A stretch of DNA of 64,000 nt from the NCBI GenBank assembly GCA_032139905.1, contig JAQJDB010000007.1, forward strand, positions 1,240,001 through 1,304,000, in the 5' to 3' direction. The notes beneath the pieces are model-generated. The model was not told where the DNA came from, did no database searches, and was given only the letters and a program-made list of their open reading frames with translations. This document shows positions 1 to 64,000 of the stretch, in pieces. The DNA comes from Nitrospira sp. MA-1. GTDB lineage: Bacteria > Nitrospirota > Nitrospiria > Nitrospirales > UBA8639. Both the position numbers and the translations under genes were made by a program. How positions within the stretch are numbered: position 1 is the stretch's first letter; the number at the start of each line of letters is the position of its first letter.

Positions 1-954
1 TTGATCCGTCTTCAACGGCATCAGGTGCCAATTTGTCTCGTCAACGGGAGAATCTCTTCACGATCTTTTGCCAGGTATCGCTGGATTAAAAGCATGATGA
101 ACGAGGTGTTGACCTGTCTGGATCTTGCCTTGATGCAATCGGAACACGATGCTGAGCGGATCGGCTACTTGGGGGTCAACCCGAATGCCATTCATGTCAC
201 CGGGAATATGAAGTTCGATCAAGGGCTTGAGCAAGGCCAGTCTGCCGATGCCCCTCTCTCTTTCAGGTCACTCTTCACGTGTCATGCTGCTGAGATGCTG
301 ATTGTGGCCGGGAGTACGCACCCTCAGGAAGAAGAGTGTTTATTGGAGGCGTATCGGAAGGTGGTTGTGCAACACCCCCAGGCGGTGCTGGTGATGGCTC
401 CACGACACATCGAACGTGTGGCTAAACTTGAACAGGTTATTCGGCAGTATGGACTTTCCTGTGACCGTCGCAGTCGGTTGGGACAGGGTCCCGGAGAGCA
501 GGCTATTACTCATGGTCCTCGCGTCATTGTGTTAGACACCAGGGGGGAATTGGCCTTTGTCTATCGGGAGGCCTGTGTCACGTTTGTGGGGGGGACACTG
601 GTTCCCGTTGGAGGACATAATTTGTTGGAGCCTGCCCAATGGGGTCGCCCCGTCCTGTTCGGTCCCCATGTCGATCATTGCCGGGACATTGCCGGGCGGC
701 TTCTTGAAGTAGGGGGAGGAATACAGATACAGAACAAAGAGGATTTAGCATCGCAATTGATTCGTCTGATCCAGGATCCTTCAGAGGCCGAGGCCATTGG
801 CCAAAGGGCGTTGGAAATGGTCCGGACCCATCGGGGGGTGATCGCCAGGAATCTTCAATGGATTGACCAATTGTTGAACAGGAAAAATTCGGCCTCTCTC
901 TTCTCGTCGATAAAGGGGATTTCTTCGTGCACGTCTCAAGATGTGCTCCGATAA
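1..954 (+). CDS. waaA: 3-deoxy-D-manno-octulosonic acid (Kdo) transferase, 5'-truncated
   Basis: Transfers Kdo from CMP-Kdo to the lipid A precursor at the cytoplasmic face of the inner membrane. About 317 residues are visible. The family is usually near 420-430 residues, so roughly the first 110 lie outside the window and the TTG at base 1 is not a true start. Family landmarks seen are an LVNGRIS-like segment near visible residue 13, an HVTGNMKFD segment near residue 65, a GSTHPQEE segment, and a glycine-rich GGTLVPVGGHNLLEP segment near residues 197-211, the C-terminal GT-B donor region of Kdo transferases. It is followed by lpxK, a common waaA neighbour, and heads the LPS operon. Whether it is mono- or multifunctional cannot be judged. 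Confidence 0.92.
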   Translation: MIRLQRHQVPICLVNGRISSRSFARYRWIKSMMNEVLTCLDLALMQSEHDAERIGYLGVNPNAIHVTGNMKFDQGLEQGQSADAPLSFRSLFTCHAAEMLIVAGSTHPQEEECLLEAYRKVVVQHPQAVLVMAPRHIERVAKLEQVIRQYGLSCDRRSRLGQGPGEQAITHGPRVIVLDTRGELAFVYREACVTFVGGTLVPVGGHNLLEPAQWGRPVLFGPHVDHCRDIAGRLLEVGGGIQIQNKEDLASQLIRLIQDPSEAEAIGQRALEMVRTHRGVIARNLQWIDQLLNRKNSASLFSSIKGISSCTSQDVLR

Positions 955-1015
955 GTTTCCGTTCCGTGAAAGGTTGAAATGAGGGGGAAAATATGATCTA
1001 CGCCGTGCGTTCTTT

Positions 1016-2116
1016 GTGAACACGACGTTTCCTTCGTTTGCTGTGAGTCCTGAAGGGCTCTGGCATTGGTTGCACCGTCGTAGCCCATGGGTCCTCCGGT
1101 GGTGTGCTGTTCCCTATGGTGCAGTTGGCCGCCTGCGGAGGATGGCGTATCAACATGGCTGGCTTCCTCAACATCGATTACCAAAACCGGTGATCAGTGT
1201 GGGGAATATGACCGTGGGGGGAACCGGTAAGACTCCCCTTGTGATGTGGTTGGCCGCCCGACTCCATGAGAAAGGGAAGCGGGTGGCAATTCTGAGCCGT
1301 GGGTATGGAAGGCAATGCCCAACAGTAAACAGACTGGTCTCCGATGGCGTGTCGCTGAAGGGTGACTGGCGATCGGTAGGGGATGAAGCCATGTTGATGG
1401 CTCAGAAGTGTCCATGGGCGATTGTGGCAGTGGGAACCGATCGCTATCAACTGGGGCAGTGGGTGTTGGAGCAGGCCTCATGCGATTGCTTTCTTCTTGA
1501 TGATGGCTTCCAGCATCTTTCTTTGTTTCGAGACCTTGACGTGGTCTTATTCGATGCGACCGATGTTGAGGGTTTAAGCGGAGTCCTGCCTGCCGGCCGC
1601 ATGCGTGAACCGCTCTCCGCAGCAAAATGGGCTACCACCATTGTCTTCAGTCGAACGGAACAAAAGGTATCGGTGGAAGCACTTCAGCATCGAATCGAAC
1701 AAAGCGTGGGAAAATCCATTGTCCCCTTGCGTCTGGAAACCGAACCTGGAATGTTCACGCATATTGCGACAGGTGAAACCCAACAGGCCAAGGCCTTCAA
1801 GGACAGATCCTCCTTGCTCTTTAGCGGAATAGGCAATCCATGCTCCTTTCGATCGAGTATCGTTTCCTGTGGGTTGACGGTGAGTGAGGAGGTTCGGTAC
1901 CCCGATCATTTTGCCTATTCGGAAAAAGATGTTGAAGCCATTCGTCTGAAGATGCGACGTTCAGGGCTTGATCTCGCGATCACAACGGAAAAAGATGCTC
2001 TGAAAATTAAAGAGCATCTGACACGCGATGATGCGTTTTGGGCGCTTGATGTGCGAGTGCGGATGACTCAAGGCGAAGACCGGTTACGTGAGCAACTCCA
2101 TGCGAGTTGTCCATAG
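1016..2116 (+). CDS. lpxK: Tetraacyldisaccharide 4'-kinase (lipid A 4'-kinase)
   Basis: Phosphorylates the 4' position of the tetraacyl disaccharide to make lipid IVA; membrane-associated, sixth step of the Raetz pathway. The 366-aa product has the LpxK arrangement: a short hydrophobic N-terminal region, then a P-loop GGTGKTP at residues 68-74, followed by [25 protein letters not shown] and DATD segments, all typical of the family. A late ITTEKDALK segment is also characteristic. The start used is GTG at 1016; no strong ribosome-binding site precedes it, so the N-terminus could shift by a few codons. It lies 61 bp after waaA. Length is close to the family norm. Confidence 0.96.
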
Positions 2117-2184
2117 GACTCAGTGGTGGTTGGTCAACTTGCATCTAGCCGATCAGTTCATGATGGAGGGGCTATCGTTTTTCG

Positions 2185-3270
2185 ATGAACATTCTCGTAC
2201 GTGTTCCCAACTGGATCGGAGATGCCGTGATGTGTCTTCCGGCTCTCATGGATTTACGGAATCATGACCCGCATGCCAAGGTGACGGTATTGGCCAGACC
2301 GATCATCGGAGAATTGTTGGCAGGGCATCCGGGTGTGGATGAGGTGATAATGTATGTTCATCAAGGAGAACACAAGGGCCTCCTCGGGCTCTGGGAGCTC
2401 ATTCAACTTGTGAAGAGCAAGCAATTTGATCGTGCGGTGTTATTCCAAAATGCCTTTGAAGCCGCTTTCATTGCCTGGGTGGCTGGGATTCCATCCCGCA
2501 TCGGGTACGCGACGGATGGGCGAGGTTGGCTTCTGTCTGAGCCTGTGCCTAAGCCGGAGCAGCCTCATCTGCATGATACGGAGTATTATCAGGAGATCGT
2601 GAAGGCCATCACCCACTCTTCTGGGAAAGGCTGCACCCCTCAACTTTTTCTCTCTCCTGAGGTGAAAAATGCCTGTGCTGGACAGTTTCCTGAGGTCTTT
2701 CTTCCATCAGGCAGTCTTGTCATTGGGATCAATCCCGGTTCGGTGTATGGATCGGCCAAACGATGGATGCCGGAACGTTTTGCGGAGGTTGGTGATCGGC
2801 TGGTTGAGCGTCTGACAAAAGAATATCCTGATTCTCCGTTGGTCCGCTGTGTCCTGATTGGAGGCAAGGGAGAAGAAGAGCTTGGACAGGATATTGCCAG
2901 GCGAATGCAGTATGAGCCGATCGTCTTGTCAGGAAGGACGACGATTCAAGAATTAATGGGAATTCTGACACGCTGCTCCGTCCTGGTGACCAATGACACG
3001 GGACCTATGCATGTGGCTCAGGCTCTGGGGGTGCCGGTCGCTGCAGTGTTTGGTTCAACCGATCCCTTGACCACCAGCCCTCATGGACAATCCCGGGGGG
3101 TGGTGACGGCGTCGGTCCGCTGTGCACCTTGTTTATTGCGCGCCTGCCCGATCGATCATCGTTGCATGACCCAGGTGTCTGTTAAGCAGGTTTTGGAGGT
3201 CGCGCTGTCTCAAATCAGGATGTCCTCAGACTCCCTGAACGAAGATCGGATCAGAGGGCATGTTGGATGA
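2185..3270 (+). CDS. waaF: ADP-heptose:LPS heptosyltransferase II (GT9)
   Basis: Adds the second L-glycero-D-manno-heptose to the LPS inner core. The 361-aa GT9 protein opens with NILVRVPNWIGDAVMCLPAL, the WaaF-type N-terminal glycine loop, and carries the donor-site segment VTNDTGPMHVAQALGVP near residue 270 followed by FGSTDP. The C-terminal third has a four-cysteine cluster (C-x2-C-x4-C-x5-C) near residue 313. A GGAGG-like purine tract (2164-2170) lies 14 nt upstream of the ATG. The stop overlaps the start of gmhB (ATGA at 3267-3270), so the two are probably translationally coupled. Distinction from heptosyltransferase I rests on the N-terminal pattern and on adjacency to gmhB. Confidence 0.9.
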   Translation: MNILVRVPNWIGDAVMCLPALMDLRNHDPHAKVTVLARPIIGELLAGHPGVDEVIMYVHQGEHKGLLGLWELIQLVKSKQFDRAVLFQNAFEAAFIAWVAGIPSRIGYATDGRGWLLSEPVPKPEQPHLHDTEYYQEIVKAITHSSGKGCTPQLFLSPEVKNACAGQFPEVFLPSGSLVIGINPGSVYGSAKRWMPERFAEVGDRLVERLTKEYPDSPLVRCVLIGGKGEEELGQDIARRMQYEPIVLSGRTTIQELMGILTRCSVLVTNDTGPMHVAQALGVPVAAVFGSTDPLTTSPHGQSRGVVTASVRCAPCLLRACPIDHRCMTQVSVKQVLEVALSQIRMSSDSLNEDRIRGHVG

Positions 3271-3869
3271 GTAATATGTTCACGGCACGGAGTACGGCCG
3301 TGTTTCTGGATCGGGATGGCACCTTGAACCATGATACGGGGTATGTCACTACCCCGGAACAATTAGTGTTGTTTCCTGGAGTCCCGGAAGCTATCGCCAG
3401 ATTAAACCAACTAGGAGCTATGGTGCTTCTGGTCACCAATCAGTCGGCCATTGGTCGGGGGATGATGACCATCGAAGGTTTGGAGGCGATCCATGAGAGG
3501 TTGGCTGAGATGATTCGACCCTATGGAGCCTGGATTGACGGTATTTTTTTCTGCCCCCATCATCCTCAAGACGGGTGTGAATGTCGAAAGCCTAAAGCGG
3601 GATTAATTAATCAAGCGGTCAATCGATTTGCTCTCGATGTATCCCAGTGTTATCTGGTAGGGGACAAGCGGAGTGATTTGGAGGCGGCCCAAACAGCCTC
3701 GGTACCTGGTGTCCTGGTCATGACCAGCACCTATAGTGCGGATGTGGTGAGGGCGAGAGACGCGGGACAGGTACAGCTTGACTATATTGCCGACAGTTTT
3801 GTTCATGCCGTGGACTGGATTGAACAGCAGATGATGAGCCGAGGCAACCTAATCAGGCAAAACCGATGA
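3267..3869 (+). CDS. gmhB: D-glycero-beta-D-manno-heptose-1,7-bisphosphate 7-phosphatase
   Basis: Removes the C7 phosphate in ADP-heptose synthesis (cytoplasm). This 200-aa HAD-superfamily protein has motif I FLDRDGTLN with nucleophile D15 and acid/base D17, motif II LLVTNQS, and the zinc-binding insert typical of GmhB: C96, H98, C104 and C106 in a CPHHPQDGCECRKP segment. Motif III/IV is VGDKRSDLEAA. Length matches the family (about 185-205 aa). It starts inside the waaF stop codon (4-nt overlap). The other heptose-pathway genes (gmhA, hldE) are not in this window. Confidence 0.94.
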   Translation: MSNMFTARSTAVFLDRDGTLNHDTGYVTTPEQLVLFPGVPEAIARLNQLGAMVLLVTNQSAIGRGMMTIEGLEAIHERLAEMIRPYGAWIDGIFFCPHHPQDGCECRKPKAGLINQAVNRFALDVSQCYLVGDKRSDLEAAQTASVPGVLVMTSTYSADVVRARDAGQVQLDYIADSFVHAVDWIEQQMMSRGNLIRQNR

Positions 3870-3953
3870 AGCAACTGGGTTTAGAGCTAATCCATTCATC
3901 CGCGTTGTTGGAATATCGTATGTTATCGACGGGCTAGAGGATTCTCGCGAGTC

Positions 3954-5060
3954 ATGATGGACATCACTCCTCAGCGCATACTGGTCATCAAATTCAGTTC
4001 GTTGGGTGATATTGTTCATGCTCTTCCAGCGGTGGCTGCTTTGCGTCAGCGGTTCCCGGATGCCCGACTGACCTGGATGGTCAAAGAGATCTGGGCGCCG
4101 ATTCTGGAGGGAAACTCTGATATCGATGACATCTTGTCCGTGAATGTCTCTTGGCGAAATTGGCCGACTATCATTTGGAAACTCCGGAAAGGACAGTTTG
4201 ATCTGGTTGTGGATTTTCAAGGGCTGTTCCGTTCAGGAATCTTTGGCCTCATGACCGGGGCTCAAACCCGTGTGGGTTTTGCGCGAGCCAGGGAAGGGGC
4301 GACATGGTTCTATACCCACAAGGTGCCCCTTCCCGAGGCGAAACCTTCCTCTTGGCGGTTGCTGGAAATCCATGCTGTGGATCGGAATATCGCAATCAGC
4401 ACATTCCTGGGCGCATGCTCATCTACTTCGGTGTTCCATCTACCTCAATCCTCCGTTGATCGTCTCACCATTGAAACCATGCTTCAGGATGCGAATGTCC
4501 AAGACTACGAATACCTGATTGCTTTGGCACCTTGGACCCGGTCTGTCATGAAGTCCTGGCCGTATAAACGGTTTGTGGATCTGGCTATGGAACTGACGCA
4601 TTGGTCCAATATTCGTGTTGTGCTCTTAGGCGGGCCTTCAGATATATCTGCTGCCATGGAATTTGATCGTCTTGTGCCACAGGGACTGATCAATCTGGTC
4701 GGACGACTGTCTCTTTCCCAATTACCCGCACTCTTGCGAAGAATGCACCTGCTCATTGGAAACGATTCGGCGCCCATTCATCTGGCAGCGGGACTGGGAA
4801 TTCCTGTCCTTGCGCTATTTGGCCCTACGCATCCCAAAGCCACAGGTCCCTATCCCTTAGAGAATCATGTTATCGTGCGTACGGAATTGTCCTGCAGTCC
4901 CTGTGGTGCACGAACGTGTAAAAACCCCAATTATCTGGAATGTATGGAATCGATCTCTTTCGAGCGTCTCCTTCTTGAGATCAAAGTGATCGTCGGGGAA
5001 TTCTCTCATCGAAAAGACGATCGCGTGGGTTCGGGTGCCCATTCCCACGTGAAATCCTAA
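3954..5060 (+). CDS. waaC: LPS heptosyltransferase, GT9 (heptosyltransferase I-like)
   Basis: Probably transfers the first heptose onto Kdo of lipid A. The 368-aa protein begins RILVIKFSSLGDIVHALPAVAALR, a WaaC-type opening (split here as RILVIKFSSLGD and IVHALP), and has DFQGLFRSG, LIGNDSAPIHLAAGLGIPVLALFGPTHP-type donor-site segments near residues 265-290. A C-terminal cysteine cluster (C-x2-C-x4-C-x7-C) follows. An 84-bp gap separates it from gmhB. Tandem ATG codons at 3954 and 3957 leave the first residue ambiguous. The GT9 call is firm; heptosyltransferase I rather than another GT9 acceptor specificity is inferred from motif pattern and operon position. Confidence 0.85.
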   Translation: MMDITPQRILVIKFSSLGDIVHALPAVAALRQRFPDARLTWMVKEIWAPILEGNSDIDDILSVNVSWRNWPTIIWKLRKGQFDLVVDFQGLFRSGIFGLMTGAQTRVGFARAREGATWFYTHKVPLPEAKPSSWRLLEIHAVDRNIAISTFLGACSSTSVFHLPQSSVDRLTIETMLQDANVQDYEYLIALAPWTRSVMKSWPYKRFVDLAMELTHWSNIRVVLLGGPSDISAAMEFDRLVPQGLINLVGRLSLSQLPALLRRMHLLIGNDSAPIHLAAGLGIPVLALFGPTHPKATGPYPLENHVIVRTELSCSPCGARTCKNPNYLECMESISFERLLLEIKVIVGEFSHRKDDRVGSGAHSHVKS

Positions 5061-5066
5061 ATCTTT

Positions 5067-5858
5067 GTGGATGTCGAAGTGAAAAGTCCTATGACGGACC
5101 CACGCACGAGAGAAAAAGTTTCCGCTGTGGTGATCGCCTATAATGATGCACCAAACATACGGAAATGTTTGGAGAGTCTTCATTGGGTGGATGAACTGGT
5201 GGTGATTGATTCTCATAGCACGGATGGGACGACGGATATTTGCCGTGAATTTACCTCCAAGATTTTTCACTATCCCTTCCAGGGGTTTGGCGTTCTTCGG
5301 AATCAGGCCCTCACTCATGCCACGCATGATTGGGTTTTCAGTTTGGATACGGATGAACGGGTCACGCCAGCGGTGCAGGAAGAAATTGAACGGTTGCTTC
5401 TGGAGGGGCCTTCGGCACAGGCCTATAAAATTCCAAGGAAAAATCTTTTCCTTGGGCGGTGGATCAAACATTGTGGATGGTACCCTGATTACCGGCAACC
5501 TCAGTTTTTTCATAAGGGACATATGCATTATCGAGAGGAGTTAGTACATGAAGGATTTGAGCTGAAGGGAAAACTTGGATATCTTCAGGCCAGTCTGGAG
5601 CAGATTCCTTTTCGGGATATCGATCACTACTTCCGCAAAATGGATCGGTATTCCAGCTTGCGGGCGGAGGATATGAATCGTGAAGGCCGGACCTTCCGTC
5701 CCCATCAGTTGGTGCTTCGTCCTTTATTTACGTTTTTGAAAATGTACGTGTTTCGGGGAGGGATATTGGACCGAAAGCCGGGACTGATTTTATCCATATT
5801 GTATGCCTATTACACCTTTGTGAAATACGCCAAGTTGTGGGAAATGCAAAAAAGTTGA
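5067..5858 (+). CDS. Family 2 glycosyltransferase, WaaE/KdtX-like
   Basis: A 263-aa GT-A enzyme, likely adding a hexose to the LPS inner core as WaaE/KdtX glucosyltransferases do. The N-terminus has VSAVVIAYNDAPNIRKCLES, then VDELVVIDSHSTDGT (nucleotide-binding loop) and a DTDERV acidic motif near residue 94, which fills the role of the family's DxD metal site. The C-terminus is hydrophobic and ends YTFVKYAKLWEMQ, shared with the paralogue at 8050-8892. GTG at 5067 opens the frame; an in-frame ATG at 5091 is an alternative that loses only eight non-conserved residues. It lies 6 bp after waaC and 4 bp before the next gene, so co-transcription is very likely. The sugar and linkage cannot be read from sequence. 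Confidence 0.87.
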   Translation: MDVEVKSPMTDPRTREKVSAVVIAYNDAPNIRKCLESLHWVDELVVIDSHSTDGTTDICREFTSKIFHYPFQGFGVLRNQALTHATHDWVFSLDTDERVTPAVQEEIERLLLEGPSAQAYKIPRKNLFLGRWIKHCGWYPDYRQPQFFHKGHMHYREELVHEGFELKGKLGYLQASLEQIPFRDIDHYFRKMDRYSSLRAEDMNREGRTFRPHQLVLRPLFTFLKMYVFRGGILDRKPGLILSILYAYYTFVKYAKLWEMQKS

Positions 5859-5862
5859 TCTT

Positions 5863-7068
5863 ATGGATTTCATTTGCGATCCCGTTGATTCTGCAATGGT
5901 TAAGCCGAAGGTAAGCCCAACTCTCTCTCCTCATCAGAGACCCATGCGCATTCTTCACACGGAATCTTCTTCAGGGATGGGAGGGCAGGAATATCGGGTG
6001 TTGGAGGAAGCGCAAGGCATGGAGAAGCGTGGCCATACGGTGTTCGTGGCTGCCCCGCATGGGAGTCAGTTGGCCGCCCTGGCCGAACAACGAGGGCTCC
6101 AGGTCCAGACAACCACTGCAGGCAAGCGAGGGTGGATCACATTGGTTCCTTGCTACTTGCGAATGTTGAAACACTATGAGATTGATGTGGTGAATACCCA
6201 CGGGTCGCTTGATAGTTGGACGGCTGCAATTGCCGGACGGATCTCGTCCCGACGCCCTATCATTGTCCGGACCCGCCATAAAAGCACTCCCGTGTCACTG
6301 ACGTGGCGGCATCGGCTCCTGTATGGGAAATTGCCGCATGTCGTTACCACCACCGGTGAGGCAGTCAGACAGGAATTGATGACGAGAAACCGGCTGAGCC
6401 CTTCCCGGGTCATTTCGATCCCCACGGGAGTTGATTTGGAGCGGTTTCATCCCCAATCACCCGATGCGTCATTACGAAAGAGTTTGGGCCTTGGAAGTCA
6501 GGGCCCCCTGATCGGAGCGGTCACCTTTCTTCGTCCAGAAAAGGGCATGATGATCTTGATCGAGGCGGTCGGATGGCTCAAGAAACGTTTTTCCACCGTC
6601 GAGTGCGTCATCATCGGAGATGGCGGAGAACGACCGGCACTGTTGGATCGCATTCAAGAGCTTGGCTTGGAGCAATCTGTCCACCTCGTGGGGTTTCGGC
6701 AAGATGTTCCGGCTCTGCTGGCGATACTTGATGTGGTGGTCATTCCTTCCTTTGAAGAAGGTATTCCTCAATCTCTCACTCAAGCCTTAGCCATGGAACG
6801 TCCTGTGGTCGCTTCTGCGGTGGGAGGAGTGCCCGAAGTGGTGCAGGATGGCCTGAGCGGACTGTTGGTCCCTCCAAGAAACCCCGAGATCTTAGCCGAA
6901 AAAATTGCCTACCTTCTTCATGATCCCATTGCCGCGACCCGAATGGGGAAGGTCGGGCGACAGGTTATTCAAGAACGATATTCCATGGATCACATGTTGA
7001 CTCAAACGGAGACGGTGTATCGGCGATTGATGCAATCACAATCCTCTGTTGCCGTGAAAAGTTCATGA
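5863..7068 (+). CDS. Family 4 glycosyltransferase (GT-B)
   Basis: A 401-aa cytoplasmic GT4 enzyme predicted to add a sugar to the LPS core or a surface glycan. Residues from MRILHTESSSGMGGQE onward (M28, base 5944) form the N-terminal Rossmann half. The C-terminal half has VTFLRPEKGMMILIEA, VIIGDGGERP, HLVGFRQDVP and the GT4 E-x7-E donor motif in SFEEGIPQSLTQA, then a GGVPEVV segment. The ATG at 5863 gives a 27-residue leader that is not conserved-looking, so the real start may be 5944. It sits 4 bp after the GT2 gene in the same operon. Acceptor and donor are unknown. Confidence 0.87.
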   Translation: MDFICDPVDSAMVKPKVSPTLSPHQRPMRILHTESSSGMGGQEYRVLEEAQGMEKRGHTVFVAAPHGSQLAALAEQRGLQVQTTTAGKRGWITLVPCYLRMLKHYEIDVVNTHGSLDSWTAAIAGRISSRRPIIVRTRHKSTPVSLTWRHRLLYGKLPHVVTTTGEAVRQELMTRNRLSPSRVISIPTGVDLERFHPQSPDASLRKSLGLGSQGPLIGAVTFLRPEKGMMILIEAVGWLKKRFSTVECVIIGDGGERPALLDRIQELGLEQSVHLVGFRQDVPALLAILDVVVIPSFEEGIPQSLTQALAMERPVVASAVGGVPEVVQDGLSGLLVPPRNPEILAEKIAYLLHDPIAATRMGKVGRQVIQERYSMDHMLTQTETVYRRLMQSQSSVAVKSS

Positions 7069-7125
7069 ACGGGTGTCGAGGGCATTAGCGAAATGGCGGG
7101 GTTGAGCCGCAAAGGATTCTAGAAA

Positions 7126-7896
7126 ATGGTTTGCCTGACAGGTGATGTACATCAACGCTCGTATCGGGGAACCGATACGCCGTTTTCTTCTCAAACAGAA
7201 GTCGCGTTAGCCGCGAAATATTGTGATATTGCCGGGAAATACGGCGTGAAAGTCACGCTGTTTTTTACCGGGAGAGCCTGTCAGGAAGAACCGGACCGGG
7301 TGAATATCCTATCGGATCTGCCGCATTGTGAAATTGGTGGCCATACCTTTGCGGCTTTTCGAGATCCGTTATCTCGAATATTCAAGAAAGTGTATGGCAC
7401 GCCATGGGGAACCACGGCGCACCAACTTCGTGATATTCAGAGGACCATTGCGAGCATTCAGCAGGTGACGGGTCAAAAAATTCAGACCTGGCGAAACCAT
7501 AGTTATATACGGACAGCGGAGACCGATCAGTTGTTAGAATCCTGTGGAATTCATGTGGTGTCCGATGAGGTATCCGATTCGAAAATATCCGCCGAATGGG
7601 TCCGTCCCGGCTATCGTTCGGTACCGATGAATGTTCTGCCTGATCACGAACATATCTTACATGGAAAATATCAACATGGGAAAACCAAGCCGGATCGTCT
7701 TACCAACCGCGTGCCTATCACGGAATGGGCCGATCAGGTGAAGTCGAGTATACGGAGTATATGTGAGCAAGGAGGGACGGCCACGGTTCTTGCTCATCCG
7801 ATGTGCATGGAGGTTGCCGATGGCATGGTGGTGTTTGAGGAGCTTTGTCGATATATCCAGCCGTATGGGACGGCTTGGGTATCAGAAGTGCCATGA
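7126..7896 (+). CDS. Polysaccharide deacetylase-like (NodB fold) protein with atypical metal site
   Basis: A 256-aa protein related to carbohydrate esterase family 4 deacetylases, which remove N- or O-acetyl groups from glycans. Visible landmarks are LTGDVHQ near residues 4-10 (position of the TFDDG motif), VKVTLFFTGRA, EIGGHTFAAF near residues 83-92 (position of the H-S/T-x2-H motif), WRNHSYI (position of the R-x-P motif) and a late LAHPMCM. The second histidine of the usual HxxxH metal pair is alanine here, and the first motif has a single Asp. It has no signal peptide. It lies between two GT2-GT4 pairs, suggesting it acts on a glycan intermediate or has become non-catalytic. Family call is moderately sure; activity is unproven. 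Confidence 0.72.
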   Translation: MVCLTGDVHQRSYRGTDTPFSSQTEVALAAKYCDIAGKYGVKVTLFFTGRACQEEPDRVNILSDLPHCEIGGHTFAAFRDPLSRIFKKVYGTPWGTTAHQLRDIQRTIASIQQVTGQKIQTWRNHSYIRTAETDQLLESCGIHVVSDEVSDSKISAEWVRPGYRSVPMNVLPDHEHILHGKYQHGKTKPDRLTNRVPITEWADQVKSSIRSICEQGGTATVLAHPMCMEVADGMVVFEELCRYIQPYGTAWVSEVP

Positions 7897-8049
7897 AAAA
7901 GTGCGGTTGTTAAAGGAAATATCCCGAATGGGGAGATGTGAGGGGGGATGCCTGATGCGCAGGGATAGGTCAATTGACGATGATGGAACATTCAAGCCTC
8001 GGTCCGGGCATAGACTTTCCTTTTTACCCCTGGTGGTTAAAGAAAATGG

Positions 8050-8892
8050 ATGATTCATATCATGAAGAAGCAGAATAGTCCTGTTCAAGAGAGTGCCACG
8101 TCGGCCAAGCGGGAAACGGTCTCTTGTGCCGTGGTGGCATTCAACGAAGAGAAGAATCTTCAGCCTTGCCTGCAAAGTGCAAAATGGATGGATGAAATCG
8201 TCGTGGTGGATTCCTTCAGCACTGATCGCACCATGGATATTGCCAGAACGTTTACGGACAAGATTTTCCAACGCCCCTGGCGAGGGTTTGGGGATCAGAA
8301 AAATTATGCGATGGATCAGGCGTCCATGGATTGGGTCTTTATCTTAGATTCCGACGAGCGAATTCCCGCCGAACTTCAGGCTGAGATAGAAGCGGTGCTG
8401 TCTGCCGGTTTAAAGGATGGACCCGTGGCGTATTATGTTCCACGGCATAATTATTATTTTGGTTCGCTGGTGTTAAACGCAGGATGTTACCCCGATTATC
8501 AATTACGGCTGTTCCGCCGTGGGATCGGCCATTTGGATGACGCAGAGCCGCATAATAAGTTTCTATTTTCGGGAGAATCCGCCTATCTCTCCTGTCCATT
8601 GGTGCATCTCACGAGGCCCACCCTTCACAATTATTTTGAAAAATTCCCGAACTTCACGACCTTGGCCGCTCAAGACCGGGCCAGAACCAAGCGCCATGTG
8701 CGTGGCACAGATCTCCTCTTTCGTCCGATCTTTACGTTCTCGAAATATTATTTCGTTCGCAAAGCCTATCGGGATGGCATGGCGGGGTTTTTGGTCAGCG
8801 CCTTGTCCAGTATGTATACCTTTGTGAAATATGCCAAGCTTTGGCATATGAGACAGCTCGAAGCCCAGGGATGTTCTCAGGAAACGAATTAA
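8050..8892 (+). CDS. Family 2 glycosyltransferase, WaaE-like paralogue
   Basis: A 280-aa GT-A enzyme, clearly paralogous to the GT2 at 5067-5858. The same order of segments is seen: VSCAVVAFNEEKNLQ, VDEIVVVDS-type loop (MDEIVVVDSFSTDRT), FGDQKNYAMD, ILDSDERI acidic motif, a CGCYPDY-like segment (NAGCYPDYQLRLFRR), and the C-terminal YTFVKYAKLWHMR. Two ATGs (8050 and 8062) are possible starts. It follows the deacetylase-like gene after a 153-bp gap that holds no recognisable gene. Its 3' end borders or overlaps the next GT4 depending on that gene's start. Probably adds a sugar to LPS core; specificity unknown. Confidence 0.87.
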   Translation: MIHIMKKQNSPVQESATSAKRETVSCAVVAFNEEKNLQPCLQSAKWMDEIVVVDSFSTDRTMDIARTFTDKIFQRPWRGFGDQKNYAMDQASMDWVFILDSDERIPAELQAEIEAVLSAGLKDGPVAYYVPRHNYYFGSLVLNAGCYPDYQLRLFRRGIGHLDDAEPHNKFLFSGESAYLSCPLVHLTRPTLHNYFEKFPNFTTLAAQDRARTKRHVRGTDLLFRPIFTFSKYYFVRKAYRDGMAGFLVSALSSMYTFVKYAKLWHMRQLEAQGCSQETN

Positions 8893-8972
8893 CGAGTGGT
8901 GACGCACCAGCCAGGAAATCAGTTTATGGCGCGAAGGCTTTGTCCGATGATTCGAAACGGTTCATCCAGCTG

Positions 8973-10076
8973 ATGCGGGTCGGGTTTGATGCCGGGCCCA
9001 TGCGTGCCTCCTATAGCGGGATTGGACAGTATGTCCGATGTCTGTTCCCTGCCATGTTTACCTGTTCTCAAGATATTGAATGGGTGGCCTATGCCTCATC
9101 GAGTAGTTCTTCCCAAACCTTCCCCGTTCACTTTCCTTCGCATGTCTCCGTGAAATGCTCCAAGTCATCGTGGGGATTTAGCCGAAGGGAGAAAGATCGG
9201 ACCCCGCTCGATATCTTTCATGGGACCAACTTCAAGGCTCCCGATTATGGCCAACCTCATACCATACTCACAATTCATGATGTCTGGTTGCCACGTCATC
9301 CACAGTATTCGAAAAAACTTTTCGGGCAGGCTCTTTCCTCATGGAAACTGGGTTTTCGTGCCAGACAGGTCTCTCGGGTGGTTGCGGTCTCACACTTTAC
9401 TTCCAGGGAACTCCAAGAGATGTTTCATCTCGCGCCTGACCGTATCGCGGTGATTCATCATGGGGCTTCTCCCGACATGTTTCCTGAACGGGATCATCAG
9501 AAGTTTCAGGATGTCCAAGCACGATTGCGCATACCTTCCCGTCCATTTGTGCTGTTTGTGGGTGGGGCTGAACCACGGAAAAATCATACCGTCGTGTTTA
9601 ACGCTTTTGCCCGATCTCCGCGGCTTGCCAAATTGTTGTCTCTGGTCGTTATCGGAGAGGTTCAATCACGTGGCGCCAGCCTCACGGAGACGGCGAGAGA
9701 GTTGGGGATCATGGACGCGGTCTGTTGTCCCGGATATGTGTCCAGCGAAGATTTACGGCTACTGTATTCCCAGGCGGAAGCCTTTGTGTTCCCGTCCTTG
9801 TATGAGGGTTTCGGCATACCGCTACTTGATGCCATGGCTTGTGGTGCCCCGATCATTACCGGGACGGGAAGTGCGTTGCCGGAAGTGGCAGGGGATGCCG
9901 CTCTGTATATCGACCCCCAAGATCCGGAACAATTGGGAATGGAAATAGAACGGCTGGTGGGTGATCGGGAATTACAAACGCAAATACGCAACAAGGGATT
10001 CGAGCGGGTCAAGCAATTTACGTGGGAGCGGGCGGCACAGGACACGCTGAATCTCTATAGGGACGTGCTTGGCTAA
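8973..10076 (+). CDS. Family 4 glycosyltransferase (mannosyltransferase-like GT-B)
   Basis: A GT4 enzyme of about 367 residues counted from ATG 8973 (MRVGFDAGPM). The reading frame is open upstream to ATG 8871 and ATG 8841, but those 34-44 extra residues are not typical of the family and would overlap the preceding gene; no start has a clear ribosome-binding site. Segments seen are SGIGQYVRCL, DIFHGTNF, TIHDVW, VVAVSHFTSREL, FVLFVGGAEPRKNH, and the donor motif FPSLYEGFGIPLLDAMACG (E-x7-E region), then GSALPEVAGDAALYIDP. This pattern resembles WbdA/WbaZ-type mannosyl- and rhamnosyltransferases. GDP-mannose could come from manC/manB at 26691-29560, an inference. Confidence 0.87.
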   Translation: MRVGFDAGPMRASYSGIGQYVRCLFPAMFTCSQDIEWVAYASSSSSSQTFPVHFPSHVSVKCSKSSWGFSRREKDRTPLDIFHGTNFKAPDYGQPHTILTIHDVWLPRHPQYSKKLFGQALSSWKLGFRARQVSRVVAVSHFTSRELQEMFHLAPDRIAVIHHGASPDMFPERDHQKFQDVQARLRIPSRPFVLFVGGAEPRKNHTVVFNAFARSPRLAKLLSLVVIGEVQSRGASLTETARELGIMDAVCCPGYVSSEDLRLLYSQAEAFVFPSLYEGFGIPLLDAMACGAPIITGTGSALPEVAGDAALYIDPQDPEQLGMEIERLVGDRELQTQIRNKGFERVKQFTWERAAQDTLNLYRDVLG

Positions 10077-10089
10077 TCAAAGGTGCTTT

Positions 10090-10422
10090 ATGAAAATGGT
10101 AATGGGTTGGATAACATCCTGGCCGGTTTGGATGGTATTGCTATCGGCAGGGGTAACGGTAGGGCTCCCTCGCGTTCCGTATTATCAGCAGGGACTTCCA
10201 TATATCTATGACCTCGGGGGGATGGCTTTGGTGGTTTGGTTCATAGGACTTGGGCTTCTCATTCTTGGACTCTATTTCGTCGTCATGGGAATTGTGGGTG
10301 CCGAATGGTTCCTGAGCAGGAGGCTCTCTGCGGTACTCTTTGGAGGCGCAGCGCTGATTCTTGGTGAATGCTGTCATTGGCTCTATCTGTTTTTGTTGGA
10401 GATGTCAGTCAGAGTGACATGA
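10090..10422 (+). CDS. Small integral membrane protein of unknown function
   Basis: I do not recognise this family. The 110-aa product from ATG 10090 has about three hydrophobic segments: residues 5-25, about 40-65 and about 72-98. An AAAGG purine tract at 10079-10083 sits 6 nt before ATG 10090 and supports it over the in-frame TTG at 10069. The stop codon overlaps the start of the next gene (ATGA, 10419-10422), so the two unknown membrane proteins are probably made together. Position between a GT4 and a GT9 gene suggests a role in LPS or surface-glycan handling, but nothing in the sequence shows a catalytic motif. Confidence 0.7.
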   Translation: MKMVMGWITSWPVWMVLLSAGVTVGLPRVPYYQQGLPYIYDLGGMALVVWFIGLGLLILGLYFVVMGIVGAEWFLSRRLSAVLFGGAALILGECCHWLYLFLLEMSVRVT

Positions 10423-11150
10423 GACCTGGATTTCTTCAAATGCTCTCGGACAAGCCTTCACTTCTCGATGATACACGTCAAGGACAGGCACGGCTGTGTT
10501 GGAGGAACTTTGTGGAGGCGCTCTTTTTTTGTGTGACGATGACGCTCCTGGCAAAATGGTCTACCAATTTGCCGGCGTGGGGGGACGTCATTGCCTCAGA
10601 AAACGGGCCGGTTGAGATGATGAGTGCGGGCGTATGGTTTGTCGCTATGGTGTGGAGCCTGACTGCGGGCCTCAGTCATTCCCATCATCGCATTGAGTGG
10701 TTGGGGCTCACGGCTCTCTGCCTCCTTTTTGGGCTGCGGGAGTTAGATGCGCATGTCTGGGCGACTGGATGGAACATTGATAAGGTTGCGAATTATTGGA
10801 ACCCGACCTTTCCGCTTTGGGAACGACTGTTGGTGATTGGGGGTATGATTATTCCCGTCATGGTTATTGGAATAGTCCTCTGTTTTCGAATCTGGTCACG
10901 ACTGGCGGCAGCATGGAATAGTCGGGCTCCCTGGATTGGGCAATTGACCCTGGGAGGCATGCTGCTGAGTTTCTGTGTGGTGGTGGATAAAGTGCATGGC
11001 TATTATCTTCCCATTCTTGGGTTGGAAGACGCACAGCTATTCTTCATGGCGCTGGAAGAATTTGGAGAATATGTACTGGGAATTTATACCGTGTCGGTCT
11101 TATGGCCCTACTGGCAAGCAGCTCTTCTTTTCCATGATGCGGATTCCTGA
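10419..11150 (+). CDS. Polytopic membrane protein of unknown function
   Basis: A 243-aa protein with about six predicted membrane segments and no family I can name. The start chosen is ATG 10419, which overlaps the previous stop by 4 nt; the upstream in-frame ATG at 10368 would overlap the previous gene by 55 bp. Polar residues stand out next to or within hydrophobic segments: SENGPVEMMSAG, GLRELDAHVWATGW and a late EEFGEYVLG. Such conserved-looking Glu, Asp and His residues in or near the membrane could form an active site, as in membrane hydrolases, but that is speculation. It is in the LPS operon, 85 bp before the third GT9 gene. Confidence 0.72.
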   Translation: MRPGFLQMLSDKPSLLDDTRQGQARLCWRNFVEALFFCVTMTLLAKWSTNLPAWGDVIASENGPVEMMSAGVWFVAMVWSLTAGLSHSHHRIEWLGLTALCLLFGLRELDAHVWATGWNIDKVANYWNPTFPLWERLLVIGGMIIPVMVIGIVLCFRIWSRLAAAWNSRAPWIGQLTLGGMLLSFCVVVDKVHGYYLPILGLEDAQLFFMALEEFGEYVLGIYTVSVLWPYWQAALLFHDADS

Positions 11151-11235
11151 AATGACGTTCCTCTCGGACGGTATTCTCAACGGTTTCCCTATCTGAATAT
11201 GGTTCCAGGATAGTCTGGATGCGACCACTATTCAC

Positions 11236-12234
11236 ATGAAACGTATTCTTCTTATTAAGCTTCGGTATATCGGGGATGTCGTGTTATCCACTCCTCTTCT
11301 CCCCATTCTGCGCAAGCGATTTCCGGAGGCCTCACTCACCTTTCTGGTGAATCCTGGAACGGAGAGTGTGTTAATCGGCAATCCTCATCTGCAGAAAATC
11401 ATGGTGCTGCCTCGTGAGGGATGGGGCAAACAATTGGCATGTTACCAAGCGGTGCGTCAGGCTCGTTTCGATGGTGTGGTGGATTTAACAGACGGGGATC
11501 GCTCTGCATTTCTATCATATTGGAGTGGTGCCAGGATCAGGCTGGGGTTTAATCGGGAGGACCGGTGGCGTGGAAAACTGTATACGCATGTGCTGCCATC
11601 AGCTTATGGCTCCATGCACATGGTGGATTATCATGCCCAGGTCTTGCCCGCCTTAGGAATCAGTGATCCCGTCGGCAATCCGGAATGGTATCTGCGACCT
11701 GAAGATCACGAGCAAGGCGATCACCTGATGGCCTCGCTCCAGATCGGGCGGGCGCCATTGGTGCTTCTTCATCCTCCAGCGCGATACGCCAAAAAAGCCT
11801 GGCCTCTTGAACGATTTGCCGCCTTGGCCGATTGGCTGGCCGATCAGGGAGCGGTTGTGGCCTTGATCGGGCACCAGTCAGAGATGCTAATAGGACAACA
11901 GATTGTCAATCTGAGCAGGTCCAAACCGCGCAATGTGATGGGGCAAACCGGTTTGCGTCAACTGGCGGTAGTGATGAAGCGAAGCGCCTTATTTATCGGG
12001 AACGATGGGGGCCCGATGCATATGGCGGCAGCCGTCGGTTGTCCTGTTCTCGGGTTATTCGGTCCATCGGACCCTCATGTGTGGGGTCCGAGAGGGAAAA
12101 AGGTTTCCGTGATTTATAAGGGCCTGGACTGCGAAGAATGTTTTCATGACGCATGTTCCCGGGGAGAAGAAGGGTGTATGCGGCAAATATCAGTCGAGGA
12201 AGTCTGCCGGGTTGCGGACCTGTTCCTGGATTGA
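11236..12234 (+). CDS. Heptosyltransferase family protein (GT9, WaaQ-like)
   Basis: A 332-aa GT9 glycosyltransferase that opens KRILLIKLRYIGDVVLSTPL, the pattern seen in heptosyltransferase III (WaaQ) proteins. It has a FVGIDLTDGDRS-like VVDLTDGDRSAF segment, LLHPPARYAKKAWPLERF, and the donor-site segment FIGNDGGPMHMAAAVGCPV followed by FGPSDP. A four-cysteine cluster (C-x2-C-x4-C-x6-C) is near the C-terminus. It is the last gene of the LPS operon; a terminator-like hairpin inside the repeat at 12404-12637 lies about 380 bp downstream. WaaQ-type specificity (branch heptose) is inference from the N-terminal pattern. Confidence 0.86.
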   Translation: MKRILLIKLRYIGDVVLSTPLLPILRKRFPEASLTFLVNPGTESVLIGNPHLQKIMVLPREGWGKQLACYQAVRQARFDGVVDLTDGDRSAFLSYWSGARIRLGFNREDRWRGKLYTHVLPSAYGSMHMVDYHAQVLPALGISDPVGNPEWYLRPEDHEQGDHLMASLQIGRAPLVLLHPPARYAKKAWPLERFAALADWLADQGAVVALIGHQSEMLIGQQIVNLSRSKPRNVMGQTGLRQLAVVMKRSALFIGNDGGPMHMAAAVGCPVLGLFGPSDPHVWGPRGKKVSVIYKGLDCEECFHDACSRGEEGCMRQISVEEVCRVADLFLD

Positions 12235-12403
12235 GTTTTCGTGATCACTCAGGAACTCAAAACTCTGTGACGGCAGTTGTTGAATATTTCAAATATGTTG
12301 TTTTTTTCAATGGGCATATGAATGACAGAAACCAACCTGAGGACAATGAGGGAGTCTTAAAGAGGCGTGTCCATCAACGCTCCTGTCAGTGTTGTTCAAT
12401 ATG

Positions 12404-12637
12404 GGAGTGTTGAATAATTATATTTTCCAATGGCATATTCATCCGCAGGAACGTTGCAAATTAGAGGCCTCGGGGCGGTTCAAAAAAGCATGTCCTGAGA
12501 TTTTCGAAGGGTTCGTCCAGTCCTGCCCTGAGTCATGCCGAAGGGAAGGCCGCAGTCATTTTTGCGCGCAGAGCGTACTTCCAGTACGTGAGCACGGAAA
12601 AATGGCGAGAACGCCGCTGGCGGCTTTTTTCAACAGC
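12404..12637 (+). repeat. 234-bp dispersed repeat, copy A (inverted partner at 16076-16309)
   Basis: This stretch matches the reverse complement of 16076-16309 over exactly the same length. The last 136 bases (12502-12637) are identical between copies; the first 15 bases also match, while the part between has diverged. It contains small dyads: a CGTACT/AGTACG pair around 12576 and the GCCG/CGGC hairpin followed by six T at 12613-12630. The CCTGAG...TTCGAAGGG block resembles extragenic repeat motifs I recall from many environmental genomes. It lies in the 414-bp non-coding interval between two convergent genes. Short open frames running through it are not counted as genes. Confidence 0.92.
12613..12630 (+). 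terminator. Terminator-like hairpin at the end of repeat copy A
   Basis: A GCCG-CTGG-CGGC hairpin is directly followed by six T. The stem is short (4 bp), so strength is uncertain. On the + strand it is the first such signal after the LPS operon ends at 12234. Confidence 0.45.
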
Positions 12638-12648
12638 TCCAAATGCCC

Positions 12649-13710
12649 TTACGGGAAGGCGGGTAAGGGTGCATAGATGAGGGGATGGCCAACCAATTCC
12701 TCCAGCCATTGTTCCGTGGCTTGATGAGAAAGAGGTCGTTGATTGAGTCGAATCTCCAGACGAAAGTCACCATTCGTGCCCACCAGACCCACGATGGCTG
12801 CGACGTCCTCACCTTCAGGAAGGAGATAGTCGGTCTGGAATTCCGCCAGGCTGCCATAGACCCGACCTTGCGGCTCCAAGAGCTGAAGCAACTCAGGCAT
12901 ATCGGACAGCGTGCAGTGAATAGAACATCGATACATGAACCGGGGATTGGGTGTGATTCCAGTGAAATCCAAGAGGGCAGGTTCGGGAAATCCTGTGAGA
13001 TAGACGCGCAAATTGGCAGGTTGCCCCTGATAGGTCGCAGCCAGTTGACTGGCTGGAACCAAAAATTCAAAAGGATCGGGCGAGTTGAGTTCAAATTGGC
13101 AGGGTCCAAACGCATCCGGCCATGAGCAAAAGAGCGGTGTATCGGTTCGGTCTGTCTGCAGCAGGACTCGTGCGCCTTTTTGCGTCACCTCAATCGGAAG
13201 ATCCAAGATCTGAATGGCAGTCCGAAAGGCACTTTCCCGGTCCGTGAGCCAAAATCTGTCTCGTGGTTTGGCAAGTATTTCGCCTGGTGTAATGACGTCG
13301 GTGGTATGAACCCGGACACGAATGAATCCATGAGTATGTCGGAATCCGAGCCAAAGCCAGGCTTCAGGAAGGAGTGTTGTCAGCGGCTGAGTCATACGCC
13401 AGGGATGCGCGATCGAGCAGTAGGTGTTGACCGATTGATGCGTTTGGAATATGGAGTGATAGTGGCCTGCCAAGAGAAAAAAGTCGCCCTGCCAGTTGTC
13501 GAGGAGATGTAATAAGGTGACATCCTCGGTGGGCCATGGCGCGAGCGTTTGGATGTGCTGTGGATGGCCCACCTCCCATTCTTCGATATAGCCGATCATC
13601 TCCTTGTCCTCATGGATGGAGGTTAGGCCTAACTGCCTCAATTTGCTCGCCACCAATAAAATATCCTCGAAGGAGAGCGTCGATTGGGTTTCCCAACGAT
13701 GTTCACGCAT
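12649..13710 (-). CDS. Hypothetical protein, 353 aa, no recognised family
   Basis: I do not recognise this protein. It has no signal peptide, no clear membrane segment and no known nucleotide-binding or metal motif. The composition is that of a soluble, tryptophan- and leucine-rich protein: repeated short blocks such as LLHLLDNWQGDFFLLAGHY, EAWLWLGFRHTHGF and the C-terminal TEQWLEELVGHPLIYAPLP. Paired His/Trp-rich segments between residues 80 and 140 are the most distinctive. The frame is long and uninterrupted with codon use like its neighbours, so it is very likely a real gene. It lies downstream of tRNA-Ser on the same strand (131 bp) and inside the inverted repeat pair. Confidence 0.75.
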   Translation of the reverse strand: MREHRWETQSTLSFEDILLVASKLRQLGLTSIHEDKEMIGYIEEWEVGHPQHIQTLAPWPTEDVTLLHLLDNWQGDFFLLAGHYHSIFQTHQSVNTYCSIAHPWRMTQPLTTLLPEAWLWLGFRHTHGFIRVRVHTTDVITPGEILAKPRDRFWLTDRESAFRTAIQILDLPIEVTQKGARVLLQTDRTDTPLFCSWPDAFGPCQFELNSPDPFEFLVPASQLAATYQGQPANLRVYLTGFPEPALLDFTGITPNPRFMYRCSIHCTLSDMPELLQLLEPQGRVYGSLAEFQTDYLLPEGEDVAAIVGLVGTNGDFRLEIRLNQRPLSHQATEQWLEELVGHPLIYAPLPAFP

Positions 13711-13841
13711 GGGTTATATTCAGCAAAGCGAAATGCGGGGCAGGTGGATCATTCGGTTCCAACGATATCGGATAGAGATGGCCGGAGGAAGGGGTGAAGG
13801 TTAAGGAACGAAGGCAGATCTGGAAAATTTGACGAAAAATA

Positions 13842-13932
13842 TGGCGGAGAGGGCGGGATTTGAACCCGCGGTAGGCTTTTGACCTACGACGGTTTAGCAA
13901 ACCGTTGCCTTCGGCCACTCGGCCACCTCTCC
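13842..13932 (-). tRNA. tRNA-Ser (anticodon GCU)
   Basis: A 91-nt class II tRNA read on the minus strand. The acceptor arms are GGAGAGG (13926-13932) and CCTCTCC (13846-13852), followed by discriminator G and an encoded CCA (13842-13844). The anticodon loop is in a GGTTTGCTAAACC stem-loop with GCT at 13896-13898. The long variable arm (about 17 nt) is that of a serine tRNA. The T loop GGGTTCAAATCCC is intact. Confidence 0.97.
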
Positions 13933-13962
13933 GCGCAAGTGTATGTCAATTGATTGTGACTA

Positions 13963-13992
13963 CTTATAGAGTAACAGCATGGGTAACTTCAA
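13963..13992 (-). promoter_or_regulatory. Candidate sigma-70 promoter of tRNA-Ser
   Basis: Read on the minus strand: TTGAAG, an 18-nt spacer, then TATAAG, ending about 30 nt before the tRNA 5' end. The hexamers match 4-5 of 6 consensus positions each. No experiment is implied. Confidence 0.45.
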
Positions 13993-14580
13993 GAGCAGAT
14001 TGCATCAGGATTGCGGTTGAACCGCTTGTTGGAAAATCCAATCCCCAAACCATGTGCCGACGATTCCCCATAAATATATATCCCTATCCATCAGATTGGT
14101 GATCCTACCATGCCCAAACGGTTCTTGGATATATTTTCCACAAGCTTTTTGTAGGATGATATAAGGCGCAGAGATAGGAAGTCGGGTCGCGGATTTTCCG
14201 AAATAAACCATTGGTCAATGGAATGAATTGGGGACTTATGTGATGACGCCGGGACAGGAGCATCGCGTGGTCTTAGCCAATCAAGTGGGGGCACGGTCAT
14301 GGCGGATGCCATCAAGTTTCAAGCCGCCGGGTCGCCCACGCTGAATGGGCCGACCCTATCATTTCTAAAACAATGCGATTTCAAAACTTCCCTCCTAGGT
14401 GCACAGTTCAGCATTGGGTGGTTTGAAATCTCAGCCAGATTTCTCGTATTTGAATCGAAAACGGCTATCTTACCGGAGTATTTTCTCCTTTTTATTTCCC
14501 AGCAACTGAAGCTAGTGAAGCTTAGAGAATTGTGGTTTTTTGCGAGTGCGGCGCTATCAAGCCGCATAGAGCGCGGGTAA
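13993..14580 (+). other. Gene-free interval, nothing recognised
   Basis: About 590 bp between the tRNA promoter and the small gene ending at 14581. Open frames here (for example + 14299-14580 and - 14319-14639) are short, overlap on opposite strands, lack ribosome-binding sites and have low-complexity or unlikely protein composition. I see no repeat copy, no RNA signature and no clear terminator. Confidence 0.5.
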
Positions 14581-14910
14581 TTATGTGGAAGCCAATTTGG
14601 CCAACTCAGTATCGACGAATGCGAGGATTTTTTCAGCATCCTCGACCAGGCCGTCCGTGATGTTGAGGCCTAGAGCGAGATCTTCCTCATCCAAGGTATC
14701 GGCCAATCCGTTATTTTGTAATAAGCTGACATCCCAAAATAATATTCCGGCAGTGGCCGGTTTCCCCTCGATGGAGGCGACCAGGTTAATATTATCGCCA
14801 TGCTCGGTTGGAGTGCTCACAAACGTCGGCTCAGCATTCTGTTGCTTCGCTTGCCGGATAAGCTCCATGAATATTTTCAATCTTTGTAGGCTGGAAGGGT
14901 CTGTCCCCAT
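14581..14910 (-). CDS. Small acidic hypothetical protein, 109 aa
   Basis: I do not recognise the family. The product is soluble and acidic, without a signal peptide or membrane segment. A good ribosome-binding site (GAGGGAAAG) stands just before ATG 14910. The N-terminal part is helical (SSLQRLKIFMELIRQAK), the middle looks like a beta-rich core containing NINLVASIEGKPATAGILFWDV, and the C-terminus is an acidic helix. A second small gene with similar codon use lies about 100 bp upstream on the same strand. Confidence 0.65.
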   Translation of the reverse strand: MGTDPSSLQRLKIFMELIRQAKQQNAEPTFVSTPTEHGDNINLVASIEGKPATAGILFWDVSLLQNNGLADTLDEEDLALGLNITDGLVEDAEKILAFVDTELAKLAST

Positions 14911-15014
14911 AAATGTCTTTCCCTCTCATGAGAAGTTTGAACTGGTTCACCTGCAATTGGGAGTCCTGCGAGGTAATCGTTGAAGGTATAGAGCCTGTGG
15001 GCCAATATTTGGAT

Positions 15015-15230
15015 TTATGCGGTTCCTTGATGGCCTGAGGTAGAAGGATCCTGCTGGTCTCGTTTCCGGGCTCGAGAGGCGATGTTTTCCATGAGCCCCG
15101 TGAGTTTTTGATATTGGGGATGGTCGGGAGAGAGTGGTTTGCCATCTTCATCGCACAACAGGTCTTGCATCCCTTCGAGCATGGCGGCCATTTCCGGAAA
15201 AATTTCGTCATCAGAATTTTTTCGTCCCAT
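15015..15230 (-). CDS. Small acidic hypothetical protein, 71 aa
   Basis: I do not recognise the family. An AAAGGAAAG tract precedes ATG 15230 at good spacing, which supports expression. The sequence is hydrophilic: a helical first half with methionines (EMAAMLEGMQDLLCDEDG), then a proline-rich turn (PLSPDHPQYQKL) and a basic-acidic tail. It lies between dsbA-like and the 109-aa gene, all on the minus strand, and may share their transcript. Confidence 0.58.
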   Translation of the reverse strand: MGRKNSDDEIFPEMAAMLEGMQDLLCDEDGKPLSPDHPQYQKLTGLMENIASRARKRDQQDPSTSGHQGTA

Positions 15231-15284
15231 GGTGTCTTTCCTTTGCTATTGATTCGAGTCTGATTGATAAGCTCATGCTATACA

Positions 15285-15920
15285 TTAAGATTTGCTATCT
15301 TGCTTAAGAATGCTTTCGATCACCGTCTTCAGGTTTTCGGCAGTTAAGTTTGCCACACGAATGTTTCCATCCAAAAGTACGGTTGGCGTATGCGTGACCT
15401 TGATCCGTTCTCCCCAGGTCCGGCCTTTGGCTAAGGTTTTGAAAGGCTTTCCACTGGCGAGTCCTGTTTCAAATTCTGTGGGATCGAGCCCGATTTCTTT
15501 CAGAAGGAGTGAGCGCATGGTCTTATCGAAGACTTGAATGTCTTTGTCGTGAATGGCCTGAAAGAGGAGTTCTTTCATTTCAGGACCTTTGCCCATAGTC
15601 ACGGCCTGATTGTACATCTCAAAGGCCGTCGGCAGTTTGCCGGGTATGACGGGAAATCCCACCATTCTAATCTCTAACTGGTCGCCAAATTCTTTTTTCA
15701 GTTGGGTCCCGACAACCCGTTCGAACATGTGGCAATGGGAGCAGTAAAAGTCAGCGAATTCAAACAGAATGACCTTGCCGGCTTCATGCTGAGAAGGTTC
15801 CCCCTCCATCAGTTCGTATTCGCCCTGTATCGTGCTCAAGGCCACATTTGCCCATCCCATCAGGCTAAACAGGAGTATTCCTCCAATAATTCGGGCAATT
15901 TGTGTCTGTCCTGATTTCAT
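15285..15920 (-). CDS. DsbA-family thiol:disulfide oxidoreductase, exported
   Basis: A periplasmic thioredoxin-fold protein that probably forms or isomerises disulfide bonds. From ATG 15920 the product is 211 aa; an AAAGGA site lies 7 nt upstream, which favours this start over the in-frame codon at 15995. Residues 1-29 are a signal peptide (hydrophobic IIGGILLFSLMGWANVA). The redox site is C60-S-H-C63 in FADFYCSHCHMF, and the cis-proline region is THTPTVLLDG near residue 185. Helical insertion between these matches DsbA rather than TrxA. Several small cysteine-containing exported proteins in this window (23044, 24777) are possible substrates, an inference. Confidence 0.87.
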   Translation of the reverse strand: MKSGQTQIARIIGGILLFSLMGWANVALSTIQGEYELMEGEPSQHEAGKVILFEFADFYCSHCHMFERVVGTQLKKEFGDQLEIRMVGFPVIPGKLPTAFEMYNQAVTMGKGPEMKELLFQAIHDKDIQVFDKTMRSLLLKEIGLDPTEFETGLASGKPFKTLAKGRTWGERIKVTHTPTVLLDGNIRVANLTAENLKTVIESILKQDSKS

Positions 15921-16075
15921 GTTTGATCCTTTCTTGATTTCGCTTCTATTCCTGAAATTTTTCTCTCGAATCGCCGGGGCGTGTTCGGGTAACATGCTAC
16001 GTTTCTGGAGGCACTCTTACTTTAGCCCATCATATCAGACTGAACCTAGGGTCATTCAAGGTTTCTGGAAAATGG

Positions 16076-16309
16076 GCTGTTGAAAAAAGCCGCCAGCGGC
16101 GTTCTCGCCATTTTTCCGTGCTCACGTACTGGAAGTACGCTCTGCGCGCAAAAATGACTGCGGCCTTCCCTTCGGCATGACTCAGGGCAGGACTGGACGA
16201 ACCCTTCGAAAGGCTCAGGGCATGATTTTTTGAACTGCCCCGAGGCCTCTGATAGGCAACGTGCCTGTGGGTCAATAGGTCCTGGGAAAATAGTATTATT
16301 CAACACTCC
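16076..16309 (-). repeat. 234-bp dispersed repeat, copy B (inverted partner of 12404-12637)
   Basis: Reverse complement of copy A with equal length; bases 16076-16211 are identical to 12637-12502. It fills much of the 515-bp gene-free interval (15921-16435) between the divergent dsbA-like and cupin genes. The open frame at 16052-16411 on the minus strand reads through the repeat and is judged a by-product. The terminator-like end points toward the dsbA-like gene. Confidence 0.92.
16083..16100 (-). terminator. Terminator-like hairpin at the end of repeat copy B
   Basis: Same GCCG-CTGG-CGGC hairpin plus six T as in copy A, read on the minus strand. It would stop transcripts entering the dsbA-like gene from upstream. 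Short stem; strength uncertain. Confidence 0.42.
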
Positions 16310-16435
16310 TGGAAAATGAAATCGCCTCGTGGAGATCCGGGGTGGTGAGGGATTGGTCGGCGTAAGAGATTTTTGAGGATTATTCAGAGAGGGTCTAGTT
16401 GGTATCGACATTGTTCAATTGAGGAGGGCATTGAC

Positions 16436-16756
16436 GTGAATGTGGTGAATATCCAAGACTACAGCCAGTTTTCGAATGAAAAGATGAAGAAACAGAATGT
16501 GTTTCAATCACCGAGATTTTTTTGTGATGTGTATGGTTTCGAGCCCGGCCAGGAACAAAAAGGCCATGTGCATGCCGACCAGGATAAAGTCTATTTGGTT
16601 TTGGAAGGGCAAGGCACGTTTCGGGTCGGGAGTGAAAGCCGGATACTGGGAGAAGGGCAGGGGACGATGGCTCCGGCCGGGGAAGAGCATGGCGTGGTGA
16701 ACCATACGACCACCCGGCTCCGGGTGCTGGTCTTTATGGCTCCCAATCCAGGGTAA
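16436..16756 (+). CDS. Cupin-domain protein, small
   Basis: A single-domain cupin of 106 aa; such proteins bind a metal and act as small enzymes, sensors or isomerases. Cupin motif 1 is seen as GHVHADQDKVYLVLEGQGTF (two His and one Glu-like position) and motif 2 as MAPAGEEHGVVN. The start is GTG 16436: a GAGGAGG site at 16421-16427 lies 8 nt upstream, and the longer frame from 16373 would place the site inside the gene. Specific substrate cannot be inferred. It stands alone between the repeat copy B and a small lipoprotein. Confidence 0.83.
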   Translation: MNVVNIQDYSQFSNEKMKKQNVFQSPRFFCDVYGFEPGQEQKGHVHADQDKVYLVLEGQGTFRVGSESRILGEGQGTMAPAGEEHGVVNHTTTRLRVLVFMAPNPG

Positions 16757-17014
16757 GGTTTGGGAATGAGTTGACCAATATTGGCGGTGTGACGAAAGAG
16801 AAAGGTGCCGGGGTTGCGTGGATGGTCATAGTCGATTCCTCATGCAAGGATGTAATGGTGAGATCTCATGAACGAAGAACGGTAGCAGATTCCTATATCC
16901 TAGTTATTTCAAGTCTGTGTGTTGATCGATGCCCAGGGTGCGCTGTAGGCTATGAACGTGTCAATGTTCTAAGAATATCCATCGCATGTTCAATTGATTT
17001 GGGAGGAGACGATT

Positions 17015-17209
17015 ATGACTTGGAGTGATGCAACAACCCAGGCGACCTTCATCATGTGTGTTATTTTCTTGTTGGGAACGATGATGGTGGGGTGTTCTTC
17101 CGCACCCGAACCTCAATCGGACCCGTCCAAAAAAGACATTCAACAGGATTCAGATCGGTTCTTTAAAAAGATGAGCCAGGAAGAAAACCAACAAACTCCA
17201 TCACGTTAA
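17015..17209 (+). CDS. Small lipoprotein, 64 aa
   Basis: No named family. From ATG 17015 (preceded by a GGGAGGAG site) the product has a hydrophobic N-terminal segment ending in a lipobox MMVGC, followed by a short, charged, Gln/Ser/Lys-rich tail. It should be lipid-anchored on the envelope after signal peptidase II cleavage. The mature part is only about 37 residues and probably unstructured. Confidence 0.62.
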   Translation: MTWSDATTQATFIMCVIFLLGTMMVGCSSAPEPQSDPSKKDIQQDSDRFFKKMSQEENQQTPSR

Positions 17210-17333
17210 GAGAGAATTTCCAGAAGGCTCGGTTCGTTTTTTATCGTGCCCATCTGTTGCTCTGCTGCTCATGCAAAAGAAGCAGATATGCTACTCAAAG
17301 TGTGAAGTTGTGATGAAGGAGTGAAGAGGATGG

Positions 17334-18707
17334 CTATTCAGTTGAGTTGGTTTCCCGTATCAGTTTGGTTTTTGGGGGTATTTGATCAAGGATAGCCGAT
17401 CGGACCTGGAATAAACCTGGCAAGCTTGCTCCTTTGGCGAAGACCAGTCCCCGTTCCCTCTTTCCCAAAATTAATTGTCCGATTTCCTTCCCATTGCGGT
17501 TCATGCCGGAAATGGTAGCGTTGGGTGAGGCCATCCCATTGTCTTTTGAGGCGGGAGAGGAATCGGGGTGGAATATTTCCGCTGGAGTATCCACGATCCG
17601 ACTGACAAAAAGTTTTACCACTTCCTGATTTAACTCTGCTGAAGGATTGTCCTCTAAGATCCACTCATCGTGTTGATTGATGAGGACATAATGATCTTGT
17701 GGGGTGTGGACGGTCAGCATAGCAATGTCGGCGACTTCCATGCCAAAGAGACGTTTGTCTTGAAAATGAAACATGCCTTGAGTGATGGGTTTCAGTATCC
17801 CCGTGGGAATTTCATAGAGTGGGCCGGAGGCGGACGTAATGGCATAGGCCTTTTCCGGATCAGCAAATTGATAGAGTTCCAGATGGTGCGTGCGTGCGCC
17901 TTCTACGACTTGGATGGTGGCTTGAATGCGTGCCGGTTGCTCCAGAATCCGTTTCTTCTCTTCTTCGGTATCAATGAACCCTGTGGCGGCCAAACCTCCC
18001 AAATCCATGAGGAGGGTGCCCACGGCCGTTTTATCTGCAGGTCCTTTCACAGGACTTTGAAACATCCAATTCGGCGTCAAGCTATGGGCTCCTGCCATCC
18101 GTGTCATGACCATGGTGGAAGATCCGAGTTGAATATGAAGCTCCAGGACTCGATCCCGCTCGAAAAATAATAGGTCCTTGAGCCGAAAGTTTGTGAGAGA
18201 CTTTTGAGCAAAGGTCATCACATCCAAAGTGGTGAGCACGACCTGATTGTCAGGTTTCGTTTGGACGTAAAGGGACGGAGCAAAGGGGCCGGCATCCCCT
18301 AGAGCTATTTCCTGCGTCTCAGTCGGAGTGGTGAGGGTAAGGGTGAGATAAGGGGGAGCTAATCCGTATGCTGACAAATTGCTTGGACCATCCTCGATAT
18401 ACCGTTTAATTTTTCCTATCGTGAGGGCTCGGAGGATCCTGCGGATTTCACGCGCATCCGCAGGGGATCGCATAGGTTCGGTCATCATCCACCGCCATTG
18501 GTCGTCACGTTCGAGGCGGATGGTGTCCGTGGGAGTGGCCCAGGTGATCTGCGTGATAGCCCGGTCATCAAAGGGCAAGATCTGTCGTTCCTGGGTTTCC
18601 TGTTTTTCCAGTTTGCGGGATTGAGGGATATCAATGAGGAGGATATAGCCTCCCAAGCCAAGAACGACCAGAGCCAGGATGAGCGTCACTCGAACGGGAT
18701 TTATCAT
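17334..18707 (-). CDS. DUF4340 domain-containing membrane-anchored protein
   Basis: A 457-aa protein with a single N-terminal membrane segment (about residues 7-25) and a large periplasmic part with two DUF4340-like regions, each starting with a short strand-rich unit: ITQITWATPTDTIRLERDDQWRWM near residue 52, and a second one near residue 330 (LTVHTPQDHYVLINQHDEWIL). DUF4340 proteins usually accompany GldG/ABC-2 cassettes, as here: it starts one nucleotide after the GldG-like stop codon. Biochemical role is unknown; association with export or envelope assembly is inferred from context. Confidence 0.82.
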   Translation of the reverse strand: MINPVRVTLILALVVLGLGGYILLIDIPQSRKLEKQETQERQILPFDDRAITQITWATPTDTIRLERDDQWRWMMTEPMRSPADAREIRRILRALTIGKIKRYIEDGPSNLSAYGLAPPYLTLTLTTPTETQEIALGDAGPFAPSLYVQTKPDNQVVLTTLDVMTFAQKSLTNFRLKDLLFFERDRVLELHIQLGSSTMVMTRMAGAHSLTPNWMFQSPVKGPADKTAVGTLLMDLGGLAATGFIDTEEEKKRILEQPARIQATIQVVEGARTHHLELYQFADPEKAYAITSASGPLYEIPTGILKPITQGMFHFQDKRLFGMEVADIAMLTVHTPQDHYVLINQHDEWILEDNPSAELNQEVVKLFVSRIVDTPAEIFHPDSSPASKDNGMASPNATISGMNRNGKEIGQLILGKRERGLVFAKGASLPGLFQVRSAILDQIPPKTKLIRETNSTE

Positions 18708-18708
18708 G

Positions 18709-20232
18709 TCAAAGACTTCGCCGCCTTTTCCAAACGGATAAACCGATAAATAAAGTAAGGAGTGGAAGGAACAGGACCTGAAAAAACACGAGCGCCTGTT
18801 CCTGCGAGGGATTCGGTATGAATGGATGAAAGGCCGGATCTTTTGGTGTCAAAGAAACTAAGGCGTCCTCTTGGGCAAGCCATGCGATGGCCTTGAGGAA
18901 AAAGTCCGTGTTTCCCGGATAGGTCAGATACCCATTGGTTGCAAACGCCGCATTGCCCACGATGAGAATGGCAGATTGAGCTGTTGGGGACTGGTCGACC
19001 GGTTTAGGGATTAAGAGGCCCGCGACGGTAAAGGGGCCTTTGGGGTCCTGCCCTGCGGTGAATTCAGGTTGAGGACTGTTCAGGTCCGTTTCTTCCCAGC
19101 TTTCCGGAGACGTTTGTGCTAAGGCGACATACTCCCAGGTCTTTCCCTGTGCCGTGTCGAAGGTCACTGAGCGGGACACAGGAAATAGGATTGGAGTGGT
19201 GAAGTCTTCGGTGATGTCATGGGTCGTAAAGGTGCGAACGAGCAACGCGGTGGGACTGCCACGTCCCAAGCGGTCCTGTTCATCGGCTAGGATGCCGGCC
19301 CCCAATTGAATGCCCCAAGGTGTGATCAGGGGATCTAACGAATCGCCACTGGCTGGATCAACCATCACCAGTACCCGTCCTCCTTTTTCCAGAAATTGAC
19401 GTATCCGGTGTTGGTGCTCGACGGATACGGCTTCTGTGGAGGAGGCCACAATGAGCACTGCTGCTTCGTGAGAAGCCGTGTCTTGCCAATCCACTGTCCC
19501 GACCTCATAGCCTTGCTTGGTCAGGGCGTCGCCGGCACGAGATAATCCTGACGATTCGGTATCGGTTAGACTCTTTTCGCCATGGCCCGTAACAAAGGCA
19601 ATGCGCTTTTTCTTGTCCTGTGTGACGCGGAGCAGCGCATTGGTCATGTCGGCTTCAGAAGACCGTTGGAGATAGACCTTTTGGGGACCACTTTCCACGA
19701 CGACGGTATCGATTCGAGTCACTTGATACTCTTTGGCTTTGTCTGGTTGGCGTTCAGGATCGATGAAGGTCAGGGTGATGAGAGGACTCTCCTTCGCATA
19801 GGTCGTCAAGAGATCCTGGTAGCCCCCATAACCCGGGCTCCCTTCATGGGTGAAGGCGGTCATTTTTACTTCTCTTGGCAGAGTCCGAAGGACTTGATAG
19901 GTCTGTCGGCTTAGGGTGAAATTTTGCGTCTCCGAGAAATCCCATTCCGGGGCATGCTTGGCTGCGAGAAAATTGAGTAAGGCAACGACGACGCCTGCAA
20001 GCAGGACCGAAAACAGGCTGTGTGCTCCGAGTCGGGTAGACCGGGTTCGCGCTAACGCGGTGAGGCTGCGAAAATGGAAGGCGAAATAGCCCAGGAGGCA
20101 CAGTGTCCCCAGGCCGAGCAGGATTGAGGAGAGGCTCCCTCCAGCAGGCTGGAACAAGGGGAGACCAAGTCCTATCAGGACTAATATGGTTCCGGCTATT
20201 CCGAGAATGGAAGCCACACGGGTTACTTCCAT
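18709..20232 (-). CDS. GldG-like ABC transporter auxiliary protein
   Basis: A 507-aa protein of the GldG / ABC-type uncharacterised auxiliary family. Two N-terminal hydrophobic segments and a third near residue 85 anchor it; a large extracytoplasmic domain follows (VKMTAFTHEGSPGY, LTFIDPERQPDKAKEY, IAFVTGHGEKSL, VLIVASSTEAVS, GGRVLVMVDPASG) and one C-terminal membrane segment (FFQVLFLPLLTLFIGLSVW) closes it. ATG 20232 overlaps the permease stop by 10 bp; the longer frame from 20268 would overlap by 46 bp. In gliding Bacteroidetes GldFGA is needed for motility, but homologous cassettes occur in non-gliding bacteria with unknown cargo. Confidence 0.85.
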   Translation of the reverse strand: MEVTRVASILGIAGTILVLIGLGLPLFQPAGGSLSSILLGLGTLCLLGYFAFHFRSLTALARTRSTRLGAHSLFSVLLAGVVVALLNFLAAKHAPEWDFSETQNFTLSRQTYQVLRTLPREVKMTAFTHEGSPGYGGYQDLLTTYAKESPLITLTFIDPERQPDKAKEYQVTRIDTVVVESGPQKVYLQRSSEADMTNALLRVTQDKKKRIAFVTGHGEKSLTDTESSGLSRAGDALTKQGYEVGTVDWQDTASHEAAVLIVASSTEAVSVEHQHRIRQFLEKGGRVLVMVDPASGDSLDPLITPWGIQLGAGILADEQDRLGRGSPTALLVRTFTTHDITEDFTTPILFPVSRSVTFDTAQGKTWEYVALAQTSPESWEETDLNSPQPEFTAGQDPKGPFTVAGLLIPKPVDQSPTAQSAILIVGNAAFATNGYLTYPGNTDFFLKAIAWLAQEDALVSLTPKDPAFHPFIPNPSQEQALVFFQVLFLPLLTLFIGLSVWKRRRSL

Positions 20233-20993
20233 CGGTAGGCGTCGACGGCTTGGTGAGCGGCAAACCACATAAAGGCTATACCGGAGACGTAATAGAGAAT
20301 ATCTTTGAGATTAAAGAGACCACGAATCAATCGTTCATAATGTTCGCTAAACGAGAGATAGGACAGAATGTGTCCGACCGTGGTGTCCCCAACAATGCCT
20401 CCCAACGCCCCGAGCATCCAGAGACCTAAGATGCAGCCAAAGCTTAAAAAAGCCGCAATAATTTGATTCTCGGTCAGAGCCGAGGCAAACAGACCGATGG
20501 AAATGAGAAGGGCTCCCTGGAGGAACAGGGCGACATACCCAAGATAAATCGGTCGCCAATCAAAGGTTGCATAGGCGGACAGTGTTATGGGGATGAGGCT
20601 TGTCAGTGATAACAGGCCGCTATAGACGATTATCACGCTCATGAACTTTCCGGAAACGATTTCATTCACCCCAATGGGAGACGTGAGAAGGAGCTCGAAG
20701 GTTCGGAGTTTGCGTTCTTCGGCGAACAAACGCATGGTGAGTAATGGCAGAATAATCATGAGGATGAGGTTGATACTTCGAAAGAGTGGCCTGAACAACA
20801 TATCATTGAGATTGAGTTGTGCGTAGGTGTTTTGAATTTGCATCAGGCGGATGGCCTGGTTACTCGCATTGGCTGCTGCGGAATAGGCCAACAGGCCCAC
20901 GATGGCTAAAAATATAGCTGCGATGACATAGACCACTGGAGACACAAATGCACTTCGTAATTCTTTGGCAACAATCGTGTGAACGGGGGTCAT
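20223..20993 (-). CDS. ABC-2 type transporter permease (GldF-like)
   Basis: A 256-aa permease with about six membrane segments. The order matches the GldF/NosY type: an N-terminal KELRSAFVSPVVYVIAAIF segment, a large loop, MRLFAEERKLRTFELLLTSPI (an amphipathic coupling segment typical of this group), then four hydrophobic helices ending near SGIAFMWFAAHQAVD. It follows the ATPase by 26 bp and precedes the GldG-like gene with overlap, so the four genes form one operon (ATPase-permease-GldG-DUF4340). Confidence 0.86.
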   Translation of the reverse strand: MTPVHTIVAKELRSAFVSPVVYVIAAIFLAIVGLLAYSAAANASNQAIRLMQIQNTYAQLNLNDMLFRPLFRSINLILMIILPLLTMRLFAEERKLRTFELLLTSPIGVNEIVSGKFMSVIIVYSGLLSLTSLIPITLSAYATFDWRPIYLGYVALFLQGALLISIGLFASALTENQIIAAFLSFGCILGLWMLGALGGIVGDTTVGHILSYLSFSEHYERLIRGLFNLKDILYYVSGIAFMWFAAHQAVDAYRWK

Positions 20994-21019
20994 AATTAAA
21001 GTAATCCGGCTATCTGCGG

Positions 21020-21982
21020 TTAGTGTGGACCACCAGGCGAGAGGTTGGGAGCGCTGGGAGTGTTGGTTTGTGTGAGCACCTTAAACGCATCCTCAAGGGT
21101 AAGGGGTTGGGTTTTTAATTCCAGGAGGCCCACATTGCGTGAGACGATAAATTGGGTCAATTCCTCTCGGATATCACGGCCCATCAGCGTGTCCAGAAGA
21201 TAGGTGTGAGATGTTGCCCCTTGAGAGACTCGGATGACTCCGGGAATATGGTGAAGCGCCTCCAACAGGTCCGGGTCAGATTGCTTTACGGTCAGGCTGA
21301 GCGTTTCCGATTCACGGAGTTTGGCCCCTAGCTGTTCCGGCGTGTCCACGGCGACGATTCGGCCATGGTGAATGATAATAACTCGTTGGCAAATAGCAGT
21401 TGCCTCAGCCAGCAGATGTGTACTTAAAATAATAGTATGGGATCCCGCCAGGCTTTTAATGAGTTCCCTAATCTCAATGATTTGATTCGGGTCTAACCCT
21501 GTCGTTGGTTCGTCCAAAATCAACACGGGAGGATTGTGCAAAAGGGCTTGTGCCAAGCCGACGCGTTGTCGATATCCACGGGATAGATGTCCGATGACTC
21601 GTCCCCGAACATCGGCTAGGCCCGTTTGGGTGATGATGGTATCCATCCGTTCTGTCAATTGGTCATCAGAAAGTCGTTTAATTCTTCCCACAAAGGTTAA
21701 ATATTCACTAACGGTCAGTTCCAGATAGAGCGGAGGGGTTTCAGGGAGGTATCCGATATGTTTTTTGACTTCCCATGGTGTTTCCAGGCAATCAAACCCT
21801 GCAATGCGAACGGTCCCTAGGGTTGGGGGCATAAACCCTGTCAGAATACGCATGGTCGTGGTTTTTCCTGCGCCATTAGGCCCGAGAAATGCCACGATTT
21901 CTCCCTTGTTAATGGAGAAAGAGATGTCATCCAACGCGGTTGCGTTCCCGTAGCGTTTGGTCACATGTTGAACGTCAATCAT
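21020..21982 (-). CDS. ABC transporter ATP-binding protein (GldA-like)
   Basis: A 320-aa ATPase that powers the adjacent permease. Walker A is FLGPNGAGKTTTMRIL near residues 32-47, the signature is LSRGYRQRVGLAQAL near residues 133-147, Walker B is VLILDEPTTGLDP near residues 153-165, and the H-loop histidine is in ILSTHLLAE. A C-terminal extension of about 90 residues (typical of GldA/CcmA-type exporters) follows. First gene of the minus-strand operon; its start at 21982 faces the pal gene across a 244-bp divergent region. Confidence 0.9.
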   Translation of the reverse strand: MIDVQHVTKRYGNATALDDISFSINKGEIVAFLGPNGAGKTTTMRILTGFMPPTLGTVRIAGFDCLETPWEVKKHIGYLPETPPLYLELTVSEYLTFVGRIKRLSDDQLTERMDTIITQTGLADVRGRVIGHLSRGYRQRVGLAQALLHNPPVLILDEPTTGLDPNQIIEIRELIKSLAGSHTIILSTHLLAEATAICQRVIIIHHGRIVAVDTPEQLGAKLRESETLSLTVKQSDPDLLEALHHIPGVIRVSQGATSHTYLLDTLMGRDIREELTQFIVSRNVGLLELKTQPLTLEDAFKVLTQTNTPSAPNLSPGGPH

Positions 21983-22117
21983 ACGGATGCCCAGCTAGTT
22001 GTGTCGTGAGATGGTGAGAAAAGTGACTTTAAACAGCAATGCCTCGACAGGAGTCCGATCATACCTATGTGAAAAAAAACCCGTCAAGTTTAAACATGAG
22101 GACAGTGCCGACCGAGA

Positions 22118-22145
22118 TTGACTCTTTTGTTGAAAGTTGTATGAT
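22118..22145 (+). promoter_or_regulatory. Candidate sigma-70 promoter of the Pal-like gene
   Basis: TTGACT (22118-22123), a 16-nt spacer and TATGAT (22140-22145), five of six consensus bases in each hexamer. It would give a leader of about 75 nt before the TTG at 22227. Confidence 0.55.
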
Positions 22146-22226
22146 AGATTTACTTTTGGAGATGATTGGGCCGTAGGAGGGATAAAACTTCGAGCTTGCC
22201 TTTGGATATTGGAGTAACGGCCACCA

Positions 22227-22856
22227 TTGAGGAAGTTGTTTCAGGGAAATTATGCAGTCCTTGGGTTTTTAGTTGCCCTTCTAAGTGGGTGTAGTTCCTG
22301 GCATCATGTGGCAATCGTCAGTCATGGTGCTGACTTGAGGAGTGAATCTTCCTCTTCCGATTCTTCTCCTCCTTCGTTGGGGACTGCCCCATCCACTTCT
22401 GTGCCAAAGCCGGAACCGCTTCTTCCCCTAGTTTCGCAACCTACAAAATCAGAGAATCTTCCACCCGAAATAAACTCGGGTGTTACTGCCCAATCTGCGG
22501 ATGACTCCCTTCTCCCCTTGAAGTTGGAAGATGTGTTTTTTGACTATGACCAATATTCCATAGAAAAGGAGGCTGTTCCTACCCTGACGCAGAACGCTCA
22601 GGTACTCCTGAAACGATATCCTTCTCGTGAAGTATTGATTGAAGGGCATTGTGATGAACGGGGAACCGAGGAATACAACCTTGTTCTGGGTGAGCGACGC
22701 GCGATGGCGGTGAAGAATTACCTTGTAGATTTAGGCGTAACCGCTTCCTCTATTCGAGTCCTTAGTTTAGGAAAACATGAACCCTTTTGTCTTCAGTCCA
22801 CACTTCGGTGTTTTCGGCAGAATCGGCGAGCCCACTTTGTGTTGAAGAAACACTGA
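22227..22856 (+). CDS. Peptidoglycan-associated OmpA/Pal-type lipoprotein
   Basis: An outer-membrane lipoprotein that binds peptidoglycan. The 209-aa product has a signal segment ending in the lipobox LLSGC, a Ser/Pro-rich linker of about 70 residues, and an OmpA/Pal domain: VFFDYDQYSI near residue 105, then EGHCDERGTEEYNLVLGERRA near residues 138-158 with the Asp/Arg that contact diaminopimelate. The C-terminus (LGKHEPFCLQSTLRCFRQNRRAHFVLKKH) carries two cysteines in place of the usual short Glu-rich segment. Start is uncertain: TTG 22227 or TTG 22236, neither with a strong ribosome-binding site. TolA, TolB and TolQR are not in the window. Confidence 0.87.
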   Translation: MRKLFQGNYAVLGFLVALLSGCSSWHHVAIVSHGADLRSESSSSDSSPPSLGTAPSTSVPKPEPLLPLVSQPTKSENLPPEINSGVTAQSADDSLLPLKLEDVFFDYDQYSIEKEAVPTLTQNAQVLLKRYPSREVLIEGHCDERGTEEYNLVLGERRAMAVKNYLVDLGVTASSIRVLSLGKHEPFCLQSTLRCFRQNRRAHFVLKKH

Positions 22857-23043
22857 GATCTTTAACTCCATTCGTTGCCTCTTCAGTTGGAGTACTGTTC
22901 AGAACTCATGGGGATCGAGTCCATCTTGGCTGTCCCTCCTTTTAGGCTATTGAAGGCGTCCAAACCTCGGGATATCTTGGGAGAAAAATTGCAGGTTTGC
23001 CAACGAAATTCTAGCACTTTTCCTCAAAATGAGGAGGACGTCT

Positions 23044-23415
23044 ATGCGGTTTTGGTCTCTAATAATCTGGTTCCTCCTATTGTTTCCCTCGTCGGCCCTC
23101 CCGGAGGTATGGGATTTTTCCTGTACCGAGGCTGTCTCTCTTTTGAGGGCCGCTCAGGACCGGGTCGTCCGGCAGCATGACCAATTGCAGGAAGCTAAAT
23201 TTAGTCTCCGGCATGCCCCAAAAGAATTTGATGGGTGCAGGCGGAGTCGTCGTGGATTTCAAGGGGGAAAGATTCATTGTGTGACTCATCAATCCCCCCA
23301 AGGGAATCTTTTGAGAGATATCCTTGTTGCTCAACGAAGCCTTGATGCATCCATCCAGGATTTTAAAAAATACCAGAAAGATCTGGGTTTATCCTGCTCT
23401 ATGCCTTCTCCCTAG
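23044..23415 (+). CDS. Small exported cysteine-containing protein, unknown
   Basis: No named family. From ATG 23044, which follows a GAGGAGG site at 7-8 nt, the 123-aa product has a signal peptide (FWSLIIWFLLLFPSSALPE) and a mature part with four cysteines (in FSCTEAVS, FDGCRR, IHCVTH and LSCSMP), so two disulfides are possible in the periplasm. The central part is helical with many charged residues (VVRQHDQLQEAKF). The 22875-23180 frame covering its upstream region is not counted as a gene. The dsbA-like protein at 15285 may be a partner, an inference. Confidence 0.6.
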   Translation: MRFWSLIIWFLLLFPSSALPEVWDFSCTEAVSLLRAAQDRVVRQHDQLQEAKFSLRHAPKEFDGCRRSRRGFQGGKIHCVTHQSPQGNLLRDILVAQRSLDASIQDFKKYQKDLGLSCSMPSP

Positions 23416-23689
23416 CCAGGTATTCTGTTCTCTCCACTCTTATTCCACTCCACCCACAAAATACTGTCTCGGAGGGTGGTTCTCCTTCGATCCTGCTTTC
23501 AGTGTTTGGTCTGAGTTAAAACCGTCAACATGCCATGGCTGTTTTTTATCTCTTCCCGAGGAGGGCGACTTTAATCATTGGTTTAAACTCCCCCCATCTC
23601 GGGCAGAGATCATGACTGTTTTTGCTTTCATGCTCGATGAAAATGATGCTGTCCCCGGGCTAACCGTTGTTTTGCCAAACAAGAAGTGA
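23345..23689 (+). CDS. Possible small protein in a shifted frame, doubtful
   Basis: An open frame in a different phase (+1) from the preceding exported-protein gene, overlapping it by about 70 bp. The part after 23416 is protein-like: several Trp, a SLPEEGDFNHWF segment and a C-terminus FAFMLDENDAVPGLTVVLP. No ribosome-binding site precedes the ATG 23345 or the TTG 23324. It could be the tail of a frameshifted longer gene, a separate gene with an unusual start, or chance. The 363-bp interval 23416-23778 holds nothing else. Confidence 0.3.
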   Translation: MHPSRILKNTRKIWVYPALCLLPSQVFCSLHSYSTPPTKYCLGGWFSFDPAFSVWSELKPSTCHGCFLSLPEEGDFNHWFKLPPSRAEIMTVFAFMLDENDAVPGLTVVLPNKK

Positions 23690-23778
23690 TGTTTACGTAA
23701 ATTCATGTAATCATCGACCGGTGCCACTGAATAACCAGGCAAAGCTTTCCTTTCATCGATAGGAGGAAGAGATCTTTG

Positions 23779-24573
23779 ATGCTCAGTCTTAAAAAGATTT
23801 TAGCCTCATTTTTTTCTCCTCTCTCTCTTTGTATCGAGATGATTGCTTTTGGGCTTCTCCTATTGTGTTTTTCCCGGAAGCAAAATGCTGGGAAAGTTTT
23901 CATTACCCTGGGGTTTATTCTTCTTGTCGTCAGCGGTTACGAAGGAGTGTCGGGGAGAATCATACAAACGCTGGAATCACAATATCCTCCAATTAATCTT
24001 TCTCAGGTTATGCCTCCTGGGGGTGTCGCAAATGCCCAAGGTTCCGTGAAATGGATTGTTGTCCTGGCCAGCGGCATTGCCGGAGATGCGACGTTACCTT
24101 ATCAACTTCAAGTGTCCTATCATTCCCGTGTTCGGCTGATGGAGGGGATTCGGCTTCATCGCCTGCTACCCGGCAGCAAAATCATCCTGACAGGGGGGAC
24201 TGGATTTGATGGGTCCCCTGAAGCGACTGCAATGAGTAGGGTGGCCGAGGAATTGGGCGTCAGTCGAGCAGATATGGTTCTGGAGGTTGAATCCCGTGAT
24301 ACCAAGGATCATCCTCACTATGTTCGGGAAATCGTCCATGATGAGCCTTTTATCCTGGTGACAAGTGCCTTCCATATGCCACGCGCGGTCAGGTTATTTG
24401 AGAAACAGGGTCTAATTCCAATCCCGGCATCAACAGGACATTGGGTTCCTCCCATCCAGTTTTGGTCTTTGGTGAACTTTTTTCCCAGTTCCACAGGTGT
24501 GCGCCTTGCCGAATTGGCGTATCATGAATATCTGGGATTATTGTGGGCTCGGTTTCAAGGCCAGATTGAATGA
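23779..24573 (+). CDS. ElyC/SanA/YdcF family membrane protein (DUF218)
   Basis: A 264-aa inner-membrane protein with two N-terminal membrane segments (about residues 14-30 and 38-55) followed by a DUF218 domain. In Escherichia coli ElyC is linked to peptidoglycan and undecaprenyl-phosphate homeostasis. Landmarks are WIVVLASGI near residue 92, a SRVRLMEGIRLHRLLPGSKIILTGG segment (given here as SRVRLMEGIRL and KIILTGG), EATAMSRVAEELGV, ILVTSAFHMPRAVRLFEKQG and the C-terminal HEYLGLLW. AGGAGGAAGAG at 23760-23770 precedes the ATG 23779, which is preferred to TTG 23776. The usual length of ElyC is about 260 aa. Confidence 0.88.
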   Translation: MLSLKKILASFFSPLSLCIEMIAFGLLLLCFSRKQNAGKVFITLGFILLVVSGYEGVSGRIIQTLESQYPPINLSQVMPPGGVANAQGSVKWIVVLASGIAGDATLPYQLQVSYHSRVRLMEGIRLHRLLPGSKIILTGGTGFDGSPEATAMSRVAEELGVSRADMVLEVESRDTKDHPHYVREIVHDEPFILVTSAFHMPRAVRLFEKQGLIPIPASTGHWVPPIQFWSLVNFFPSSTGVRLAELAYHEYLGLLWARFQGQIE

Positions 24574-24776
24574 GTCGTGATGAGACGCGCTGAATCTTAA
24601 TCTTTTAATGCGGATGGAAAATTAGTTGAGAAGGTTGATGCCCCTACCCTGAGCGGGGGGAGTTTACAGCAGGCCTTATTTCTCAGCTTGGGCTGTCCGA
24701 TAGAGATGGAAAAGGATGTAATCGGGTAGGTTTCTTTACTTATGTTACCTGAGACTTTTTGGAGATCAGTAAACGT

Positions 24777-25100
24777 ATGATTGGGCAAAAATGTGGGGGA
24801 GGAGCCCTCATTTTGTGTCTAATTTTTTTGTCTATAGGAGGGTGTAGTATTTGGGAATCGTATTCCCACCCCGACCATGGTCCTACTCGTGCTGATCGTA
24901 TTTGCCATCCTTATGGAGACTGCGTGCAAGGGGTATGGGTTGCCACCGATAGAGCAGAGACGGGTACGGCTGAAGCACATGCACACTGTGTTACGCAGGT
25001 TGGCGCAGAGCAGGGGAACGATTGGAAGAAAAAGTCGGTCACTCAGGGGTTGGAAATAGGTGAGTGCATGGAACGACGCGGATTTTTGCTCAAGCAGTGA
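24777..25100 (+). CDS. Small cysteine-rich lipoprotein, unknown
   Basis: No named family. From ATG 24777 (a TTG at 24759 is the other option) the product has a hydrophobic signal segment and lipobox SIGGC, then a mature part with four more cysteines: RICHPYGDC, HAHCVTQ and GECMERRGF. The final C-M-x2-R-G-F/Y pattern is common in small secreted envelope proteins. It stands 200 bp after the ElyC-like gene, and about 110 bp before the next lipoprotein in the opposite direction. Confidence 0.62.
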   Translation: MIGQKCGGGALILCLIFLSIGGCSIWESYSHPDHGPTRADRICHPYGDCVQGVWVATDRAETGTAEAHAHCVTQVGAEQGNDWKKKSVTQGLEIGECMERRGFLLKQ

Positions 25101-25228
25101 TAGAAGGAGAAAGTTTCATTAAGTTATCTTAAGCAAGTGATCTCCTAATACTCATCCACATACCTCTCTCTTGACCCTTTCATGATGCGTGTGGCTGAAG
25201 AAAGTAATCATTTCCCATCTGCTAGGTT

Positions 25229-25780
25229 TTATTTCTCTTGGCCATTCGAATCGGTGGCGGTTACACAAATTGTGGCATGAAGGGTTTCCTCTGGTTTAAG
25301 GTTGAAAAGAACTTTTTCTTGAATGGTCCCCCCCCCTCCTGGATTGGTCGCACTCATCTCTTTATATTTGATTAATCCTTTTCCTATATCTTGGTAAATG
25401 GTAGTCTTGGCAAGATTTGTGAGCGTCTCGCCGTTGGCTTTTGTTGTGGGTTCGATGTATGAAATGTTGACAACAGGGTTGGATCCCGTCACCGTGATAT
25501 TGGCAGAGGTGAGACAGGTCAAGGCAGCTTTAATTTCAGAAGTAGAGATCGGCGGAGATATGGGTTGAGGCTCTTCTGAGGAAACGAATGAATCGGTTGG
25601 GTTTGAAGGGATATCGGCCTGAGGCGTACTTGCGTTGGTGGATGGGAGTTCAGAGGGAAGGCAAGAGGGGCGTAGCCAACATAATACGGTGTCCAGTCTT
25701 TCCTGAGATTGTGGAGATGAGCAGGCAAGAAGACTGGAACAAAGAGCCAGGATCATAAGAAATCGGATTTTAATATTCAC
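25229..25780 (-). CDS. Lipoprotein of unknown function, 183 aa
   Basis: No named family. The N-terminus has a signal peptide with lipobox SLLAC (cysteine 20). A Ser/Pro/Thr-rich linker of about 60 residues follows, then a compact C-terminal domain (about residues 80-183) with ALTCLTSANITVTGSNPVV and a GGGG loop. Two cysteines remain in this domain (SSALTC-type and ATICVT), so one disulfide is possible. Divergent from kdsC, with a 193-bp intergenic region. Confidence 0.65.
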   Translation of the reverse strand: MNIKIRFLMILALCSSLLACSSPQSQERLDTVLCWLRPSCLPSELPSTNASTPQADIPSNPTDSFVSSEEPQPISPPISTSEIKAALTCLTSANITVTGSNPVVNISYIEPTTKANGETLTNLAKTTIYQDIGKGLIKYKEMSATNPGGGGTIQEKVLFNLKPEETLHATICVTATDSNGQEK

Positions 25781-25973
25781 AGGTAATGGTACTCTTTAAC
25801 CGGTTTTGCAAAGCTGGGTTGCGACAATAATAAATCGGACGATTGATTTTTGAGGTTGGCTGCCTTTGTATTCTATCCCTCCTCTGGTCTTAACGGAAGG
25901 CTTGCTTTAAGCTTAGGAGTATCATCAGGCTAAACGGATATTAAATGGGAAATAGAAAGGTGGACATGAACAG

Positions 25974-26555
25974 GTGAGAAAAAACCAATCAATTGCTTCT
26001 TTGTCCAAAGGGGTAAAAACAGTAAAATCTCTCAAAAAAAAAGATTCTCCCCGATCGTTAAGTAAGCCGAAAAAAGTTTTAAAGGCGCTGAGACTGTTTG
26101 CAACAGATGTGGATGGGGTTCTGACCGATGCCGGAATGTATTATGGGGAATCAGGGGAAGAATTGAAAAAGTTTCACACCCGTGATGGCATGGGGATTAA
26201 ACTTCTACAGGCCCAAGGGTTGATCACCGCTATTATTACAATGGAAAACACCAAAATCGTCGCTCGGCGAGGAAAAAAGCTTGGCATTCCCGAGGTTTTT
26301 CAGGGAGCGAAGGATAAGGTGGCGGTCCTTGGTCATTTGTCTGAAAAATACAAAATTCCTTTTGCACAAATGGCTTATATTGGAGATGATGTGAATGACG
26401 TGGAGGCTTTGAAAACTGTGGGATATGCCGCAGCGCCTGCAGATTGTGTGGAGCAGGTCCGTCAAGTTGTGCATTATGTATGCAAAAAAAATGGAGGTGA
26501 GGGAGCTGTTCGGGAATTTATCGATACAATTTTGGCTGTAAAAAACCCTTTGTAG
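25974..26555 (+). CDS. kdsC: 3-deoxy-D-manno-octulosonate 8-phosphate phosphatase
   Basis: Hydrolyses Kdo-8-phosphate to Kdo, upstream of WaaA. The HAD type III fold is clear: motif I FATDVDGVLTDAG near residue 43, KKFHTRDGMGIKLLQ, motif II TME (in IITMENTK), motif III KDKVAVL and motif IV YIGDDVNDVEALK near residues 135-147, and a GGEGAVREFI C-terminal segment typical of the family. Compared with typical KdsC (about 175-188 aa) it has a roughly 42-residue Lys/Ser-rich leader from GTG 25974, absent in most relatives. If a later start is used the core is still complete. Only Kdo-specific substrate is inferred, by family and by waaA in the same window. Confidence 0.92.
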   Translation: MRKNQSIASLSKGVKTVKSLKKKDSPRSLSKPKKVLKALRLFATDVDGVLTDAGMYYGESGEELKKFHTRDGMGIKLLQAQGLITAIITMENTKIVARRGKKLGIPEVFQGAKDKVAVLGHLSEKYKIPFAQMAYIGDDVNDVEALKTVGYAAAPADCVEQVRQVVHYVCKKNGGEGAVREFIDTILAVKNPL

Positions 26556-26591
26556 TTTTACAAGTTTTTATTGTCTTTTTGAACGACATAA

Positions 26592-26620
26592 TTCGAGAAT
26601 TTGAGGTGTGGGTTTATAAT
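26592..26620 (+). promoter_or_regulatory. Candidate promoter of manC-manB
   Basis: A consensus TATAAT at 26615-26620 with a weak TTCGAG (26592-26597) 17 nt upstream. The start codon at 26691 would leave a leader of about 65 nt. The short open frame crossing this stretch (26579-26824) is not counted. Confidence 0.38.
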
Positions 26621-26690
26621 CCATACCAAAATACTTATGGTTTTCTATTTGGTCCATTGGAGGAGTTGAAACGCTTTTTAGGAAAAAACT

Positions 26691-28139
26691 ATGAATGCTC
26701 ATGTCTATGGAGTGATTTTAGCCGGAGGAAGTGGTACCCGGTTTTGGCCATTGAGCCGGGAACGATTTCCCAAGCAATTTTTGAGAATATTGGGAGAAGG
26801 AACCCTTCTACAACAGACCTTTGAGCGTCTATTACAAAAAATTCCTGCGAATCGGATGGCAATTGTCACCAACGCGGTTCAAGCGGAATCCATCAAGCTC
26901 CAACTCAATCAATGGAAAGATGACATCGCTGAAAATGTAATTCTCGAGCCCGAAGGAAGAAATACCGCACCGGCTATCGCTTTAGCCGCCTTACAATTGA
27001 TACATCAAGATCCTGAAGCGGTAATGGTGGTGGTTCCAGCTGATCATGTTGTGAAGGCCTCTAAGAAATTCATGCAAGCCGTACAATTTGCGAGTGAATT
27101 GGCGGTGGAGGGGCATCTTGTGACGTTTGGGATTCAGCCGACTCGTCCCGAGACAGGTTATGGCTATATTCAGCCTTTGAAGCGGCGGAAGGTAGGGACC
27201 AAAGGCGATTTTATCGGCTATTCGGTTGGCCGCTTTGTTGAAAAGCCGAACCTCACAACTGCCAGGCGCTATTTGCAATCTGGAAACTATTTTTGGAATA
27301 GCGGAATTTTTGTCTGGAAAGCTTCACAGATTTTATCAGAAATAGCCATTCATCAACCGGCGTTATCCAAGTTGTTAAGTGGTATTAAGCGTCGAATGGG
27401 AAGTGAGGAGTTCCCCTCCTACCTTCGGAAGGTATATGCCAAAGTCGAATCGCTTTCCATCGACAATGCGGTGATGGAGCATTCTTCTCGAAGCGTGGTC
27501 GTACCAATAGACTTTGGTTGGTCGGATGTGGGGAGTTGGAGTAGCCTGGAGGAAGTGGTCCCCCTGGATAAAGATGGAAATGTCCGGAATGGGAATATTG
27601 TCGATCTGGGGAGCCGCAACTCCGTGCTATTTGCGGATCGAAGGGTCGTTGCGACGATTGGCCTCAATAATATGGTGGTGGTGGACACGCCTGATGCCAC
27701 TCTGGTCTGTCCTAAAGAGCGAACCCAAGATGTCAAAGCCGTCGTCAATCTGTTGAAACGACAGGGAGCGCCTGAACATTTAGAGCACCGAACCGTGGAT
27801 CGTCCTTGGGGTTCCTATACCGTCATGGAAGAGGGTAAAGGATACAAGGTCAAGCGGATTGAAGTTACGCCTGGAAAACGGCTTTCCCTTCAACTTCATC
27901 ATCAGCGTAGTGAGCATTGGGTGGTCATTGCAGGGACCGCCCGAGTGACCCGTGGCGAAGAAATCTACGATTTGCAGGCTGGCATGAGCACAGGGATAGC
28001 CAGGGAAGTTCCGCATCGCTTGGAAAATCCTGGGCGGATCCCTTTAGAGATTATTGAAATTCAAAATGGGCCCTACCTGGGGGAAGATGATATCGTTCGA
28101 CTTCAGGACGATTTTGGTAGGTTGAGACCGATTGGGTAG
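26691..28139 (+). CDS. Mannose-1-phosphate guanylyltransferase / mannose-6-phosphate isomerase
   Basis: Bifunctional AlgA/ManC/CpsB-type enzyme making GDP-mannose: isomerises fructose-6-P to mannose-6-P and couples mannose-1-P to GTP. The 482 residues have the pyrophosphorylase signature GVILAGGSGTRFWPLSRE near residues 7-24, FPKQF, GYGYIQP, FVEKPN and FWNSGIFVW. The C-terminal type II isomerase cupin (about residues 360-475) shows RPWGSYTVMEEG, PGKRLSLQLHHQRSEHWVV and GIAREVPHRLENPG. An AGGA site precedes ATG 26691. Followed after 23 bp by the phosphomannomutase gene. Confidence 0.95.
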   Translation: MNAHVYGVILAGGSGTRFWPLSRERFPKQFLRILGEGTLLQQTFERLLQKIPANRMAIVTNAVQAESIKLQLNQWKDDIAENVILEPEGRNTAPAIALAALQLIHQDPEAVMVVVPADHVVKASKKFMQAVQFASELAVEGHLVTFGIQPTRPETGYGYIQPLKRRKVGTKGDFIGYSVGRFVEKPNLTTARRYLQSGNYFWNSGIFVWKASQILSEIAIHQPALSKLLSGIKRRMGSEEFPSYLRKVYAKVESLSIDNAVMEHSSRSVVVPIDFGWSDVGSWSSLEEVVPLDKDGNVRNGNIVDLGSRNSVLFADRRVVATIGLNNMVVVDTPDATLVCPKERTQDVKAVVNLLKRQGAPEHLEHRTVDRPWGSYTVMEEGKGYKVKRIEVTPGKRLSLQLHHQRSEHWVVIAGTARVTRGEEIYDLQAGMSTGIAREVPHRLENPGRIPLEIIEIQNGPYLGEDDIVRLQDDFGRLRPIG

Positions 28140-28162
28140 GACTCGGAGGGAAAGAAAGCCAG

Positions 28163-29560
28163 ATGGGAATTTTTCGAGAGTATGATATTCGCGGGATTGT
28201 TGAATGCGATTTAGGTCCAGATGTGGTTGAGCGAATAGGCCGTGCGTATGCGACCTTGGCTAGAGCACGTGGTGTTCGCAATATTACGGTGGGCCGGGAT
28301 GGTCGCTTAACATCACCAACCCTTCGAAATCATCTTATTGCCGGCCTGACCAGTTCAGGGGTGAATGTATCGGATCTTGGCTTATGTGCGACCCCCTTAC
28401 TGTATTTTTCACTGTTTTCCTGTGATGTGGACGGGGGCATCATGATTACCGGCAGCCACAATGCTGCTGAGTATAACGGGTTCAAGATGTGTATAGGCAA
28501 GGAAGCCTTATACGGAGATGATATTCAAGAATTACAGAAAATTTTTGAAAGTGGCGAGTTCGCATCTGGGTCAGGAACGGTTTTAACGCAAACCATCATT
28601 CCCGAATATCTTAAATTTTTACAAGACCATTTTTCTTTGCTGAGGGGACAGGGGCTTCGGGTCGTGATTGATTGTGGGAATGGGGCGGCTTCTCTAGTGG
28701 CCAAGGAAGCTTTAGAGCAATTGGGATGCGATGTGACCGGATTGTATTGCGATCTTGATGGTCATTTTCCCAACCATCATCCAGACCCCACTGTGCTGGA
28801 TAATCTTAAGGACCTGATTGAAAAAGTCAGAGAAATCGGAGCAGATGTGGGAATCGGGTATGATGGTGATGCTGATCGAATTGGCGTCATTGATGAACAG
28901 GGCCAAATTATGTGGGGTGATCGGTTGTTGCTTCTTTTTGCCCGGGATGTGCTGGATACCAATCCAGGGTGTTCCATTATTTCAGAGGTGAAAGCCTCAC
29001 AGGGGTTGTATGACGATATTCACAAACAAGGTGGACGGGGTATTATGTGGAAGACCGGACATTCCATCATTAAGGCCAAAATGAAAGAGGAAAAAGCGTT
29101 GCTCGCTGGAGAGATGTCGGGTCACCTGTTCTTTGCCGATCGGTACTATGGGTATGACGATGCTATTTATGCTTCTTGTCGGCTAATCGAAATTCTTGTG
29201 AAGCGGAAAAAGCCATTGTCTTCCCTGTTGGCGGATATTCCCCAAACGGTGGTGACGCCTGAAATTCGGGTAGATTGTCCGGATGATCAGAAATTTTCAT
29301 TGGTAGAAATCGTCAAAAATCGGTTGAAGCACGCGGCCAGCACACAGAATCTGAAGACCTCACCTTTACCCATTCGTGACATCATTACGATTGATGGCAT
29401 TCGTGTCCGATTCGATGAAGGGTGGGGTCTGATTCGAGCCTCAAACACTCAACCAGCATTAGTCCTTCGCTTTGAAGCCACTTCTCACGCTCATCTCACT
29501 CAAATCCAGTCCTATCTGGAAGGACAACTTTCTGAAGCCACAGCCGGCTCCACGGTCTAA
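28163..29560 (+). CDS. Phosphomannomutase / phosphoglucomutase
   Basis: AlgC/ManB-type enzyme interconverting hexose-6-P and hexose-1-P. The 465 residues start GIFREYDIRGI (typical), then GRDGRLTSP, the phosphoserine loop MITGSHNAAEYNGFK near residues 94-108 (serine in TGSHN), the metal loop GYDGDADRIGVID near residues 233-245, and the sugar-binding EMSGHLFF near residue 318. The C-terminal phosphate-binding loop is RASNTQPALVLRFE. Length is usual. Together with the upstream gene it provides mannose-1-P for GDP-mannose; it may also serve glycogen through glucose-1-P, which GlgC uses. Confidence 0.95.
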   Translation: MGIFREYDIRGIVECDLGPDVVERIGRAYATLARARGVRNITVGRDGRLTSPTLRNHLIAGLTSSGVNVSDLGLCATPLLYFSLFSCDVDGGIMITGSHNAAEYNGFKMCIGKEALYGDDIQELQKIFESGEFASGSGTVLTQTIIPEYLKFLQDHFSLLRGQGLRVVIDCGNGAASLVAKEALEQLGCDVTGLYCDLDGHFPNHHPDPTVLDNLKDLIEKVREIGADVGIGYDGDADRIGVIDEQGQIMWGDRLLLLFARDVLDTNPGCSIISEVKASQGLYDDIHKQGGRGIMWKTGHSIIKAKMKEEKALLAGEMSGHLFFADRYYGYDDAIYASCRLIEILVKRKKPLSSLLADIPQTVVTPEIRVDCPDDQKFSLVEIVKNRLKHAASTQNLKTSPLPIRDIITIDGIRVRFDEGWGLIRASNTQPALVLRFEATSHAHLTQIQSYLEGQLSEATAGSTV

Positions 29561-29753
29561 CTCTTATCACGGTATTTCACTTTTTCGATTTCAGTTTGTT
29601 TTTGAGCCCATTCTCAATCATTCCTGGTGATGGCATCGTCGATCGGATCAACGATTGGTGATGTCCGTCATTCAGGCTCCTCATTCAACAACGCAGCCGA
29701 GTCCGTCATTGGAGTTTTTTCAATATCGAAGCCATATTTCTGTCAAACGTGCG

Positions 29754-29782
29754 TTGCTCCTTTATGCGGAAAAGCATATAAT
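29754..29782 (+). promoter_or_regulatory. Candidate sigma-70 promoter of fbp operon
   Basis: TTGCTC (29754-29759), a 17-nt spacer and a perfect TATAAT (29777-29782). The expected start of transcription is about 29789, some 30 nt before the fbp start codon. Confidence 0.6.
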
Positions 29783-29817
29783 GAAAATCCTCTAGAATTC
29801 CATTTGGATCGTGATTG

Positions 29818-30825
29818 ATGACTCCGCGTTTTTCCTTATCGACACATACCTTTCGTGAGCAAGCGCTTATTCCCGGAACCTCCGGAGAATTTTCTCGTAT
29901 CATCATGCAAATTGCCCTGGGTGGGAAGCTGATTGCCCAGGATCTGAGAAAAGCCGGATTGAGTCAATTTCTGGGTTCTACAGGGTTGATTAATGTTCAA
30001 GGCGAAGAGGTCCAAAAGTTGGACGAACGAGCCAATCAGATATTCCTGGATGTGTTTGAGCATATGGAACTGGTGAGTACGCTTGTTTCAGAGGAAATGG
30101 AAAAACCCTACCTCATTAAAGAAGCTGATGGTCAAGGGCGATATGCGGTCTTTTTGGATCCTTTGGATGGCTCCTCTAACATTGATGTGAACGCGTCCTT
30201 AGGGTCAATTTTTTCTATTCATCGACTTTCCGTTGAGGGGTTTCCCACTTCTGAAGATGCCCTGCGAAAAAAAGGGAGCGACCAAGTTGCGGCTGGATAT
30301 ATCCTCTATGGATCGAGTGTGCTGTTAGTCTATACCTGCGGCCATGGGGTTCACCAATTTACCTTGGATCAGGAGGCAGGTGAATTTTTTCTCTCAGCCA
30401 GGAATATTCAAATCCCCAAACGTGGGAAAATTTATAGTGTGAATGAAGGCAATCACCAAAAGTGGTCTACCGGCACACAGCAATTTCTTCACTATCTACA
30501 AGAAGTCGATGTCCAGACAGGCAGACCCTACACCAGTCGTTATTCCGGGTGTTTGGTGGCTGATGTGCATCGTGTTCTATGCAAGGGTGGCTTATATATG
30601 TATCCGGGAGAAAAGAAAAACCCCGAGGGGAAATTGAGGCTCATGTATGAAGCCGCCCCCCTATCATTTTTGGTTGAACAGGCCGGTGGCTTGGGGAGTA
30701 CGGGAGGCGGGTCTGTCAATCAACTCATTCCCAAAGCCCTTCACCAGAGAGTCCCTCTATTTATTGGCAGTCAGGAGGATGTGACCAAAGCTGAAGCGTT
30801 CCTGCGGTCTGAGTTACCGATCTAG
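29818..30825 (+). CDS. fbp: Fructose-1,6-bisphosphatase, class I
   Basis: Hydrolyses fructose-1,6-bisphosphate to fructose-6-phosphate in gluconeogenesis and the Calvin-type or storage branch. The 335 residues show the class I metal site FLDPLDGSSNIDVN near residues 114-127, LVSEEMEKP (Glu for the metal) near residue 88, an YTSRYSGCLVADVHRVL segment near residue 237, and KLRLMYEAAPLSFLVEQAGG near the C-terminus. The ATG 29818 is preferred to TTG 29815. A class I aldolase gene lies at 33911, so both sides of the reaction are encoded within 5 kb. Leads a probable operon with the PIN-TRAM gene, ispD and ispF. Confidence 0.96.
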   Translation: MTPRFSLSTHTFREQALIPGTSGEFSRIIMQIALGGKLIAQDLRKAGLSQFLGSTGLINVQGEEVQKLDERANQIFLDVFEHMELVSTLVSEEMEKPYLIKEADGQGRYAVFLDPLDGSSNIDVNASLGSIFSIHRLSVEGFPTSEDALRKKGSDQVAAGYILYGSSVLLVYTCGHGVHQFTLDQEAGEFFLSARNIQIPKRGKIYSVNEGNHQKWSTGTQQFLHYLQEVDVQTGRPYTSRYSGCLVADVHRVLCKGGLYMYPGEKKNPEGKLRLMYEAAPLSFLVEQAGGLGSTGGGSVNQLIPKALHQRVPLFIGSQEDVTKAEAFLRSELPI

Positions 30826-30841
30826 GGAAGGAGAATCTCTT

Positions 30842-31867
30842 ATGGTGTTGCGAATGATATTTCTGGTTATTGCTGTGGTTCTGGGCATGGCCTTGGCATG
30901 GGGGGAAACTGACGGACAGACAGTCTTACTGCTCCTCGGCGCGGGAATAGGGGCCGCAGTCGGCGTAATAATTCTGGCCGTAGAACAGAGATTGAAGGTT
31001 ATGTCTTTCCCGTTTGTCTTGTGTGGAGGGGGCGGATTAATCGTTGGTCTCCTTGTGGCAGGACTGATTGGGTCGGTGACGGGATTCGGCGCACGCTTTC
31101 CTTATTCCATCTTTAATATTTTGACGAGCTTGGTGTTCTTTTTGGGAATTCCCTATTGGGGATTGATCATGGGAGTCCGATTTGCCACTGAAGGATGGGA
31201 CACACCAACTATTTCAACTGGAGATAGGGATTCCGTTCGCATCAAAAAACTTCTGGATACCAGCGTCATTATTGACGGCCGGATTGCAGATCTGTGCGAA
31301 ACGGGCTTTATCGAGGGAACCCTTGTTGTTCCGCATTTTATTCTTCAGGAGTTACAGCATATTTCCGATTCCTCTGACGGATTAAAGCGGGCTCGTGGAA
31401 GGCGAGGGTTGGATATTTTGAATGTTCTTCAAAAAGTGAGCAATGTCAAGGTGGAACTGGTAGAGGATGATTTTCCTCATGTGAAAGAGGTGGATACGAA
31501 ACTCATTGAACTGGCAAAGCAGATGGATGCAAAAGTGCTCACAAACGATTTCAATCTGAATAAGGTAGCTGGGATCCAAGGCGTGAGAGTGCTCAATATT
31601 AATGACCTCTGTAATGCGCTGAAACCGGTGGTACTCCCAGGTGAGACGATTCGAGTCTTTGTCTTGAAAGAGGGGAAAGAGTCAGGGCAAGGTGTGGCCT
31701 ATTTAGATGATGGCACCATGGTGGTGGTTGACCACGCCAAACGATGGATCGGCAAAAATGCGGATGTGATTGTCACAAGTGTCCTGCAAACAAGTGCTGG
31801 CCGAATGATCTTTACCCGTCTGAAAGAAGAAACCGAACACGAGGAGTTAAGCTTTTCGCGTGTTTAA
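30842..31867 (+). CDS. PIN-TRAM domain membrane protein (YacL family)
   Basis: A 341-aa protein with about four N-terminal membrane segments (residues 1-115), then a PIN domain and a C-terminal TRAM domain. The PIN acidic site begins KLLDTSVIIDGRIADL near residue 138 and ends KVLTNDFNLNKVA near residue 235. The TRAM part includes GQGVAYLDDGTMVVVD. YacL-type proteins are widespread and their nuclease target is not settled. It is 16 bp after fbp and its stop overlaps ispD by 8 bp, as in many genomes where it precedes ispD. Confidence 0.9.
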   Translation: MVLRMIFLVIAVVLGMALAWGETDGQTVLLLLGAGIGAAVGVIILAVEQRLKVMSFPFVLCGGGGLIVGLLVAGLIGSVTGFGARFPYSIFNILTSLVFFLGIPYWGLIMGVRFATEGWDTPTISTGDRDSVRIKKLLDTSVIIDGRIADLCETGFIEGTLVVPHFILQELQHISDSSDGLKRARGRRGLDILNVLQKVSNVKVELVEDDFPHVKEVDTKLIELAKQMDAKVLTNDFNLNKVAGIQGVRVLNINDLCNALKPVVLPGETIRVFVLKEGKESGQGVAYLDDGTMVVVDHAKRWIGKNADVIVTSVLQTSAGRMIFTRLKEETEHEELSFSRV

Positions 31868-32564
31868 TTCTGTTGTGGCGGTCGTCCCCGCCGCGGGTCT
31901 TGGTATCCGCATGGGGGGAAACACTCCCAAACAATACCTTTCTCTTGGAGGAATACCTCTCCTAGTATATTCACTAAAAGTTTTTCAACATCTCGAGTGT
32001 ATCCGCGAAGTGATTCTTTCCGTGCCGGCTTCGGATCTGGATTATTGCCGGCGTGAAATAGTGCAGCTCTTTGGATTGAAGAAAGTCACTCAAGTTGTGG
32101 CGGGAGGACTACGGCGCCAGGATTCTGTCAGAAATGGACTTGAGGCCATTTCCGATCAACCTGACGGAGTTCTGGTCCATGATGGTGTCCGTCCCTTTAT
32201 CGACCAGCCCATTGTTAGGAATGTGATCGACCGGGCCGGGCAAACAGGGGCTGCGGTGGTGGCGATGTCAATTCATGATACCGTAAAACGGGTCGATCAT
32301 TCTGGGATTATTCAAGAGACATTGAAAAGGGAGGAACTCTGGCAGATTCAAACTCCCCAGGTGTTTCGGTATGACTGGCTCGTAGAGGCACATAAACAGG
32401 CTCAACTCCATCAATGGGCCGTCACCGATGATGCTGCCCTCATCGAACGGATGGGATACCCCGTTTCCGTAGTGGAGGGAAGTTGTTTTAATATAAAAGT
32501 GACCAAACCGGATGATCTGGTTCTGGGGGAAGCTATTTTGAAAACGATGGGAAGCCGAGGGTGA
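31860..32564 (+). CDS. ispD: 2-C-methyl-D-erythritol 4-phosphate cytidylyltransferase
   Basis: Third step of the MEP isoprenoid pathway: CTP plus MEP to CDP-ME. The 234 residues start at GTG 31860 and carry the CTP-binding loop VVPAAGLGIRMGGNTPKQYL near residues 8-27, HDGVRPFI near residue 108, TLKREELWQIQTPQVFR near residue 150 and the C-terminal NIKVTKPDDLVLGE. Overlaps the PIN-TRAM gene by 8 bp. Next gene is ispF, so MEP-pathway genes are adjacent. Confidence 0.95.
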   Translation: MFNSVVAVVPAAGLGIRMGGNTPKQYLSLGGIPLLVYSLKVFQHLECIREVILSVPASDLDYCRREIVQLFGLKKVTQVVAGGLRRQDSVRNGLEAISDQPDGVLVHDGVRPFIDQPIVRNVIDRAGQTGAAVVAMSIHDTVKRVDHSGIIQETLKREELWQIQTPQVFRYDWLVEAHKQAQLHQWAVTDDAALIERMGYPVSVVEGSCFNIKVTKPDDLVLGEAILKTMGSRG

Positions 32565-32622
32565 AACCTCTAGCTAGAATTCATCAGGTGTGTTTTCTTT
32601 CTCTCCTCATTCCTAATTCAAT

Positions 32623-33105
32623 ATGAGAGTTGGCCAAGGTTATGACATTCATCCCTTGCAAGAGGGCCGTCCACTGATTCTAGGTGGCGTGGCTATCCCA
32701 CATACACAAGGGTTGGATGGCCATTCCGATGCTGATGCTCTGACCCATGCCGTCTGCGACGCCATTCTGGGAGCTATGGGAGAAGGAGATCTTGGAACAC
32801 GCTATCCAAGCAGTAATCCGGAATACAAAAATCTCTCCAGCTTGGTGATGCTACGGAGTGTCGCTCAAACCCTTCGTGAAAAAGGATTTTATTTGGTGAA
32901 TCTGGATACGGTTATTCTGGCCCAGGCTCCGAAATTGGCCCCGTATATGGTTTCGATGCAAGAGAGTCTTGCAGGCGTGCTGCAGGTTTCTCCTTCTCAG
33001 GTAAATGTTAAAGTTAAAAGTGGAGAGGGAATTGGAATGATTGGACGGGCAGAAGGTATTGCCACGTTGGCAATTTGTCTCATTGAAAGTATCTCGCCGT
33101 TATGA
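32623..33105 (+). CDS. ispF: 2-C-methyl-D-erythritol 2,4-cyclodiphosphate synthase
   Basis: Cyclises CDP-ME-2P, fifth MEP-pathway step. The 160-aa product has the zinc-binding start GQGYDIHPL (D8 and H10), GHSDADALTHAVCDA with H42, a loop around DLGTRYPSSNPEYKN and the C-terminal VKVKSGEGIGMIGRAEGI. Length is normal for the trimeric enzyme. Follows ispD by 58 bp. Confidence 0.97.
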   Translation: MRVGQGYDIHPLQEGRPLILGGVAIPHTQGLDGHSDADALTHAVCDAILGAMGEGDLGTRYPSSNPEYKNLSSLVMLRSVAQTLREKGFYLVNLDTVILAQAPKLAPYMVSMQESLAGVLQVSPSQVNVKVKSGEGIGMIGRAEGIATLAICLIESISPL

Positions 33106-33152
33106 AATGATACCACCTTCTACTTCTTGGGATATATCCATATGGTGGGCCT

Positions 33153-33797
33153 ATGCGGTTGGTTAAACGAATTACTGAAGATCTTCACGCTGTTTTTGAG
33201 CGCGATCCGGCGGCAACCAGTCGTTGGGAGGTGTTGCTGGCCTACTCGGGTTTTCATGCGTTATTGGCCTACCGGGTAGCGCATTGGTTATGGAAGAAAA
33301 ATGTTCCGATTGTCCCTCGGTTGATTTCGCAACTGGCCCGGTGGCTAACCGGTATAGAAATTCATCCAGGAGCGCAGATTGGACGCGGATTTTTTATTGA
33401 CCATGGAATGGGGGTGGTGATTGGCGAGACTGCCGTCATTGGTGAGTCTGTCACCCTCTTTCAAGGCGTCACACTCGGAGGAACCGGCAAGGAACGGGGT
33501 AAACGCCATCCTACATTGGGTAATCATGTCGTTGTCGGAGCCGGAGCAAAAGTGCTAGGGAATATTACGATTGGGGATTTTGTAAAAATTGGAGCCAATT
33601 CAGTTGTTCTTCGGTCAGTTCCTTCGAATTCAACAGTCATTGGGATACCTGGCCGTATTATCAAAACCATTGGAGACCGGGTGCCAGAAGCGACCATGGA
33701 TCATGCTAATATTTCAGATCCGATTGCTGAACGGTTTGATGCGATGGAACAAGAACTCATTGCTCTAAGAAAACAGGTGGAACAATCTGAAAAATGA
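33153..33797 (+). CDS. cysE: Serine O-acetyltransferase
   Basis: Makes O-acetylserine for cysteine synthesis in the cytoplasm. The 214-aa product is of the short CysE/EpsC type: an N-terminal helical part and a left-handed beta-helix with hexapeptide repeats ([26 protein letters not shown], written here as IHPGAQIG and [13 protein letters not shown]), including the catalytic histidine of DHGMG, and GVTLGGTGK followed by [20 protein letters not shown]. The start is ATG 33153. It lies 47 bp after ispF, the last gene before the aldolase promoter. EpsC-type proteins often sit next to isoprenoid and tRNA-ligase genes. Confidence 0.94.
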
Positions 33798-33826
33798 CCG
33801 TAACGGATGTGGGAGAATTGTTATTA

Positions 33827-33855
33827 TTGTCTTAGGCCGTGAGGTCTTCTACACT
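33827..33855 (+). promoter_or_regulatory. Candidate promoter of the class I aldolase gene
   Basis: TTGTCT (33827-33832), a 17-nt spacer and TACACT (33850-33855), in the 113-bp interval after cysE. Both hexamers are moderate matches. It would leave a leader of about 50 nt. Confidence 0.45.
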
Positions 33856-33910
33856 ACAGGCGAGGGTCTGAACAAAGAGAAGGTACTATGTTGAAAGGGA
33901 GGGAATTTTT

Positions 33911-34852
33911 GTGAAGGAACCCAACGTAATCACGCCACGAGTCAAGGAAATCTTACGAAATTATGAGGGGAATGTCCCTGGAGTGCTTGCAAATATTGCC
34001 CGTTTATTGATGACGGGACGATTGGCCGGGACTGGTCGCTTAGTTATTCTGCCGGTGGATCAAGGCTTTGAGCATGGTCCAGCCAGAAGTTTTGCGGTCA
34101 ATCCTGCAGGGTATGATCCTCACTACCATTTCCAGCTTGGCATTGATGCCGGATGTAATGCCTACGCGGCTCCTCTCGGATTTCTAGAGGCCGGAGCTGC
34201 AGAATATGCCGGTCAAATTCCCCTTATACTGAAATTGAACAATAATGATTCGCTGTTTGAGAGCAAAGATCCTAATTCCGCAATTACGGGCAGCGTCCAT
34301 GATGCCCTGCGGTTAGGATGCTGTGCGGTGGGATATACGATTTATCCAGGGTCTGCCCATAGCCAAGAGATGTATAACCATTTGCGGGAAATTGCTCAAG
34401 AGGCCAAATCCCATGGATTGGCGGTAGTTGTATGGTCATATCCTCGAGGTTCTGGACTGAGCAAAGAAGGGGAGACGGGAATTGATATTGTTGCCTATGC
34501 CGCGCAAATTGCCGCCCAACTAGGGGCCCATATCGTCAAAGTGAAGGTGCCATCGAATCATATAGAGCAAGCGGCTGCTAAAAAAGTATACGAATCCGAA
34601 AAAATTCCCATTGGCACGCCAGCTGAACGTATCCGCCATGTGGTGCAGAGTACATTTCAGGGAAGGCGTATTGTCATTTTTTCGGGCGGGGCCAAAGGGG
34701 AAGATCAGAAAATTTTTGATGAAGCAAGAGGAATACGGGATGGTGGAGGATTCGGGTCCATTATTGGGAGAAACTCCTTTCAACGGCCGAGACCTCAGGC
34801 TCTTGAATTTCTCTCAACCGTCATGAAGATCTATGGTGAAGAACTCATTTAG
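33911..34852 (+). CDS. Fructose-bisphosphate aldolase, class I (DhnA type)
   Basis: Interconverts fructose-1,6-bisphosphate and triose phosphates. The 313-aa product belongs to the archaeal/DhnA-type class I (Schiff base, metal-independent) aldolases: LVILPVDQGFEHGPARSF near residues 44-61, FLEAGAAEYAG, LKLNNNDSLF, VVVWSYPRGSG near residue 175 and the Schiff-base lysine region IVKVKVPSN near residue 211, then FSGGAKGEDQKIF near residue 256. GTG 33911 is the start and AGGGAGGG (33898-33905) stands just before it. With fbp it forms the upper gluconeogenic step pair. Confidence 0.93.
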   Translation: MKEPNVITPRVKEILRNYEGNVPGVLANIARLLMTGRLAGTGRLVILPVDQGFEHGPARSFAVNPAGYDPHYHFQLGIDAGCNAYAAPLGFLEAGAAEYAGQIPLILKLNNNDSLFESKDPNSAITGSVHDALRLGCCAVGYTIYPGSAHSQEMYNHLREIAQEAKSHGLAVVVWSYPRGSGLSKEGETGIDIVAYAAQIAAQLGAHIVKVKVPSNHIEQAAAKKVYESEKIPIGTPAERIRHVVQSTFQGRRIVIFSGGAKGEDQKIFDEARGIRDGGGFGSIIGRNSFQRPRPQALEFLSTVMKIYGEELI

Positions 34853-34888
34853 AGAGTCCCCCCCTCGCCAGGATTTAGAATGTATGAA

Positions 34889-36163
34889 CTAGGGGTACAA
34901 TCCTCGACATTGGTGGGCTTGAGCGACTTCCTGAATTCCTGCGATTAATGCGGCGGTTCTCATTGTCAGTTTTTTCTCCTCAGCATGTTTGAGGATACGG
35001 TGAAACGCTACGGTAATGATGTTTTTGAGCCGGCTGTGAATATCTGATTCCTGCCACGAAAAACGTTGGGCGTCCTGGACCCATTCAAAATACGAGACGA
35101 TCACTCCGCCTGCATTGGCGAGAATATCCGGAACCACAAAAATTCCTCGTTCCCTCAAAATGGCATCGGCCTCCAGAGTTGTTGGGCCGTTGGCTGCCTC
35201 GATAAGGTACTGGCATTGAATGCCAGAAGCGTTGTTAACCGTGATTTGTTCGGACACGGCAGCTGGAATGAGCACATGGCACGGTAACATGAGTAACTCT
35301 TCGTTACTAATCGGTTCACCAAATTGCGTGAGAGAAGGGATCGACGCTTTCTCGGTGGCCAGATGAGAAAGAATTCCTGGGATATCCAGACCTTTTTTGT
35401 TGTACAACCCGCCCAACTGATCGCTGATTGCCAATATTTTTACGCCTTCCTGATGTAGAATTCGTGCAGTATGGGATCCGACGTTTCCAAACCCCTGAAT
35501 GACCACAGTTGTGTCTGAAGTAGACAGACCAAAATTACGTAGGACTTCCAACGTGACATCCACCACTCCACGCCCTGTCGCCTCCTCCCGGCCAAGGGTG
35601 CCTCCAATTGAGATTGGTTTCCCGGTGACCATTCCCCTGACGGTATATCCTACCTGCTGACTGTAGGTATCCATCACCCACCCCATGACTTGCTGATTGG
35701 TCCCAATGTCGGGGGCGGGTATATCTTTGTCCGGGCCCAATAACGGAAAGATTTCTGCGATGTAACGGCGGGTCACACCTTCCAATTCTGCGGCTGAAAG
35801 CATTGAAGGATTGACCGCCACCCCGCCTTTTGCTCCACCAAATGGCAACCCGGCTAGCGCTGTTTTCCAGGTCATCCACATTGCCAAGGCTGCGACTTCG
35901 CCAAGGCTGACGTCTGGATGGTAACGAATGCCGCCTTTGGTGGGGCCGCGGGCTACATCATGATGCACTCGATAGCCACGAAAGACTTGAACCTGTCCGT
36001 TATCCATCCGGACAGGGATACTGACACAGAGAGACCGCTGAGGGGCTTTGAGTCGCTCAAGGAGACCTGAGTCCAGATTCATATGGTGGGCTGCCTCATC
36101 GAACTGGGCCACTGCTAAGCGAAACGTTGGGTGGTTGAATTCTGGAGCAAGGTCATTGGTCAT
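34889..36163 (-). CDS. Glutamate/leucine-type dehydrogenase (Glu dehydrogenase)
   Basis: Oxidative deamination or reductive amination of glutamate, linking nitrogen and carbon metabolism. The 424-aa product is of the hexameric short type: RVHHDVARGPTKGGIRYHPDVS near residues 65-87 (substrate-binding Lys), PFGGAKGGVAV (catalytic Lys) near residues 105-115, PAPDIGT, then the Rossmann loop VIQGFGNVGS near residue 222 and the C-terminal DILANAGGVIVSYFEWVQ. The Glu/Leu/Phe/Val dehydrogenase group is certain; glutamate as substrate is most likely. Its start at 36163 is close to a promoter-like sequence. Convergent with the aldolase gene (36 bp apart). Confidence 0.93.
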   Translation of the reverse strand: MTNDLAPEFNHPTFRLAVAQFDEAAHHMNLDSGLLERLKAPQRSLCVSIPVRMDNGQVQVFRGYRVHHDVARGPTKGGIRYHPDVSLGEVAALAMWMTWKTALAGLPFGGAKGGVAVNPSMLSAAELEGVTRRYIAEIFPLLGPDKDIPAPDIGTNQQVMGWVMDTYSQQVGYTVRGMVTGKPISIGGTLGREEATGRGVVDVTLEVLRNFGLSTSDTTVVIQGFGNVGSHTARILHQEGVKILAISDQLGGLYNKKGLDIPGILSHLATEKASIPSLTQFGEPISNEELLMLPCHVLIPAAVSEQITVNNASGIQCQYLIEAANGPTTLEADAILRERGIFVVPDILANAGGVIVSYFEWVQDAQRFSWQESDIHSRLKNIITVAFHRILKHAEEKKLTMRTAALIAGIQEVAQAHQCRGLYP

Positions 36164-36186
36164 GGGGGTTATCCAGCGAGTTGAAA

Positions 36187-36215
36187 ATGTTAAATCCTAC
36201 TTTTTAGTATATCAA
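36187..36215 (-). promoter_or_regulatory. Candidate promoter of the glutamate dehydrogenase gene
   Basis: Read on the minus strand: TTGATA, a 17-nt spacer and TAACAT, ending about 24 nt before the start codon. Moderate matches to consensus. Confidence 0.42.
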
Positions 36216-36300
36216 GAATGCGATTTTAAATAATTCCTTTTTACATCGGCATTTGAGTGGATGAAAAGAAAGCAAGAAAAATGCTGCGGTATTCAAAAAT

Positions 36301-36383
36301 GTTCGTCATGTCCTGCCCTGAGTATTGCTGAAGGGGAGGCCGCCTATTTTTTGACGGGGGGAGCGGAAGAGTAGGCGAGAACG
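36301..36383 (+). repeat. Degenerate partial copy C of the dispersed repeat
   Basis: The stretch aligns to bases around 12511-12611 of copy A: GTTCGTC..GTCCTGCCCTGAGT, then GAAGGG.AGGCCGC and a final GGCGAGAACG, with many substitutions and a missing inner part. It is in the intergenic region between two minus-strand genes. It shows the family is dispersed in the genome and not limited to the 12.4-16.3 kb segment. Confidence 0.68.
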
Positions 36384-36428
36384 ATCAATGGGTGGGAACG
36401 CAGGTCGGGCCATGTTTCAACTCCTCAA

Positions 36429-37163
36429 TTAATACAACACATGAATGAGGTAGAGCCCTTGGGGAGGGGCGGTTACTCCTGCTGCGCGTCGGTCTTTAGC
36501 CTGAAGAATGTCTGTAATCGAGTCCGGTGATCTTTTGTATCGTCCGACTTCGGTCAGTGTGCCAATAATCGCCCGAACCATTTGCTTCAGGAATCGATTA
36601 GCCTGAATCTGAATGGTGAGAGACATAAGATCCGAAGTGAGGGAGACTTCGGACACGACGCATATGGGATCCGATGTACTCGCACGTGGGCCTTGGAACG
36701 AGGTGAAGTCATGTCGGCCAATAAATCCAGACATGGCCTGTCGCATGGCCTGGGTATCCAACTCGTAGGGTAAGTGCCAAACTCGATGGCGATCAATGGC
36801 CGGGCGGGCAGGATGGTTGGATATTCGATACTCGTACAGCTTTTCTTTTGCGCTATATCGAGCATGAAACGATTCAGGAACCCGTTCACTCGTCACCACC
36901 GAGATATCAGGCGGAAGAGCGCTGTTGAGCGCCAGTTTCCATTTATCTGCCGGAATAGATTTGTCAGATTGAAAACTGGCGACTTGACCACGGGCATGGA
37001 CCCCGGCATCCGTTCGTCCCGCGGCGATGATAGAAATGTGTTGTTGTGTAATGCGGGTAAGCGCTGTTTCTAAGGCGGCTTGGATCGTCGGCTGATTGGG
37101 TTGGCGTTGCCATCCCGCGTAAGCCGTGCCGTCATATTCGATGGTCAGTTTAATGGTGGACAC
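36429..37163 (-). CDS. truA: tRNA pseudouridine(38-40) synthase
   Basis: Modifies uridines 38-40 in the tRNA anticodon stem. The 244-aa product shows KLTIEYDGTAYAGWQRQPN near residues 5-23, the catalytic aspartate in AAGRTDAGVHARGQVASF near residues 47-64, and ALPPDISV, FHARYSAKEKLYEYRI and the late RFLKQMVRAIIGTLTEVG, all as expected. Length is usual. The nearest upstream gene (amidase) ends 90 bp away and is on the same strand. Confidence 0.96.
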   Translation of the reverse strand: MSTIKLTIEYDGTAYAGWQRQPNQPTIQAALETALTRITQQHISIIAAGRTDAGVHARGQVASFQSDKSIPADKWKLALNSALPPDISVVTSERVPESFHARYSAKEKLYEYRISNHPARPAIDRHRVWHLPYELDTQAMRQAMSGFIGRHDFTSFQGPRASTSDPICVVSEVSLTSDLMSLTIQIQANRFLKQMVRAIIGTLTEVGRYKRSPDSITDILQAKDRRAAGVTAPPQGLYLIHVLY

Positions 37164-37252
37164 GGGTTACTGTGTTACCAGGGGATGAGCGGGGTAATCT
37201 TCATAAACAGGAGATCGGAGAATCCGATGGAAGAGGCCGGGGGCTGTCCTGG

Positions 37253-38497
37253 CTATCGAGAAGCGGTTTGTAACGGGGTAATATAGGATTGAAGTCCCTT
37301 AAATATTCCCTCGGCCACTCGTTTTTGATAGGTTGAACTTTGTAATAGCTTTTCCTCCGTAGGATTGGAGATAAAGGCAATCTCTGCCAATATGGCAGGC
37401 ATGGTGGTCATTCGCAGCACAAAAAATGGAGCGGTTTTGATCCCATGATCTTTGATCTTATAAAAGGCATCCAAAAATTTCACCAGGGAATTTTTGGTTG
37501 TCCATGCTAACTCGCGGGAATCATCAATTTTTTTGTCGTTAAGCTTGTCGGCAAGAATAAATTGCCAGGGTGCCGCATTTTTTTCAAGCGGTGTGCCATT
37601 TTCTCTGGCAGCGACGGCAAGTGCTCGTGGGTCACTGGCTTCACCAAAGTGATAGAGTTCCATCCCTTTCACGGAAGCTTGAGGATGGGAGTTAATGTGG
37701 ATCGAGACAAAGAGATCCGCTTTATGTGTATTTGCGAATTTGGCCCGGTCTTCCAATTCGATGAAGACATCCGTTTCTCGGGTCATGAAGACTTTCGTGG
37801 ATTTTTCTTTGGCGAGCAGGTCTCTCAAATGATTTGCGATAGTTAAGACGACATCCTTTTCCCTTGTGCCTTTGCGACCTAAGGCCCCTGGGTCTTTTCC
37901 TCCGTGTCCGGGATCAATCACGATCACCAGATCTTTTTTTATGACAGGTGGTGGCGGAGTGGGTGGAGCCACCACTGGAGAAGCTGGTGTGTTACTTGGT
38001 GGCGCCTTAATGCCAGCCGCCCCCTCAGCTATAGGATACAAATCAAGAACGACGCGAGCAGGATTTTTGAGAACATACCACTTATAGTGTTTCCAGCCGT
38101 CAATGGGTATGGTCAAGAGGATGGATCCAGAAGAATTTCTGGAAAGATCCAATTGTAATGGAAATGAATCTGCCGTTGATTTGGCGACAGTAGACTTAGG
38201 TAATTGTGTGTTGGGAAGTTCTAATTGAAATGTTGTGGCCGTTTGATGCTCTTGAGGAGCAGGATGGACGGGGCGGTTCAGATCTAACACAACACGGGTA
38301 TACTGTTTATGGCGATGAGCACGAATGTTGCGAATGGAGGTTGAGGGTGGTGATTGTGCAATAAGATGAATCAGTGGGGGGATTTCGTCCCCAGAGAAAG
38401 GTCGAGTGTCTGTCGCTCCCCCAGACGAGGGAAAAGACGTTGACAGGACCAACATACCGATGCAGGAATAAAGGGGTATCATTCGAGTGGAAGGCAT
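37253..38497 (-). CDS. N-acetylmuramoyl-L-alanine amidase with AMIN domain
   Basis: A periplasmic peptidoglycan amidase of the AmiC type that cleaves the peptide from muramic acid at septation. From ATG 38497 the 414-aa product has a signal peptide (residues 1-28), an AMIN domain (about residues 45-150, with YTRVVLDLNRPV and RVVLDLYP), a Pro-rich linker, and an Amidase_3 domain with IVIDPGHGGKDPGALG (zinc His), GTREKDVVL (zinc Glu), SIHINSH and the catalytic Glu in ILAEIAFISNPTEE. A longer frame from 38548 has no better site. The start codon is tentative. Confidence 0.93.
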   Translation of the reverse strand: MPSTRMIPLYSCIGMLVLSTSFPSSGGATDTRPFSGDEIPPLIHLIAQSPPSTSIRNIRAHRHKQYTRVVLDLNRPVHPAPQEHQTATTFQLELPNTQLPKSTVAKSTADSFPLQLDLSRNSSGSILLTIPIDGWKHYKWYVLKNPARVVLDLYPIAEGAAGIKAPPSNTPASPVVAPPTPPPPVIKKDLVIVIDPGHGGKDPGALGRKGTREKDVVLTIANHLRDLLAKEKSTKVFMTRETDVFIELEDRAKFANTHKADLFVSIHINSHPQASVKGMELYHFGEASDPRALAVAARENGTPLEKNAAPWQFILADKLNDKKIDDSRELAWTTKNSLVKFLDAFYKIKDHGIKTAPFFVLRMTTMPAILAEIAFISNPTEEKLLQSSTYQKRVAEGIFKGLQSYITPLQTASR

Positions 38498-38635
38498 AGG
38501 TATTAAACCATTCCTCTCTTTTTTCGCAGAAGATCGTCTTCTTGTCAAGGGAAGAAGCGCTTTCGAACCGGGTCCTGTTGCGGGTAGACTCAGTCATTAT
38601 GGCTTGATCATGCTTCGCATCATGAGGGAATCACA

Positions 38636-39181
38636 GTGGCACCGAAACATTTGATCATCGATGGATATAATGTGTTGGGTGCAATGGGGCTTCCCCCCCA
38701 TAAGGTCGTTGAACAGGGAGAGCATAATCGAGAGGAGTTTATTGTACGTGTAGGCCTCTATGGACATAAACTCCGCAATCTGATCACCTTAGTCTTTGAT
38801 GCCTGGCAACAATCGGGAATGAGTCGGCAAGTCATTCATCGTGAGGGTGTGACAGTTATTTATACAGCTCAGGGTGAAAAGGCCGATGGGGTAATTCAAG
38901 ATTTTATCCGAACCCATGGAAAAGGGACCGCAGTAGTCTCATCCGATCTTGAAGTGATCGCTGTTGCGAAAGCTTTTGGGGCGTTTTCGATCAGGTCGCA
39001 AGAATTTGTCAAACGCCTGTCTTCTGCTGGTCTTCAAGGATCAGCCGTGAGTCGATCCCAAGGTGGACGCTTGTACAAGGGGGATGATGAGGAGCCGGTT
39101 CGATCAAAAGAGAAGAAGGGCAATCCCCGAAAACTTCCCAAGAAGTTACGTCAGCGTAATCGGATTATGAAGAAATTTTAA
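38636..39181 (+). CDS. NYN domain (YacP-like) putative ribonuclease
   Basis: A 181-aa protein with a PIN-like NYN fold: LIIDGYNVLGAMG near residues 6-18 (acidic site), VFDAW near residue 53, GEKADGVIQDFI near residues 81-92 and SSDLEVIAVAKAFGA near residue 103. YacP-type proteins bind RNA and act in rRNA or tRNA maturation in some bacteria; function here is inferred only from family. The C-terminal 40 residues are basic (KEKKGNPRKLPKKLRQRNR), which could help RNA binding. GTG 38636 starts the gene. Its last 17 bp overlap the stop-proximal part of the tatD gene on the other strand. Confidence 0.85.
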   Translation: MAPKHLIIDGYNVLGAMGLPPHKVVEQGEHNREEFIVRVGLYGHKLRNLITLVFDAWQQSGMSRQVIHREGVTVIYTAQGEKADGVIQDFIRTHGKGTAVVSSDLEVIAVAKAFGAFSIRSQEFVKRLSSAGLQGSAVSRSQGGRLYKGDDEEPVRSKEKKGNPRKLPKKLRQRNRIMKKF

Positions 39182-39947
39182 AGAGCTGGCAGGCATTAAT
39201 GGTCGTCAGTTCGGCCACACGAGCTAGTCCTGCTTCCGAGTCACCATATTTAATTTCCGCAATCTGTTTTGCCACGTAGGTGACGTAGGCGGATTCGTTG
39301 CGTTTTCCTCGAAACGGGACGGGAGTTAAATAGGGAGCATCGGTTTCAATGAGCAACCGGTCATCGGGGACCGTGCGAATCACTTCATGTAACTGCGAGG
39401 CATTTCGAAAGGTGATGATTCCTGAAAATGAGAGATAAAACCCCAGGTCCAAGGCCCGTTTGGCAAATTTCAGATCCTCCGAAAAACAATGAAAGACGCC
39501 GCCCACCTTTTCGGCATGTTCTTCATGCATGATTGCCATCGTATCCTCCTGCGCCTCACGTGTGTGAATCACCAGGGGAAGGGCGAGTGATTGCGCTAGG
39601 GCAATTTGTTCACGAAATCGTTGACGTTGGGTTTCTCGAGGAGAGTGATCATAATGATAATCAAGCCCGATTTCGCCGAAGGCGACGACTTTTGGTTGCT
39701 GGGCCAGTTGACTCAATTCTGCATACCAGCTGGGCTCGATGCGTTTGACTTCATGTGGGTGCACGCCGATCGTGGCATAGACATTAGGTCGGGTTGAGGC
39801 TAATTGCACTGCTGCATGACTTGTGGAAAGATCACATCCGATAGTGACAAATTTCTCAACACCGGCTTCGTGGGCACGTTGAAAAATTTCGTCCCGATCC
39901 GGATCATAACGGGGATCGTCTAAATGAACATGGGTATCAATCAGCAT
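39165..39947 (-). CDS. TatD-family metal-dependent hydrolase
   Basis: A 260-aa TatD-type DNase/hydrolase of the amidohydrolase superfamily. Metal ligands are visible: H-x-H in LIDTHVHLDD near residue 5, Glu in VAFGEIGLDYHY near residue 89, His in LVIHTREA near residue 125, FHCFSE near residue 150 and the final Asp in IETDAPYLTP near residue 202. ATG 39947 is preferred since AAAGGA lies 6 nt upstream; the longer frame from 39995 has no such site. Cytoplasmic; TatD proteins act in DNA repair and 3'-5' nucleolysis in some species. Confidence 0.93.
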   Translation of the reverse strand: MLIDTHVHLDDPRYDPDRDEIFQRAHEAGVEKFVTIGCDLSTSHAAVQLASTRPNVYATIGVHPHEVKRIEPSWYAELSQLAQQPKVVAFGEIGLDYHYDHSPRETQRQRFREQIALAQSLALPLVIHTREAQEDTMAIMHEEHAEKVGGVFHCFSEDLKFAKRALDLGFYLSFSGIITFRNASQLHEVIRTVPDDRLLIETDAPYLTPVPFRGKRNESAYVTYVAKQIAEIKYGDSEAGLARVAELTTINACQLFKISS

Positions 39948-40052
39948 GGAGAAATCCTTTCTCGTTAAAACCTTTACCTTATCATACTCGTTCAATTTCT
40001 TGCAGAATCTCGTTTTTTTTCAGTCCAAGTACGAAAGAGTTAAGGAACAATA

Positions 40053-40595
40053 ATGAACTATGATGAACTATGGTTTGCCTATATTAATGGTTGGGCCGGC
40101 CGGTTTGCTGAATTGGATTGGTTCATGCTTCAGGTATCACGGGAAAGTAACCTGTTGATTCCTGGCTTTTTACTCGTGGCGTATTGGGGATGGATGAAAT
40201 GGGGAGAGGCTAAATTCGCCATTCCCTCTTTAGCACTCCTGATCGGCTTCAGTGATTTTCTGGGCGGACAGCTGAAAACATTGATTGGCCGTCCACGGCC
40301 CTGTCAGGTCCTCGATCACATTCATGAATTGGTCGGATGTGGTGGCGCTTTTAGTATGCCGTCCAATCACGCGTTGAATTCAGGTACGGCTATTAGCTTT
40401 CTTGCGATACTTTATCCCTCTCTAGGGTGGATATTGTGGCCATTCCTTGGCCTGATCGGATTGTCCCGGGTATTTCTAGGTGCCCATTATGTCACCGATG
40501 TGTTGTTCGGGATTGGTCTGGGCGCGCTCTTGGGAGGAGGGGTTGGATTTTTACTCAAGACGCGCGTGTTTCGAAGGAAGCCTCTTCCGGATTAG
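40053..40595 (+). CDS. PAP2-family phosphatase, membrane
   Basis: A 180-aa polytopic membrane phosphatase (PAP2 superfamily). The three signature motifs are present: KTLIGRPRP near residue 76, PSNHALNSG near residues 103-111 (PSxH variant with N) and SRVFLGAHYVTDVL near residues 146-159. About five membrane segments surround them. Members dephosphorylate undecaprenyl pyrophosphate, phosphatidylglycerol phosphate or lipid A. The local LPS genes make a lipid A or undecaprenyl substrate plausible, but this is inference. Its stop overlaps the convergent CDF gene by 4 bp. Confidence 0.88.
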   Translation: MNYDELWFAYINGWAGRFAELDWFMLQVSRESNLLIPGFLLVAYWGWMKWGEAKFAIPSLALLIGFSDFLGGQLKTLIGRPRPCQVLDHIHELVGCGGAFSMPSNHALNSGTAISFLAILYPSLGWILWPFLGLIGLSRVFLGAHYVTDVLFGIGLGALLGGGVGFLLKTRVFRRKPLPD

Positions 40596-41548
40596 TGATG
40601 GTGCAGGTGAGGAAGTGTGGGTTCTGTGCCGGTTGATCCGTTTGTCAGGTAACTGAGATTGCAATGCAGGTCCTCATGCTCAGGGCATTCGTTTTCCAGT
40701 TGGACGGTTAAGTGATGAATGCCAAATTTCGAGGAAAGTGTTGATTGAATGGGTTGAAGCAGTTGATCTTTATCTGGAACCGCCGCGTTGTCCACCAACA
40801 CGTGACAGGTCAACATCACAATGCGGGGTTCAACCGACCAGATATGCAGGTCATGAACTTTATTGACACCAGGAATATTTTCAATGGTCGCCACAATATC
40901 GGAAGTTTTGAGATGGGGGGGAGTCGATTCCAGTAAAATGTCCAGCGACTCACGAAAGAGTGGCCAACTCCCTTTTACGATAATGACGACTATAAGGAGA
41001 CTGATCAGGGGATCCAAAATGGTGAGGCCGGTCAGGGCGATACCCAACCCCGCGATAATGACGCCAAGAGACATCCAGGCATCCATCACCATATGAAGAA
41101 ACGCCCCGCGAATATTCAGGTCATCTTCGGCTCCTCTTCGCAGTAACAGGGCGACGGCAAGGTTGGCGATCAGGCTGATCCCAGCGATCACCATCACCCA
41201 AAAACCAGGCACGTCAACCGGTGAAAACATCCGATCGATGGCCAGAATTCCGATAATCGCCCCTGTGAAAATTAACAGAAGGCTATTGATGAACGCTGCA
41301 ATGGTTCCGGCGCGATGGTAGCCAAACGTGCGATGTTCCGTGGCGGGTTGGGTGGCCAGAATATGTGCATACAAGGCTAACAAGAGAGAGCCTTGATCGA
41401 TCAAATTGTGTCCGGCATCGCTCAGTAACCCCAGACTATTGATCACATACCCGCCGATGAATTCAGCGAGAATGATAACGCCATTGATGACAAGGCCAAG
41501 CTTCAGCCGATACGTGAGAGGGGAGGAGGTCAATTCTGAATTCGTCAT
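40592..41548 (-). CDS. Cation diffusion facilitator (CDF) metal exporter
   Basis: A 318-aa inner-membrane exporter of Zn2+, Co2+ or similar divalent metals. Six membrane segments are predicted, with the conserved metal site of segment II SLGLLSDAGHNLID (HxxxD) and of segment V MVMDAWMS (HMVMD). The C-terminal domain (about residues 205-300) has the ferredoxin-like fold landmarks VHDLHIWSVEP and VQLENECPEHEDLHC, and ends in LPHLHHH, a histidine cluster common in CzcD-type members. ATG 41548 is used; TTG 41584 in frame is less likely. The metal cannot be assigned. Confidence 0.93.
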   Translation of the reverse strand: MTNSELTSSPLTYRLKLGLVINGVIILAEFIGGYVINSLGLLSDAGHNLIDQGSLLLALYAHILATQPATEHRTFGYHRAGTIAAFINSLLLIFTGAIIGILAIDRMFSPVDVPGFWVMVIAGISLIANLAVALLLRRGAEDDLNIRGAFLHMVMDAWMSLGVIIAGLGIALTGLTILDPLISLLIVVIIVKGSWPLFRESLDILLESTPPHLKTSDIVATIENIPGVNKVHDLHIWSVEPRIVMLTCHVLVDNAAVPDKDQLLQPIQSTLSSKFGIHHLTVQLENECPEHEDLHCNLSYLTNGSTGTEPTLPHLHHH

Positions 41549-41702
41549 AGGATCTACTCTCGCATGAATCTTGGGCCTGGACAATGGGAAGAGGCAAGCC
41601 TACTTCACTCTTCCCATAAACGGAGTGGAGGGATCCCGGTACTTGCGAGGTTGAGAATGGTGAAGGGGAAGCACCTCCCCCTTCTATGCGGAGGGTGCGA
41701 AT

Positions 41703-42011
41703 TTACTCGTCGATAGAATCAGTTTTGACGGCCTGTTTGGTGGCATCCACTGCGGAGTTGACTCGAGTGGCCGCTTGTTTCATGGTTTTCCTGGCTTCTT
41801 CAGACCAGGCATGTACGGCCTCTTTCGTTTGGCAAGCCATATCAGAAAATTCGTCCTGTGCGGTCTTTGCGCCTCGTGCCAATCGATTACGCACGTGAGT
41901 TCCTGTCTCCGGTGTCAGGAGTATGGCTGTACCCGCGCCCAAAAGAAACCCTGCGATGAAGACAAAAGTATTCACCCAACCTGAGTCGTTTTGCGTCGTA
42001 TGTTCATCCAT
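41703..42011 (-). CDS. YtxH-domain membrane-anchored protein
   Basis: A 102-aa protein with one membrane segment (about residues 12-32, FVFIAGFLLGAGTAILLTP) followed by a helical, charged tail with repeats of A/K/E. This is the YtxH (gas-vesicle-like) arrangement, a stress- and envelope-associated family with no known enzyme activity. AGGAGAATT lies before ATG 42011. It follows the small protein at 42026 by 14 bp. A second YtxH gene is at 53581. Confidence 0.75.
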   Translation of the reverse strand: MDEHTTQNDSGWVNTFVFIAGFLLGAGTAILLTPETGTHVRNRLARGAKTAQDEFSDMACQTKEAVHAWSEEARKTMKQAATRVNSAVDATKQAVKTDSIDE

Positions 42012-42025
42012 CGTGAAAATTCTCC

Positions 42026-42301
42026 TTAGTAATTCTTCGATTGTTCTGACTCATCCTGATGATCTTTTGATGAGGCCATTGCCATGATGGCTCCTCCCAG
42101 GAGGACCCCGGAGGCAAAAATAAGACTGTAGGATAAGCCCGTTCTGAGCTCAGGCCATGTATCCAGAATTCGTTTCCATAACGGGACATCTTCAGAGAAA
42201 TGGACGTGTCCCTCCCAGCCCAATTCTCCCTCCGGCGTAGATTGATCAGAGTATGATTCTTGGTCAGAAGCATGTGCCGTGTTCAATTTGCTCATAGTCA
42301 T
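42026..42301 (-). CDS. Small membrane protein downstream of treY, unknown
   Basis: No named family. A 91-aa protein with one membrane segment (about residues 55-75, [22 protein letters not shown]) and acidic flanks. The ATG 42301 overlaps the treY stop (ATGA on the minus strand), which supports translation coupled to treY. ATG 42295 is a second option. It links treY to the YtxH gene in one operon and may share a stress role. Confidence 0.68.
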
Positions 42302-45204
42302 GAAGCAGGCTCCAATAGGGCAAAAGGAAAATGTTGGAAAAGCGTTCCTAGGGGTAATCCTACCATGCCCGGACCATTTTGTGGAGTGACAATTTCTTGG
42401 GTCAGAATATTACGAACAGAGTGTGTCGCGAATTCCGGAGGGAGCGACATCGAGGTTTGTCCCCATATAGATTCGCCGAGCGGACTGATGGTCTGATCCG
42501 GGATGAGATTGGTTAAAAATCGTGGAAATATGACCATGCAGATATGTGAGTGATGCTGTCGAATGAATCCACACACATGATGTGCCTGTTCACCTTTGAA
42601 TTCCAATGGCAGATACAATCCTTCCAAAAACAGGTGGGGATGGCTCTTTCGTACATGAAGTGCTGTTGTGGTCAAAAACATTTTAATCAGGCCGTTTTCC
42701 GCTTCCTGTAATAACGTATGGACAAGGTCGAGAGGAGGGGTGGTTTGTCGCATGTGCTGTAAATCGGACAGCCGTTGTTGCCTGAGGAGGTAATTCACGG
42801 GTTGTCGGTTGTCCGGATCGACCAGACTGAAGTCCCAAAGCTCTGTGCCTTGATAGAAATCGGGGACACCCGGAGCAAGAATTTTAATAAGCACCTGACT
42901 CAGAGAATTATACATACCATATTTGGCAATGCGTTGTTGAAAGGGAATGAAATCTTGGAGAAAGGTATTTGTGGGCCTGAGAGAAAGAATCCGGGAAAGA
43001 AATTCTCCGACGGCCTTCTCCCAGGTTTCATCGGGGTTTAACCAGCTGGTGTTGACTTTCGCTTCCCGCAAGGCTTTTACCAAATACTCCTGTATACGCG
43101 TCAAAAAAAGAGGTTGAGCCGGTTCCGAGAGCCCGCCCAATGGCCAGGTGCCGAGCAGTGTCTGGTAAATTAAATATTCTTCATTCAAGCTCGGTGCCAG
43201 TTGATCATTGATTGGTTGTTTCGCTTTTTTGTTCAGCCGGCTCCAGAGTTTAAGATGCTGCCGCCATTCTGTAGGAATTTCCGACAACACATTGATTCGT
43301 GCCCGGACATCCTCGCTCCGTTTTGTGTCATGCGTGGAGGTGGTGGAGAGGCTTGTTGGCCATTGGGTGGCGCGCTCCTGCATGTATTGGTGAAATTTTG
43401 AAAGGGGGACACCAAAATGTTGCGGTTCTCCGCCGACTTCATTCAGTGATGTGAGGCGGTTGTAGCTATAGAAGGCCGTATCTTCAACGCCTTTCGCGGT
43501 GACCGGACTGGTCGTTTGCTGGAATTTCATGACAAAAGGGCGAATTGTCTCCCAATCAAGATCGGGAGATTCCTGGGGAATTCTCAAGAGAAGATCGCGG
43601 ATGAAATCGAACACCAGATTGCTGATGGCGGGATTGCGCCGTTTTGCTCGCGCTACAGCCAAGCGGATATACACACGATCACGATCCAGCGGGCCTTCGA
43701 GAGGGTCCGGTCCAATATATGTTCGATACACGGGGAAACAGGCAATGATTTCGCGGATGGCATGGATCAGGCTGTTCAACGTAAAGTCCCGTGAGCGCCG
43801 GTTTCGCTCGGAAAGTACGTTGAGTTGATGTCCCAATGCATTGATTTCTCCTGACATGGAACTGGTCATGATGAGATTTTTGCATTCGTAGATCAGGTCG
43901 TCATATCGGAGAGACTGTTTGGTAAATCGGCTGTAGATTTGTTCGATCTGTCGTTGATGGGTTTCCTGGATGAATAATTGATTGACTAAGGCCAGGTAGT
44001 CATATCCGGTGGTGCCATGGCAGAGCCAATCCTGAGTGAGACGTTCCTCTGTACCCAGGATTTTTTCAACGAGGAGATAGAGGGAGCGACCTTGTGTGTC
44101 TGCCTGAACTTCCAAGTGTTCAGCCGCCCATTGTTGCCATTGGGCCAGAAAAGCTCTTGGGTTGTAGAGTCCATCGACATGATCAATCCTCAGTCCATTT
44201 ACCGCACCGGATGTTAATAATTCAAATATTTTTTGATGGGCCGCCTGAAAGACTTCCGGTTGCTCCATGCGAATGGCCGCCAGTTGGTTGATGTCAAAAA
44301 ACCGGCGATAATTAATTTCTTCAGCGGCTACACGCCAATAGGCCAGGCGATAGGCTTGGTGACTCACCAGGTGGTCGAGGATATCGAATGTGCGCGGAGA
44401 GTTCTTGATGCCATTGAGTAATCGAATGTTCTCCAGCAGAAAATTGCGAATGGTTGAATTTTCTACAATCACCGTGGAGAGGCGGCGGCGGATTACCTCC
44501 TTCTCCCGGTATCGTTCGGCAACCCGCTCGGTCTCCGTTTCGGTTCTGGCTGGTAAATGGGAGAGGGCGGTGATAATGCTTTGGAATTCATGCAAGTGCG
44601 GATCGGAATTTTCCAGGCATTGATTGAGTGTGTCTTGCCTAAAGGTCAGGATGGTACTCCACGTACAAGGGTCAATAGGCAGCCGATTTTCATAGTATGT
44701 GAGGAAAAATTGCCCGTCGTCATAGTGGAGAATGATTTCCTGGTTTTCGAGAACAATGCCGTATTGATCGCCCAGAATGGGAAGAAGGACTTTGTTTTCC
44801 AATTCCGGCTTCACCGGTATCCAGTCAATATCGAAAAAAGTGGCGTAATGAGAAGACGGACCATTTTCCAAGACATCCTGCCACCAAAGATTCGTCGATC
44901 CGGCTATTCCCATATGATTTGGCACGACGTCCAGAATCTGCCCCATGCCATGCTGGTGTAGTGCTTGGATAAATGCCTGATACTCAGTTTCCGTTCCAAT
45001 CTCTGGATTTAATTCCGTGGGATCAACCACGTCGTATCCATGAGTGCTTCCTGGAGCGGCTTTCAGATAGGGCGAGGCGTAGCAGTCGGTGATACCAAGT
45101 TGAGACAGATAGGGAAGAATGCGAGAGGCGTCCTGGAATGTGAACGACGAGTTAAATTGAAGGCGATAGGTCGAGAGCGGAATGTGCAGAGACAGAGGAG
45201 TCAT
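42298..45204 (-). CDS. treY: Maltooligosyl trehalose synthase
   Basis: Converts the terminal alpha-1,4 bond of maltodextrins to alpha-1,1, producing maltooligosyltrehalose. The 968-aa product (somewhat long for the family) has the GH13 pattern of Tre[14 protein letters not shown] near residue 10, [17 protein letters not shown] near residue 42, DVVPNHMG near residue 93, the nucleophile in [13 protein letters not shown] near residue 336, the acid [11 protein letters not shown] near residue 378, and KGVEDTAFY near residue 580. Trehalose formation needs TreZ (49214-51124), so both steps are present. It lies 10 bp after glgC in the same operon. Confidence 0.95.
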
Positions 45205-45214
45205 GCTCCCTCCT

Positions 45215-46507
45215 TTATGTTAAAGAGGAGGGTGAGGAGTGAATGGCCCGTCCGCCATACGATTGCCCACGAGGGAAAAGGGTGAGGCCGAGCTTTCCGG
45301 CTGTGGATCGTCGACCGTCTCGTCCATGTTTGTCGCCTAGGGTGGTTCCGGACGAGATAATGTTAAATCGATCAATGATACAACGATGGAGATGGCAATT
45401 GGAGCCGATGAGTGTCCCATCAAGAATAATCGATTCTTCAATGGTACAGCCTTCTCCAATCCTGACATTACGTCCGATGATGGAACGTTTCACTGTACTG
45501 TCTACGACGAGGCTGCCTTGGCCGACCATGGCATCATCCATGTGGGATCGGACTAGACTGGCAACGGGTTCAACCGACGCATCGGTCAGAATAGGCCATT
45601 TGACATTTCGTAAGTCAAGGATCGGCGACTCTCCCAAGATGTCCATGTTGGCTTGCCAATAGGCCTCCAGCGTTCCGACATCGCGCCAGTACCCCCATTC
45701 TTCATAAGGATGAATGCCGGGAACCACATTGTCCATGAAGTCATAAGCCAAGACCCGGTGAGATTTGATGAGGGAGGGAATAATGTTCCTGCCAAAATCG
45801 TGAGTGCCGGCTTGACTGGCGTCTTGTTCAAGGATTTTCACAAGAATGTCGGCGTTAAAAATATAATTCCCCATCGAACTAAACGCCATCTCAGGATTTT
45901 CAGGCATGGGTTTCGGCGAGGCTGGCTTTTCCTCAAACCCGATGATTTGATGGTTGGCATTGACTTCGACAATTCCAAACCCTTTAGCTGCCTGAATCGG
46001 AACGGGAAGCGACGCGACGGTCACATCCGCTTCCTGGTCAAGATGAAATTGGATCATTTGCCGGACATCCATCCGGTAAATATGATCGGCTCCGAAGACG
46101 GCCACCAATCCTGGCGCGAAGTCCTGAATGAGGTTAATATTCTGATAAACGGCATCCGCTGTCCCTTCATACCATTTGCCTCGTCCCTTCATTTGTGGAG
46201 GGACGACCGTAATAAAGTTTTGACGGTTGGTGCCACCAAAACGCCAAGCCCTTCTGAGATGTTCAATTAAGGATTGCGAACGGTATTGCACCAAAACATA
46301 CATGGATTGGATGCCGGAATTAATGAAATTGCTAAGAACAAAATCGACAATTCGATAGGTGCCGGCAAAGGGCACGGATGGCTTACTCCTTTGTTCAGTT
46401 AACGGCATTAGCCGTTCACCTTTTCCACCAGCCATAATCATAGCCAGGATTTTTTGGGGCGTCCGTTCTGTGATTTTTTTGCGACGGGATCCAGAAGAGG
46501 TTTTCAT
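45215..46507 (-). CDS. glgC: Glucose-1-phosphate adenylyltransferase (ADP-glucose pyrophosphorylase)
   Basis: Makes ADP-glucose for glycogen synthesis. The 430-aa product has [27 protein letters not shown] near residues 23-49 (pyrophosphorylase loop and allosteric region), [38 protein letters not shown] and a C-terminal beta-helix with repeated hexapeptides ([25 protein letters not shown]). Lys/Arg residues at the N-terminus ([12 protein letters not shown]) resemble the allosteric site of glycolytic-intermediate-regulated enzymes. It is 6 bp downstream of the LapA-like gene. Only GlgC of the ADP-glucose route is seen; glgA is not in the window. Confidence 0.95.
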
Positions 46508-46513
46508 AGAGAT

Positions 46514-46795
46514 TTAGGTGTTGGACGGAGGGTTGGTTAACTCGGCGACGGATCGTTCCAGTGCCGCGATCGTTTTTTGTTGTTTGGCAATCAACCGGCT
46601 TTTTTTTATGTAGGAGGGCAATGAAGCCAGTAGGGTCAGGCTAACACCTAACCCCAAAGCCGTGAGTAACATGACCGCCCGCGACCCGTGGAAGGTCCAG
46701 GCAAAAAAATTCAGAATGATGGGTTCGGAATTTTGTATAGAAAAGGCAACAGCAAAAAATAGTAAAAGCAGCAACGACAACAGTGCAGAATACAT
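46514..46795 (-). CDS. LapA-family (DUF1049) membrane protein
   Basis: A 93-aa protein with two membrane segments (residues 3-20, and about 38-60) and a basic, helical C-terminus (KKSRLIAKQQKTIAALERSVAEL). SIQNSEPIILNFFAWTFHGSRA matches the DUF1049/LapA N-terminal pattern. LapA acts with LapB in envelope and LPS control in enteric bacteria, but distant LapA-like proteins are common and the role here is unknown. First gene of the operon with glgC and treY; divergent from glgB across about 56 bp. Confidence 0.8.
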   Translation of the reverse strand: MYSALLSLLLLLFFAVAFSIQNSEPIILNFFAWTFHGSRAVMLLTALGLGVSLTLLASLPSYIKKSRLIAKQQKTIAALERSVAELTNPPSNT

Positions 46796-46851
46796 AGTCC
46801 CTTTTGGTATGTTAGGATATTGTTAATTAACACAGAAAGGACTCATTGGCA

Positions 46852-49056
46852 ATGCCAATACTCTCAAATCGTTTTCAACGACTGGTTTCTGCCAACGAAT
46901 GGAATCCGTTTTCGGTATTAGGTCCTCATAAGGACGATTCGACGGATTCTTCTGATATCTGCATCAGGGCATTTCTGCCTGAGGCTTCCGAAGTGGTGGT
47001 CCTTCATGGGAAAAATGAGAGCACCCCTATTCCCATGAAGCTCGTCCACCCTGATGGAGTTTTTGAGGCTAGGTGGAACGGTCATCCACTTGGCACGGAT
47101 TATCAATTCCGCATTGTCGATCGTCAGGGGAAAGCCAGCCAACGCCATGACCCCTATGCGTTTCCCCCGCTCATCTCAGATTTTGACTTACATTTGTTCG
47201 GTGAGGGCAAACTCTATAAAGCTTATGAACAGCTTGGGGCGCAAGTCTGCATCCATCAGGGAATTCAAGGGGTGAATTTTGCTGTGTGGGCTCCAAATGC
47301 TAAGCGAGTGAGCGTGGTCGGAGACTTCAATGAATGGGATGGCCGTCGGCATCCGATGAGGGGTCGGGGAGGGGGAGGAATCTGGGAGTTATTTATTCCG
47401 GATATGAATGATGGTGCGGTCTATAAGTTCGAAATTTTACCGCAAAATGGTGATGGGCCGTTTTTGAAAGCCGACCCGTATGCCTCTTCCGCTGAACTGC
47501 GACCAAAAACGGCCTCTGTTGTTCGTGATCTTTCGGAGTATGAATGGCGGGACGGGCAGTGGATGACCGCCAGGCAAACCTGTAATCCCCTCACTCAGCC
47601 TTGGTCCATCTATGAGGTGCATTTGGGATCATGGAAACGTGTTCCAGAGGAAGGATCCCGATGGTTGACCTACTCCGAATTAGCTCAAAACCTCATTCCG
47701 TATGTGAAGGACATGGGGTTTACCCACATTGAGTTGATGCCGGTGACCGAACACCCGTTTGACGGGTCCTGGGGGTATCAAGCCACCGGGTATTTTGCAC
47801 CAACAAGCCGGTTTGGCACTCCTATGGACTTTATGGCATTTGTGGATGCCTGTCATCAGGCGGGCATTGGGGTTCTGATGGATTGGGCTCCGGCGCATTT
47901 TCCCGAAGATCCCCACGGGTTGGCCTGGTTTGATGGGACAAATTTATATGACCATTCCGACCCGAGGCTGGGATTTCATCCAGAATGGAATAGCCGGATC
48001 TTTAATTACGGCCGGACTGAAGTCAAAAACTTTCTGATCAATAGCGCACTGAGTTGGTTCGACCGGTACCACATCGATGGTCTTCGTGTGGATGCTGTCG
48101 CGTCGATGCTGTATCTCGATTATGCGAGAAAATCCGGTGAATGGATTCCCAATAAATTCGGGGGCAGAGAAAATCTGGAAGCGGTGGAATTTTTGAAAGA
48201 GCTGAACACCGTGGCTCATCAGGAACATCCGGGCATTGTGATGATTGCGGAAGAATCCACCGCATGGCCTGGGGTCTCCAGGCCGACCTATGTCGGAGGA
48301 TTGGGATTTACGTTTAAATGGAATATGGGGTGGATGCACGATACCCTGGATTATTTCAGCCTGGATCCCATCTATCGGAGATATCATCAACATAACGTGA
48401 CTTTCGGATTAGTCTATGCCTTTACCGAAAATTTTGTACTCCCGCTTTCTCATGATGAAGTCGTGCATGGCAAAAAATCCCTTCTGGATAAAATGCCCGG
48501 GGACGAATGGCAGCGATTTGCGAATTTGCGGGCGTTATATGGACACATGTGGGGTCATCCTGGGAAAAAAATGTTATTCATGGGTTGCGAAATCGGCCAA
48601 TGGTGGGAATGGAACCATGATGATAGCCTGCAATGGCATTTGCTTGAGTACGATCCGCACCGGGGTCTTCAGCGGTACGTCGCTGATCTCAATCGATTAT
48701 ATGCCTCACAACCTGCACTCCATCAGGTCGACTATGATTGGACAGGTTTTCAGTGGATTGATCTTCATGACAGTGATAATTCGACCCTCACGTACTTCAG
48801 GCGCGCCGAAGATCCTTCCGATATTGTGGTCTGTGCCCTGAATCTTACCCCAGTTCCTCGAGAAAGCTATCGAATGGGCGTGCCGACCCCCGGATATTAT
48901 CGAGAGCTTTTGAACAGTGATTCAGAGGCATACGGTGGGAGCAATATGGGGAATGGTGGTGGGGTCCAATCCGAAGACATGCCTTGGCATGGGCAACCAT
49001 TTTCCGTGCTCATCACGATTCCACCCTTAGCAGCGGTCTTTTTTAAGCCTGTCTAG
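46852..49056 (+). CDS. glgB: 1,4-alpha-glucan branching enzyme (GH13)
   Basis: Introduces alpha-1,6 branches into glycogen. The 734-aa product has an N-terminal GlgB beta-sandwich, a CBM48 part ([26 protein letters not shown] near residue 143), then GH13: [31 protein letters not shown] near residue 344, the nucleophile in [12 protein letters not shown] near residue 408, the acid in [10 protein letters not shown] near residue 463, and [14 protein letters not shown] near residue 530. The AAAGGA site at 46836-46841 serves either TTG 46846 or ATG 46852; ATG is chosen. It is convergent with treZ. Length is standard for GlgB. Confidence 0.96.
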
Positions 49057-49213
49057 ATTCCCAAGATCTCGGTAAGAAGTATGTCCTTCTTCTTACTTGA
49101 GTAAATTAGGTTTGTGAGTCCACAACGATCTCCATTCTTCACTGGACGTACTTTAATGGTAGAGATGCGTACTCTTCATTCTCATGCTCGTCATTAATGG
49201 TTTTGGGCTGAAT

Positions 49214-51124
49214 CTAATCAGCTTTCAGAAAAACCCAGGCCGGATAGGGAGGAAGCTTGAGAGAGACCTGTTCCACAGTCTGAATGTTAAGGTTGGAGGG
49301 AGCCAGAAGTTCTTCCTGATCGCCAGCGGCGAAGGATCCACTATCAAGTCGGGATTCCCAATTCCCTTTTGGAAGCTTGACTAACGCTAATGATGCCTTG
49401 GGGTGAAACCCTAGAAGCATGAGTGCGTCAGGTCCCTGTTTGGCACGGCGATGAATGATCAGCAACTGACTTTTCGCATGGGACCCAATCTGGATTCTAT
49501 GGCCTTTCGCTCCGGTGCCTAATGCTGGGATAGACTTGCGCAGGTGAATCAACGCCTGGCACCACCGAGCATGGGCCTGGTGTTGGGGATTGGTCTCAAG
49601 ACAGGGATGAATGGTGGAACGATCGAAGGTCTCTTGAGCATAGGGGTCGGGAATGTCCGTCCATCCGAACGCCGCGAATTCTCTTGTTCTCCCCTGTCGG
49701 ACGGCTTCAATTAACGCAGGATCCCCGTGGTCAATGAAATATAAAAATGGCGCCGTTTCGCCGTATTCTTCTCCCATAAATAAGAGAGGAAGATAAGGTG
49801 AAAGCAGCACCGTGGCATTGGCGACTTTGAGGGCTTCAAAGCTCACCATGGTACTGAGGCGATCTCCTTGTGCGCGATTGCCGATTTGATCATGATTTTG
49901 GGCGCACACCACAAGTTGGGTTGGTAAACATGGCTTGAAGGAATTGCCATGTTTTCGTCGCCGATGTGGAGAATATTGTCCTGAATAGACCACGCCTTCT
50001 CGTATGGCCTTAACCAAATCTTTTAGTTGCCCAAAGTCTTCATAGTAGCCCTTACGCTCTTTTGTGAGTACGGCATGCAGGGCATGATGAAAGTCATCAC
50101 TCCATTGCCCGTCCAGCCCATGCCCCCCTCGTGAGATGGGCGAAATGATGCGAACATCATTCAGATCGCTTTCGGCAATCACTTGTACCTGCCGATTGAG
50201 CCGTTGTCCCGCCGCATGGACCGCTTCACCAATATCCTGAAGAAGATGCTTGGCGCTGAAATCGAAGATCCCGTGAATCGCATCCAGGCGTAACGCATCA
50301 ATGTGATACTCTTGAATCCAATAGACCGCATTGCTGATCATGAACTGTCTGACAGCGTCGCTCTCGGAGCCATCGTAGTTGAGGGCGCTCCCCCATGGAG
50401 TTTTATAGGTATCGGTAAAGTAGGGGCCAAAATCACCAAGGTAATTTCCCTCTGGACCCAGGTGGTTATAGACCACGTCCATGATCACCGCAAGACCGGC
50501 TGCATGACAGGCATTGACCAATCGCTTGAGGCCGTCGGGTCCACCATAGTTGTGCTGCGGAGCAAAGAGAAAGGTTCCGTCGTATCCCCAGTTTCTGGAC
50601 CCAGGGCATTGGGCTACCGGCAAAAGTTCAATGGCGGTGATACCAATCTGGTCACGCAAATAGGGCAGACGATTGATGATGGCGTCAAAGGTCCCGTCCT
50701 TTGTAAAGGTGCCGGTATGAAGCTCGTAGAAAATGTATTGCTCCAGAGGCAGGCCACGCCAGGACGGATCCGTCCAGGAAAATGAAAGGGGATCGATTAT
50801 TTCCGAGGGGCCATGCACGCCATCCGGTTGCGACCGGGAAGCCGGATCAGGACGCTCAATGGTATGATTTAATACATATTGATAGCGGGTGCCTGGAGAA
50901 ATGTCTTGCACGGTGCCTTTCCAATATCCAAAGGGTTCCTGGCTGAGAGGAGTTGGTTCCTCAGCACTCCCCATGATGTGGACGGCCACCGACTGAGCCT
51001 TGGGTGCCCATACCCTGAACTCTACAGAAGAGGCGTCGATGCACGATGCGCCCAATTCTAATTGCCATCGTACGGCCTTTAATTTTTCCAAACGTGGTTC
51101 CTCCCTGCTGGTCTTTTCGATCAT
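49214..51124 (-). CDS. treZ: Malto-oligosyltrehalose trehalohydrolase
   Basis: Cleaves trehalose from maltooligosyltrehalose made by TreY. The 636-aa product from ATG 51124 has an N-terminal beta domain (VEFRVWAPKAQSVAVHI), then GH13: FYELHTGTFTKDGTF, ELLPVAQCPGSRNWGYDG, DVVYNHLGPEGNY near residue 241, the nucleophile in ALRLDAIHGI near residue 280, the acid in IAESDLNDVRI near residue 317, and PLLFMGEEYGE near residue 421. It is divergent from glgX and convergent with glgB. A TTG start at 51169 is possible but has no site. Confidence 0.95.
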   Translation of the reverse strand: MIEKTSREEPRLEKLKAVRWQLELGASCIDASSVEFRVWAPKAQSVAVHIMGSAEEPTPLSQEPFGYWKGTVQDISPGTRYQYVLNHTIERPDPASRSQPDGVHGPSEIIDPLSFSWTDPSWRGLPLEQYIFYELHTGTFTKDGTFDAIINRLPYLRDQIGITAIELLPVAQCPGSRNWGYDGTFLFAPQHNYGGPDGLKRLVNACHAAGLAVIMDVVYNHLGPEGNYLGDFGPYFTDTYKTPWGSALNYDGSESDAVRQFMISNAVYWIQEYHIDALRLDAIHGIFDFSAKHLLQDIGEAVHAAGQRLNRQVQVIAESDLNDVRIISPISRGGHGLDGQWSDDFHHALHAVLTKERKGYYEDFGQLKDLVKAIREGVVYSGQYSPHRRRKHGNSFKPCLPTQLVVCAQNHDQIGNRAQGDRLSTMVSFEALKVANATVLLSPYLPLLFMGEEYGETAPFLYFIDHGDPALIEAVRQGRTREFAAFGWTDIPDPYAQETFDRSTIHPCLETNPQHQAHARWCQALIHLRKSIPALGTGAKGHRIQIGSHAKSQLLIIHRRAKQGPDALMLLGFHPKASLALVKLPKGNWESRLDSGSFAAGDQEELLAPSNLNIQTVEQVSLKLPPYPAWVFLKAD

Positions 51125-51210
51125 TTTAATTGTGGGGGAAATGCCTGCTGCTGATGGAAAGCTTAACAAATAGGCGAAGACCAGGGAACCCCGGCAGCGG
51201 CTTATTCCCT

Positions 51211-51239
51211 TTGCTGCATCTTAAGATATACTGTATTAT
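51211..51239 (+). promoter_or_regulatory. Candidate sigma-70 promoter of glgX
   Basis: TTGCTG (51211-51216), a 17-nt spacer and TATTAT (51234-51239), in the divergent region between treZ and glgX. It would give a leader of about 47 nt before ATG 51293. Confidence 0.45.
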
Positions 51240-51292
51240 CGTCCTCCGCAATTTGTCATAATCAGAAACACATTTCCAGGAGAGCAGAATCT

Positions 51293-53428
51293 ATGAGAAT
51301 TTGGCCAGGTCGATCATACCCGCTTGGTGCCACATGGGACGGGCAGGGAGTCAATTTTGCGCTGTTCTCCGAAAATGCGACTGGTGTGGATCTTTGTCTG
51401 TTTGACGATGAACTTCAGGATCGGGAAACCCATCTGATTCCTATTGAGGAACGAACGGATCAAGTCTGGCATGTATATTTACCTGAGGTGCGTCCGGGTC
51501 AACTCTATGGATACCGGGTACATGGGCCTTATGATCCTGGGGCTGGGCACCGGTTTAATCCTGCCAAGCTTCTCATCGATCCATATGCGAAGTCCTTGAC
51601 GGGGGTCGTGCGATGGTCCGATTCCATGTTTGGCTACCGTCTTGGAGATCCGGCAGGTGATCTCTCCATCGACGATCGCAATAATGCGGCAAACATTCCG
51701 AAAGGGGTGGTTGTCGACCAGGCCTTTAGCTGGGGAGGCGACCAACTTCTGAATACTCCCTGGGAGCAGACCGTGATCTATGAAATCCATGTCAAGGGTA
51801 TGACGATGCGGCATCCGGATGTTCCTGAATCACTGCGGGGAACCTATGCGGGTTTGGCGTCTCCGCCGATTATTGAATATTTGCAAGCGCTCGGAATTAC
51901 CGCCGTGGAATTGTTGCCGGTCCAACATTTTGTGAATGATCTCTATCTGAAGGAAAAGGGCCTCACCAATTATTGGGGGTACAATTCCATTGGGTATTTT
52001 GCCCCGGACATTCGGTATTCGGCTTTCCCCGGTGGCGGAGAAAAGGTTGACGAGTTCAAGTCCATGGTCAGGAAACTTCATAGTGCCGGCATCGAGGTCA
52101 TTCTCGATGTGGTCTATAACCATACAGGAGAGGGCAATCATTTCGGGCCGACCCTATCATTCCGGGGGATTGATAACGCCTCCTATTATCGCGTGTCCCC
52201 GGACAATCCACGCTATTACATGGATTACACTGGTTGTGGAAATACGCTGAATGTCCGACATCCACGGACCTTACAGCTGATCATGGACAGCTTGCGGTAT
52301 TGGGTGATCGATATGCATGTGGATGGTTTCCGTTTTGATCTGGCATCCGCACTGGCACGTGAGTTACATGATGTGGATCGACTCAGTGCCTTTTTTGACA
52401 TCATTCACCAGGATCCCGTGTTGTCGCAGGTGAAGCTGATCGCGGAACCTTGGGATCTGGGAGAAGGCGGCTATCAGGTAGGAAATTTTCCACCTGGATG
52501 GGCGGAGTGGAATGGAAAGTACCGCGATTCTATACGCCGGTATTGGAAGGGGGATGGTGGATTACTTGGGGAAGTCGCCAATCGTTGGTCCGGGAGCAGC
52601 GATCTTTATGGAGAAAGCGGGCGGCAACCCTATGCCAGTATCAATTTTGTGACAGCCCATGACGGATTTACCCTCCAGGATTTAGTGTCTTATGACCACA
52701 AGCATAATGAAGACAATCAGGAAGGAAATCGGGATGGGACCGATGACAATGATAGTTGGAATTGTGGTGTCGAAGGTACGACCGATGATCCCGCAATTCA
52801 GGAATTACGTGATCGACAGGTCCGGAATTTTTTCGCCACCCTGTTGTTATCTCAGGGAGTGCCGATGATCTGTGGTGGAGATGAATTGGGTCGCACACAG
52901 CAGGGCAATAACAATGCCTATTGCCAGGATAACGAGTTAAGTTGGGTGAATTGGAACCTAACGCGATCCCAACTCGGATTGCTGGACTTTGTGAAGCTGC
53001 TCATTGACATAAAAAAAACCCATCCGGTGTTTCAACGCCGGAGGTTTTTTCAAGGGCGCCGGGTAGAGGACTCAGAGGTAAAGGATATAGCCTGGTTCGG
53101 ATCGCATGGAAAAGAAATGTCCCATGAAGATTGGCAGATGGGGCTTCGAACCTTGGGAATTCGGTTAGCAGGGGATGCCATTGTGGAGAAAGATAGTCAG
53201 GGGCGGCCCATTGTGGATGAGACGTTTCTCGTATTGATAAACGCCCATCATGAGGATGTGGATTTTATTCTCCCTGCTCACACCAAGTCGGTGCGGTGGG
53301 AGTTGGAGTTTGATACGGCTGTGCCTGTTGACAAGAAAAGTCCCAAACATACGAAATTGCTGAAAGGAGGCCAACCCTACCATTTAGTTTCCCGAGGGCT
53401 TGCCTTGTTTCGAACTCCGAAATCCTGA
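51293..53428 (+). CDS. glgX: Glycogen debranching enzyme (GH13, GlgX type)
   Basis: Hydrolyses alpha-1,6 branches of glycogen or limit dextrin, which TreY and MalQ can then use. The 711-aa product shows an N-terminal CBM48-like domain ([22 protein letters not shown], given here as [18 protein letters not shown]), then [42 protein letters not shown] near residue 277, the nucleophile in [15 protein letters not shown] near residue 345, the acid in [16 protein letters not shown] near residue 381, and [26 protein letters not shown] near residues 451-476 (shown here only in part). Length is usual for GlgX. AGGAGAGCAG is the ribosome-binding site before ATG 51293. Confidence 0.95.
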
Positions 53429-53580
53429 CCAAAGACTCCAGTGTCACCTATCACTGGGCCTGATGGAAAAAGGATGGTGTCGAACCGAATCAGCCACCAT
53501 GCCCTCATCTGGGCAGGTAGTTTTAGGACATGTCCGGAGACATGAGCGTTTTGGTGGCACAGTACCTTTGCATCAATCCG

Positions 53581-53808
53581 TTAGACAACAAATTTTTTGC
53601 TGCGCTCGACAATGCCAGTGACCGCTTCTTTGGCATCATCCGCAAATTCTCCGGCCCGTTCGCTGGCATCTTCCATCATGTTCTTTAACTGACGACGGGT
53701 TCGGGATCCTGACTGGGGAGCCATTAACAGACCCAGTCCCGTTCCGAGAACCACTCCGACCATTAATGAAAGTCCAGCGAGTAAGACGTATCGAGTGTCG
53801 TTATCCAT
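53581..53808 (-). CDS. YtxH-domain small membrane protein
   Basis: A 75-aa protein of the YtxH type. One membrane segment is at about residues 8-28 (LLAGLSLMVGVVLGTGLGLLM), then the APQSGSRTRRQL turn and an amphipathic, acidic helix. It resembles the product at 41703 in layout but is not a close copy. Located in the glycogen/trehalose neighbourhood and transcribed on the minus strand with the DUF2934 gene upstream (77 bp gap). General stress role likely, by family. Confidence 0.75.
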   Translation of the reverse strand: MDNDTRYVLLAGLSLMVGVVLGTGLGLLMAPQSGSRTRRQLKNMMEDASERAGEFADDAKEAVTGIVERSKKFVV

Positions 53809-53885
53809 GTGAGATATCCTCCATTGTTAGAATGTCAGTTAGTAATAGGTGTCTGGTTTTCAAGAAGCAATGTTTCGATTGTCCA

Positions 53886-54218
53886 CTAAACTGGGGGGGG
53901 CTGCTGTAAAAGGATCTCACGCTCGGCTTGAAGCCAATCCTCCCAATCACTGCCATGTTGGCCTCCGCGCCGGTGATGAATTTCATAGGCGCGTTGGGCA
54001 ATGCGTTCCCGCAATTCTTCGGATAGAGCCATAGAGGGACCTGGATAGGAGGTCTGGGGATCCTGGTGTTTAGTCTGAGACATCGCTGGGCCTTTGGTGG
54101 TAGCTGATGCTACAGATTTTCCGCTGGTTTTTGAGGCCGTCTTGCCTGCAGTGGGCGTTTTTTTTGTGGTTGACGTTTTCTTCTTGACTGGTTTTTCGTC
54201 TGGTGTTTTAGGGGGCAT
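53886..54218 (-). CDS. DUF2934 domain-containing protein with basic N-terminus
   Basis: A 110-aa protein. Residues 1-50 are a low-complexity Lys/Thr/Ser/Pro stretch (KKKTSTTKKTPTAGKTASKT), histone- or linker-like. The C-terminal part (about residues 67-102) has the DUF2934 pattern: RIAQRAYEIHHRRGG, then GSDWEDWLQAEREIL, as in small proteins common in Nitrospirota, Acidobacteria and others. Function unknown; DUF2934 proteins often accompany carbohydrate metabolism and stress genes. Lies between YtxH and malQ on the minus strand. Confidence 0.75.
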   Translation of the reverse strand: MPPKTPDEKPVKKKTSTTKKTPTAGKTASKTSGKSVASATTKGPAMSQTKHQDPQTSYPGPSMALSEELRERIAQRAYEIHHRRGGQHGSDWEDWLQAEREILLQQPPPV

Positions 54219-54749
54219 GATTCGGTTCTCAGCTCCTATACTTGTCTGAATTTAGAGGAACCCCAATATGACTCATATTATAGGTTATTGTACCGGATAT
54301 AGGGCTCTTCGTCCAAGCTGCCTGGCTGGATTGAGTCATTCTGCATGGCCATTGCAGAGTTACGAAAAGAGGAAAAGGAGTTTTCCTGTGAGTGGGTGGA
54401 AATGTTCCCATGCCAAGGCCCAGGTGAGTGGTGAACGCGCAAAATTTTGATTTATGCGATCTGTTTATTTGGTAGTTAACAAAGAGGTTTGTAGAAGACA
54501 CAAGATGGATCTTCCCTTACAATGGTTAAACGCAAGGAAAACATAGGTTTGTGAATGGAGAATACCCTGCCACAGGGTATGACGGGGAAACCCTTATGAC
54601 CTGGGTTAGCGAATATGAATAATGCGGTGGATGCGTGGTTCGTCATCAAGCCACCTTCACTCGTCGGATGCAACCAACTGAGTATGAGGAAGGGTTGAGA
54701 GAGATTTTCTCACTAATAGCCATCAAAAAATATTTTTTGAGTAACAACG
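54219..54749 (+). other. Gene-free interval upstream of malQ
   Basis: A 531-bp stretch. I see a perfect 8-bp hairpin with a 3-nt loop at 54562-54580 (ATACCCTG-CCA-CAGGGTAT) and a C-A6-TA-T6-G palindrome at 54724-54739 just before the malQ start. Neither matches a riboswitch or terminator I recognise. The minus-strand frames at 54229-54501 and 54476-54673 lack support and are treated as chance. Confidence 0.45.
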
Positions 54750-56984
54750 ATGAATAACCATGAATTTGCCACGAAGCCGATTTGGCAGTTAGGTCAGCAG
54801 TATGGCATTGGATCCGTTTATCATGATGGATTAGGTGTTGAGCGACAGGTCACGGTGCCTCATCTCAGGAAAGTACTGGAAAGTATGGGGGTGAAGGCCT
54901 CATCGAAACAGGAAATTCATGACTCCCTTTCTCATGCGGAATCACAATCCTGGACACAGGTTATTGACCCAGTGGTGGTGCGGTATCCTTCTGATTCCCC
55001 GTTCGAATTACCTCTGTCTCTTCCTCTTGATGATATCAGTTTGGAGAAGGTATCCCTCACTGTCCAGGTGACGGATGAGAAGGGGGGCTGTCGGCACCTA
55101 ACACTGCGAGGTGCCGGTGGTGAGGTGAAAGCTGAGAAGGCAATCCAAGGAGTTAAATATGTCCAGGTGCATTTCCCTCTTTCGGGAAAATTTCCGCTCG
55201 GATACTTCCGTCTGTCGGTCCGTGTGAAGTTTGATTCTAAACGAACAATTGAGGCCCACACGCTACTCATTGTGGCACCCAGGAAATGTTATCTTCCATC
55301 TTCGCCTAAGCGGCCTTGGGGAATTTCTCTGCAACTCTATGGCTTACGATCCCGAAAGAATTGGGGGATTGGAGATTTTCGAGATTTAGGGGACGTCATG
55401 AAAGTGGCAGGGGCTCGTTGGGGGGTGGCCACCATCGGGGTTAATCCTCTGCATATCCCGGCGTCAGGATTAACAAGCCCCTATTCCCCTTCCAGCCGCC
55501 TTTTCTGGAGTCCCATGTATTTGAATCTGGAAGGCGTGGACGAATGGCGGACTTCGACTGGTCTTCGCCAAAAAGCCAAGGGTGCAAAATTTCAACATAC
55601 CCTCCAACAGCTTCGGGAGAGTCCACTGGTCGATTATGCAGCCGTAGGGAAATTGAAATGGACAGTCCTGGAGGAATTATTTCGAGTCTTTCGACGGCAT
55701 CATCTCCAGCCTAAAACCCTCACGGCACGTGGGAGGGCGTTTACCAGATTTGTGTCCGGCTTCCACCCGCATCTGACAATGTTTTGCACGTTTCAGGTCT
55801 TGACTGAACATCTGGAAACGGTGGCTTGGCGTACCTGGCCGAAAGCCTTTCAGCATCCCCAGTCTCCTGATGTGGAAGTTTTTCAACGATCCTATGCCAC
55901 TCGCGTACAATTTTATCAATATGTTCAATGGCTGTGTGAGTTGCAATTACAGCAACTTGATCATGTCGCGAAGAAACATTCGTTGTCTCTCCGGCTGTAT
56001 CACGATCTACCGGTTGGCATTCATCCGGATGGAGCCGACGCCTGGGTCTTTCAAGATCAGCTTGCATCGGACATCACCGTCGGTGCGCCGCCGGACTCCT
56101 TTAATCTCAATGGACAAAGTTGGGGACTGGTCGTTCCCAATCCCGTTCGATTGCGGGAAGACGGTTATCGATTTTTTAGGGAAACCTTACGGCAAAACAT
56201 GCGACATGGAGGAGTCCTCCGGATCGACCATGCTCTGGGCTTGTTTCGGATGTTCTGGGTTCCCCAAGGCGGAACAGGTAAGGATGGCGTCTATGTCAGA
56301 ACCTATGTGGATGAAATTTTGGCGATCCTGGCTTTAGAAAGTGTGCGACGAAAGGTGATGGTGGTTGGGGAAGATCTTGGTGCGGTCACTCCTGCCATTC
56401 GAGAAAAATTAGATGCGGCCGGACTTCTATCCTATCGCCTGCTATTTTTTGAACGAGAGAACGGAGGAGCTATGATCCCGCCACATGCCTATCCTGAGCA
56501 GGCGCTTGTGGCCGCCACGACACATGACCTCCCTACCCTTAAAGGTTTTTGGGCTGGACAAGATATCCTCATTAGGCAGGAAGCGGGTGTATACCTCAGG
56601 AAAATGGATATCGAGCAAGATCAGCGAGGGCGTGCTGCTGATCGGAAACGGTTATGGGAGGCTTTACATCGTGAGGGCCTCTGTTCTGCCGAGGCGATGC
56701 CCTCTAGCCTTTCGGTCGACATGATTCAAGTCCTGTACCGGTATTTAGCCAGGACACCTTCCCGCCTGCTTATCGTGCAGCTTGAAGATCTGTTGGCAGA
56801 AATTGATACACCTAATCTGCCTGGAGCACCGGACTCAGTCTATCCTTCGTGGCGGGTTCGGATTGGTCGAGACTTGACTGCCTGGCTGAAAGATCCGGCC
56901 ATCCTGCGTTTTGCTCGGGCTATGCAACGCGAGCGAAGGAAGGGTGGAGGTACGCATCGGATGTCCAGGGAAACGGTTTCATGA
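54750..56984 (+). CDS. malQ: 4-alpha-glucanotransferase (amylomaltase, GH77)
   Basis: Transfers glucan segments between alpha-1,4 chains. The 744-aa product is the long, enteric type with about 180 residues before the GH77 domain. GH77 landmarks: KRPWGISLQLYGLRS near residue 187, GVNPLHIPASGLTSPYSPSSR near residue 229, DLPVGIHPDGADAWVFQD near residue 421, FNLNGQSWGLVV near residue 453, the nucleophile in VLRIDHALGLFR near residue 490, and the acid in VVGEDLGAVTP near residue 541. The N-terminus (KPIWQLGQQYGIGSVYHD) is as in long MalQ proteins. It starts the + strand block that ends at mgtE. Confidence 0.95.
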   Translation: MNNHEFATKPIWQLGQQYGIGSVYHDGLGVERQVTVPHLRKVLESMGVKASSKQEIHDSLSHAESQSWTQVIDPVVVRYPSDSPFELPLSLPLDDISLEKVSLTVQVTDEKGGCRHLTLRGAGGEVKAEKAIQGVKYVQVHFPLSGKFPLGYFRLSVRVKFDSKRTIEAHTLLIVAPRKCYLPSSPKRPWGISLQLYGLRSRKNWGIGDFRDLGDVMKVAGARWGVATIGVNPLHIPASGLTSPYSPSSRLFWSPMYLNLEGVDEWRTSTGLRQKAKGAKFQHTLQQLRESPLVDYAAVGKLKWTVLEELFRVFRRHHLQPKTLTARGRAFTRFVSGFHPHLTMFCTFQVLTEHLETVAWRTWPKAFQHPQSPDVEVFQRSYATRVQFYQYVQWLCELQLQQLDHVAKKHSLSLRLYHDLPVGIHPDGADAWVFQDQLASDITVGAPPDSFNLNGQSWGLVVPNPVRLREDGYRFFRETLRQNMRHGGVLRIDHALGLFRMFWVPQGGTGKDGVYVRTYVDEILAILALESVRRKVMVVGEDLGAVTPAIREKLDAAGLLSYRLLFFERENGGAMIPPHAYPEQALVAATTHDLPTLKGFWAGQDILIRQEAGVYLRKMDIEQDQRGRAADRKRLWEALHREGLCSAEAMPSSLSVDMIQVLYRYLARTPSRLLIVQLEDLLAEIDTPNLPGAPDSVYPSWRVRIGRDLTAWLKDPAILRFARAMQRERRKGGGTHRMSRETVS

Positions 56985-57189
56985 ACTCTTCCCTTTTTTA
57001 AGGATGGCCAGTCAGGTTGTATACCCAATTGAATCAAATGGGGTATCTCGCCCGAATGTCAGTTGCGTGATGTCTAAGAGGGGACTATGATCAACGATTG
57101 TCAAATATTCCCATGACCATCGAATCTGGTTAGGAAAACACGGTATTTCCTCTAAGTAGGGCGATCAGGAAGAGAGGGCGATCCTTCAT

Positions 57190-58038
57190 ATGCAAGAGAA
57201 AAAACTGACGATGGCCGGATGGGTGGATGGCTTAGCCGAGGCGGTTACTGCGAGCCTGGCCCAAATAGTTGCCTATCTACCCACTTTGATTTTGGCCTGT
57301 ATGTTGTTGGGTCTCGGCTATGTGCTGGCCAGGCTGGTGTCTGTCGTGGTGACCCGCTTGCTGCAATTGATGGGGTTTGACCGGTTGCTGAGTCGAACCG
57401 CCGTGCAAACCTTGTTGGAACGATCTGGAACCAAGCAGAAAAGTTCCGAAATATTAGGGATGATTGGTTTTTGGATTATTTTCCTGGTCTTTCTCATTCA
57501 AGCGTCTGACACTCTGAGTTTAACGATGGTCTCGGATGCGTTGACGAGTATTGCCTACTATATTCCCAAAGTCGGTATTGCCGTGTTGGTGCTGGTTTTG
57601 GGTTTGATCGCCGCGAACTTTGTCCGTGAATTGATTACCATGACGTGTAGCTCGGCAGGGATTACCCACGGGACGATGGTGGCCCAGGCGGTCTATGTGG
57701 CCGTGGTCCTGTTGATCGTGGTGACGGCCATTGATGCACTCGGGATTAATACAGAATTATTGAACAATACCATTGTTATCTTATTGGCGGGATTGATCGG
57801 AGGTGCAGCGTTGTCGTTTGGGTTGGGGTCACGAACTGCCGTGGCCAATCTCATTGCTGCTCATTATTTGGGATCAATGGTTCGGGTGGGCATGACCGTA
57901 AAAATCGGGGAGAACCAGGGAACCGTGGTTGCGGTGACACCCATCTCGGTCGTGTTAGAAACCAGGGATGGACGAGTCATTGTTCCTGCTACCCAGGTCA
58001 CCGAATCAACAGCCGTCATCACCCATACTGAGCATTAG
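57190..58038 (+). CDS. MscS-like mechanosensitive channel protein
   Basis: A 282-aa inner-membrane protein with about five membrane segments: a first near residue 28 (IVAYLPTLILACMLLGLGYVLA), then pairs typical of the conserved TM-helix family (residues 90-130 and 160-215), and a C-terminal beta domain MVRVGMTVKIGENQGTVVAVTPISVVLETRDGRVIVPATQV (residues about 232-272, listed here only by extent). This layout is that of small MscS-related channels. It is downstream of malQ and 3 bp upstream of the CBS protein, so the block is likely co-transcribed. An osmotic-downshift role is inferred from family. Confidence 0.83.
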   Translation: MQEKKLTMAGWVDGLAEAVTASLAQIVAYLPTLILACMLLGLGYVLARLVSVVVTRLLQLMGFDRLLSRTAVQTLLERSGTKQKSSEILGMIGFWIIFLVFLIQASDTLSLTMVSDALTSIAYYIPKVGIAVLVLVLGLIAANFVRELITMTCSSAGITHGTMVAQAVYVAVVLLIVVTAIDALGINTELLNNTIVILLAGLIGGAALSFGLGSRTAVANLIAAHYLGSMVRVGMTVKIGENQGTVVAVTPISVVLETRDGRVIVPATQVTESTAVITHTEH

Positions 58039-58041
58039 CCT

Positions 58042-58878
58042 ATGGAACTCGAACATCGGCTGACTCTTGGGTATCTGCAGGCCCATCCCGTGGAAGCGGC
58101 TCGTCATTTGGAATCCCTCGATCCTCATGAATCGGCTTCGCTCCTGGAGGCCTTGCCCGGCGAAGAAATCGCTGGTGTGTTAGAGCATTGCTTGCCGGTG
58201 TCCACTGCCAAAATAATCGAAGAGCTTTCGAAAGATCTCGGAGCGGGTGTCTTAAGCGCCATGAATGCCACATCTGCTATCGGGGTTCTTCGGCAATTTG
58301 AGGAACCTGTTCGCCAGGACATATTAGACCGGTTGGATAATCCGATGGGGGCTACCCTTCGCCGTGCCTTGCGGTATTCACCCAACACGGCCGGAAGCTT
58401 AGCGGATCCTCAGGTGTTCACGCTTCCACCTGATATTGCCGTCGAGGAGGCTATAGACCGTATTCGTACCTATGGCCAGAAAGCCATGTACTATGTCTAT
58501 GTCATCGATCGCGATAGCAAATTGGAAGGTGTCCTCACATTGAGGCAACTGCTCATTGATCGGTCTGATCATTTAGTCGGAACATTAATGGAGACCCAGA
58601 TCACCACGTTATCAGCAGAGGCCAATCTGGAAGAAATTCTCAAACATTCTGAGTGGAGCCGGTTTCATACATTGCCGGTGGTGGATCGATGGGGAACCTT
58701 TTTTGGCGCCTTGCGATATCGAATGTTACGCAGGATTGAGAAAGATGTCGGAGGCAAGGCTCCATTGGGTTCGGTGAGTGATTCGCTCATGCAACTTTGG
58801 GAAGTGTATTCGTTAACCGGCATTCGTTTAATGACTGATGTCGCGGAAACCCTGCAAGAACGGAACAAAATAGGGTGA
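58042..58878 (+). CDS. Soluble MgtE-like protein: MgtE N-domain plus CBS pair, no transmembrane domain
   Basis: A 278-aa soluble protein similar in layout to the first part of MgtE: an MgtE N-like helical superhelix (about residues 10-120, HPVEAARHLESLDPHESASL) and two CBS domains (about residues 130-190 and 190-245), with no membrane segments. The CBS pairing segment KAMYYVYVIDRDSKLEGVLT matches DVHDVYVIDRTQKLVGRI in the next gene. In MgtE these domains sense Mg2+ and gate the channel. A free copy may regulate or bind the transporter, an inference. GTG of mgtE overlaps its stop by 4 bp. Confidence 0.82.
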   Translation: MELEHRLTLGYLQAHPVEAARHLESLDPHESASLLEALPGEEIAGVLEHCLPVSTAKIIEELSKDLGAGVLSAMNATSAIGVLRQFEEPVRQDILDRLDNPMGATLRRALRYSPNTAGSLADPQVFTLPPDIAVEEAIDRIRTYGQKAMYYVYVIDRDSKLEGVLTLRQLLIDRSDHLVGTLMETQITTLSAEANLEEILKHSEWSRFHTLPVVDRWGTFFGALRYRMLRRIEKDVGGKAPLGSVSDSLMQLWEVYSLTGIRLMTDVAETLQERNKIG

Positions 58879-60209
58879 GGGATCTGACCACGCAGACCAG
58901 CACAAAAGTTCGGGGAAGAGGTCATCTTCTCAACGAGGCGTTTTTTCAGAACCATCATGAGGAAGCCGCACGTATTCTGGAAGGGTATCCGGTGGAGGAT
59001 ATTCTGCGAGTCTTGCAAGGAACCAGTCCGAAAAATGCCGCGAATCTACTTGCCTGTATCACTCCTCCCGTCGCCGCGGATACGTTGGCGATCATGCCCA
59101 CCGATCTCCTGAAGCAGGTTGTGCCGCATCTTTCGCCGTCATTGGCTGCCTCCTTGTTTCAACGATTGGACGACGATTTGCAACGGGCGATTCTTTTCCG
59201 AGTCCCTGAACGGTATGCACAGGAAATCCGGTCCTATATGACTTACCCGGAGGAATCCGTCGGTCGTATTATGGATCCAAAATTTTTTGTGTTACAGGAG
59301 GAAAGCACGGTTCGGGAAGCCATGGTCCAGGTGCGGATCAGGGCGCAAAAGGATGTTCACGATGTCTATGTCATTGATCGAACTCAAAAGCTTGTGGGCC
59401 GGATTTCCGTTCGTGACTTGCTGCTGGTGGATCCCGAAGAAAAATTGCAGTCGGTCATGGTTCAGGATCTTCCCACCATTCATCCTTTGGAGTCACGTGA
59501 AGAGATTGTCGAACTCTTTGGTGAACGTCATTTTTTTACGATTCCCGTTGTGGATTTGGACAAACGGCTGTTAGGCGTTGTCCGAAACGAAGCCATTATT
59601 AAAGCCAGTCAGGAAGATGCGAGTGCGGACCTACTCACGATGGTGGGGGCGAATAAGGATGAGCGTGCGCTTTCCCCTGTATGGTTTTCTGTCCGAAAAC
59701 GATTGCCGTGGTTGCAGCTCAACCTGTTAACGGCATTTGCGGCTGCCTTTGTGGTGGGAATGTTCGAAGGAACGATTGCCAAATTTACGGCCCTGGCCGT
59801 CCTGCTTCCGGTTGTCGCCGGGCAATCAGGCAATACCGGGGCTCAATCTCTCGCTGTAGTCATTCGCGGGTTGGCTTTACGGGATATCCGACCATCCCAA
59901 TGGCTCCGGGTCAGTGGAAAAGAAGTCTATGTCGCATTTTTAAATGGGCTGGCCGTCTCTGCCACAGCCTGTTTCGCCGTGGGCTTATGGAGCCGGTCGC
60001 TGGGCATGGTCTTCATCATCGGATTGTCCATGATTATTTCGATGGTCATTGCCGGGTTATCCGGCGCGATCATTCCCATCGCTTTGAAGGCACTCAAACA
60101 GGATCCGGCGCAATCCTCCTCCATTGTGTTAACGACGATCACCGATGTGGTCGGGTTTTTTAGTTTCTTAGGGCTTGCCACCTTGCTTTCAAGTTTGTTG
60201 GAAACTTGA
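58875..60209 (+). CDS. mgtE: Magnesium transporter MgtE
   Basis: A homodimeric Mg2+ channel of the inner membrane. The 444-aa product has an N-terminal helical domain (about residues 15-125), two CBS domains (about residues 135-255), a linker helix and five membrane segments starting at about residue 275. The pore landmarks PVVAGQSGNTGAQ near residues 314-326 and TTITDVVGFFSFLGLA near residue 420 match the Mg2+ site of the family. GTG 58875 overlaps the upstream stop. Length is standard. Mg2+ binding residues of the N domain are partly conserved and cannot be checked in detail by eye. Confidence 0.94.
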   Translation: MRDLTTQTSTKVRGRGHLLNEAFFQNHHEEAARILEGYPVEDILRVLQGTSPKNAANLLACITPPVAADTLAIMPTDLLKQVVPHLSPSLAASLFQRLDDDLQRAILFRVPERYAQEIRSYMTYPEESVGRIMDPKFFVLQEESTVREAMVQVRIRAQKDVHDVYVIDRTQKLVGRISVRDLLLVDPEEKLQSVMVQDLPTIHPLESREEIVELFGERHFFTIPVVDLDKRLLGVVRNEAIIKASQEDASADLLTMVGANKDERALSPVWFSVRKRLPWLQLNLLTAFAAAFVVGMFEGTIAKFTALAVLLPVVAGQSGNTGAQSLAVVIRGLALRDIRPSQWLRVSGKEVYVAFLNGLAVSATACFAVGLWSRSLGMVFIIGLSMIISMVIAGLSGAIIPIALKALKQDPAQSSSIVLTTITDVVGFFSFLGLATLLSSLLET

Positions 60210-60265
60210 TCATTGATCGGTTGGGGGCGGTGTCCGCTTCATCTCTGCTCCACCACTCCCATTCC

Positions 60266-60283
60266 GCCTCGGGAGGGGCTTTT
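60266..60283 (+). terminator. Candidate terminator after mgtE
   Basis: GCCTC-GGGA-GGGGC hairpin (one T-G pair) directly followed by TTTT, in the 170-bp gap between mgtE and the CBS gene. Short, moderate quality. Confidence 0.4.
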
Positions 60284-60379
60284 CATTCCAGGAAAACTTC
60301 TGATTGCCTACTCATTAATGGTAGGGTAGTATCGTTTTTTCGCTCATTTTTATCTTAATCATTGAGGAGAGGAGGCTTT

Positions 60380-61147
60380 ATGGAATCATCCAAGACGTCT
60401 AAAACGGATCGAGTGGGAACGTTGGATCAAGATATTTCTCGAATTCGTAAGCAGTTAGAGATCATAAAAAGATTTCTGATAGATGAGCCTTCTCCCGCAT
60501 CCTTGAACGAATTTGATTCGACCACGGAAGACATTCTCGCCGATGCATTCGGAAGTTCTTCCCCGCTATTAGATACGTATGACTATGCTCAACTTGGGGA
60601 GGCAGCGGGGCTCATGAATCTTCCAGAAGGAGCGCCGGAAGGCACCACCCATCAATCCCAACGCGAAACGGTCCGGCAACGTCAGCGAGTTTTGGAAAGC
60701 GGTATTGCCGATCTTGAGGCCAGGAGGGCCTCTCTCTCACAGGAATCCAGGAAACGGAAAGGTTCCGGTCCAAACGTTGCGGACTATATGGCAAAAACTG
60801 TTCGATCTGTATCGCTTGATGCCACCTTGCAGGAAGTCGGACAATGCTTGCAAAAATGGAAAATCGGTTCCGTATTGGTTCAAAATGGGGATGAGTTCTT
60901 GGGATATATCACTGAAACAGAATTGACTCGAGAGGTTGTTGCATCCGGAACAGACCCCGTGACAACTACGGTGAAGACCTGCATGCGTGAACCGTTAGTC
61001 ACCATTGAGACCAGTGATCCAATTGTGGAAGCTGTGCGCCTGATGAAAGAAAAAGCGACACGCCATCTTGCGGTCACAGAAAGTAACCGGATCGTCGGGG
61101 TCGTCTCCGTTTCGGATATTATCCGGTATTATTCCGGGGTTAAATAA
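60380..61147 (+). CDS. CBS-pair protein with N-terminal helical region
   Basis: A 255-aa cytoplasmic protein. The first 135 residues are helical and polar with two likely coiled-coil parts (DQDISRIRKQLEIIKRFLID and QRETVRQRQRVLESGIADLEARR). The C-terminal half is a CBS pair: VADYMAKTVRSVSLDATLQEVGQ and MREPLVTIETSDPIVEAVRLM, followed by HLAVTESNRIVGVVSVSDIIRYY. CBS pairs bind adenosine nucleotides or Mg2+. ATG 60380 follows a GGAGAGGAGG site; the frame opens earlier at TTG 60362. The target is unknown. Confidence 0.8.
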   Translation: MESSKTSKTDRVGTLDQDISRIRKQLEIIKRFLIDEPSPASLNEFDSTTEDILADAFGSSSPLLDTYDYAQLGEAAGLMNLPEGAPEGTTHQSQRETVRQRQRVLESGIADLEARRASLSQESRKRKGSGPNVADYMAKTVRSVSLDATLQEVGQCLQKWKIGSVLVQNGDEFLGYITETELTREVVASGTDPVTTTVKTCMREPLVTIETSDPIVEAVRLMKEKATRHLAVTESNRIVGVVSVSDIIRYYSGVK

Positions 61148-61432
61148 TCGTTGCTTGAGTAGAGACTCTCCCTCGCCTTCTAACCTCTGGTTGCGATGCT
61201 CTCCTATTCGGGGAAACACATGCTTTTTTGCCGTCGTGTTCCTTGAGGAGGGCGTCACCCTCATTTGAAAAAATCTTCGATCCGCTCATATAAAAAAAGC
61301 TTGAGGATGGGGATGGCATACAGTGAAGAGGGTGTAAGAATAAATTACCTGATGGATTATTGGGGACATTCGGGGATTTACCCCATCGCAGATTCTATTC
61401 CGGGAATGCAGTACAGGCATCTAGAACTAGTC

Positions 61433-62929
61433 ATGGGGATGAAAATGGGCAATAAAAAGAGGAAGGTGAGGGGTCATTGGTTCCGACAGGTCTTTAGTCC
61501 GGCCTTGGCGATGTGGATCGGTTGTGCCGGTGTTTTTGCCATGAGTATCGGAATGGAGGGAACTCTGGGGTGGGCGGGCGAACCATCAGAGTCGGCCATA
61601 GAACGAACGGAGGAAAGGACCGTAAAGCAAGGAGGATTCGAAGACGTGGCTCAGGCGGTGACCCCGTCTGTGGTCAATATCACCGCAACCATTGATATTG
61701 TTGATTCTCGGGGTGGAGGCGTGCCACTCCCGTTTAGAGGTTTTGGTGAGGGCCAACCGCCACCGGGTATTCGCAAACGTCAAAAGGGTTCAGGGTCAGG
61801 AGTCATCCTGTCTTCCGACGGATATATTGTGACCAATAATCATGTAATTGCCGAAAGCCGTGATCTCCTTGTTACTCTTCCAGATGCGCGTGAATTTTCA
61901 GCCAAGGTGGTTGGTGCGGATCCGGAAACAGATTTGGCGGTTATTAAAATTCAGGCTGAAAACCTTCCAGTGATTCCCTGGGGAAATTCCTCCTCGTTAG
62001 CTGTTGGCCAATATGTACTGGCTGTTGGCAACCCGTTTGGTCTGAATTCAACGGTGACGCTTGGTATAGTCAGCGCTCTTGACCGAGGAGGCATGGGGTT
62101 AGCCCGCTTTGAAGATTTCATTCAGACCGATGCGGCAATTAACCCTGGGAATTCAGGTGGAGCCTTGGTGAACACACGGGGAGAATTAGTTGGCATTAAT
62201 ACGGCAATAGCCTCTCAAAATGGAGGGTATCAGGGGGTGGGGTTCGCTGTGCCCTCTTCATTAGCAAGACCTGTGTTAGAGGAATTGATCAATAATGGAA
62301 AGATTGTCCGAGGATATTTAGGTCTGGGGGTGCAGGAAATGACGATGGAGTTGGCTCCGTGGTTTGGCCTGAAAAACAGTGAAGGGGCGCTAGTGACCGA
62401 TGTGGTTCCTGGTGGACCCGCCGATAAAGCCGGCATACACCGGGGAGAGGTGATTCTTCAGTACCAAGGGAAACACGTGAAAGATGGACAGATGCTTTTG
62501 GAGGGAGTGACACGTGCCAATATTGGAGAACAGATCGAATTGGGTATTATCGAGAATGGAAAAGAGCGTAAAGTAAGAATGATCATCCGTGAGCAACCAC
62601 CGATCCCTCAGGTGCGGCGTATTCGAACGCCTCGGGTGGAGCATCCGCTTGCCGGAGTGGAAGTGGCCGATGTCGATGAGGCGGCCATTCAGGAATATGA
62701 GTTGAATCCTGTCACCAAGGGAGCTGTGGTCTCATTCCTTGAAGAAGGGTGTGCTGCTGAATTAGCGGGGATCATAGAAGGAGATGTCATTATTGAATTG
62801 AATATGCATTCCGTGGAATCCGTCAGGGAGTATTCCTCATGGTTTAATCGGCTTAAAAAGGAACAAGCGTTACTGGTGGTGCTTGTCCGTTCTTCGCGTC
62901 ATTTGTATGTGGTGGTGAAATCTTCCTGA
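61433..62929 (+). CDS. DegP/DegQ-type periplasmic serine protease
   Basis: A trypsin-like protease/chaperone of the periplasm with two PDZ domains. From ATG 61433 the product is 498 aa, with a signal peptide (residues about 14-40), the trypsin domain with catalytic H137 (TNNHVIA), D167 (ETDLAVIK) and S241 (NPGNSGGAL), PDZ1 (about residues 280-370; GYLGLGVQE and VVPGGPADKAGIHRGEVI) and PDZ2 (about residues 395-495). The frame opens at TTG 61265, but the extra 56 residues are not conserved-like and precede the signal peptide, so the later start is preferred (ATG 61439 and 61445 are alternatives). Q-linker and triad are intact. Confidence 0.94.
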   Translation: MGMKMGNKKRKVRGHWFRQVFSPALAMWIGCAGVFAMSIGMEGTLGWAGEPSESAIERTEERTVKQGGFEDVAQAVTPSVVNITATIDIVDSRGGGVPLPFRGFGEGQPPPGIRKRQKGSGSGVILSSDGYIVTNNHVIAESRDLLVTLPDAREFSAKVVGADPETDLAVIKIQAENLPVIPWGNSSSLAVGQYVLAVGNPFGLNSTVTLGIVSALDRGGMGLARFEDFIQTDAAINPGNSGGALVNTRGELVGINTAIASQNGGYQGVGFAVPSSLARPVLEELINNGKIVRGYLGLGVQEMTMELAPWFGLKNSEGALVTDVVPGGPADKAGIHRGEVILQYQGKHVKDGQMLLEGVTRANIGEQIELGIIENGKERKVRMIIREQPPIPQVRRIRTPRVEHPLAGVEVADVDEAAIQEYELNPVTKGAVVSFLEEGCAAELAGIIEGDVIIELNMHSVESVREYSSWFNRLKKEQALLVVLVRSSRHLYVVVKSS

Positions 62930-63074
62930 AAGAATCAGGCTGAGAAGGGTTTCCGGAAATTCACGGATTTATCAGAGGAGCTTTTGTCTGCGGCATTTAA
63001 ACTCTTTGTCCAAGGGTTCTTTATTTTTGGCCGGGGATGTTTGAAGATTCCTGGTTGAAAATAAGAGCACCGGA

Positions 63075-63719
63075 TCAAAATGGAGCGATCAAATCGGTAA
63101 ACTCAAAGTCGAAAAAAAACAGGATGGTATATTCGTTGAAGTAGGTTGACCCTTGGAACCAGGGAGTGGAGCGAACAAATTGTCCCGTCGCCGTTTCGTA
63201 AATATCCAGGCGGAATCGGGAATATCCCGACAATTTTTGGGATGCGTATATCGCAATCTCGGGCAAGGCAATTGGGAGGAGTGCACTCTGTATTGGAGGT
63301 AACCCGAACAAGGAGGACCGTTGCTCGACTCCTAGACCCTGAACAAGGATGTGGATTCGGTACTTGGCTTTAGCTGGATCCGCAACGATTTTCAGTCCGC
63401 TTTCTCCCAGCCAACCCCCAATTGCACCCTTGAAAAAACCTTGGGCAACGGGCAATCCATCTGCCACGTGCAATCCAGAGATATCGAGACTTACCGTCTC
63501 TCCAGGGGTTAAGAGGATGGGCATGGTGTTCTCTCCATGCAGACTTCGCTCCACAGCTTGAGCCATGAGGAGTTGTTGGACTGCAGTTGGCGATTCAGGA
63601 AGGGGTATGGCATTCATGGCACCGCAGCCGGTCAGTATTCCCACTAACAGGAGAACTGATAGAATCCATAGCATGGACCTATTCCACTGACGTACTTCGG
63701 TTAACCAAATCACTTTCAC
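63075..63719 (-). CDS. Lipoprotein of unknown function, 214 aa
   Basis: No named family. The N-terminus has a signal peptide with the lipobox GILTGC (cysteine 32). The mature part is about 180 residues with GETVSLDISGLHVADG, a strand-rich core, and an aromatic C-terminal end (YFNEYTILFFFDFEFTDL). It has many hydrophobic and Gly residues, like lipoproteins of LPS or outer-membrane assembly, but no motif I can name. It is convergent with the protease gene, 145 bp apart. Confidence 0.68.
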   Translation of the reverse strand: MKVIWLTEVRQWNRSMLWILSVLLLVGILTGCGAMNAIPLPESPTAVQQLLMAQAVERSLHGENTMPILLTPGETVSLDISGLHVADGLPVAQGFFKGAIGGWLGESGLKIVADPAKAKYRIHILVQGLGVEQRSSLFGLPPIQSALLPIALPEIAIYASQKLSGYSRFRLDIYETATGQFVRSTPWFQGSTYFNEYTILFFFDFEFTDLIAPF

Positions 63720-63794
63720 CTCTTTTTTGTTAAGACCAGAGAAATATGGGAGTCAACTTCAAGGAGAACAGGTGTTCGATACGGCCTCGTTAGT

Positions 63795-64000
63795 TTAGGG
63801 AGCAGATCCTGGGGAATTAATCATTGAGTCGGATTCCTTTGTCGGGGCAGATGGAATGGACGGATTCGGAGGTGCCGCAAGGGCAGGGTTCATCTCCTTG
63901 TGTTTGGTGACCCGAAGCAAAGTGGGATCGTGAATAAAAGGTTCGTATTTCGGCACGTCTAATGTTACCAGATCACGTTCCTCAATAAGGAGGTCGATCT
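63795..64000 (-). CDS. Unidentified C-terminal fragment, runs off the right edge
   Basis: The minus strand is open from the window edge to a TAA at 63795-63797, giving about 67 C-terminal residues; the start lies beyond base 64000. Seen: an IDLLIEERDLVTLDVPKYEP segment, then TLLRVTKHKEM and a proline- and serine-rich tail (NPALAAPPNPSIPSAP) ending in NSPGSAP. No family is recognised. It lies 75 bp upstream of the lipoprotein gene on the same strand, so the two may be co-transcribed. Confidence 0.6.
   Translation of the reverse strand, partial: IDLLIEERDLVTLDVPKYEPFIHDPTLLRVTKHKEMNPALAAPPNPSIPSAPTKESDSMINSPGSAP

Follow-up and report, generated by a model that had tools for sequence, protein, structure and literature searches.

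The window analysed here, a 64,000-bp stretch of the 4.76-Mb genome of Nitrospira sp. MA-1 (C7:1240001-1304000), contains two inverted repeats that bracket a 3.4-kb segment, one half of each repeat being identical and the other diverged. This raises the question of whether the repeats are recombination sites, partners in gene conversion or copies of a mobile element. The earlier note had described them as reverse complements of equal length sharing 136 consecutive bases, and this is accurate: the arms (12404-12637 and 16076-16309) are identical at 216 of 234 positions, all 18 mismatches are confined to positions 12419-12501, and the remainder (12502-12637 against 16211-16076) matches at 136 of 136 bases. 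The probability that such identity arose by chance is negligible. We are confident that the arms arose independently, as insertions of a MITE, a non-autonomous transposable element of 190-238 bp. Its dispersal, its outer repeats, the 5-bp duplications and empty sites, its nesting and the covariation of its hairpin are direct evidence of this. The inverted arrangement of the two copies in the window is a matter of chance.

Structure of the element

The true ends of the element, set by its terminal inverted repeats and target duplications, lie a few bases beyond the arms, and both copies belong to the longest, 238-bp class (Table 1). The outer terminal inverted repeats of the family read GGG(A/G)NTGTTGAA(A/T)AA; the ends are GGG(G/T)CTGTTGAAAAAAG on one side and GGGAGTGTTGAATAAT on the other (in short form, GGGGCTGTTGAAAAAA / GGGAGTGTTGAATAAT). 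The layout is asymmetric, with a tail of about 70 bp and an imperfect hairpin of about 110 bp that extends to one end. Inward from the GGGAGTGTTGAATAAT end, the tail is followed by the inner repeat GGGGCGGTTCAAAAAAG, by optional REP-like units and by the hairpin, which reaches the GGG(G/T)CTGTTGAAAAAAG end. The length classes of 190, 214 and 238 bp correspond to (i) none, (ii) one and (iii) two embedded 24-bp REP-like units. No transposase gene is present in the element (190-238 bp), and the only open reading frames that overlap it are short and cross its ends. The search for a family-wide end motif, which the earlier note had proposed, was successful: the motif GGGNNTGTTSAAWAA of the outer repeats gave 170 matches (with at most one mismatch) versus 23 for the reversed control, and the ends are paired. 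A third, decayed relative in the window (36220-36424) contains one REP-like unit.

Table 1. Coordinates of the element copies, their parts and their flanks in the window.
Feature	Position	Strand	Remarks
Remnant of older element, same superfamily (GGGAGTCTTAAAGAGG ... GTTGTTCAATAT)	12320-12402	+	Intact, about 120 bp, in G010 and G017
Left target duplication AATAT	12398-12402		Right partner AAAT (12641-12644) decayed by one base
Left MITE copy, full 238 bp	12403-12640	+	Terminal inverted repeat GGGAGTGTTGAATAAT / GGAGCTGTTGAAAAAA
Left copy, fast-evolving tail with one outer terminal inverted repeat	12403-12471	+	9/76 mismatches to own-genome consensus vs 0/92 in core
Left copy, inner inverted repeat GGGGCGGTTCAAAAAAG, other base of hairpin	12472-12488	+	
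Left copy, two embedded REP-like units (CCTGAGATTTTCGAAGG, CCCTGAGTCATGCCGAAGGG)	12489-12545	+	Missing from 190-bp class; 24-bp length steps
Left copy, conserved hairpin core	12525-12634	+	Covariance model R1, 66.2 bits, E 8.9e-15; compensatory changes
Direct repeat CTGGAAAATG, inner flank of right copy	16065-16074		Includes target duplication GGAAAA
Right MITE copy, full 238 bp	16073-16310	-	Empty vs filled sites in relatives
Right copy, conserved hairpin core	16079-16188	-	Covariance model R1, 66.2 bits
Direct repeat CTGGAAAATG, outer flank of right copy	16309-16318		Single copy in empty site of G003
Decayed third relative, ends approximate	36220-36424	+	75% over 65 nt; below R1 model threshold

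Distribution of the family

The two arms are part of a short, gene-less element scattered through this genome and related nitrite-oxidiser-type (Nitrospirales) genomes. As judged by BLAST and covariance-model searches, the host genome carries about 50 family copies: 43 places were found with the left arm as BLAST query, four of which are at least 92% identical along the full length, and 51 with the covariance model. The pair is thus not alone in the genome, a point that the earlier note had wished to see settled by genome-wide counts. The covariance model of the conserved core detected the hairpin in 57 of 59 genomes of the order (per-genome counts of 64 are to be read as at least 64). An exact core pattern was found in at least 120 stretches of a GTDB-wide collection and, among the matches listed, 78 of 80 bear Nitrospirota titles. 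The Nitrospirales repeat is also present in the two exceptions (L081 and L089), contigs titled Bacteroidia and Marine bacterium B5-7, which are probably misbinned; L089 matches the NPIRA06 contig L080 in length and match position. The plasmids and phages searched gave no match to the repeat, and in the Rfam search the tRNA alone was matched.

Target site duplications

Exact 5-bp flanking matches were found in 9 of the 16 copies of the host genome, whereas 20,000 shuffles gave a mean of 0.56 and a maximum of 5; the agreement falls when the match is slid or lengthened beyond 5 bp. Among all fetched loci, pairs of ends lying 150-300 bp apart were bordered by exact 5-bp duplications in 69 of 138 cases, although these loci were chosen by the core pattern and are related to each other, and the 69 are therefore no random sample. 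No such duplication was detected for pairs of ends at least 600 bp apart (0/114) or 100-150 bp apart (0/118), the latter being mostly combinations of an inner with an outer repeat. It is therefore the outer repeats, and not the ends of the hairpin, that bound the mobile unit. The target duplications sought at the suggestion of the earlier note, together with the dispersed copies and the empty sites, bear out the mobile event that it had considered. Most likely, a putative DDE-type transposase (its family likewise presumed) acting in trans would cut at the outer repeats, and insertion would duplicate 5 bp of the target.

The left insertion site

The left copy is nested in an older member of its superfamily, within the decayed right end. 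In G018 its orthologue is a 190-bp version without REP units, situated between exact AATAT duplications. The copy is absent from five other relatives (G010, G017, G016, G004 and G015), where another element of that superfamily, mostly a shorter one, occupies the site.

The left copy (region 12403-12649) ends no more than about 9 bp from the stop codon of the gene encoding the 353-aa protein, between convergent genes, and same-genus relatives retain some hairpin element of the superfamily at this position. A hairpin element beside this gene could act as a terminator or 3' stabiliser. Conservation of the 353-aa protein itself (12649-13710, minus strand), which has no Pfam match, extends to 45 of the 59 genomes of the order.

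The right insertion site

At the right site (region 16065-16318; the loci of relatives include L181, L182 and L264) the target is uninterrupted in G003, G016 and G015, and filled in the window and in G018, G010 and G004, the last three carrying, at one and the same insertion point, elements whose internal make-up is different in each. Two observations made here count against the MITE reading: (i) the direct repeat is 6-10 bp long, as opposed to the 5 bp usual for the family, and (ii) the site is filled in the distant G018, G010 and G004, yet empty in G003, which at this locus is the nearest relative, with about 92% identity. The latter distribution requires either precise excision or repeated insertion at one point. 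A single old insertion with later precise losses is favoured over repeat insertion, because the 6-bp duplication GGAAAA fits all filled sites.

Conservation of the hairpin core

The conserved core suspected in the earlier note proved to be a property of the whole family. In 19 copies of the host genome the divergence from the consensus is 3.6% for the core versus 9.4% for the tail (Wilcoxon p 1e-4), and family-wide the tail evolves 2.6 times faster than the hairpin core. The hairpin is maintained across the order by compensatory changes: on 28 diverse copies 90.4% of the cells are paired and 16 pairs show two-sided changes, a result reached by none of 500 shuffles, although counts of this kind are inflated by the relatedness of the copies. 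Sliding the hairpin partner by 1-3 columns lowers pairing to 37-48%. The middle helix of this model was added by hand after reading the subfamilies, and the copy of L131 in the 28-sequence alignment has one surplus A in an A-run, which does not materially affect the counted helices. Single-strand folding of one copy alone was unremarkable (z of -1.7 and -1.1), so the case for the hairpin is carried by covariation only. Given this slower evolution of the core in the family as a whole, the conserved half is probably constrained, either as a transposition substrate or as a stable hairpin, or homogenised between copies.

Alternative explanations

The third possibility raised in the earlier note, beside the mobile event and the conserved core, was gene conversion. 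Local conversion between the two window copies might have created their 136-bp identity: the pair is extreme within the family, with 0 of 184 mismatches to the consensus in the core versus 17 of 152 in the tail (p 8e-7), and both copies belong to the 238-bp type and have the same core, even though the modules of their orthologues vary in relatives (the left one lacks REP units in G018, and the right one has a 30-bp module in G018 and G010). However, unlinked copies (L003, L007 and L018) have cores identical to both window copies at 92 of 92 positions. The identity is thus not private to the pair and, given the slow core of the entire family, no special exchange within the pair is needed; moreover, the right copy may have inserted independently and more recently, since the close relative G003 is empty. 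We therefore consider such a local event rather unlikely while keeping gene conversion as a live alternative to the preferred cause, hairpin constraint. A broader picture is possible, if still doubtful, in which the order-wide Nitrospirales hairpin family has its cores kept identical by gene conversion or selection, tails and 24-bp modules turn over at fixed sites, and copies come and go at one position, by repeated gain or precise loss.

Two other readings fare far worse. Inverted identity of 136 bp is long enough for RecA-dependent recombination, and the earlier note had envisaged inversion of the segment with the 353-aa protein, tRNA-Ser and the DsbA-like gene. However, the opposite orientation that it had proposed to look for in relatives was absent from all three compared: the segment, like the sequence on either side of it, is collinear with the window in the single-contig genomes of G018 and G010 and on one contig of G016 (elsewhere the region lies only partly on one contig), with unchanged orientation of the heptosyltransferase, the 353-aa gene, tRNA-Ser, DsbA and cupin. 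In addition, each copy still has its own flanking duplication in place, whereas inversion would have swapped them, no recombinase adjoins the pair, and G016 has the same gene order without either 238-bp copy. Inversion is therefore not supported, and that the pair serves to flip the 3.4-kb segment is extremely improbable. Hardly more credible is the view that the repeats are of the REP/BIME kind and owe their spread to a RAYT (Y1 transposase). REP-like palindromes do occur in the 214- and 238-bp versions, and Y1 transposases in most same-genus relatives, but the REP units are optional, the 190-bp class without them still having outer repeats and 5-bp duplications. Y1 transposition is not expected to produce target duplications, and the sole Y1 match of the host genome (5.8e-4) is broken by three stops and falls below the cut-off.

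Search for an autonomous partner

An autonomous IS with the same ends is usual for a MITE, although not strictly defining, and the partner may be lost. In 20 genomes, none of the DDE_Tnp_1, IS1380-type and Tn3 transposase loci contained an IS with the MITE ends; the listed places of G010 and G016 likewise yielded no autonomous element among their paired end motifs, and no end-motif pair 600-5000 bp apart had a 5-bp duplication. The IS4-like element of the host genome, present in two near-identical copies with a 436-aa transposase (G000:C2:130014 and C4:100444), has ends (CCCATAGCTGTTAAGCTAAG) unrelated to those of the MITE, and a 711-bp candidate consists of two neighbouring MITE copies. A 1.4-kb candidate in G010 turned out to be an IS110-family element inserted into a MITE copy (L248:520-1960; G010:C1 about 1893520-1894951), with a 333-aa transposase (PF01548 and PF02371) lying within the REP-like part. 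The choice of REP-like targets is known for REP-directed IS110 elements. ISPpu9 of Pseudomonas putida is likewise reported to sit in REPs (PMC8450116).

Relation to known repeats and significance

Imperfect palindromes dispersed between genes are typical of ERIC/NEMIS-type repeats, which, by description only, the Nitrospira family resembles in its intergenic imperfect palindromic core of about 125 bp; unlike in those repeats, hairpin and tail together form the mobile unit here. REP-like palindromes inside the 214- and 238-bp versions recall REP/BIME/REPIN systems with RAYT (PMC3116915, PMC2817692), but here the REPs are optional cargo and not the mobile unit. In the features tested, the element fits the structural definition of a bacterial MITE (PMC10969869). 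With Chunjie (178-235 bp), Correia and QMITE2 (PMC10969869) it shares (i) small size, (ii) lack of coding capacity, (iii) terminal inverted repeats, (iv) short target duplications, (v) dispersed intergenic copies, (vi) variable length and (vii) strong secondary structure. In contrast to those MITEs, the Nitrospira family has its own ends, an order-specific sequence, an asymmetric tail plus hairpin and embedded REP-like units. No description of this MITE family in Nitrospira was found in the open-access literature searched; the family does not seem to have been described, while the feature itself is ordinary.

The family accounts for a type of dispersed repeat that is common in Nitrospirales genomes and cautions against taking such inverted pairs for phase-variable switches. 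The covariance model and the exact end rules can be used for its annotation, and the presence or absence of copies can serve as strain markers. The hairpin core, with its order-wide compensatory changes, offers a case in which constraint on a non-autonomous element can be tested.

Follow-up and report, generated by a model that had tools for sequence, protein, structure and literature searches.

A conserved three-gene cassette in Nitrospira encodes an MgtE and an MgtE-like cytosolic companion, both lacking canonical Mg2+-sensing residues, behind an MscS-like gene

Gene order and domain content of the locus

Using a 64,000-nucleotide stretch of the Nitrospira sp. MA-1 genome (hereafter the window), we identified three consecutive genes on the plus strand. 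The first (57190–58038) encodes a minimal MscS-like membrane protein of 282 aa, made up of an MS_channel_1st_1 region and a beta-domain-like end. The second begins 3 bp further on with an ATG codon (58042–58878) and encodes a 278-aa protein with MgtE_N and CBS domains and without a membrane domain, which we call the companion. The third gene (58875–60209, GTG start) encodes its partner, a 444-aa channel of the MgtE family with an intact pore and degenerate Mg2+-sensing sites, and its start codon overlaps the TGA stop of the companion gene by 4 bp in the sequence GTGA (58875–58878). The open reading frames and the Pfam matches thus bear out the initial annotation, which had described the upstream gene as an MgtE N-domain plus CBS protein whose stop overlaps the mgtE start. 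No riboswitch or Mg2+ leader came to light, Rfam at gathering score returning 0 matches over 52000–64000, and a scan for promoters and terminators gave a result no better than shuffled sequences. About 170 bp downstream of mgtE the window also encodes a second CBS-pair protein (60380–61147, plus strand), the N-terminal part of which matches 0 families above cut-off.

The partner matches the MgtE membrane domain (109.2 bits), CBS (57.6 bits) and MgtE_N (48.8 bits), all three above cut-off, and passes the TIGR00400 model with 249.4 bits against a cut-off of 232.75, which the companion does not reach (81.1 bits). The companion contains an MgtE N domain at residues 15–115 (58084–58386; PF03448, 56.3 bits), seen as helices in its AlphaFold model, followed by a CBS pair at residues 118–233 (58393–58740), of which the first repeat is matched by PF00571 (45.9 bits) and the second, absent from the Pfam matches, is visible in the model and in structural matches to MgtE cytosolic domains. 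Pfam gave no match in the companion to the MgtE membrane domain (PF01769). Companion and partner align over 221 aa without a gap (27% identity, E 3e-23), so that their likeness is not due to chance. The MscS-like protein matches the conserved TM helix family PF05552 (72.5 bits, cut-off 22) and ends just past its beta-domain-like part, which falls short of the PF00924 cut-off of 20.2 in the window (19.6 bits), passes it in two other loci (L097, 23.3 bits; L158, 20.4 bits) and gives no match in a further one (L161). It also has a G/A-rich segment ending in N, which resembles the MscS pore helix.

The AlphaFold model of the companion, built from 41 sequences, has a mean pLDDT of 82.8 and a pTM of 0.73. 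In a structure search, model residues 1–239 matched MgtE cytosolic domains with Z scores of 17–18 (best matches 2oux, Z 18.4, rmsd 12.3 over 232 residues, and 2yvy, Z 17.9); the rmsd is 12–13 Å for the whole and 2.2 Å for the CBS pair alone (3kxr). The companion is thus predicted, on the basis of this model, to have the N domain and CBS pair fold of the cytosolic half of MgtE. The remaining tail, unmatched in the search, is modeled as one long C-terminal helix at residues 245–277 (58774–58872; block pLDDT 50–63), in the place of the plug helix and membrane part. The initial annotation had the gene stop where the membrane part would begin, and while a membrane domain is indeed missing, the protein continues into this extra conserved helix at residues of about 245–277.

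The tail carries an L-x-E-x-Y motif (LWEVY in the window companion, residues 252–256, 58795–58809), with L or M at 252 in 66, E254 in 65 and Y256 in 64 of the 67 aligned cassette companions. Its hydropathy maximum over 19 residues is 0.5–1.55. As a rule of thumb this is less than expected for a membrane span, and for this reason we read the tail as an amphipathic docking helix. An AlphaFold model of a read-through fusion of the MscS-like protein and the companion (alignment of 43 rows, eight of them fused) reached a pTM of 0.38 and left docking unsupported, single copies being a poor proxy for oligomers; the tail scored worse in this fusion (blocks of 44–51) than in the companion alone.

Conservation, distribution and descent of the cassette

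Our search for this family yielded 80 distinct companions, of which 71 have an MscS-like gene upstream and an mgtE gene downstream, the latter being a fragment in two cases (L058, at a contig end, and L034, where it is split). Since the loci were gathered by searching for the family, 71 of 80 describes companions and not genomes; the set also leaves out sequences scoring about as well as MgtE and, apart from six loci that were kept by hand, open frames longer than 330 aa. The conservation of the pair in related genomes, which the initial annotation had proposed as a check, is therefore confirmed, and the conserved unit that the sequences delineate is larger than the pair first noticed, comprising MscS-like, companion and MgtE genes. 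Of the nine remaining companions, seven lie at contig ends, five of these with an MscS-like gene upstream, and two are true exceptions. One of the exceptions, L041 (G030:C47, 5490–6362, plus strand), is a lone companion homologue with neither an MgtE nor an MscS-like neighbor. The other, L042 (G024:C5, 2785–4107 and 4182–4955, minus strand), is a degenerate companion/MgtE pair without an MscS-like gene, whose MgtE has lost its pore Asp, along with the GNTG-like motif and the Mg2+ ligands; this pair possibly kept a non-transport role. Both exceptions are without an MscS-like neighbor, and in both the companion has no L-x-E-x-Y tail.

When the companion was used as query against its own genome, five places were found: the two genes of the window, a further companion (40%) on another contig together with its own MgtE, and a standalone MgtE. 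With the MscS-like protein as query only two places were found, one per cassette.

Overall, the cassette is spread across Nitrospirota and Gemmatimonadota, and four other phyla have it on rare occasions. The genomes searched were drawn evenly from phyla, phylum labels were taken from the record titles of the center genome of each sample, and the thresholds, which vary by phylum, miss divergent members. Matches were found in 13 of 245 Nitrospirota genomes (E ≤ 1e-45) and in 11 of 200 genomes of the Gemmatimonadetes phylum, that of L096 (1e-38). With a broader alignment (A2) at 1e-53, the phylum of the L100 genome gave 3 of 297, these being two cassettes and one standalone short MgtE; that of L104 (Desulfobacterales) gave 2 of 198, both in the same genomes as matches from the L100 phylum; and that of L120 (Phycisphaerales) gave 4 of 199, comprising one full cassette, one MscS-like gene and companion at a contig end, and two standalone short MgtEs. 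At the same threshold and with the same alignment, single matches were found in the phyla of L109 (Anaerolineales, 1 of 201, a companion with an apparent frame break) and L124 (Bacteroidia, 1 of 198, a full cassette). The L058 companion lies on a 3.3-kb contig of a bin titled Verrucomicrobia and shares 84% identity with the window companion, a Nitrospirota protein; this contig is probably mis-binned. At L167 (16–2924, minus strand), a cassette from the L109 phylum that the above limits keep outside the set of 80, a long open frame mimics a fusion of companion and MgtE; the frame suggests a break inside the companion, which may be a sequencing error or real, and we did not score it as a fusion. 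A literature search, with subscription papers mostly outside its reach, found no account of the companion or of the cassette.

We examined descent with a maximum-likelihood tree built from 103 rows and 217 columns of the cytosolic region, in which four branches are long (L042_M, L005_R, L159_S and L152_M). All 36 companions form one clade with support of 100/99, the L041 and L042 companions being sisters, and a single branch separates all 35 partner MgtEs from the rest (93/87). Another branch sets companions and partners together apart from the ordinary, PRC-type and short MgtEs; its support of 98/66 (not starred) is not decisive. The initial annotation had proposed a tandem duplication followed by loss of the channel domain. 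Homology of the two proteins and their joint branch agree with such a duplication and domain loss, which was not a local event, because companions of several phyla form one clade. A recent local tandem duplication is thereby ruled out, and the tree places the duplication as an old one, before the cassette spread over phyla.

The companion is under purifying selection. Of seven comparisons tried, two had unsaturated dS, and these gave dN/dS values of 0.034 and 0.054; W205 and G163 are invariant in 67 of 67 aligned cassette companions. Conservation and dN/dS rule out chance or an annotation artefact. Comparing distance matrices between the three proteins gave correlations of 0.90–0.95, values that shared descent alone can give.

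Mg2+ ligands, pore and nucleotide site

Ordinary MgtE is the textbook case of a Mg2+ channel that gates itself. In this dimer, joined at its cytosolic domain, cytosolic Mg2+ binds the protein's own N and CBS domains and the pore shuts. We took the Mg2+ ligand residues of the Thermus thermophilus protein (TtMgtE) from PMC5882242 and its ATP contacts from PMC5529423; gating is treated in PMC8104411. We transferred this numbering to the cassette proteins, all 15 TtMgtE residues fitting the reference stretch, and counted residues in 34 representative cassettes (companions <80% identical, L041 and L042 left out) and in 23 non-cassette MgtEs, TtMgtE among them. An earlier count, made over 54 near-redundant cassettes, covered the eight most frequent residues of each column.

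This analysis demonstrated that acidic residues are scarce at most of the cytosolic ligand positions of both cassette proteins. At E59 an acid is present in 3 of 34 companions and 3 of 34 partners, compared with 17 of 23 non-cassette MgtEs; at D91 in 10 and 1, compared with 23 of 23; at D95 in none of either, compared with 20; and at D226 in 7 and 0, compared with 16. For the columns from about 247 onward, where the companion alignment is not reliable, the corresponding counts (companions, partners, non-cassette MgtEs) are 1, 19 and 22 at D247, 0, 4 and 23 at D250, 6, 1 and 22 at E258, and 2, 25 and 23 at D259. A second alignment, with a profile built from non-cassette MgtEs only, gave the same pattern of ligand loss. 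In the window companion, E59, D91, D95, D226, D247 and D250 correspond to G45, T77, G81, R207, M228 and R231 (the last two in the unreliably aligned columns), and in the window partner E59, D91, D95 and D226 correspond to N57, S89, S93 and H219, and D247, D250, E258 and D259 to A240, K243, A251 and D252. By their residues, therefore, neither companion nor partner looks like a canonical Mg2+ sensor. Some metal response of the cassette proteins may persist, with acids left at D91 or D226 in companions, some of these from other phyla, and at D247 or D259 in partners.

The pore of the partner is retained. D418 and D432 are present in 34 of 34 partners (22 and 21 of 23 non-cassette MgtEs), the window residues being D410 and D424, the latter (60144–60146) corresponding to the Asp of the Mg1 site, and a GNTGAQS-type motif is conserved.

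The nucleotide site differs between the two proteins. Companions have Y170 in 29, R or K at 187 in 29 and an aromatic residue at 227 in 26 of 34, and the ribose-contacting Asp, D188, in 4, mostly with E or Q otherwise; partners have Y170 in 0 and D188 in 22 of 34. The window companion has Y151, R168, Q169 and F208 at Y170, R187, D188 and F227, and thus retains three of the four. In PMC5529423, TtMgtE F227A loses ATP binding and D188A behaves about as wild type in a protease assay, and since it is D188 that companions lack, they may still bind nucleotide, as far as these residues can tell.

The standalone MgtE of the same genome (L036, G000:C7, 3003–4352, minus strand) has nearly intact Mg2+ ligands (D88, D220, D241, D244, E252, D253 and pore D426, with V92 in the place of D95), and its Y170, R187 and D188 positions are I164, E181 and R182, the reverse of the cassette companion.

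Possible roles of the companion and comparison with known systems

Because both copies of the cytosolic domain lack the usual Mg2+-sensing residues, our findings suggest that the cassette MgtE is under another kind of control, one that has not been described so far. We give about an even chance to the three genes forming a cation-channel unit in which Mg2+ autogating of MgtE has been replaced and the companion serves as a dedicated regulatory subunit. From the gene order, the ligand loss and the tail conservation seen in the sequences, we infer how such a unit might assemble, what signal it might receive and what the MscS-like protein might do. The companion would pair through its N and CBS domains with the cytosolic domain of MgtE, its tail helix would dock on a membrane partner, either the membrane part of MgtE or the MscS-like protein, and it would govern channel open probability according to a signal other than Mg2+ at the canonical sites. 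A plausible signal would be an adenine nucleotide in the companion CBS pocket, membrane tension relayed by the MscS-like protein, or both. Ordinary Mg2+-gated uptake would be separate from this unit, because the standalone MgtE of the genome retains its Mg2+ ligands. As a counterpoint, the three genes may co-occur from shared regulation only. A more far-reaching version, which we consider rather unlikely, is that all three proteins form one heteromeric complex, with an MgtE pore free of Mg2+ autoinhibition and gated by the companion, which would relay nucleotide status and, via its tail helix, tension sensed by the MscS-like protein; if true, this would be a tension- or energy-gated Mg2+ channel.

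Other roles have to be weighed against a regulatory subunit of MgtE. The companion could instead serve the MscS-like protein, as its cytosolic gate or as an adaptor, with MgtE merely co-transcribed for joint ion homeostasis. This would fit an MscS-like protein that stops just past its beta domain, without the C-terminal vestibule of MscS, the absence of the tail from companions that lack an MscS-like neighbor, and standalone short MgtEs (L160, L163 and L164) that have neither a companion nor an MscS-like gene in the examined stretch. However, the companion is a paralogue of the partner's own cytosolic domain, which points to MgtE, the AlphaFold fusion shows no confident docking, the tail-less L042 companion also adjoins an MgtE without the pore Asp, so that the MscS-like protein is not singled out, and the two tail-less cases are sisters and count as one event; we therefore regard this role as doubtful. 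A cassette MgtE that carries another cation or works outward, with the companion as part of a change in selectivity or assembly and not in gating, would account for regulatory sites rebuilt in both proteins beside a standalone MgtE that keeps its Mg2+ ligands, but the conserved pore Asp and GNTGAQS-type motif make it quite unlikely.

The initial annotation had favored a free sensor of Mg2+, and of nucleotides, that tunes MgtE gating by mixed assembly. The homology of the companion to the Mg2+-sensing part of MgtE and the conserved gene pair speak for it; against it, the window companion has lost the canonical cytosolic ligands, and so, for the most part, have the companions of the 34 cassettes and the partner MgtE, whereas all 5 soluble PRC-MgtE_N-CBS proteins compared have an acid at both D95 and D250, and we now consider such a sensor improbable. 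Least credible of all is a decaying duplicate without function, for which the two lone or degenerate forms, L041 and L042, might be cited, and which is at odds with dN/dS values of 0.034–0.054, with the invariant W205 and G163, and with retention across phyla.

The cassette is a conserved branch in which the pore has been kept, the ligands discarded and a second copy of the regulatory module placed in a gene of its own, nearly always next to an MscS-like gene; it would show that bacteria gate MgtE by other signals as well. The cassette is also a natural comparison for what the cytosolic domain contributes to MgtE. The standalone short MgtEs at L160 (1345–2796), L163 (922–2217) and L164 (907–2208) have lost most N/CBS Mg2+ ligands and retain the pore and most of the ATP site; by these residues they appear to be one more branch of MgtE that does not sense Mg2+ in the canonical way.

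Among known systems, the MgtE of Thermus thermophilus (TIGR00400) shares with the partner the N domain, CBS pair, membrane domain and pore Asp, and with the companion the fold of its cytosolic half. Unlike the Thermus protein, both cassette proteins have lost most of the cytosolic Mg2+ ligands, and the cassette adds a separate cytosolic subunit with a new C-terminal helix and an MscS-like gene. Soluble MgtE_N-CBS proteins are likewise encoded beside a metal transporter gene in the case of the PRC-barrel/MgtE_N/CBS proteins at L100 (4482–6898) and L112 (406–2951), which lie directly upstream of Nramp genes. These proteins differ from the companion in that they have a PRC barrel, mostly keep the Mg2+ ligands, lack the companion-type tail, have Nramp as partner and fall among ordinary MgtEs in the tree; in the companion Pfam gave no match to a PRC barrel, and its neighbors are MscS-like and MgtE genes, not Nramp. 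The L112 PRC-type proteins, with canonical ligands kept, may serve a metal transporter as genuine Mg2+ sensors in soluble form. In gene content, the cassette resembles the cmaX-cfrX-cmpX operon of Pseudomonas aeruginosa, which, as described in PMC7641640, combines a Mg2+-channel homologue (the CorA-type CmaX), the MscS-like CmpX and a third gene; it differs in having CorA in place of the MgtE of the cassette, and in that its third gene is small, encoding a protein of 84 aa.
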